Position numbers and translations under genes: made by a program. Below, piece by piece: positions 1-34,818 of a DNA stretch of 34,818 nucleotides. The notes under the pieces were generated by a model. It made no database searches. It saw nothing but the letters and a program-made list of their open reading frames with translations, and was not told the origin of the DNA. The DNA comes from Candidatus Aminicenantota bacterium (GTDB taxonomy: Bacteria; Acidobacteriota; Aminicenantia; Aminicenantales; Aminicenantaceae), in contig JAGLWV010000054.1 in NCBI GenBank assembly GCA_023133225.1, forward strand, positions 1 to 34,818, given 5' to 3'. Each line of letters begins with the position of its first letter. Position 1 is the stretch's first letter.

Positions 1-147
1 GCTTTACGGCTTTGTCTGGTAAAAAAGGGGACAGTAGTATAAAAAAGGGGTAATAAAAAAGGGGACAGGCAACTTTTTTGGAAAAAAGTAGCCTGTCCCC
101 TTTTTTGCCTGTCCCCTTTTTCACTGTATTTGCCTGTCCCCTTTTTT
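1..147. repeat. Cluster of AAAAAAGGGGACAGGC / GCCTGTCCCCTTTTTT repeats including a 25-bp hairpin (55-79 pairs with 82-106, one mismatch)
   Basis: Left arm AAAAAAGGGGACAGGCAACTTTTTT (55-79), right arm AAAAAAGTAGCCTGTCCCCTTTTTT (82-106); further copies of GCCTGTCCCCTTTTT near 107 and 132 and of aaaaaagggg(aca) near 21 and 41. Confidence 0.9.
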
Positions 148-207
148 CTTTTAAAAATACCAGAATAACCAGGCTCATCACACTTATTGACAAGAATCCT
201 TCAATAT

Positions 208-236
208 TTGACTATAAAATTTCTCTATGATATAGG
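208..236 (+). promoter_or_regulatory. Putative sigma70 promoter TTGACT-N17-TATAGG upstream of the TIM-barrel gene
   Basis: TTGACT 208-213, 17-nt spacer, TATAGG 231-236; followed by a leader and SD AAGGAG at about 321. Confidence 0.4.
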
Positions 237-333
237 GAATAAAGACTGCTAGAAGGTGGAAATTGGATAAAAAAAGCAGTAAATTGCAGCATGCATAAAA
301 ACTAATTTTCCATAAATAATAAGGAGTCAAATC

Positions 334-1296
334 GTGAAAGAGCAAAAGAAAGATTTAACAGCCCAGACCCGCAAATTTTCCCGGCGCCAATTTATCGGAA
401 GCGCGGCTGCCGCCGCTGCAGCCTTGTCTGTGATACCAGCTAAGGCCGGGACGAGGAAGACACTCCTCGGTACGGAAAAAGTAGGCTTCAAGCTTAAATA
501 TGCACCCTATCTGGGTATGTTCGAAAAACATACAGGGAAAGATCCGATCGACCAGCTCAAATTCTTTGCTGACCAGGGTTTCCGGGCCATGTTTGACAAC
601 GGTCTTATGAAGCGCCCTAAACTCCAGCAAGAAGCCATTGCCCGGGAGATGGACCGTCTCAACATGACCATGGGCCCCTTTGTGGCCTATGCTGATTTTT
701 CTAAAAAATCTTATGTCACCCGGGATAAAGATATCCGCCAGATGCTGGCTGAAAGGATCAAAGCGGCAGTGGAGGTAGCCAAAAGAGTCAACGCCAAATG
801 GACACTGGTGGTGCCAGGCCGTTTTGACGAGGGTCTGGAATGGGACTACCAGACTTCTAATGTGATCGAAAATCTCAAATGGTGCGCTGAAATCTGCGAG
901 CCTTCCGGACTGGTGATCGTGATCGAACCATTAAACGCCTGGAAAAACCACCCCGGACTCTTTCTGACCAAGATACCCCAGGCCTACCAGATCTGCAGGG
1001 CCGTGGGCAGTCCCAGCTGTAAGATCGTCAATGACCTCTATCACCAACAGATCACAGAAGGCAACCTGATCCCTAATATCAACATGGCATGGGAAGAAAT
1101 CGCCAGTTTCCATTTGGGCGACAATCCAGGCCGCAAGGAACCCCTTACGGGTGAAATCAATTATAAGAACATTTTTAAGCATTTGTACGCCAAGAAGTAT
1201 ACAGATGTACTGTGTATGGAGCACGGGAAAAGTCAGCCCGGCAAAGCAGGCGAAAAGGCTGTGATCGAAGCCTACCGGGCCTGCGATGACTTTTAA
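334..1296 (+). CDS. Tat-exported TIM-barrel sugar phosphate isomerase/epimerase-like (hydroxypyruvate isomerase-like) protein
   Basis: GTG start with SD aaggag; twin-arginine signal SRRQFIGSAAAAAAALSVIPA; TIM-barrel isomerase-like motifs (VIVIEPLNAWKNHPG, IVNDLYHQQITEGNL, FHLGDNPGRKEP). Confidence 0.82.
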   Translation: MKEQKKDLTAQTRKFSRRQFIGSAAAAAAALSVIPAKAGTRKTLLGTEKVGFKLKYAPYLGMFEKHTGKDPIDQLKFFADQGFRAMFDNGLMKRPKLQQEAIAREMDRLNMTMGPFVAYADFSKKSYVTRDKDIRQMLAERIKAAVEVAKRVNAKWTLVVPGRFDEGLEWDYQTSNVIENLKWCAEICEPSGLVIVIEPLNAWKNHPGLFLTKIPQAYQICRAVGSPSCKIVNDLYHQQITEGNLIPNINMAWEEIASFHLGDNPGRKEPLTGEINYKNIFKHLYAKKYTDVLCMEHGKSQPGKAGEKAVIEAYRACDDF

Positions 1297-1385
1297 ATGC
1301 AGGTCATAACCACACATTCCTTTGGTTTGCTGGCAGTGCCTGATCGGGCAAAGTTAAAATAATAAATATTTATTAAGGAGTGAAC

Positions 1386-2702
1386 ATGAATATGAAAAAA
1401 AAGGAAAAAGAGCCTGGTATTTCCAGACGGGATTTTATCAAAGCCTCTTCAACTGTATCCATGGCTGCCATGATATCCGGAACCGGCATTCTTTTTGCCT
1501 CAGGTTCCGACAAAATCAGAGTTGGTCTGATCGGCTGTGGCGGCCGGGGAACCGGGGCAGCCATCGACTGCGTCAACTCTTCACCCAATATAGTGATCAC
1601 AGCCATGGGAGATCTGTTCAAAGACCGCCTGGACAGCTCCTTGAACCGGCTCAAGAAAAAACTGAAAAAAGAGAATCTCTTGGTTTCCCGGGATGCCTTC
1701 TTTTTTGGTTTTGATGCTTTCAAAAAAGTAATTGCCTGTGATGTAGACATGGTCATCCTGGGTGCTCCGCCCCATTTCCGTCCTGAACACCTCAAGGCAG
1801 CCGTGGAAGCGAATAAGCATATTTTCATGGAAAAACCGGTGGCCGTGGATCCAACAGGTGTACGTTCCATCATAACCAGCTCAAATCTAGCTGAGAAGAA
1901 GAGATTGGCGATTGTGGCTGGAACCCAACGCCGCCACCAGGCCCATTACCTGGAAATTATGAAACGGATACACAAAGGAGCTATCGGTGAGATTGTATCC
2001 GGTCAGTGTTACTGGAACATGGGCGCACTCTGGGTACAGCGTGCATGGGAAAATTGGTTCTATCGCAAAAGCAAGGACTGGTCAGACATGGAATGGCATT
2101 GCCGCAACTGGCTGTTTTTAACCTGGTTGTCCGGAGATCATATTGTGGAACAGCACGTGCATAACCTGGATGTGATCAATTGGGCAATCGGGTCCCATCC
2201 TGTGAAATGTACAGGCATGGGAGGCCGGCAGGTTCGCACCGCTCCGGAATACGGTAATATCTTTGATCATTTTGCTATCGAATACGAATATCCCAACGGA
2301 GCAAGGGTGATGAGCATGTGCCGTCAGACTTCCGGATGCAGCAATAATGTATCGGAACGGGTGATCGGTACCAAGGGATCGACTTACACAGACAGCGCCA
2401 ATGGTTACATCCAGGGTGCCAATGCCTTTAAATATGAGGATGAATCCCCTAATCCCTACGTCCAGGAACATACCGACCTGATTAAAAGCATCCGGAATGG
2501 CAAGCCCTTAAACGAAGGGAAACGAGTCGCTGAAAGCACTCTGACAGCGATTATGGGCCGCATGAGCGCCTACACAGGCCGTTCCCTAAGCTGGGACTGG
2601 GTGATGAAAGCCTCCAAACTCGATCTTTCCCCACCCCGTTACGTGATGGGCGAACTGCCGGTTAGACCCGTAGCTGTTCCAGGAGAAACACAACTGATCT
2701 GA
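1386..2702 (+). CDS. Tat-exported Gfo/Idh/MocA family oxidoreductase
   Basis: RR motif SRRDFIKASS; Rossmann start IRVGLIGCGGRGTGAAIDC; MEKPVAVD motif typical of the family. SD AAGGAG at 1375-1380 favours ATG 1386 over the called GTG 1380. Confidence 0.9.
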   Translation: MNMKKKEKEPGISRRDFIKASSTVSMAAMISGTGILFASGSDKIRVGLIGCGGRGTGAAIDCVNSSPNIVITAMGDLFKDRLDSSLNRLKKKLKKENLLVSRDAFFFGFDAFKKVIACDVDMVILGAPPHFRPEHLKAAVEANKHIFMEKPVAVDPTGVRSIITSSNLAEKKRLAIVAGTQRRHQAHYLEIMKRIHKGAIGEIVSGQCYWNMGALWVQRAWENWFYRKSKDWSDMEWHCRNWLFLTWLSGDHIVEQHVHNLDVINWAIGSHPVKCTGMGGRQVRTAPEYGNIFDHFAIEYEYPNGARVMSMCRQTSGCSNNVSERVIGTKGSTYTDSANGYIQGANAFKYEDESPNPYVQEHTDLIKSIRNGKPLNEGKRVAESTLTAIMGRMSAYTGRSLSWDWVMKASKLDLSPPRYVMGELPVRPVAVPGETQLI

Positions 2703-2811
2703 TCTTCATTTACCCGATAATTGAAAACCGGGCTATCATGTTAATATTATTGAAGATAAATGAAGGTGTCGGCATATTTTATGAATAAGTCAGGTTAATT
2801 GTTCAGGGCGG

Positions 2812-3396
2812 TTACCGGCAACGCTGCCAGTCCGAGCCGCTGTAGAAGTGTTCAAGCTCATTCCATAAATCTTTGATATTGCATGTCATGATGATCAGGT
2901 TTTGTTTCTCTCCAGCCTGGTCACGGACATAGTCAGGAATATGGAGTTCCTCCTGAAATCCGAGTTTCCGGAAAATCCGCTGAGCGGCAATTTGAGGGTT
3001 CATCATCTTGACAACGACCTGCTCCACGTTTTTTTCGATTGCAAGAAAATACAGCTCTCTCACCAAAATCATTCCCAGGCCTTTATGTTGAAATGGCCTG
3101 GCCACGATGACGCGAAGTTCTCCCTGATGCTTGCGCCATTCTTCGCCGGAAAGCTCAAGAGCTCCATCGGCAATTATTTCATCTTCGAAGAGGGCAACCA
3201 GACGAAAAACATTACCCGCCTTGGTTAACTTGATTCTCTGTTTAACGACCTCTTTGTTTGTAACATCAATCCTTAAATATTTTCGGTCCTCTGGCGGAAG
3301 GTTAGAGTAAAATTTCATCAGCCTGTCAAGATCATTGATATGGAGCTTCCGGATTAAAACCTTTGTCCCGTCCTTCAAAGTTTCTTTTTTTTCCAT
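2812..3396 (-). CDS. GNAT family N-acetyltransferase
   Basis: GNAT-like fold signature (VIVARPFQHKGLGMILVRELYFLA, IFRKLGFQEE). Confidence 0.8.
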   Translation of the reverse strand: MEKKETLKDGTKVLIRKLHINDLDRLMKFYSNLPPEDRKYLRIDVTNKEVVKQRIKLTKAGNVFRLVALFEDEIIADGALELSGEEWRKHQGELRVIVARPFQHKGLGMILVRELYFLAIEKNVEQVVVKMMNPQIAAQRIFRKLGFQEELHIPDYVRDQAGEKQNLIIMTCNIKDLWNELEHFYSGSDWQRCR

Positions 3397-3566
3397 TAAT
3401 AAAAACTCCTTTGTAAAGCGCTTAAAATATAGGAACGAATTGAAGAAATGTCAAGCTTCTCGTGTTTATTCTTTAGATTTTCTGCACGATCAAATAAAAA
3501 GCTCGTGAAACAGGAAAAAAGGTCTTGTCCCCTTCAACTTAGCCAGATAGCCTATGTATTTGGGTA

Positions 3567-6179
3567 TCACCTGGTATCTGTTGCTGCCGGACCATAATAA
3601 AGGGAGTTGAAAAACAGCATGAATGTCCCATGCGGTTGAGCGCGGTTTTGTGGACGGAAGCCGAACATGATGACCTTGCCTTTTCCATAGTCAATCTCTA
3701 CAAGAGCGGGTTTATTATGGAAGATATGATCTCCAATAAGACGACCGCTCATGAATGGATTGCCGTTGGGATAACGGGCTACGACTTTTAAAGATGAAAG
3801 CAATGTTTCCTTCTCATCTGATTTTTTCATATCCGTCTTTATTAATTCAAAGACCGGACTCCCATAAAAAACGACATTGGCACTATTGTCCATCCCATAA
3901 GCGATAGGATGAGTGTTTTCCACATCCACTCTAAGAATCGCACTGGGGCAGAAAAATTCGGTGGAGGGAAAACTTCGGGCGACATTCTGCAGGGGGACCT
4001 TAAAGTGGTCTATAGGTAATTGGCAAGAAGCATTGAGCGTGATCAAAGTCCCTCCATTTTTGACGAACTGGAGTAAAGCAGCTAATCCGTGCTCTCCAAT
4101 CCCGCCAGCGTATTGGGTGGGAACCCTTCCTTCTCTGTGACCATTGATAATGCGTTGAGAAGATATGTTCGTTAATACAATGACATCGTATTTTTGCTTG
4201 AGATTTCCATTCCGTATTTCTGCATCGTGAACTTTTGTATAAGGAAACTTCCAGTTATCGAATATCCAACGGGTCCAGCCCTCATCCATGTTGGCTACCC
4301 AGGGCTTGTAGAGGCCTAATTTAAGTGGCTTCAGTTGCATAAGATCACCTGGGGAACTACCCTCCTGTATCTGAAGATTAAATTCTTTGGCCAGAGATTG
4401 TATTTTGTTTCTGATACCTTTACCAGAGATGACGATTGCTCCTGCCGGATATTTCCTCCTGCCGGAAGTGAAAGGTTTAGTTGCCCAGCTAACATTCATT
4501 CCCTCCTGTAAAAGCCGATTAACGGCCCTGTAACTGTCCAGGACAGTATGATCCAGAATGAAGGTGTTTCCACTTCCGCTGACTTTTCCTGTGGGAAAAA
4601 CTGCTTTTTGGACCGTGCTCAATTGAGCCTTGAAAGGAGAGTCCACCTTTACAGCCTCCACTCCCATTTGGTAAGCCAGTGTCCAACCGGTCAGATCAAA
4701 AGTCCGTTCCGGCGGACCGCCCTCATACTGTCTTCGGTCCGGATAGATTTGCGGGCCCAGAATATCTATTATAAATGGCCGGTAGGGTTGAGACATCAGG
4801 GCAACATAGGTCCCGGCAGGATATTCGCTGTTTTCTGCCCGAAAGGACTTTTCGGCTTTATGGATCTCGACACCGTTAGCAATGAGAATATTGACCATCT
4901 TGGCTACAGTGTTAGGATCTTTCTGGGTTTGAGGGATGACATAAGCATATGGTGCTTCGGTATTCCCCTTTTCTATGGAATTTCTTGCCATACGGTACAT
5001 ATTCAGAAGATATTTTTCTTTGTGTTTGGCTCCTGTTTCTAAAAACCCGATGGAAGACCAGTAGGCATACTCAACAATATCCCGGAGCCGCCACCAACCA
5101 CCCGGCCAGGGACTGGGGTAGTTTATGGTCTGAGTATTTCCCTGTTTGCCGAGTCCACCGCTGCTTTTTCCAGTCAGATCTCCTGGCCTCTGGAAAATGG
5201 GTGTGGCGAGCGGAATGCTGGCTGCTTCAAAAAGTATCGTGGTAACATTATGCCAAAGGGCACAGGTGTGAATCGCCGACATCCACCAATGGTTCCAGTT
5301 GGCGTAGTGCATGACTGCGATTTTGCCCTGTTCTTCCAGCACAGTCCGCATATAGGCTCCGGTCAGTTCTATTTCTCGAGTGAGCAAGGGATCCAGGGAA
5401 TGGTGACGGGGCTCAAATAAAGGCGAAAGAAACAGGCGGGCGTCTGAGTTTCCCATGTGATGCATATCCATAAAAATCTGCGGGAACCATTCATGATAAA
5501 GGATGTTATTCACATACTGTGTTTCGATTTGTGTATGCATAAAGGCATCGCGGTTGTTATCATGCCCGACATAATGATGGTATAACCAGGGCATGGGGGA
5601 TGTCTCATAGGGTGTTCCCACATTCTTTCTATACCAATCCACCACCATGATGTTGCCGTCTGGATTCCAACTGGGGACAAGCAGAAAAATCACATTTTCC
5701 AGGACCTCTTTAATTTCTTGAGAATTACTGGTAGCCAGAACATAACCGAGTTCCGGGGACATCTGAGTGGGACCAATTTCGCTGGCATGCATACTGCAAG
5801 TGATCAGCGCGATGGTCTTCCCTTCTTTGGCTAAGCGGCTGGCCTCTTCCTTAGAGATTCTTCCTTTTGCCAGTTCTTTTGCGATTTTCTTGTATTTTTC
5901 GAGCATGGAAATATTCTCTGGAGAAGAGATGATGGCAAGAATAAACGGGTTTCCCAGCGTCGTCTTTCCCAATTCCTCTACCTTAATCCTGCTGCTTTCA
6001 ACTGCTAAAAGTTGGAAGTATTCATAGATTTTTTCCCAGCGGATCAACTTGAAATCCTCTCCAGGTTTATGCCCAAAAAATGTATCTGGCTTAGGAATGT
6101 CAGCCGGAAAAGCATTGACAGTCAGACCACAGATGAAAGCCAAAGTGAGAATATGAGTTGTGATTTGTTTTAAATTCAA
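3567..6179 (-). CDS. Secreted M14 family zinc carboxypeptidase-like peptidase
   Basis: M14 zinc motif region CSMHASEIGPTQMSPE, FMDMHHMGN; long C-terminal beta/alpha region. SD AGGAGG six nt before an internal TTG suggests start MNLKQITTHILTLAF at 6179 rather than TTG 6224. Confidence 0.85.
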   Translation of the reverse strand: MNLKQITTHILTLAFICGLTVNAFPADIPKPDTFFGHKPGEDFKLIRWEKIYEYFQLLAVESSRIKVEELGKTTLGNPFILAIISSPENISMLEKYKKIAKELAKGRISKEEASRLAKEGKTIALITCSMHASEIGPTQMSPELGYVLATSNSQEIKEVLENVIFLLVPSWNPDGNIMVVDWYRKNVGTPYETSPMPWLYHHYVGHDNNRDAFMHTQIETQYVNNILYHEWFPQIFMDMHHMGNSDARLFLSPLFEPRHHSLDPLLTREIELTGAYMRTVLEEQGKIAVMHYANWNHWWMSAIHTCALWHNVTTILFEAASIPLATPIFQRPGDLTGKSSGGLGKQGNTQTINYPSPWPGGWWRLRDIVEYAYWSSIGFLETGAKHKEKYLLNMYRMARNSIEKGNTEAPYAYVIPQTQKDPNTVAKMVNILIANGVEIHKAEKSFRAENSEYPAGTYVALMSQPYRPFIIDILGPQIYPDRRQYEGGPPERTFDLTGWTLAYQMGVEAVKVDSPFKAQLSTVQKAVFPTGKVSGSGNTFILDHTVLDSYRAVNRLLQEGMNVSWATKPFTSGRRKYPAGAIVISGKGIRNKIQSLAKEFNLQIQEGSSPGDLMQLKPLKLGLYKPWVANMDEGWTRWIFDNWKFPYTKVHDAEIRNGNLKQKYDVIVLTNISSQRIINGHREGRVPTQYAGGIGEHGLAALLQFVKNGGTLITLNASCQLPIDHFKVPLQNVARSFPSTEFFCPSAILRVDVENTHPIAYGMDNSANVVFYGSPVFELIKTDMKKSDEKETLLSSLKVVARYPNGNPFMSGRLIGDHIFHNKPALVEIDYGKGKVIMFGFRPQNRAQPHGTFMLFFNSLYYGPAATDTR

Positions 6180-6465
6180 TCCAAACCTCCTGATATTTTG
6201 ATTTGTATCAGGCTCAAAGGCCAAAAGTGTGAGAGTATTCTCTGCAGTCCCAATTGAAGGAATGAGTTATGGGAATTTGCATTTGGCCTTTTCAGCGCCT
6301 TCGATGAATTTAGTATATAAAATATCACATAGTCAATCTAGTAAAAATCTAGCACTTGATTATTCCAACTTCAGACTGATTGCCGGTTAATATTTAGCGA
6401 CGTTTTTTCAAATGAAGAGATGATTAAAGAAATATTTCGTTTGTCTATTGTGCATAAATTTCTCA

Positions 6466-6494
6466 TTGATATACCTAAGTGTTCTAGGTATAAT
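6466..6494 (+). promoter_or_regulatory. padR promoter with embedded operator-like inverted repeat
   Basis: TTGATA (6466-6471) - N17 - TATAAT (6489-6494); inverted repeat TATACCTA (6470-6477) / TAGGTATA (6485-6492) spans the spacer. Confidence 0.65.
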
Positions 6495-6528
6495 GTATAT
6501 TAGATATATGAATATAGTGAGGTGAGCA

Positions 6529-6867
6529 ATGGTATCAAAAGTCTTGGCAGCTGCTTCAACAAAACCTGTTATTTTGTCCATCCTGACCAGAGGGGAAATT
6601 TATGGATATCAAATCATCCAAAATGTCATAGAAGTTTCTGGTGGCACTTTAGAATGGTCCGAGGGCATGCTTTATCCAGTCCTCCACCGTATGGAAAAGG
6701 AAGGATCCATCCAGTCTCAATGGAGGATTTCTGAAAATGGCCGCCGTCGGAAATATTATAGATTAACTGAAAAAGGAAGGAGAGAACTGGAGCTTGAGAG
6801 AGAACAATGGATGAGTGTTCATAAAGTGCTTTCCAAGTTGTGGAAACCTCTTCCCGCTTTAGATTAA
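6529..6867 (+). CDS. PadR family transcriptional regulator
   Basis: 112 aa; ILSILTRGEIYGYQIIQNVIEVSGGTLEWSEGMLYPVLHRMEKEGSIQSQWR...GRRRKYYRLTEKGRREL is the classic PadR winged helix. Confidence 0.95.
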   Translation: MVSKVLAAASTKPVILSILTRGEIYGYQIIQNVIEVSGGTLEWSEGMLYPVLHRMEKEGSIQSQWRISENGRRRKYYRLTEKGRRELELEREQWMSVHKVLSKLWKPLPALD

Positions 6868-9627
6868 ATGAAGATCAGACTGAGTGATAAAGAGGAGAAA
6901 AAAGTGTTTAATCTGGAAAAATCCATAAAGCAATGGCGAAAAAGCTTAAATAAAAATGAAGCTCTTGAAGACGGCTATAAGGAGGAACTGGAGTGCCATC
7001 TCAGGGATAAGATAGAACATCTCATGAGCCATGGGGCATCGGAGGAAGAGGCCTTTCAAGAAGCCCTTGGAAAAATTGGTGATGCCAGCCATATCGGCGG
7101 TGAATTTCATAAGACCAATACCCGTCATTTGAGCGGGCGTCCGCCCTGGAGAAAGAGCTTATGGATGCCGGGGCTGCTTTCCAGTTATTTTAGAATTGCT
7201 TTCAGGAAGGTCAGAAGGCAAAAAATCTATTCTTTTATTAATGTTGCCGGTCTTGCTGTTGGTATTGCCTGCTGTGCCGTTATTATTTTATATGTCACCA
7301 ATGAACTGACTTATGATAATTTCCATAAAGATGTCGATCGTATCTACCGGATTGCCACCCATAGAATAAATATTGTAGGAGAATTCTGGATGTCTACTAC
7401 CCCTGCGCCCCTTGCATTAGATTTAAAGGCAAATTATCCTCAGGTGGAAGAGGTAATAAGGGTGGTTCCACCTTATGAGAACGCCAGTCATGTTCTAGTA
7501 GTCCAGGGAGAAAAAAGGTTTTTTGAAAACCGGGTCTGGTTTGCTGATCCCGAGATTTTTAGATTATTTAGGATGCGGTTCCTCCAGGGCGATCCGGCGA
7601 CGGCGCTTGTGAAACCCAATGCTGTTGTCTTAACAAAAGAAATAGTGGAAAAATGTTTTGGAGAAGAAAATCCCCTTGGTAAAACTCTTCAAATCGAACT
7701 CGATTACGATATTCGCCCGGTCAAAATTCAGGACTTCGAGATAACCGGGATCATTGAAAATTCGCCTGCGAATACACATCTTAAATACGATATGTTTATA
7801 TCCATGGCTACCATGCTCAGTAACCTTTCTGATTTTAATGAAGACTGGATTATCCCCAAGGCTAAGTATACTTATATTAAACTCAATCCAGCGGTTGATG
7901 TTAATTTTTTTGAAGAACAGATCCAGCAGATTGCAAAAAAGTATACTGATATATATGAGGAAAGATTTAACAGGAAAATGGATCTGTATCAGTATTTTCT
8001 TCAACCGATAAAAAAAATCCATATGTATTCTTCTAATCACCGCGAAATAGAGCCGTCCGGCAACTGGTATTACATTTATATTTATTCCATCATTGCGTTC
8101 TTAATTTTACTGATCGGCTGTATGAATTTCATGAACCTTTCTGCAGCTCTATCAACCATGCGGACAAAAGAAGTGGGATTACGGAAGGTAGTAGGAGCGC
8201 AGCGCCGGCAGCTTGTGTGGCAGTTTCTGGGAGAGTCTCTTCTGATCACAATTCTTGGATTTATATTTGCCCTTGGATTGATTTCTTTACTTTTGACTTT
8301 TTTTAACGAAATGGCTGGAACGGAATTATCTTTAGCAGGTCTCAAACAGCCGATAGTTCTTCTTTCGCTCTTGGGATTGCTGTTGTTTGTGAGTATTGGC
8401 TCTGGAAGTTATCCGGCTTTTATCCTTACATCCTTAAAGCCCGCCTCTATTTTTCAGGGAAGGTTAGCCCCAACTTCCCGGGGCTCCATGATGCAAAAAT
8501 TCCTCGTTATAGGTCAATTTGCCATCTCTATCTTTCTGGTTATTTGTTCCTTGACTGTTTTTAAACAATTAAATTTTATGAGGGGACAGGCATTGGGATT
8601 TGATCTTGAGCAAAAGCTTATTCTTCGCGTTAAAAGCAATCTTGGATATTTTAGAAGGAATTACGAAGCGGTTAAAAAAGATTTTCTTAATTATCCGTCC
8701 ATTATTGGTGCAACTGTTTCTTCTTCGGTTCCTGGCGATAAGAGTGATTCAGGCTATTATATGACCACTAAAAAGGAAGATTTTAAAGGCGCCAGCAGGT
8801 TAAAAGTTATAACAATGGACTATGATTTTATGCCTGAATATGGGATCAAAATGGTGGCTGGAAGATCCTTCCAGCGAGAGATGGGAAATGATGAGACTGG
8901 GTCATACCTGATCAACATGGCTGGGGTGAAAGAATTAGGTTTTAATTCGCCAGAAGAAGCTATCAACAAGTACTATCAAGCCTCTTACCACAGGATAACA
9001 AAAAGAATAATAGGAGTCACAGATGATTTTCATTACCGTGGAATGCAGGAAGTCGTTGAACCGCTGGTAATGGATATTGAAGATTCGCTGATGAATACAC
9101 TGACTTTATCCATAACTATAGAAAATATGGATGGTCTTATGGCTTTTGTAAAAAATAAATGGAATGAGCATTTTCCCGGGGTACCTTTCGAATATTCCTT
9201 CCTGGACGATGATTTTAATCGTGAATACCGCTATGAAAAACAGATGGGCCGGCTGCTGAGCATTATAACAACGCTGGGGCTCATCATTGCCTGTCTTGGC
9301 CTTTTTGGCCTGGCATCATTTGTCACACAACGCCGCCAGAAGGAGATCGGCATCCGCAAGGTCCTGGGTGCTTCGATCTCAGATATTGTGATCATGCTTT
9401 CAAAGAAGTTTGTTGGTCTTATCCTCATTTCAGTTTTAATCGCCTCTCCCCTTGCCTGGTATTCTATGAACAAGTGGTTGCAGGATTTTGCGTATCGTAT
9501 CGATATGAATTTGATTTTATTTGTAATTGCTGCGGCGGCAGCCTGGATTATTGCTCTACTCACTGTCAGTTTTCAGGCGATTCGAGCTGCCTCTGCCAGT
9601 CCTGTGAACTCCCTGAGAGATGAATAA
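6868..9627 (+). CDS. FtsX/MacB-type ABC transporter permease with N-terminal permease-prefix domain
   Basis: Starts directly at the padR stop; 919 aa; MacB-PCD-like and two FtsX-like domains (MRTKEVGLRKVVGAQRRQLVWQFLGESLL, RRQKEIGIRKVLGASISDIVIMLSKKF); N-terminal helical prefix 'EDGYKEELECHLRDKIEHLMSHGASEEEAFQEALGKIGD'. Confidence 0.93.
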   Translation: MKIRLSDKEEKKVFNLEKSIKQWRKSLNKNEALEDGYKEELECHLRDKIEHLMSHGASEEEAFQEALGKIGDASHIGGEFHKTNTRHLSGRPPWRKSLWMPGLLSSYFRIAFRKVRRQKIYSFINVAGLAVGIACCAVIILYVTNELTYDNFHKDVDRIYRIATHRINIVGEFWMSTTPAPLALDLKANYPQVEEVIRVVPPYENASHVLVVQGEKRFFENRVWFADPEIFRLFRMRFLQGDPATALVKPNAVVLTKEIVEKCFGEENPLGKTLQIELDYDIRPVKIQDFEITGIIENSPANTHLKYDMFISMATMLSNLSDFNEDWIIPKAKYTYIKLNPAVDVNFFEEQIQQIAKKYTDIYEERFNRKMDLYQYFLQPIKKIHMYSSNHREIEPSGNWYYIYIYSIIAFLILLIGCMNFMNLSAALSTMRTKEVGLRKVVGAQRRQLVWQFLGESLLITILGFIFALGLISLLLTFFNEMAGTELSLAGLKQPIVLLSLLGLLLFVSIGSGSYPAFILTSLKPASIFQGRLAPTSRGSMMQKFLVIGQFAISIFLVICSLTVFKQLNFMRGQALGFDLEQKLILRVKSNLGYFRRNYEAVKKDFLNYPSIIGATVSSSVPGDKSDSGYYMTTKKEDFKGASRLKVITMDYDFMPEYGIKMVAGRSFQREMGNDETGSYLINMAGVKELGFNSPEEAINKYYQASYHRITKRIIGVTDDFHYRGMQEVVEPLVMDIEDSLMNTLTLSITIENMDGLMAFVKNKWNEHFPGVPFEYSFLDDDFNREYRYEKQMGRLLSIITTLGLIIACLGLFGLASFVTQRRQKEIGIRKVLGASISDIVIMLSKKFVGLILISVLIASPLAWYSMNKWLQDFAYRIDMNLILFVIAAAAAWIIALLTVSFQAIRAASASPVNSLRDE

Positions 9628-9650
9628 TCCAGGTTACACTGGATTATTCA
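9621..9650. terminator. 12-bp perfect hairpin overlapping the permease stop codon
   Basis: TGAATAATCCAG (9621-9632) - GTTACA - CTGGATTATTCA (9639-9650); no clear U-tract, so terminator function is uncertain. Confidence 0.5.
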
Positions 9651-9790
9651 TAAAAACTGCCGATACCATCATTCATTTCCTACGATATCCGCTTTATTGC
9701 ATGGTTTTCACAAATTTAAGATAACCGCTTTATTTATGGGTTTTTCTTTTAATCATAATCGGCTTTTTTTACCCTCCAGGCGTAAAATGT

Positions 9791-9876
9791 GGATCAAATC
9801 TTTCTTTTTGACAATATTAGCAAATCATCAGGTAGAGTGAAACGTTAAACGGTTTGCCAAACATAAAGATTTGACC
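9791..9876. repeat. Inverted repeat GGATCAAATCTTT ... AAAGATTTGACC
   Basis: Arms 9791-9803 and 9865-9876, matching except for one position; resembles the 'GGGGTCAAATCTTT' class of dispersed intergenic repeats. Confidence 0.5.
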
Positions 9877-10030
9877 CCCTATTAACGAGATATTGACAAA
9901 AAAACTAATTATTAATACAATTCTCGTGTCAGTTCAGCAAAAAAGATTCTAAAACAAGAATCTATAATCTCATTATGAGCTGTGAGCTTTTTTAATGAGC
10001 AATTTGATTAGCCACAAGGGGAGACAGGGG

Positions 10031-11611
10031 ATGATGAGAAAAAACGTAAAAGCTAAAAAAAGGCATAAGGAACAGGGTTTTGTTCTGATTATTGGCTTTT
10101 TCATGATGGCTTTTTTGCTCCTTCTTGCTGTGTCATTTTTATTCCAGCTCTCTAATGACAATATGTCCAGTCGGATATTCGTCAATTCATCCGTAGCCCT
10201 CTCATTGGCTGAAGCCGGTATAGAACGATCTATCTGGGAGTTTAATCATGGAGATATCTTGAACTGGAGTGGAGATGACGACCTGCGGACACTGACTATT
10301 TCCGATTTTCAAACGTCCAACGGGACGGTTATGGGAAATATCGAAATAAGTATCACAGATCCTGAGGGAGACAATCCTGTCATAGAAGCCACAGGAAGTG
10401 TTACCCATGGCTCTCAAACTGTATCCAGGATAGTCAGAGTGGAGTTCCAGTATTATTCTCCCATTCCTGCACCATCAAATGCGATCAACATCTATGGCAG
10501 CCCCAGCAAGCATGCCACGCTAAAAATTCTGGAACATGATAAGAAGCACAATGGGGAAATCGTGATCAGTGGTTTTAATGCCGGCCGAGGCTCCAACAAG
10601 CTGGCCCTGGGAGTGGGAGACGCCGATACGCTTGACGCAATCATCAACGACCTGGGCAAACATCTAAAAAAAGGGGGAGACCTGGAGGATACGCTGGTTG
10701 GTAATCCCGTGAACACCTACACCGATAAGAATGGAAACACCTTCACTGCGAGTATTGGACAGGTAGATACCAGGGGATTCGATCCTGACCTGATGGAGGA
10801 GTATGCCCAGATATTAGCGGACAATGCCCGCTCCCTGACACGGACCCAAACATTCGACCTCGGCGGAGAGGAGAATGACGACACAATCCTCGACCCGGAC
10901 GGTGACGGGTATGTTCGGCTGGGAGGCCAGGAAGAGGATGTGATCTATATGACTAACGGGAAACTCAAATTAGAGAGGAACCTGGTCATAGAGGGAACCG
11001 GAACACTCGTTATCGATGGAGGAAAGCTTGATCTGAAACATGCCACCCTTGACTGGGATAGGGATATCTATATCCTGGGCAATGAGAAGAAGGGAGACGC
11101 GCAGTTCAAAGTCCGGCATGCCAACGTGGACATCACCGGAGATATATTTCTTCTCGGATCGGATAACGGTAAAGTAAAGATGGACTTACACAATGATGAC
11201 GGAAAGAACGATGGATATACAAAAATTAAGGGTTCTATTCTGGCTATGGGAGGAACGGGTGATAATAGCAAAGCGGAATTTAAAGTCCATCATGGCGATC
11301 TGGATATCGAAGGATTCATCACCCTGAGCGGGACTAAGACTAAACTGGATATATCCCAGCAGGCGCCTCATTTCGGTAAGAACGACATCCGGATCGAGGG
11401 AGGCATCTGCCTCGTGGTGCCTGAGGTTGAAAAGGAGAAAAAGGAAAAAGCCGAGATCAAGCTGCATGCCCGCGGCGGTGGAGAAGGTGACTTTGTCATC
11501 CAGTACAACAGTGATATAGTCAAGGCTGCGGCCAAGCGACTCGGCAAGAAATTGGATCTGCCACCCAAACATACTGTCGTCTCCTGGCAGGAAAAAAAGA
11601 TACCGCAATAA
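10031..11611 (+). CDS. PilX/GspK-like minor pilin N-terminus with a repetitive beta-solenoid-like C-terminal region
   Basis: MMRKNVKAKKRHKEQGFVLIIGFFMMAFLLLLAVSFLFQL: prepilin-like G|F site followed by a TM; SLAEAGIERSIWEFN typical of PilX-like proteins; repetitive C-terminus. SD AAGGGGAG (10017-10024) supports start at 10031 within ORF 9995. Confidence 0.65.
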   Translation: MMRKNVKAKKRHKEQGFVLIIGFFMMAFLLLLAVSFLFQLSNDNMSSRIFVNSSVALSLAEAGIERSIWEFNHGDILNWSGDDDLRTLTISDFQTSNGTVMGNIEISITDPEGDNPVIEATGSVTHGSQTVSRIVRVEFQYYSPIPAPSNAINIYGSPSKHATLKILEHDKKHNGEIVISGFNAGRGSNKLALGVGDADTLDAIINDLGKHLKKGGDLEDTLVGNPVNTYTDKNGNTFTASIGQVDTRGFDPDLMEEYAQILADNARSLTRTQTFDLGGEENDDTILDPDGDGYVRLGGQEEDVIYMTNGKLKLERNLVIEGTGTLVIDGGKLDLKHATLDWDRDIYILGNEKKGDAQFKVRHANVDITGDIFLLGSDNGKVKMDLHNDDGKNDGYTKIKGSILAMGGTGDNSKAEFKVHHGDLDIEGFITLSGTKTKLDISQQAPHFGKNDIRIEGGICLVVPEVEKEKKEKAEIKLHARGGGEGDFVIQYNSDIVKAAAKRLGKKLDLPPKHTVVSWQEKKIPQ

Positions 11612-11647
11612 CACTCCGAATGCTATGCTGCGGCAGCTTCGGCAAAA

Positions 11648-12436
11648 TCATTTGAGTTCCCGTATCCAGATATTCCGGTACCGGACAGGATTCCCGTGAT
11701 CCTGGAGTGAGAGAGGCATCTTTTCAGGATGCGGCTTGTAAGGAACGTGTTTTTTCCATGCAGTCGGACCTAACAGCTCGACGTTATCCTGAACCAGGAC
11801 ACCATTGTGCAAAACGATCATACGGACCGGATGGATAAGATTTCCATTCTTATCAAAATGCGGTCTGTGAAAAATGATATCAAAGGCTTGCCATTCGCCG
11901 GGAGGGTGGCAGGCATTCACCAGCGGTGGAAACTGGCCGTAGACGGAAGCAGCCATTCCATCGGCATAGGTCCTGTTATTATAAGAATCGAGTACCTGAA
12001 GCTCATAGGTATCCATCAGGAATACCCCGCTGTTCCCCCTCCCCTGCCCCTTTCCAACAACCGGCAGTGGGGCTGCCCATTCAATATGGAGCTGGCAATC
12101 GCCAAAATTCTGTTTTGTCCTGATAGACCCTGTTTTTTTGACAACCTCCATATAATCCTGCTCAACTTTCCATCTTGCCGGCTTTCCTTTACTGTCACAC
12201 CATTGGGACAGGTCTTTTCCATTAAAAAGGACAAGGGCGTCTGAAGGAGGTTGTCCGGGGATACCGGCCACCCCGGGTTTGACGACCGGAGGCAGAGGTC
12301 TGTTCATATCATGGATTTTCCACTCCTGTTCAGTATTATTTTCGATTTCATTGTTGAAATTTTCCTTGATGCCACCTGTAGATGTCATGATGAATACCGG
12401 AGCCAGAATAAAAAAAACCAAAGCAATTCCTCTCAT
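11648..12436 (-). CDS. DUF1080 (3-keto-disaccharide hydrolase-like) domain protein with signal peptide
   Basis: PPSDALVLFNGKDLSQWCDSKGKPARWKVEQDYMEVVKKTGSIRTKQNFGDCQLHIEWAAP...GNSGVFLMDTYELQVLDSYNN is the DUF1080 signature. MRGIALVFFILAPVF at 12436 is a better start than 12535. Confidence 0.92.
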   Translation of the reverse strand: MRGIALVFFILAPVFIMTSTGGIKENFNNEIENNTEQEWKIHDMNRPLPPVVKPGVAGIPGQPPSDALVLFNGKDLSQWCDSKGKPARWKVEQDYMEVVKKTGSIRTKQNFGDCQLHIEWAAPLPVVGKGQGRGNSGVFLMDTYELQVLDSYNNRTYADGMAASVYGQFPPLVNACHPPGEWQAFDIIFHRPHFDKNGNLIHPVRMIVLHNGVLVQDNVELLGPTAWKKHVPYKPHPEKMPLSLQDHGNPVRYRNIWIRELK

Positions 12437-12485
12437 GTTTGTCTCCTTGCTGCTTAAAAAAAATGCGGTGAGACTGATCGACTCC

Positions 12486-13874
12486 TTAAATATTCTGGGT
12501 GGAACCCAGCTCAACCACTTCCGGCTCGAGACCAAGCTCCGCCAGGATCAGGTAAACGGTAAAGCCCACAATAAAAGACATAAGCGTTTCTAACCCGTAG
12601 GAAAAACCTATTCCGGGAATCACACCCAAAATTCCCACGAAAAATCCTACCGCCCATGCGATATAGCCTGCCCAGTTGATTCCCTGCCGTGGACCGGACC
12701 ATTTGCCACTGCGCAGATAATCAGCCACCATGGCACCTATGATCGGTCCGAACGATGCTCCGATTATGAGGAAGAAGCCTACAAGGTTTTGAGCCACTCC
12801 TGTTGCTGCCAGGACGGTTCCTACTGCACCTGCTCCCAGAGTCAATCCAAGTCTCGGCATGTTCGGAAACATAGTAGAGAAGGCATTACCGGCCAAAAAT
12901 GCGCAGAATCCCGTGGGACAGATGCAGGCAATGACAAACACCCAGAACATAATCGTTGCAACAATCCCACCGACTTCACCGATAGAGCCGATAAAAACGG
13001 CAAAAACATCTAAATTTCCGGTTCCCATTCCCCCATCAATAGCGATTTGAGGATTATTACCTATGGCACCTGCAATCGTCAGTAAAGCAAAAACGCCTGC
13101 TATTATTGCCGCAATCGTGATGCCGAAAAAGCCACCGCGAACCACATCTTTCTTGTTCCGGTTGTTCATCGTAAAATCCGCGCCGGCCGCACCAGCCGTG
13201 GCAAAGAAACCCGATGCTGCCTGAAATGCCGCAAACGCTCCAAGACCTAGAAGTGGAATCATCACCAATGCGCTTTCAGGAATCGATACGGACGATTTAA
13301 AATTCGAAAGACCTCCCATATTCGAAAACCCAGCTATGACAATAATCAACAGAGGAAATACCGGAACCCAACTCGACAACCAGGCCAGCCAACTGATTCC
13401 TATCGCACCGACTAGAGCCAATAAAAAGCCCCAAATGATACACACGATCCAAAACAACACAGAATTGGGACCCGCCTCAGAACCTATTGCAGACATAAAA
13501 AATGATGCTGCTGAAAAAGTGAACACCGCGTGCCAGCCGATCTGCAACACTCCCATGAGTAATCCCGGGATGAGTATCCCGCCCTTCGTTCCAAAAGTTG
13601 AAGAACCAACCACATACAGCGGCATCCCCGTCTGCAGTCCCAGCATTCCAGGGACATAGAAGAGTGCAAAACAGAATAAAGCCCCTAAAATCAGTCCGAT
13701 TATTCCAGCCCTGAGGCTTCCATACTGGAGTGCCCCGGCCATCCCCGCCATAAACGGCACTGAAAGAAAAATACCTGCGTAAGAAGGAGCCGTGTTCTTG
13801 TACCATGGCGCCTTCTTATCCTGTGGAACCGCAGTCGCAGATTTCAAATAACTCGGTAAGATTCCATTACTCAT
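12486..13874 (-). CDS. NCS1-like (purine/cytosine permease-type) membrane transporter
   Basis: About 12 hydrophobic segments; N-terminus 'KKAPWYKNTAPSYAGIFLSVPFMAG' and 'YLRSGKWSGPRQGINWAGYIAWAVGF' resemble cytosine permease/NCS1 proteins. Confidence 0.7.
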   Translation of the reverse strand: MSNGILPSYLKSATAVPQDKKAPWYKNTAPSYAGIFLSVPFMAGMAGALQYGSLRAGIIGLILGALFCFALFYVPGMLGLQTGMPLYVVGSSTFGTKGGILIPGLLMGVLQIGWHAVFTFSAASFFMSAIGSEAGPNSVLFWIVCIIWGFLLALVGAIGISWLAWLSSWVPVFPLLIIVIAGFSNMGGLSNFKSSVSIPESALVMIPLLGLGAFAAFQAASGFFATAGAAGADFTMNNRNKKDVVRGGFFGITIAAIIAGVFALLTIAGAIGNNPQIAIDGGMGTGNLDVFAVFIGSIGEVGGIVATIMFWVFVIACICPTGFCAFLAGNAFSTMFPNMPRLGLTLGAGAVGTVLAATGVAQNLVGFFLIIGASFGPIIGAMVADYLRSGKWSGPRQGINWAGYIAWAVGFFVGILGVIPGIGFSYGLETLMSFIVGFTVYLILAELGLEPEVVELGSTQNI

Positions 13875-14161
13875 AATCCCTCCTTAATAAGCCGGAATTA
13901 TTAATAAAAAAGGAAAATTATTCTTTAATAGTTTCTAGCTGCATTCATTATAAAAAATGAGATGTGTTTGTCAAATATTTAAAAAATGCCTTGTCAACAC
14001 CGACAAAAGCTTTCCCCCTATGGAAAAAATATTTCTTGACCTGTTGACGGAAATTATATACTTTTCCTAATGCTATTATTTCTTATTGATCGTCGTGTGT
14101 TTAATCTCTGAATTTGTGCCGATTTTCCGCATCACTCTCTTACCTTTTTTTTATGGGTATG

Positions 14162-14203
14162 AAAGGGCACAGTCCTCCTCATCTTGAAGAGACTGTCCCC
14201 TTT
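14162..14203. repeat. Degenerate GGGGACAG-type hairpin
   Basis: AAAGGGCACAGTC (14162-14174) pairs with GACTGTCCCCTTT (14191-14203) with one mismatch; same core as the 1-147 cluster. Confidence 0.65.
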
Positions 14204-14240
14204 ATATAAATCATCTCAATATTAAAAAGGAGGTAATGTT

Positions 14241-17183
14241 ATGCTGACATCTTTTTGGAGCAACTCAATAGCGTGTTCCCGCAAGCAAAAAGCCATCCAA
14301 ACACTTTTGATCGGATTCCTGATTCTGTTTATAGGAGTAGCGCCGGCAGCAGCACAGAAGCAGAAGATCGATGAGGAATACACAGCTAAAATCAAAGAAT
14401 TCACAACAGATCCTCATTTTCTCACAAAATATGTTGATTATTTACCGTATTCTGAAAACGTACCCACACCTTTGGACATTCTAGGACATATAGCCGGAGC
14501 CGCAGATGTTTTGACTTATTCGTCCGATGTCAACAAGTACATGAGGGCGCTTGCCAAAGCCTCACCTCGCGTAAAGGTTTTTCCCGGCGGGATTTCCGAA
14601 GAAGGACGTGAACGCATTTTTGTCGTCATTTCCGATGAAGAAACAATCAATAACCTCGACCGCTACAAGGAAATAAATGCGAAATTAGCCGATCCACGAA
14701 AGATAAGTGAGTCCGAAGCGAAAAAGCTGCTGAAGGAAGCAAAACCCATGTATTGGGCAACCGGAGCTATGCATTCCGGAGAAACGGGTTCACCCGAAAT
14801 GCTGATGGAACTTGCGTATCGCCTCGCTGTAGATGAATCACCGTTCATCAAAACGATCCGCGATAACGCTATTGTTATGATCACTCCGGTGCTAGAGGTC
14901 GATGGCCGTGAAAAACAGGTTGACCTGGCTATGGCACGCCGGAAAGACCCTGATGCCAACTTTCCTTCCCGGCCGCTTTACTGGGGAAAATATGTCGCCC
15001 ATGATAACAATAGAGATAATCTCGGATTATCTCTTGATCTAAGCAAACATCTGATAAACACGTTTCTCGAGTTCCATCCTCAGGTCCTGCACGATCTGCA
15101 CGAATCGGCTTCCCATCTCTATGTGTCAACAGGAACCGGACCGTATAATGCATGGCTCGACCCCATCCTTATCGATGAATGGCACCAGATCGCATACCAG
15201 GAAGTCAATGAGATGACCAAAGAAGGCGTCCCGGGGGTCTGGACTCACGCTTTCTATGACGGCTGGGCTCCGAATTACGGTTTCTATGCCGCAAACGGCC
15301 ATAATGCGATCGGTCGTTTCTATGAAACACAGGGAGCAGGAAACGGGAGCACACGCGTTATAAGCACCCGCGGTGACCGAGCGTGGTACCGTCCGAATCC
15401 ACCGCTGAGACGAACGCTGTGGTCGATCCGAAACAATGTCAATATGCAGGGCAGTGCGATCCAGATCGCCATACACTATATAGCGAGCAATAGAGAAAAA
15501 TTCATGGGAAATTTTTACCTTAAAAGCAAACGCTCGGTTGCTAAAGCCTATAATGAAGGTCCTGCTGCGTATGTCTTTCCAGGAAACGATTCGCGGCCCG
15601 GACAGGCAGCGAGGCTGCTTAACCTGCTCCTGCTACAGGGTGTCGAAGTTCACAAGGCTGACAAGGATATAACTGTAGGTAAGGATAAGTTTCCTAAAGG
15701 GAGCTACATCATCCGTATGGACCAGCCCTATTCACGGATGGCTGATATGATGCTTGACCTCCAGTACTTTAACACCAATGATTCCCGCCCCTACGACGAT
15801 GTGGGCTGGACACTGGGACCCCTGTATAACGTGAAAACCGTCCGGATCAAGGACACTGCAGTTCTTTCTGAGCCAATGACTTTGGTTAAAAAAGTCAAAG
15901 TTCCCGGAGGTGTAAAAAAATTAAAACGCGGCTCGATAAAGGCGTTTCTTATCAATCATAATGCCGATAATCCACTCGCAACATTCAGATTCAAAAACAG
16001 CAAACTGAAAATGCACGCCGCCGAAAAGGGTTTTAAAGTCAATGAGAAGTCGTTTAATGCAGGCACGTTCGTTATTAAAACAGCTGAAAATTCCAAAGAC
16101 CTCGAAGATGTTCTAGCAAAGGCCGGCAAACAGTTTGGTTTTACGGCCTATGGTGTCACCTCGCTGCCAAAGGTATCTATGCACGAAATAACTGCACCTC
16201 GTGTGGCCCTGATGCATACCTGGCAGTCGACTCAAACAGAGGGCTGGGTTCGTATCGCACTGGATGAGCTGGAAATCCCATATGATTACATATCGGTTCA
16301 CGAAGTTCGCGACAATCCCCGGTTACGAGATAAATATGATGTCATTCTCTTCGGCCCCTCTTCAGGCAGTGCATTGAGGATCGTGCAGGGAACGACAGGA
16401 ACCAAACCCATTCCCTGGAAAAAAACGGAACTGACTCCTAATATTGGCAGGCAGGATTCAACCGATGACATGCGCGGTGGAATAGAGCTCGAAGGTGTGC
16501 TGCATCTTCATAATTTTATCAAGAGTGGCGGCCTCCTTATAACACTCACGAGCAGTTCATCGCTGCCGATTCACTTCGGTCTTGCCCAGGGAATCTCCAT
16601 CAGACAAACGACTGACTTATGGGCCCGCGGAGGCGTGTTCAGGGCAGAGGTTGCAGACAGTTCCAGCCCTATTGTATATGGATATGACAAGGAGCTAGGC
16701 GTATATTTCAGCCAGAGTCCGGTATTTGCCATGGGAAGTGGAGGTATGCGTAGATTCGGAGGTATGCGCCTTGGCCCAACGGGAAGAGTTTCAGGCCGCG
16801 GCAGCAAGAATGATCCAGATATTCCTCAGGGCAGGCCCAAAGATCTGGGTCAAAAAACCATTGAAGAATTCCAGAAAAAACAGAAAAAAGAGAGAGAAGA
16901 AAGAGAGGAACAGCAACCTCGCTCACGGGCTGTAAGAGCAACTGTCCGGCCGCGAACCGTGCTCCGTTTTACCAGAGATGAGGAGAAACTTCTGATCAGT
17001 GGAGGACTGGCCGGAGGCAAGGAGCTTGCCGGAACTCCTGCGGTTGTGGACTGCAAACTCGGCGAAGGTCATATCGTCATGTTCAGCATTAACCCGATGT
17101 GGCGTCATGAAACACATGGTTCGTTCTTCATGGTTTTTAACGCCATGCTGAATTATGATCATCTGGATGCAGGCAAGAAGTAG
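14241..17183 (+). CDS. Secreted M14 family zinc carboxypeptidase-like peptidase
   Basis: 980 aa; signal peptide; AMHSGETGSPEM (HxxE) and VLHDLHESAS; strong SD aaaggaggt upstream. Same overall layout as the 3567-6179 protein. Confidence 0.88.
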   Translation: MLTSFWSNSIACSRKQKAIQTLLIGFLILFIGVAPAAAQKQKIDEEYTAKIKEFTTDPHFLTKYVDYLPYSENVPTPLDILGHIAGAADVLTYSSDVNKYMRALAKASPRVKVFPGGISEEGRERIFVVISDEETINNLDRYKEINAKLADPRKISESEAKKLLKEAKPMYWATGAMHSGETGSPEMLMELAYRLAVDESPFIKTIRDNAIVMITPVLEVDGREKQVDLAMARRKDPDANFPSRPLYWGKYVAHDNNRDNLGLSLDLSKHLINTFLEFHPQVLHDLHESASHLYVSTGTGPYNAWLDPILIDEWHQIAYQEVNEMTKEGVPGVWTHAFYDGWAPNYGFYAANGHNAIGRFYETQGAGNGSTRVISTRGDRAWYRPNPPLRRTLWSIRNNVNMQGSAIQIAIHYIASNREKFMGNFYLKSKRSVAKAYNEGPAAYVFPGNDSRPGQAARLLNLLLLQGVEVHKADKDITVGKDKFPKGSYIIRMDQPYSRMADMMLDLQYFNTNDSRPYDDVGWTLGPLYNVKTVRIKDTAVLSEPMTLVKKVKVPGGVKKLKRGSIKAFLINHNADNPLATFRFKNSKLKMHAAEKGFKVNEKSFNAGTFVIKTAENSKDLEDVLAKAGKQFGFTAYGVTSLPKVSMHEITAPRVALMHTWQSTQTEGWVRIALDELEIPYDYISVHEVRDNPRLRDKYDVILFGPSSGSALRIVQGTTGTKPIPWKKTELTPNIGRQDSTDDMRGGIELEGVLHLHNFIKSGGLLITLTSSSSLPIHFGLAQGISIRQTTDLWARGGVFRAEVADSSSPIVYGYDKELGVYFSQSPVFAMGSGGMRRFGGMRLGPTGRVSGRGSKNDPDIPQGRPKDLGQKTIEEFQKKQKKEREEREEQQPRSRAVRATVRPRTVLRFTRDEEKLLISGGLAGGKELAGTPAVVDCKLGEGHIVMFSINPMWRHETHGSFFMVFNAMLNYDHLDAGKK

Positions 17184-17206
17184 AAATAAATTTCCCTAAA
17201 AGTAGA

Positions 17207-18242
17207 TTAAAATCCTCCGATCTTCACCATTGGTTCGCCCTTGCTCAGGGGTGGAGTGGAAATAATATACATAATGATCCCATCATGCGGGGCGATCGCT
17301 TTTTGGACGATGTTACCAAAAAAATCCGTGAGGTACCCCAACAGTTCTCCTTGCTGTACATGTCTGCCCCGGTATGCCAGGGGATAAAATATCCCTTCAT
17401 TCTCGGACCGGATATATGTGGTCTTCTTGATCCACACCGGTTCAAACTTTAGTTCCGGACTCCCGGCCATCATGCTCAGGTGCTTCATTGTGTTAGAGCA
17501 ACCTCTAATTATAGACTGGATGTCCTCTTCATCTGTTCTACCCAGTCTGCCGCACTCGACGGTCAGCGCAGGTTTTCCCTTGAAGAGCGATGCCCTTGCA
17601 CACATGGATGCGAATTCGTTCGGATCAGCCGTGACATGGATGATGAATTTGAATCCAAAATTTTTTGCCAAGTCTTTAGTTTTTTGATCCAGCTCAGAAT
17701 CTCCAGTTTCCGTATAATAGAGGTAGGTCATGAGGTCTTCATTACCATCACCACAGTGGAGATCCAGATGAAAATCACATTCGTCCAACACTTCATGGGT
17801 CACCTGGTAAGCGATCCTTTCCGTCATACTGCCATCGATTTTTCCAATCGTGAGGATTGTAGTATATGGTTCTTTTGAAAAAAGATGGAATGTTAACCAC
17901 ATGGACCATGACTACCGCACCGGAGATACGGGAGGGATCCAGTTTTTGTCGCAGGCGCTGCAGCGCAAGGATAGGAGGGTATTCATAACCGTGCACGCCA
18001 GCCGTTAAGGCCAGCACCGGACCCGGATTTACGCCGTTTATGATAGTCACAGGAATTCGGATTTCAGGTCCATCTCCTCCTCCGGGAACAATAATGAAGC
18101 CGGATTTTTTTTGACCCGGCCTGGCCATAACTTCACCGACGTTTATCACCCTCTCCGCAATCGCTGTGGCTGTCATGATGCTTAAGAAAAAAAGCATGAG
18201 CATTGAATTCAGGGATCTTTTCGTCATCATTTTGCCTTCCAT
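17207..18242 (-). pseudogene. Aspartoacylase/succinylglutamate desuccinylase family (AspA/AstE, M14-like) protein, frameshifted
   Basis: ORF 17793-18242 holds signal peptide and GVHGYEYP (Zn HxxE) up to YYNPHDWKN; ORF 17207-17902 continues with DGSMTERIAYQ...HLDLHCGDGNEDL and C-terminal biotinyl-like segment. The family LNRxFPG motif is missing at the junction (about 17840-17850). Confidence 0.85.
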
Positions 18243-18246
18243 TTCT

Positions 18247-20292
18247 TTAAAGATGGGAATAGTCTTTGCTGTACCGCAGCATCTGTTTTACATAATCTAA
18301 AGGGTATTCGATCTTAACGTCAACGATCTTTCCATTCTCGATAACCGGAGTGTATATCGGATTGATGAAACCACCGTAAGGAGCCAGGTTCAGTTTGGAA
18401 TATCGGTCCAGAACCTCCTTATGAAGTTCTGGATCGACCTTTACACCATAATTCTCGACCAAGTCGCGGGCAGCCTTATAATCGCCCTCACTGGTGATAC
18501 GCTGGACTTCCACGAGCAGCTCGCCGAACAGTTTCCTCAGTTTTTGATAATCGTTGATCATAAAATAGGTTTTCCCGTCCTTGACCTCTTTGGAGATCAC
18601 ATTCTCGGATTTTCCCTTCTCGTAAACCCAGTGTGCAACGAGAGCACGTCCGCGCATGTGTGCTTGTTCAATAGTCTTACCCGGTTGAATACGCACCAAT
18701 TGAGTCATCAGCCCATTCCGGATGTTTCGGTTATAATCCGCTTTGGCTCCTTCCAAGTTTGGCAAAAGGCCAAGTTCGACCATTTTGTCATCCATCAAGT
18801 AATAAAGGGCAAACAGGTCAGCCCGCGACTCCTCGATTGGAGAATGATAATTTTTTAGTGCTTCTGTGCTCACACCCGGCAGCAGCTGCCCGGACGCATG
18901 TCCCAGGACTTCGTGGAGGTCGGTATGCAGGCTTCCGGCATAGGCCCCGTATTTTTTTGCCCGTTCGAGATCCTCCTCGGAGTAGGAAAATTCTTTACCG
19001 AAGCCCGAACCCAGGGATGACTGATCATAGGCATAAATGATGTTTTCGATGGTAACCGATTTCGAACCGTGGTTTTTCCTGATCCAATTGGCATTAGGAA
19101 GGTTAATACCGATCGGGGTGGAAGGATAACAATCACCACCGAGCATGGCTGCAGTGATCACTTTAGCCGAGACTCCTTTGACCTGTTTCCGTTTAAAGCG
19201 GGAATCGATGGGGGAATGATCCTCGAACCATTGCGCGTTAAGCGAGATGATCTCAGTGCGCTTTGTGGCCGCAAGGTCCTTGAAGTTAACCACGGACTCC
19301 CAGCTGCCCTTCAATCCCATGGGATCGCTGTAAACCTCGATGAAACCATTAATAAAATCGACTTTTGACTTCACGTCATTGACCCATAAGATGTTGTACT
19401 CGTCGAACTTTTCCAAATCGCCTGTCTTATAGTATTCGATGAGTTTTTCTATCACCTTTTTCTGCTGGAGGGTCTCAGCCACCCCGGCCGCTTTTTCCAG
19501 CCAGTAAATGATCTTTTCGATGGCGGGTCCGTAAAGACCGTTGAGGTATGCAACCTCTTCAATCACTTTCCCGTTCTTTTTCACCACCCTGGAATTCAGC
19601 CCGTAGGAGATCGGTGTCGGGTCATTCTTATCCGCAATGCTTTTATAATAATCCTCGACCTCTGCCTGGGTAACACCTTTGTAGAAATTAACGGACGAAT
19701 GGGTAACGAGGTCTTTCGTTGAATCCTGAGATACTTTTTTAGCATCTACAGCTGGATCGAAAATAATGGGCTGCAGAAAGGCGACAAGGTCATCGAGTGT
19801 TTGGCCCTGGTTCAGCGGAAACTGTACACCCTCGGATCCTTTGACCAGCGAGTTGAAATAATCCGGAGTAAATTTCGGGGTGAATTTATCCGTGGAATAG
19901 TGATGATGGATCCCATTCGAGAACCAAACTCTTTTGGTGTAAATCATGAACTGTTCCCACCGGGGATCACTGCGGTCGCCTTTGTAGCCCTCAACGATGG
20001 CATCAAGAGTTTTACGAATCTTCAGATTATGCCTGTAGTTCTGAGCAAAGATGATATCGCGGCCACAGAGAGCAGCTTCACTAAGGTAGTAGATCAGTTC
20101 CTTTTGAGCCGATGATAGCCCTTCAAACCCAGGCACCTGATAACGCAGGATCCTCAAGTCAGCGAACTGGTCAACTTGCCATTTGAATTCCTGGGCAGCA
20201 GCCTCTGACTGTGGTTCGGGTTTTTTACACCCAGCCACACATAAAATCGTGATAAAAGAAAGTGACAAAATAAGTAAACGTTTTTTATCCAT
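18247..20292 (-). CDS. M49 family (dipeptidyl-peptidase III-like) metallopeptidase, lipoprotein
   Basis: HEVLGHASGQL (HExxxH) and EESRADLFALYYL (EExxAD-type) motifs; lipobox-like LCVAGC near N-terminus. Confidence 0.9.
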   Translation of the reverse strand: MDKKRLLILSLSFITILCVAGCKKPEPQSEAAAQEFKWQVDQFADLRILRYQVPGFEGLSSAQKELIYYLSEAALCGRDIIFAQNYRHNLKIRKTLDAIVEGYKGDRSDPRWEQFMIYTKRVWFSNGIHHHYSTDKFTPKFTPDYFNSLVKGSEGVQFPLNQGQTLDDLVAFLQPIIFDPAVDAKKVSQDSTKDLVTHSSVNFYKGVTQAEVEDYYKSIADKNDPTPISYGLNSRVVKKNGKVIEEVAYLNGLYGPAIEKIIYWLEKAAGVAETLQQKKVIEKLIEYYKTGDLEKFDEYNILWVNDVKSKVDFINGFIEVYSDPMGLKGSWESVVNFKDLAATKRTEIISLNAQWFEDHSPIDSRFKRKQVKGVSAKVITAAMLGGDCYPSTPIGINLPNANWIRKNHGSKSVTIENIIYAYDQSSLGSGFGKEFSYSEEDLERAKKYGAYAGSLHTDLHEVLGHASGQLLPGVSTEALKNYHSPIEESRADLFALYYLMDDKMVELGLLPNLEGAKADYNRNIRNGLMTQLVRIQPGKTIEQAHMRGRALVAHWVYEKGKSENVISKEVKDGKTYFMINDYQKLRKLFGELLVEVQRITSEGDYKAARDLVENYGVKVDPELHKEVLDRYSKLNLAPYGGFINPIYTPVIENGKIVDVKIEYPLDYVKQMLRYSKDYSHL

Positions 20293-20451
20293 GTGATTTA
20301 TCTCCTTATAAAATTTAAGTCTTCATCCTTGGTTCGATTTTCAAAACGCTTCAAACAGAACAGCCGGGACTCAAATCCAGGCTGGGGGTTCTGGCTATCA
20401 TTTTATCACTACAGAAATTTGAATTGCAATTTTTATGATTGGACAGACTCA

Positions 20452-21024
20452 TTACCTCTTTTTTTTAAACATCTTAAGTATAAGCCATGCTCCAAAAACA
20501 AGACCTATCACCATATTTAAAATTGCCAATACTCTAACACAACCACCCAAAACAGTATCAGAATGAAGCAGGCCCAGTTTCCCAAGCAGATAATTCCAAT
20601 CGTGTATGATCTCTTCTCCACCAAAAGGCGTGACTAAAGGAAGCACCATTTTCCTTGCATCAGCCATATAAACCGCAATGCTGAAAAGATTTGTACCCAT
20701 CCAGCAGAAGGACACACAAATGGCAAAAAAATCTCTCTGCTTGTAAAACATAAAAAAAGAGATCAGGGGAACCAGACATTGAGCTATCGTTCCACCTGCC
20801 ACCACTAAAAATTTCCCAAAGGGAATAAATATCAGGTGACCGAGTTCATGGATTCCCAGGTTTAATGGTTTGAAAATGCTTTGATACATTGGGTCCCCAA
20901 GATGGCTTAAAAGAATATAGAGCAAATACAACCATAATATTAAACGTAATGGACCAAACTTATCCTCAGCCCACTCAGAGGCTTCAAGGAAAAAGCTTCT
21001 AAACCAATCTTTAATCCAGGACAA
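20452..21024 (-). CDS. Membrane protein with HELGH zinc motif (M50-like)
   Basis: 190 aa, TTG start; NLGIHELGHLIFIPFGKFLVVAGGTIAQCLVP plus several TM segments. Confidence 0.6.
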   Translation of the reverse strand: MSWIKDWFRSFFLEASEWAEDKFGPLRLILWLYLLYILLSHLGDPMYQSIFKPLNLGIHELGHLIFIPFGKFLVVAGGTIAQCLVPLISFFMFYKQRDFFAICVSFCWMGTNLFSIAVYMADARKMVLPLVTPFGGEEIIHDWNYLLGKLGLLHSDTVLGGCVRVLAILNMVIGLVFGAWLILKMFKKKR

Positions 21025-21227
21025 GGAAACCTCTTTTCGCTCTTTTTGTATTTATCATTCTAATGTCAAGGCTAACAAGTATACCTTCAATATATTCAAT
21101 TTTTTCTGGCCTGTAAACATTTGTGTATATCCAAACTTGCCCCTCTTATCTACCCCAAGTGCAAGAGAAATAAGCTAGGCTCCTTTTTTAGAAATGTCAA
21201 ATGTTGAGATGCGATCCCTTTTCGTAC

Positions 21228-23621
21228 CTATTCGTAACGGAGGGAGTCGACAGGATTGGCAGTGGCAGATTTAATGGACTGGTAGCTGATGGTGAGCAAA
21301 GCCACTACACAGGCGGCTAGACTTGACAGCAAAAATACCCACCATTGTATGGATACTCTATAAGGGAAATTCTGCAGCCATTTGTCCATCACAAAATAAG
21401 CCACCGGCCAAGCCAGGAAACATCCCAGCACCGTGAGTTTGAGGAATTCTGAATTTAAAAGCCACATAATATGAGGTATGGTAGCTCCGATGACTTTTCG
21501 GATTCCGATTTCCTTGGTACGCTGTTTAGTAGCAAAACTGGCCAGGCCAAAAAGACCGAGGCATGCGATAAATATAGCCAACAAAGTCAGGTAGAGAATC
21601 ACCTTGCCAGATTTTCTCTCCTCAGAGTACATACGATTAAAGTCCTCATCCAGAAAACGATAGTTGAACACATCCTCAGGAAAGAATTCATTGAACTTGT
21701 TTTCGATAAAGGCAATGGATTTAGGGATATCCTGGCCAGACACTTTAACCGAAACATTCCACCCGGTCACATCCTCAGGAAAAAGCCTCAACATCATCGG
21801 CGTAACAGAGTTATGTAAAGAGAGGAAATGATAGTCCTTGACTACGCCCACTACTTCTGTAAGTCCAATGTTGTTCAGTTTATAATCACCACCATACCGG
21901 ATATTTTTACCTATAGGTTCTTCCCAACCAATCTCTTTGACAGCTGCTTCATTTAATATCACAACATTGCCTTGATCAGAGCCATATTCTTTGGAAAAAG
22001 CCCGTCCCTCCACCACAGTCATTCCATAGGTTTTTAGAAAATCTTCATCGATGTAATTCACATTGATTTTCATCCAGTCTCCTTCTGTAGCCCCTTCCCA
22101 TGAAATTCGTGTCCAGTTCGTAGACGAATGCATCATATAGTCTGCTGTAGCCACATGAATCACATTTGGATTCTGTAATATCTGATTCTGAAAGATCCGA
22201 TAAGTGTCCAGGTCGGTACTGCCAGCAGGAAAAATCAGAATTTGTTCGGTATTGTATCCCAGGTCCTTATGCAAGAGATAATTCACCTGTTGCAGAATGA
22301 TCACGGTTCCGCTGATTAAAGTCACTGAGATAAAAAACTGCAGCACCACCAGTGCCTTTCGCAAAAAAACATTTCTCGATCCAGAAGAAAATGAACCTTT
22401 AAGCACATTGGCCGGTTTAAAAGAAGAGAGGACAAACGCAGGATAAATCCCCGAAAGCAAACCGACCAAAAGGGTAATAAACAGGAATCCGAGAGCAAAT
22501 GGCCAATTTTCCCAAAAGGACAAGAACAAATCTCGATTCACTATTCGGTTGAACTCATGAAGAAACATATCCATGAGGATTATTGCAAAAAGCATGGCCA
22601 TTAACGCCATAGAAATAGATTCACCCAAGAATTGGCGAATGAGAGATGTCCTTCGTGCGCCTAAGACCTTTCGCAACCCCACTTCCCGTGCTCTCTCAGC
22701 AGAACGGGCTGTAGTCAGATTCATAAAATTGATCGCGGCTATAATCAGAACAAATATCGCGATGGCAGAAAAAATATAGACATTTTTTATACTCCCGATC
22801 AAACCGAATTCGTGTTTGACATTTGCATACAGATGAATCCGTGATAGAGGCCTGAGATAGAGTTCATGACGGCTCTCCTCTCCTTGATATTTCTTGAGAG
22901 CAAACTGAATTTTTTCACTCGCTTTCTGCCACGGCTGTTCAGGATGAAGCAGGACATAAAGCGGTACCCAGTTATCATGCCATGCCTCAAAAAGATCTCT
23001 GTCCCTACCTGCAGTTATTGAAACAGAAGAAATCAAAAGATCAAAGGTGAAATGGGAATTTTGGGGAACATCCTGGATAACTCCTGTGACTTTATAATCC
23101 TGGTCATCATCAAAACGAATGGTTTTTCCCAATGGATCTTGTTCTCTAAATACTTTCTCTGCCACGGCTTGGGTTAGAACAACGGAATAGGGAGCATCTA
23201 GCGCTGTAGCCAAATCACCTTTAATCCTGGGAAACGAAAAAATCGTAAAAAAAGCACTATCAGCATAAAATACACGCTGCCTTATCTTTTGGTTATCCGC
23301 CACTGTAAGAATGAAATTGCCGCCGGGAATGACACGAGAGACAGCTTCAAATTCAGGAAAATCTGCTATCAAGGGCTTGGATAAAGCGGCAGGACAACCA
23401 GCCGAAGCCTCCTTATAGGTGTTGTGATCCAGAATCTGTTCCACCCTGCAGATTCGGTCACCATTTTCATGGAATTTGTCATAACTTAATTCATACTGGA
23501 TGTACAGAGCAATCAGCATAAACATAGCCAATCCGATGGCCAATCCTGCAATATTAATAAAGGATATGACTTTGTACCTACGGAAATTCCGTAACGCAAT
23601 TATAAGATAATTTTTAAACAT
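21228..23621 (-). CDS. FtsX/MacB-type ABC transporter permease
   Basis: 797 aa; MFKNYLIIALRNFRRYKVISFINIAGLAIGLAMF; REVGLRKVLGARRTSLIRQFLGESI; RTKEIGIRKVIGATIPHIMWLLNSEF. Confidence 0.93.
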   Translation of the reverse strand: MFKNYLIIALRNFRRYKVISFINIAGLAIGLAMFMLIALYIQYELSYDKFHENGDRICRVEQILDHNTYKEASAGCPAALSKPLIADFPEFEAVSRVIPGGNFILTVADNQKIRQRVFYADSAFFTIFSFPRIKGDLATALDAPYSVVLTQAVAEKVFREQDPLGKTIRFDDDQDYKVTGVIQDVPQNSHFTFDLLISSVSITAGRDRDLFEAWHDNWVPLYVLLHPEQPWQKASEKIQFALKKYQGEESRHELYLRPLSRIHLYANVKHEFGLIGSIKNVYIFSAIAIFVLIIAAINFMNLTTARSAERAREVGLRKVLGARRTSLIRQFLGESISMALMAMLFAIILMDMFLHEFNRIVNRDLFLSFWENWPFALGFLFITLLVGLLSGIYPAFVLSSFKPANVLKGSFSSGSRNVFLRKALVVLQFFISVTLISGTVIILQQVNYLLHKDLGYNTEQILIFPAGSTDLDTYRIFQNQILQNPNVIHVATADYMMHSSTNWTRISWEGATEGDWMKINVNYIDEDFLKTYGMTVVEGRAFSKEYGSDQGNVVILNEAAVKEIGWEEPIGKNIRYGGDYKLNNIGLTEVVGVVKDYHFLSLHNSVTPMMLRLFPEDVTGWNVSVKVSGQDIPKSIAFIENKFNEFFPEDVFNYRFLDEDFNRMYSEERKSGKVILYLTLLAIFIACLGLFGLASFATKQRTKEIGIRKVIGATIPHIMWLLNSEFLKLTVLGCFLAWPVAYFVMDKWLQNFPYRVSIQWWVFLLSSLAACVVALLTISYQSIKSATANPVDSLRYE

Positions 23622-23650
23622 TGCTAAACTCCAATATAGGGTATTTTTTA

Positions 23651-24880
23651 TCAGGTCCAGTATCCCACTAAAAACTCTTTGGGAACATCTTTGAGTCTTA
23701 CGATGTCGGTCACTTTCTTTTTAACATCGAATCCTGAGGAGCATATCACGCTGCAGGATGCACAATTGAAACATGGGACATTTGAGAGACCAACGTAATC
23801 GAGAGTTTCTCTGGCTTTTGCCGGGCTTTCATAACCATAAGCATACATATAGCTGCGCATCAGTGTTGGAATATCCAGGTTAGCCGGGCACTGAGGGATA
23901 CATTCTTCACATTGAGAACAGAATAATCCGGTTGAAGAACTGCCTTGGTTCAGTTTAAGATCGGCTTTTTCCTGTGGAGTCAGCGTGAGGTTCTCCATGA
24001 CAGATAATGCCTCATATAATTGATCGCTATTCTTAAAACTCGGTATCGCTGTATGAATATTTTCATCCTGTAGGGCCCATTTTAAAGCGGCTTTCATGTT
24101 GATCATTTTCTTTTTTTCTTTTTTATCCCAATACACACCAGCCTGGGTTTTCATGGCGGCAATCCCCATGCCTTTTCCGGCAGCATATTTAACAGCCTTC
24201 TTGATCTCTTCCCTGTTGTTCTTTCTGAAATTGTATGCAGTCAGCACAACATCAAAAATCCCGCCGTCGGTGGCTGAGCGGATTATTTCCGGCTCATTTG
24301 CATGCGTGGTAACACCAAGAAAACGAAGTTTGCCTGCTTTTTTATATTCCTTTAATATTTCCAAATAGGGCTTATGCTCAACAATTTCTTTATGCTGAAT
24401 TCCCCCGAGATAATAAATATCAATGTAATCTAGATCAAGTCTTCGGAGACTTCCTTCTATGTAATCTCTTAATGTTTTAGCCGTAATGGTATTCTTGATC
24501 TGATCTGCCTTTCTATATTGCCACATACCTATACTTGTTCCGATAACAAAAGAATCGCGGGGACGTTTCTTAAAAACTTCTCCAAACATTCTTTCGTCAT
24601 TGCCTTTACTATAATCTGCAGAGGTATCAATATGTACTATTCCGGCATCAAGCGCACTATTGGTAACATTTGTAGCATTATAAGTACCCATGCTGACAAC
24701 CGGCAACTTGATCCCTGTTTTTCCGAGTGTGCGATAGATGAATTTCCTGTCCTTTTTCTGGAGGTTAAAAGATTTTCTGTCCTTTTTTATAACAGAAGGA
24801 ACCAATATTGCTCCGGCAAGGCCTGTAAATCCATTTCTAATAAAATTTCTCCGACTTTTGTTTTGAATGTTATTGCTCAC
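23651..24880 (-). CDS. Aldo/keto reductase with C-terminal 4Fe-4S motifs and Tat-like signal
   Basis: GTG start; SRRNFIRNGFTG; AKR barrel (YRTLGKTGIKLPVVSMGTYN, IDTSADY); CSQCEECIPQCP and CFNCASCSVIC cysteine clusters. Confidence 0.92.
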   Translation of the reverse strand: MSNNIQNKSRRNFIRNGFTGLAGAILVPSVIKKDRKSFNLQKKDRKFIYRTLGKTGIKLPVVSMGTYNATNVTNSALDAGIVHIDTSADYSKGNDERMFGEVFKKRPRDSFVIGTSIGMWQYRKADQIKNTITAKTLRDYIEGSLRRLDLDYIDIYYLGGIQHKEIVEHKPYLEILKEYKKAGKLRFLGVTTHANEPEIIRSATDGGIFDVVLTAYNFRKNNREEIKKAVKYAAGKGMGIAAMKTQAGVYWDKKEKKKMINMKAALKWALQDENIHTAIPSFKNSDQLYEALSVMENLTLTPQEKADLKLNQGSSSTGLFCSQCEECIPQCPANLDIPTLMRSYMYAYGYESPAKARETLDYVGLSNVPCFNCASCSVICSSGFDVKKKVTDIVRLKDVPKEFLVGYWT

Positions 24881-25310
24881 TTTTCCTCCTTTGAAAATAT
24901 TGAAATTATGACACTATAAAAATTTCCTCTAAATACTGAATATGTTTTATCTCTTATAATTGTATTTAACTTTTAACTGCAAAAAATATACCAATTTCAT
25001 CTTAAGTGGTTTATTAAAGCTTTTAAAACACTAAATGTCCATTTCTGAACACGTTATATCCGAATTCGGACAGTATATGCCACATATTAATTGAAATACG
25101 TTAATTTTGAGCGCGATTTCTAGCCTTAGAAGGTCAATTTCGCCCCCGGCTCATTACGTTTTTGAGTACCTGGATTGACGTAGAGGGGGATATGGCCCTA
25201 AAAAGGAGGCTGGTTCATCACAATAATGGATGCTCAGTGTTTAATGATTTATAGGTTCAGATCTTTTGATAGGGGTAGGAAGAACCAGTTACCTGGTCCC
25301 TCCCCCCTCC

Positions 25311-25343
25311 GAACCGTGCATGCGGTTCTCCCGCACACGGCTC
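25311..25343 (-). ncRNA. Group II intron domain V catalytic hairpin
   Basis: GAGCCGTG/CACGGTTC and TGCGG/CCGCA stems, AGC triad in 5' strand; lies just downstream of the RT stop as expected. Confidence 0.9.
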
Positions 25344-25356
25344 TCCGGTCGGTGGT

Positions 25357-26693
25357 TCACCTCCGAGAGGATTGACAGGCTTCTACATGGGCTGTGACCA
25401 TGGAGAACAGCCCAAGTTCAGCAAAGTGAGCATTTGGCCAGCGTAGATGATCAAATCCTCGACCAACCCCTGTCCGCCTCTGACGTTTCCTCAATATGCT
25501 GCGTAGTCTCATTCTTATCCATCCGTCAAAGTAAGGAAAAGTACTTTTATGGCTGTGTTTAAAGTATTCAAACCAGCCTTTTGTCGATCGATTAATATCC
25601 CAGATGATCCTTTCCATTCTGTGGCCGTTAGTCCGCTTAGTCTTAGATCTTATTGCTTCCCTGAATTTATTAGCGCTTCTTCGACTTGGCCACCTAAGTC
25701 CTCTTTCGAAGTGGTAGCCCAGAAAGTCAAAACCTCCCGCCTGGATAGCATTGACTATTCGAGTCTTTTCTGGATGCAGTTCAAGTTCTGCTTCTCGTAT
25801 CCATCGGGTAACCCGTTCCAAGGCCTTTAGAGCTTCTTTTTCACTCCGGCTGAGTATGACAAAATCATCGGCATATCGAACCATCTCGATCCCTTTATCG
25901 GCCATGTAATAATCCAGCGGGTCAAGGTATATGTTTGACAACAAGGGACTTATTACTGCCCCTTGCGGTGTCCCTTCTTCCGGTGTCCATTGTTCGACCG
26001 TTCCCATGACTTCCTGCTTCAGATATTGCTCGATCAATGTTATTATCCTACCGTCTGAGACTTTTGTGCTTACCAGTCCTATCAACTTATCGTGTGAGAT
26101 CGTGTCAAAATAACTCTTTATGTCTGCATCAACCACCCATGTGTATCCCTGCTTGAGTAAATCGTCCACTCTTCGCAGCGCATCCTTACACCCGCGTCTC
26201 GGCCGGAATCCGTAACTCTGTTCAGCAAAATCCCTTTCAAAGATCGGTTCCAAGACCATTCGCATCGCCGTCTGCACAACCCGATCTCTAACTGTGGGTA
26301 TACCTATCGGCCGTTTCTCTCTCTTGCCTGGTTTGGTTATCCATACTCGCCTGACCGGCTGGGGACGGTATCCCCTTTCTCCAGCGCCTTAGACACGCTC
26401 GTTAGGTTCCCTTCCAGGCCCTTCTCGAACATCTGGATTGTCTGGTGGTCTGCTCCGGCTACCCCTTCTCTTGCTTTCACTTTTGTGAATGCAAGCCGGA
26501 GTACCTTCATCGAGTAGACCTTGTCAATCAAGCTGAACCATTTGCCTCCTTTCACACCTTCCTCGAGGGCCGTCAACATGCGTTCCGTCCAGACGTCCGG
26601 TTCGACCCAGGACCAACGATCCCGCATCTCTCCGACTTGCTTAGTCCCATCGGACACTGACGCCGGTATCTCTTCCTTACGTCTGTCGGTCAT
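25357..26693 (-). pseudogene. ltrA: Group II intron reverse transcriptase/maturase, frameshifted
   Basis: ORF 26337-26693 (N-terminus to SVSKALEKG) and ORF 25357-26277 (GFRPRRGC, YADDFVIL, maturase X) lie in different frames; +1 G in the run at 26372-26375 would restore EKGGYRPQPVRRVWITKPGKREKRPIGIPTVRDRVVQ. Confidence 0.9.
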
Positions 26694-27108
26694 ACATCCA
26701 CCTCCCTGCGCTCCCTTCGCTCCACCTCCATTACAAAGGCTTCATCACTACTACGGGCGCTCTGACTCCTGAACAACTCTCCTCATCGTCCAGGTCTCCC
26801 TGCTTAACGTATGCTGCCTTCCTGAGCATTCCGTCTCCAACCACCTTGCTCCTCTTCGCCGCAGCTTTAACACATCACTCTCAGCTCGACGACTCTCCTG
26901 AATCCTCAGGTCTAGACTTCGCCATGAATGAGCTGGCTCGTCGAGGATGCCCGGCCGAATCGAGTTCGTTATCCTACGGACTGCTCGTTCACCTCCAGTT
27001 GCTTCCCACCCCGCCTCACGGCGACGCAGTTACTTTCGGTTACAGGTGCGTGATGCTTCCCTGGAGAGGACTTACACCTCCCTGACATCTATACGCTCAC
27101 AGGCGCAC

Positions 27109-27216
27109 TCATTCCCGCGGAAGCGGGAATCTAGAAATATGAAAAAGTTTTACGCTGGATTGATTTGTATTGGCGTATATGTAGAAGTCCTGGATTCCCG
27201 CTTTCGCGGGAATGAC
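27109..27216. repeat. MITE/REP-like element: inverted pair of ATTCCCGC-N4-GCGGGAAT palindromes
   Basis: TCATTCCCGCGGAAGCGGGAATCTAG (27109-27134) and CTGGATTCCCGCTTTCGCGGGAATGACG (27189-27216 approx.) in inverted orientation. Confidence 0.85.
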
Positions 27217-27240
27217 GTTCTAAAAAAAAATAAAAAAAAC

Positions 27241-27287
27241 TTGACAAATTGAGGGAAGAACCTTAGTATACACTTAGGTAGTTACTA
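27241..27287 (+). promoter_or_regulatory. trmB-like gene promoter with operator-like motifs
   Basis: TTGACA (27241-27246) - N17 - TAGTAT (27264-27269); ACACTTAGGTA (27270-27280) and palindrome TAGTTACTA (27279-27287) just before ATG 27290. Confidence 0.55.
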
Positions 27288-27289
27288 AT

Positions 27290-28072
27290 ATGGAAAAAAG
27301 AGAAATTATCGAAGCCATCGAAAATTTGGGGCTCTCGTCCTATGAGGCAAAAGCCTACTTTGCCCTTCTTTCAGAATCCCCTCTGACCGGCTACAAGCTC
27401 AGCAAGAATTCCGGGGTTCCCCGCTCCCGCATTTATGAAACGATCGAAAAACTTACGGCAAAAGGTCTGGTTCTCACCCTAGAGGGAGTCACAACCCTCT
27501 TAAAACCCGTCAGCCTTGAATCATTCCTAAAGAAGAAAGAAAAAGAAAGCAAACAGAACATAAATTTTCTCAAAGAAATCCTTCCGCAGATAAAAAAACC
27601 TGTAGAGGCTCCAGGCATCTGGAACATATCGGGGAGGGATCAAATATTTGAGAATATAAACCACATCATTTCCAAGTCGAAGAGCCACATTTATCTGGTG
27701 GGCTATAATAGTGACATCCTCCTCCTTGAAGGCACGCTTTCCGAAGCTGAAAAAAGAGAGGTTTCGGTATTTGGTGTCTACAGCGGAGAGAAAATACCCA
27801 CCCTGGAAAATCTATATCCTCACCAAGGAGAGCCCAGTTCTTCCTGCAGGGATATTGCCATAAGTATCGATTCTGAGAAGGCGATTGTGGGCTACACTTT
27901 TCCTTTAGATGGTGCACGGATCGCCATAACAAAAAATCCAGGCATTATCCACGTGGCCGAAGACTACATCAAGCATGAAATATTTCTAAGCCGGTTGTTT
28001 AAAACGCTTGATAAGGTCCCTTCTGAGGAGTTGAATAAACTTTATCATGAAATTATGGGCCACATGCCATAA
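27290..28072 (+). CDS. TrmB family transcriptional regulator
   Basis: IEAIENLGLSSYEAKAYFALLSESPLTGYKLSKNSGVPRSRIYETIEKLTAKGLV is the TrmB winged helix; C-terminal effector-like domain. Confidence 0.9.
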   Translation: MEKREIIEAIENLGLSSYEAKAYFALLSESPLTGYKLSKNSGVPRSRIYETIEKLTAKGLVLTLEGVTTLLKPVSLESFLKKKEKESKQNINFLKEILPQIKKPVEAPGIWNISGRDQIFENINHIISKSKSHIYLVGYNSDILLLEGTLSEAEKREVSVFGVYSGEKIPTLENLYPHQGEPSSSCRDIAISIDSEKAIVGYTFPLDGARIAITKNPGIIHVAEDYIKHEIFLSRLFKTLDKVPSEELNKLYHEIMGHMP

Positions 28073-28154
28073 AATTTTTTATAAAAAAATGATAGTAACT
28101 ACTCTAATGAACACTATAAGAAAAAAAATAATATTTTTAAATAGGAGACATACA

Positions 28155-28331
28155 ATGAGATTTAGAGAGAAATTTTTGATTTTATTTATTGCTGTTGTGG
28201 TGACGATTTTAGGATTTAACCTGATTGCCTCAGATGCCGTCCATATGCTGCAGGAATCCAGCGCCGCCAGCCACGAATGTATCGATAGCTATCTGGTAGA
28301 ACTTGATGTTGAAATTCATCAAATTCCCTAG
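28155..28331 (+). CDS. 58-aa small secreted/membrane peptide
   Basis: SD aggag at about 28143; MRFREKFLILFIAVVVTILGFNLIASDAVHMLQESSAASHECIDSYLVELDVEIHQIP with N-terminal TM/signal. Internal start within ORF 28047-28331. Confidence 0.5.
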   Translation: MRFREKFLILFIAVVVTILGFNLIASDAVHMLQESSAASHECIDSYLVELDVEIHQIP

Positions 28332-28582
28332 CTTTCGAAAAGGATTTAAATCTTTTACTTCGATATAAATCTGTGAAGCACAGTAGGAAGAAGAGGAATG
28401 TTCAAATAAATTATTGTGTCCAATTGGATTCGCATGAAATGCAGGTTTGACTGCAAAGAGTTCGGATATCCCGCATGCCCCCTAAATGTCCCATCCGTGG
28501 GAGAGTGCAAGAGTTTTTTTTAACGAGTACACAAGCGCTGTCATTTTTCATTTCGAAAAAATCTTGGATGACCCATCCGATC

Positions 28583-28658
28583 ATCCCACCCTCTCAATCC
28601 CTCCTTGACATCTTTTTGAGTCGTGATTTATAATTCTCATGATGATTTGAGGGGTAAA
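28583..28658 (+). repeat. Dispersed promoter-bearing repeat, copy 1
   Basis: atcccaccctctcaatccctccttgacatctttttgagtcgtgatttataattctcatgatgatttgaggggtaaa; matches 33122-33197 over about 75 bp with few differences. Confidence 0.85.
28605..28634 (+). promoter_or_regulatory. Consensus sigma70 promoter TTGACA-N18-TATAAT
   Basis: TTGACA 28605-28610, TATAAT 28629-28634. Confidence 0.75.
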
Positions 28659-28728
28659 TGGGAACAAAGATGCTCGTCCAACCAACGCCCCAAAAAGAAA
28701 ATCCTTACCCCTAAAGGAGCGAACCACG

Positions 28729-29271
28729 ATAAGTAAAGAATTAAGGACCCAAAGAACAGCTATATTGATCCTTTGTACTGTAATTGTGTTAGGTTCTGTT
28801 ATCTGCCGTACTCAGCCTTCCTTTATAATCGTCCCCATAAGAGAAGCAGAGTTCAGAGAGGAACAACCTCTCCCCTTAGACAATTCGAAGATTAAACAAA
28901 TCGTAGAATTTATTGCGGATGGAGGAGTACATAGAGATGATGGAATTCATGTCAATGTCAATCATGAGCCATTTCGAAAATTTCTTCTATTTTTCACAAA
29001 TGGAGATAATCTGACTTACGGTACTTTTAAAACTTTAGTAGGCCTTAAGGAATTCATAGATCCTGAAAAGCCAATACTGGAAGTGATTGATGCCCGGGAA
29101 GAAAAAGGACCACGAGGTATTAACCGGCTCGCATATCGCTTTGAAGACTTTTGGTTTGTATTCATGGTTGACGAACTCTGGAAAGACGGGAGACCTGTTG
29201 AGGACAATAAAAGGAGATTCTCCCGCCTTCTTGTGATGCAAGTCATGGATAGAGGCGAGAAAGATAAATAG
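28729..29271 (+). CDS. Membrane-anchored protein of unknown function
   Basis: ORF called from TTG 28765; SD AAAGGAG (28713-28719) instead points to ATA 28729, giving xSKELRTQRTAILILCTVIVLGSVICRTQPS, a good N-terminal anchor. Confidence 0.55.
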   Translation: MSKELRTQRTAILILCTVIVLGSVICRTQPSFIIVPIREAEFREEQPLPLDNSKIKQIVEFIADGGVHRDDGIHVNVNHEPFRKFLLFFTNGDNLTYGTFKTLVGLKEFIDPEKPILEVIDAREEKGPRGINRLAYRFEDFWFVFMVDELWKDGRPVEDNKRRFSRLLVMQVMDRGEKDK

Positions 29272-29280
29272 GAGAGAGAA

Positions 29281-30309
29281 ATGCTAGAAGAATTGAAAGC
29301 ACATAAATTTTTATTAGAAAGTATGTTAGAAATCGAAAGTATTGAATCGATCAAAGGAGTAGCACGGATATACAATTCAAAAATTGGCAACGAAAATACG
29401 GACCGAATTTATCTTTTCATTCCAGATTTACATATTGTCTCAAGGAAATTGAGAGAAAAAAGATTCGAGTATGGATTCAATCATGAAAGAGTCTTTGTTG
29501 ACCTCCTCAGAAAGCTCAGAGATTTACAGCTCGGAGATGAAAAGTATGCCATTTCAGTTTGCCAGCTCGGTGATTTTGTTGATTTGTGGAGAGAGAATGT
29601 TAATGACCCCGTAGATATCCTCTCCGATTTTCAAGGTGTCAGGGATTATTCCGATGCGGTAGATGCCCGGTATTTACTGGGTAATCACGATGTTGACATT
29701 GCCAAGATTCCGAGGATGAGCCCTCGCTGGCATTTTCGACTTTTTTTCCCGGATGACAATCAACCTAAAGTTTATGTGACGCATGGAGATGTCTTCGACT
29801 GGATAGAGAAACTACCGGATCGCCTCCAGAAATGGGCGGTCCACCATTTTTCTCCGAGAGAGATGCAGCCACAAAAGAGACTTAAAAAAATGATTAAATA
29901 TAAGAAAAAAAAGAGCTTAATGATGGATCCTTCCAGCACCCTCCAGACAGAAACTTTAGCAGTTGTTCCACCGGATGGAGAACTCGATGACATTCACCTT
30001 AGTACAAGCCACAAGTTTCTTGTGAAGGCTTTCGAACGAACGAAAAAGATGAACAGCGAATTCGATCTGAGTATAACTGCAGCAGTAGTCGCTCATACCC
30101 ATGTACCCGCGATTGCATATTTGGAAGATGCCGATAATTTTTTTGTGCTTATGGATTGCGGCTCATGGCAGGGAAAATACCAGGAACCTGGCTCGGAACC
30201 GAAGGCGAACTGCCAGGTTGGCATTGTCTGCGGTAATGAATTCAGGGTTTATCAACTGGATCCCAACCTTGATATTTCTCCGCAATTAGAGCCAAATACA
30301 ATTTTATAG
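29281..30309 (+). CDS. Calcineurin-like metallophosphoesterase
   Basis: FIPDLHIVS, CQLGDFVDLW, YLLGNHDVD, VTHGDVFDW, VVAHTHVPA: complete metallophosphoesterase motif series. Confidence 0.88.
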   Translation: MLEELKAHKFLLESMLEIESIESIKGVARIYNSKIGNENTDRIYLFIPDLHIVSRKLREKRFEYGFNHERVFVDLLRKLRDLQLGDEKYAISVCQLGDFVDLWRENVNDPVDILSDFQGVRDYSDAVDARYLLGNHDVDIAKIPRMSPRWHFRLFFPDDNQPKVYVTHGDVFDWIEKLPDRLQKWAVHHFSPREMQPQKRLKKMIKYKKKKSLMMDPSSTLQTETLAVVPPDGELDDIHLSTSHKFLVKAFERTKKMNSEFDLSITAAVVAHTHVPAIAYLEDADNFFVLMDCGSWQGKYQEPGSEPKANCQVGIVCGNEFRVYQLDPNLDISPQLEPNTIL

Positions 30310-30422
30310 ACAAGTAAGGAGATGTATAAGACGAGAGAAGTCACTATCCATCGAAAAAGTGCATTTGTGCTCATAGAAAAGAACCAAATTCTAATCTTTT
30401 GAAAAATTTTTGGGAGGAGAAA

Positions 30423-31451
30423 ATGAACGATGAAATTATTGATGTGCATATTCACTTTGGGGCGCCAAAAGATGAGGAGAGCGGCTGCTTCTGGTCAGAA
30501 GAGTTCACAAAACAGCCTGCTTATTTTGCGCTGTTGCTGATAACCCATTCTCTTTTCAAGAAGGTCAACATCAAAAGAGTGCGCAAACACATTCTTAAAG
30601 TCATAAACAAATCGAAATACACTGATAAAAGTGTACTCCTTGCTCTTGATCAGGTCTATGATAAGAATGGAACTGCCAATCCAGAAAAGACTCATTTATA
30701 TGTCCCGAACCGTTACATTGCCAAATTAGCCAAAGAAAACGACAGAGTCCTTTTTGGCGCTTCTATCCACCCGTATCGAGATGACTGGCGCGAGGAGTTA
30801 GACTCCTGCCTTGAAAACAAGGCCGTTTTGTGTAAATGGATTCCATCCGCTCAGATGATCGATCCAGCGAATTCTAAGTGCGTTCCATTTTACAAGAAGC
30901 TTGCGGAACATCAGCTGCCGTTACTATGCCATTGTGGGCCTGAATATACTATTCCTACTTCAGACAAAACATATATCGAGTATAATAATCCCAAGTATCT
31001 TAGAACTGCTCTAGATGAAGGCGTTACCGTCATCATCGCTCACTGTGCAATGCCTTTCTGGGGTGTCTTCGACAAGGCTTATCATGACGATTTTGATGAA
31101 TTCCTTAAACTCTTCGAAGAAGACGATGAAAAAGGTTGGAATCTGTATGCCGACCTTTCGGCGCTTTGTACTCCATTCAGAAGCGAATATATTGATATAA
31201 TAATGAAGAAAATCGATAAAATACCACACGAGAGATTGCTCTATGGAAGTGATTACCCCATACCTGTCTTCGAGCTGACCTATAATAGAAGTAAGAACTT
31301 CTTCTCCTGGTTAAGATTTATAATCAAGATGATGTCCATGAAGAACCTTCTGGACAAAAATTATCTGGTCATCAAAGGCATGAAATTCAAAGATTGCGTA
31401 TATACAAATGCCTCTCGTCTTTTTGAAAAAATTAAATATCCCACTGGTTAA
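30423..31451 (+). CDS. Amidohydrolase (TIM-barrel, amidohydrolase_2-like)
   Basis: EIIDVHIHFG, LPLLCHCGPEYTIP, VTVIIAHCAMPFWG, RLLYGSDYPIPVFEL. SD gggaggag supports start at 30423 rather than 30399. Confidence 0.88.
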   Translation: MNDEIIDVHIHFGAPKDEESGCFWSEEFTKQPAYFALLLITHSLFKKVNIKRVRKHILKVINKSKYTDKSVLLALDQVYDKNGTANPEKTHLYVPNRYIAKLAKENDRVLFGASIHPYRDDWREELDSCLENKAVLCKWIPSAQMIDPANSKCVPFYKKLAEHQLPLLCHCGPEYTIPTSDKTYIEYNNPKYLRTALDEGVTVIIAHCAMPFWGVFDKAYHDDFDEFLKLFEEDDEKGWNLYADLSALCTPFRSEYIDIIMKKIDKIPHERLLYGSDYPIPVFELTYNRSKNFFSWLRFIIKMMSMKNLLDKNYLVIKGMKFKDCVYTNASRLFEKIKYPTG

Positions 31452-31488
31452 AATACCTATCGTTAATACCATTATTGGAGGGAAGAAC

Positions 31489-33090
31489 ATGAAAAAGCGA
31501 CTTAAGACACGGAGCAAGATCGGTATATTCGTTTTTAGCGTAATAATTGGTGCGGCATTTTTCATATTAGCAACAGCCTTTCCTCATCTTACACCTTTTC
31601 AATACACCTTATTTCGCATAATACTGGCATTGGCGTGTGCAGGTGTAGCATTATTGCTTCCCGGATTATTTAATATTCGACACAAACACCTTATAGGCAT
31701 TGTTAGTGGCGTAATAGTTTTCTTGCTGGTCTATTTATTGATTCCGGCAGTGCTAGCAAAGGATACAGGACTTTGGACTCATCCTGCCGGCTTAAGTGAT
31801 AATATCAGCCCAGACGGACAGCATACCTATAATCCTAATGTAGCCATGGACAATAACGGTAACTCGATTATTGTTTGGGAGCAATCTGATGGCAATAACA
31901 TCCAGATTTTTAAAAGTGAGTATCACAACGGTCAGTGGATACATCCCGTTGACTTGACCGATAATATCAGCCCGGACGCACAGGATGTCCGTTACACACA
32001 GGTGGCTATGGATAATAAGGGTAATGCAATCATTGTTTGGGTGCAATCTGATGGTGACCAGGATCAGATTTTTAAAAGTGAATATCGAAACGGTCGGTGG
32101 TCACACCCCGGAAGTCTGAAAGATAATATCAGCCCAAACGAAACGTCTGCAAACTTTCCAACACTGGCCATGGATAAAAACAGCAATGCGATTATTGTGT
32201 GGTCGCAATCTGATGGCAATAACGAGCAAATATACAAGAGCGAATATCGCGACAGCACATGGACCCTTCCGGCGGACCTGACTGACAATATCAGCCCAGA
32301 TGGAACTCGTGCTCATGCTCCGCAAGTGGCGATGGATATTGATGGCAATGCGATAGTAATTTGGGCACAAAATGATGGCAGCAAGGACAAGCTTTTTAAG
32401 AGTGAGTATCGTAACGGCCAGTGGACCCATCCCACTGATTTGACCGATAACATCAGTCTGGACGAAACACGTGTAGAATCTTTTCGATTGGCGATGTCTC
32501 GAAACCATGCGCTCATTGTTTGGAATCAATATGCCAAACCAGACCAGGTTTTTAAGAGTGAGTACCGCGACGGGCGGTGGACACTTCCCACTGATCTCAG
32601 CGACTATATCAGCCTGAAGGGTGCAAATGCCTATCTTCCACGATTAGCCATGGATAATGAAGGAAATGCCATTATTCTTTGGGGGCAAGCTAGCCAGACT
32701 GCAGACATAAAATGGCAATTTATGAAGTGTGAGTACCGTAATGGTCGGTGGGCAAAACCCGAAGGATTTACCGAGCCCATGACTTCAGTGGATCGCAAAT
32801 TTATATCATTATTTAAGCCTGCTATGGATAATAATGGCAATGCCATTATTGTTTGGCTGCAACATGACGGTAGAAATTGGCAGATTTTCAAGAACGAGTA
32901 CCGCAAAGGCCGGTGGAGCCAAGCCAAAGGACTGTCCGATAGTATCAGCCCTAAGAGTCAGGATGCGTTAAATCTCGATGTAAAAATGGATGATAACGGA
33001 AATGCGATTATTGTTTGGGAGCAATCCGATGGCAGCTATAAACAGATTTTTAAGAGTGAATACCGCATTAAACGGATTGCCCGTTGGTAA
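31489..33090 (+). CDS. Membrane-anchored protein with eight ~53-aa propeller-like tandem repeats
   Basis: SD ggaggg upstream of ATG 31489; TM segments near the N-terminus, then repeats of W-x-x-P-x-x-L-x-D-N-I-S-P...AMDNNGNAIIVWEQSDGNNxQIFKSEYRNGR. Confidence 0.85.
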   Translation: MKKRLKTRSKIGIFVFSVIIGAAFFILATAFPHLTPFQYTLFRIILALACAGVALLLPGLFNIRHKHLIGIVSGVIVFLLVYLLIPAVLAKDTGLWTHPAGLSDNISPDGQHTYNPNVAMDNNGNSIIVWEQSDGNNIQIFKSEYHNGQWIHPVDLTDNISPDAQDVRYTQVAMDNKGNAIIVWVQSDGDQDQIFKSEYRNGRWSHPGSLKDNISPNETSANFPTLAMDKNSNAIIVWSQSDGNNEQIYKSEYRDSTWTLPADLTDNISPDGTRAHAPQVAMDIDGNAIVIWAQNDGSKDKLFKSEYRNGQWTHPTDLTDNISLDETRVESFRLAMSRNHALIVWNQYAKPDQVFKSEYRDGRWTLPTDLSDYISLKGANAYLPRLAMDNEGNAIILWGQASQTADIKWQFMKCEYRNGRWAKPEGFTEPMTSVDRKFISLFKPAMDNNGNAIIVWLQHDGRNWQIFKNEYRKGRWSQAKGLSDSISPKSQDALNLDVKMDDNGNAIIVWEQSDGSYKQIFKSEYRIKRIARW

Positions 33091-33121
33091 GAAAAGTCCA
33101 AGTAAAAAGGATCAGGGACGT

Positions 33122-33197
33122 ATCCCCCACTCTCAATACCTCCTAGCATCTTTTTGAGTCGAGATTTATAATTCTCACGATGGTTTGAGGAGAAATT
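33122..33197 (+). repeat. Dispersed promoter-bearing repeat, copy 2
   Basis: atcccccactctcaatacctcctagcatctttttgagtcgagatttataattctcacgatggtttgaggagaaat; TATAAT at 33167-33172, -35 degraded. Confidence 0.85.
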
Positions 33198-33200
33198 TTA

Positions 33201-33605
33201 ATGAGAAATCCGGCTTGGATTGTCGTTCTTATTATTTTTAATCTTGCTGCGTGTTCCTGCAGAGAAGAAAATATTCCTGCCCCATCCGCTCCCACAGATG
33301 AGGAGCAAGCCCGACAGAGCCTTGAGCCCATTCATGCCGAGATGGAGATCATCGAAAACATGGCCTACCATCAGCTTTGCTTGTTCTATAAAGGAGATAT
33401 CCCGGCGGAATCGCTGATGGGAGGGGATCAATTCACAGCCATCATGAACGATGCCACGGCCTATGGGCTGGGAAACTGGTATTTCTACAATGGAGACCGA
33501 AAGAAAGCCAAAGAGATTTTTCAGAGCCTGTTGGAAAAAAAGAGTTGGGCCTCCTTCGGATTCATAGCGGCGGAGGCGGATTTTGCCCGCGAGTTTAAGG
33601 AATAA
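33201..33605 (+). CDS. Small lipoprotein of unknown function
   Basis: 134 aa; lipobox-like IIFNLAACSC; SD gaggaga supplied by the repeat at 33122-33197. Confidence 0.7.
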   Translation: MRNPAWIVVLIIFNLAACSCREENIPAPSAPTDEEQARQSLEPIHAEMEIIENMAYHQLCLFYKGDIPAESLMGGDQFTAIMNDATAYGLGNWYFYNGDRKKAKEIFQSLLEKKSWASFGFIAAEADFAREFKE

Positions 33606-33648
33606 CCAGAGATGGATTGTGCAGCCTGATGGCGGCGGAATTTTTAAA

Positions 33649-34731
33649 TCACTTTATATTCGAAGAGGAGCGGATAATCCTGGGATAAGGTTCACTCTGG
33701 ACAAAATAGAATTTATTTTCGGAGTCGATGAGAGCAAGCCTTGTGCTCTGAGGAAGGTTGTAAGTTCCCAGGAACTGCCCTTTCTCGTTAAAAAAATCCA
33801 GCACTCTTTTATATGTGTATTCCTCTTCGTTCTTCTTTTCAGCCAGCAAGAGTTCGTTAATAAGCGTGTTCCCACGATACAAATAACATGGCCCTGAACG
33901 GTCATAAAAGCTAGCACTTAAGCCCTTTTCAAACACATCTATTTCAGGAGGCTTTAACGTGATATCTCTTTTGATTTTTCTCAGAAGTAGGCCATCCAAA
34001 TCGTATTCTCTGATCTCATAAATAGAGGGAAGGCTCAAATATATTTGACTGCCAAGAAATCGAAATTCTTCGCCACTAGAAACTCCTCCTGGAATTTTGG
34101 GACCATAGCGATGCTCATCGGGAAATTTCTCGAGAAATTCTCCATCATTTGAATAATATTCCGCAGCAACACCCATCTGTCCACTAACAGATATATTTAA
34201 GAACAGGCGCTTATCAGGCAAAAAATGAAAGCTTCTGATGCGTGTTTTGGGTTTTATGGTTTTCTGGTAGTTCCCTTCAGTGTCAAAGAAATGAAGCCGA
34301 GAGGAACCATCCAGGATACAAATATCACCAGAGGGATTTATTTCGACCTGAGAAGGATTTTGAAACTCTCCTGGCCCCTGCCCTCTCCTTCCCGTTTTCC
34401 AGATAAAACGGCCCATTTTATCGAATTTTAAAAGCCTGTGATTCCTCGTATCCAAAACAAAGATGTTCAATTCAGGATCAACAGCAACTCCGGGATAGCC
34501 GTAAAACACCAGGGATTCTTCACCTTCCTCTACTCCCAGTGAAAGTTCCTCTTTGAATTTAATCTTTTTTTCTGATTTCTCTCCCCATAATCCAGAACCT
34601 CTACTTTCTACGACTCTCACTCCCTGCTCTTCATATATTCTCCCCTCCCATTTCTTTTTTGAGCAGTTGACAGAAAAAACAACTAAAAAAACAAGACTAA
34701 AAAATAAAATTTTTCTCATCGCCTTCCCCAT
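33649..34731 (-). CDS. 6-bladed beta-propeller (NHL-like) lipoprotein
   Basis: Lipobox VFSVNC; YPGVAVDPELNIFVLDTRNHRLLKFDKMGRFIWKTGRRGQGPGEFQNPSQVEINPSGDICILDGSSRLHFFDTEG. Confidence 0.88.
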   Translation of the reverse strand: MGKAMRKILFFSLVFLVVFSVNCSKKKWEGRIYEEQGVRVVESRGSGLWGEKSEKKIKFKEELSLGVEEGEESLVFYGYPGVAVDPELNIFVLDTRNHRLLKFDKMGRFIWKTGRRGQGPGEFQNPSQVEINPSGDICILDGSSRLHFFDTEGNYQKTIKPKTRIRSFHFLPDKRLFLNISVSGQMGVAAEYYSNDGEFLEKFPDEHRYGPKIPGGVSSGEEFRFLGSQIYLSLPSIYEIREYDLDGLLLRKIKRDITLKPPEIDVFEKGLSASFYDRSGPCYLYRGNTLINELLLAEKKNEEEYTYKRVLDFFNEKGQFLGTYNLPQSTRLALIDSENKFYFVQSEPYPRIIRSSSNIK

Positions 34732-34818
34732 CTTTTAAAGGCGCAGGACTTTCTCGCTGTTTCCAAGAATGTCATCTGAAAAGCCATGTGCCCTTTTTAT
34801 CTTCACATCCTATTATAT

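Follow-up and report, generated by a model that had tools for sequence, protein, structure and literature searches.

Two open reading frames on the minus strand of a Candidatus Aminicenantota contig each resemble part of the same deacylase, which raises the questions of whether they are one broken gene, how the break arose, and what has become of the product. The window (the whole stretch of DNA analyzed, 34,818 nucleotides) is contig C357 of a draft MAG of 3.08 Mb in 406 contigs that is about 80% complete. The two frames of this AstE/AspA-type deacylase gene meet at GATTGGAAAAATCGATGGC, at approximately 17846-17830, where the minus strand reads ...TAC TAC AAT CCT CAC GAT TGG AAA AAT CGA TGG CAG TAT GAC GG... 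across the break. Frame 1 (ORF 18242..17793) proceeds as far as YYNPHDWKN and then runs off-frame through RWQYDGKDRLPGDP to a stop; the homologous reading continues in the second frame as GKIDGSMTERIAY (17845..17207). The features of the locus are as follows.

17793 to 18230, minus strand: upstream part of the deacylase, with the HGxE zinc motif (HGYE); its homology stays in frame as far as DWKN (about 17838), after which an off-frame stretch leads to a premature stop (from the ORF, Pfam and homologues).
17830 to 17846, minus strand: deletion junction, lacking 26 nt in comparison with all homologues read, including the invariant NRxFPG codons.
17837 to 17845, minus strand: remaining repeat copy GGAAAAATC at the junction; the exact breakpoint is ambiguous inside the repeat.
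17207 to 17845, minus strand: downstream part of the deacylase in the shifted frame (GKIDGSMTERIAY...) to the natural stop, with LHCG and VECG; undamaged.

A split gene of the AstE/AspA family

The true start is likely ATGATGACG at 18230, behind GGAAGG (..ATGATG), and the upstream part probably begins with a signal peptide. The downstream part matches CP070750.1, a Candidatus Aminicenantes chromosome and the nearest named relative, at 76%. Both fragments score above the curated cut-off (25) of the Pfam profile AstE_AspA_cat (PF24827) and so belong to this family, with ORF 1 covering profile positions 1-53 (E=1.9e-9, 37.8 bits) and ORF 2 positions 80-192 (E=2.1e-11, 44.2 bits). An earlier reading of the locus, made from the sequence only, had proposed an AspA/AstE gene broken into two frames at 17820-17890; the family is supported by the two profile matches, and the break is confirmed by the minus-strand reading, the ORFs, and the split Pfam match. 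Intact orthologues of the window gene align over the whole catalytic domain with the family, which includes the DoeB-like N-acetyl-diaminobutyrate deacetylases (6twl/6twm) as well as 3cdx and 3na6. The window copy differs from these relatives in having lost the NRxFPG block and in its shifted frame, being split at 17837-17845 rather than encoded in a single ORF.

The HGYE, LHCG, and VECG motifs are all found in the window fragments. By analogy with the zinc and catalytic residues H21/E24/H116/E178 of human aspartoacylase, ASPA (PMC5412892, PMC10998430), HGYE and LHCG are predicted to provide the zinc ligands and the Glu of VECG to be the catalytic residue. The substrate-binding NRxFPG segment, on the other hand, is missing in the window and kept in all 30 homologous loci read. 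In these homologues it aligns with the NRcFPG/NRaFPG of the solved relatives 3cdx and 3na6, and Asn70 and Arg71 of human aspartoacylase are part of the substrate-contacting catalytic core (PMC5412892, PMC10998430). Among NCBIfam models, that of DoeB (the TIGR02994 equivalog) is nearest to the intact orthologue, which nevertheless scores only 116.6 bits, far short of the cut-off of 402.7.

Size and origin of the deletion

Matches to the deacylase were sought in 148 relatives, and for the best matches the site was read at 30 loci, representing 29 distinct genes (loci L003 and L032 are the same gene of genome G024). Every one of these loci has DW[KQ]N[LQ]NRxFPGxxxG at constant spacing, and the two-frame layout was seen in none of the 30. 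Between the Asn codon of DWKN and the conserved pair that comes next in the alignment, which is DG in the nearest relatives, there are nine codons (27 nt) in all 30 loci and 1 nt in the window, so that 26 nt are missing. This comparison strongly supports a 26-nt deletion that includes the invariant NRxFPG block. The sequence-only reading had anticipated both the absence of an LNRxFPG-type block and a loss of about 26 nt, and the homologues agree on both counts, with no insertion of another length at this point. It had also spelled out the lost residues as LNRVFPGK, of which the NRxFPG core is right, but the nearest relatives read QNR[VA]FPG[IN].

The same reading attributed the loss to slippage between 9-nt direct repeats. 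The sequence GGAAAAATC occurs once at the gene (17845..17837) and three times in the whole window, against 1.2 expected; the surviving 9-mer is thus uninformative by itself, and the evidence for the deletion is the comparison with homologues. Extant relatives, the nearest of which are about 30% diverged, serve as proxies for the ancestral repeat. The two nearest orthologues of the window gene, each approximately 70% identical to it, carry 9-nt near-repeats 26 nt apart in the predicted register, 7/9 identical in both cases: GGAAGAATC...GGAATTATC in L002 (genome G011) and GGAAAAACC...GGAAACATC in L003/L032 (G024). At the same positions, the other 26 homologues compared show 2-5 matches out of nine. 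About 2-3% of 26-nt deletion points in the L002 and L003 genes would fall in such a 7/9 register, and the lost 26 nt correspond in these relatives to one repeat and its spacer (9 + 17).

It is plausible, then, that the deletion arose by slippage, and likely that the 9-nt repeat was the substrate. The ancestor would have had short direct repeats like GGAAAAATC, perfect or near-perfect, about 26 nt apart; slipped mispairing (or annealing) between them would have removed one copy along with the spacer, and with it the (L/Q)NRxFPG codons, shifting the frame. The loss of a repeat copy with its spacer, the broken frame, and the near-repeats in register in relatives all resemble a slipped-mispairing deletion between short direct repeats. 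The case differs in that no intact parent allele bearing both exact copies turned up, nor any genome with the gene closer than these two relatives, and we infer the mechanism. The proposal of 9-nt repeats consequently holds as far as the near-repeats at the predicted places in the two nearest relatives, whereas an exact second GGAAAAATC was found in no extant homologue, the nearest being GGAATTATC and GGAAACATC. For this reason the repeat used was possibly as short as ATC, which is all that both proxies share with the window flush at the junction end. A literature search found no directly useful bacterial survey of slippage pseudogenes.

A real deletion that made no use of the 9-nt repeat, whether random or mediated by microhomology (for example the 3-nt ATC that the two proxies share flush at the ends), is the alternative that survives best, although we think it rather unlikely. 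Both nearest relatives do have a second copy that deviates from GGAAAAATC at two positions, and imperfect 7/9 pairs are frequent in these genes, with about 100 per gene within 10-60 nt; a near-repeat in the exact predicted register, seen in the two nearest relatives only, argues for the repeat.

Reality, age, and activity of the broken gene

Taken together, the locus very probably held a gene for a secreted zinc deacylase of the AstE/AspA family that has recently become a pseudogene, or that exists in the population as a null allele; it lost 26 nt, plausibly by short-repeat slippage, and its product would be inactive. A read-through product is probably inactive as well, since it would be without NRxFPG, part of the substrate-contacting core in aspartoacylase. 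The gene carries one lesion; the rest is intact to its natural stop, with HGYE, LHCG, and VECG kept. At first and second codon positions, the window gene shows no clear excess of divergence from the outgroup L005 over its relatives. The dN/dS of the L002/L003 pair is 0.11, similar to other pairs in the family, and dS to the window gene is saturated, which rules out a dS-based age for its branch. The single lesion, the retention of the predicted ligands and catalytic residue, and the lack of acceleration suggest that the lesion is recent or that only some members of the population carry it. No other close copy that might be intact was found in this genome, where there are only remote paralogues, at contigs C46 and C87, about 25% identical. 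This is an ordinary young pseudogene, and short-repeat deletion is an ordinary route of gene death.

The alternative that the real gene is intact and the metagenome bin contains a collapsed assembly or a consensus error was raised by the sequence-only reading and seems improbable. The source is a draft MAG in 406 contigs, which leaves some chance of a rare variant or a local assembly error, and the frame is broken at another place on this contig, near 26370, where the reverse transcriptase of a group II intron has a probable 1-nt change within a short G run. On the other side, a perfect 9-nt repeat should be too short for an assembler to collapse the locus, lying far below usual k-mers and read overlaps, and a 26-nt loss is atypical of read error. 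The neighboring long genes, encoding M49 (681 aa) and M14 (980 aa) peptidases, are moreover intact and align over their full length with relatives. Expression as one protein by frameshifting or transcriptional slippage at the A5 run of GGAAAAATC, or as two working polypeptides, is very hard to credit: preservation is good in both halves, whose frames overlap at that run, but A5 is short for slippage, the product would still lack about nine residues including the invariant NRxFPG that contacts substrate in the family, and a gene laid out in two frames was seen nowhere among the 30 homologous loci read.

The group II intron itself lies at window positions 25269-26693 on the minus strand (Rfam RF00029 domain at 25269-25345), and the short G run near 26370 is where its reverse transcriptase passes from one frame to another. 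Beside the 5' side of the intron, a short inverted repeat, ATTCCCGCGAAAGCGGGAATC / GATTCCCGCTTCCGCGGGAAT, was noted by eye at 27110-27215; it flanks about 60 bp and looks like a mobile palindromic element.

Neighborhood and orthologues in related genomes

The deacylase gene begins 16 nt past the stop of the M49 peptidase gene (18247-20292). Within 14241-20292 of the window, the broken gene lies between the M49 gene and that of a convergently oriented M14 peptidase; the relatives examined do not have this arrangement and carry the three genes at separate places. A conserved operon with M49 and M14 was rejected, as in G011 and G024 the M49 and M14b genes, where found, are located elsewhere from the orthologue, which adjoins 6-phosphofructokinase-like and quinone-oxidoreductase-like genes in both genomes. 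Other orthologous genes between these genomes are approximately 75-80% identical, so the roughly 70-75% identity of the deacylase fits ordinary descent with rearrangement. Of the relatives searched, only G001 (1.5 Mb) belongs to the same genus, and it gave no match to the deacylase. The best M14 homologue in that genome (G001:C25:5602-8055) has two stop codons within the matching region, a TGA and a TAG.

The orthologue in G011, a genome of a neighboring genus (L037:3036-4085, G011:C153, minus strand), is interrupted at codon 282 by an in-frame TAG, its frame being otherwise intact. The window and G024 have TAT at this position, and the TAG truncates the C-terminal domain. Recoding of this stop codon was discarded because the other long G011 genes matched in the searches are without internal stops. 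If real, the TAG is a lesion independent of the 26-nt deletion in the window. Two of the three members of the orthologue clade (the window and G011, with only G024 intact) would then carry unrelated lesions that break the gene, compared with no such case among the 46 other full-length matches; the Fisher p of about 0.003 (computed with 47 open copies) comes from a comparison chosen post hoc, and each of the two broken copies belongs to a draft assembly. That the deacylase was repeatedly and independently lost in one Aminicenantes clade is doubtful on these data. It may be dispensable in the clade, in a reading that involves small numbers and two draft assemblies.

For annotation, the two ORFs are corrected to one broken gene. 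A mechanistic prediction made from raw sequence, of 26 nt and a specific block, agreed with the homologues; the finding as a whole has little significance beyond annotation. If the G011 lesion is real, the deacylase becomes a candidate for recent convergent loss in the clade; if the repeated loss is true, it would suggest that something changed recently across the lineage and left the activity dispensable or costly.
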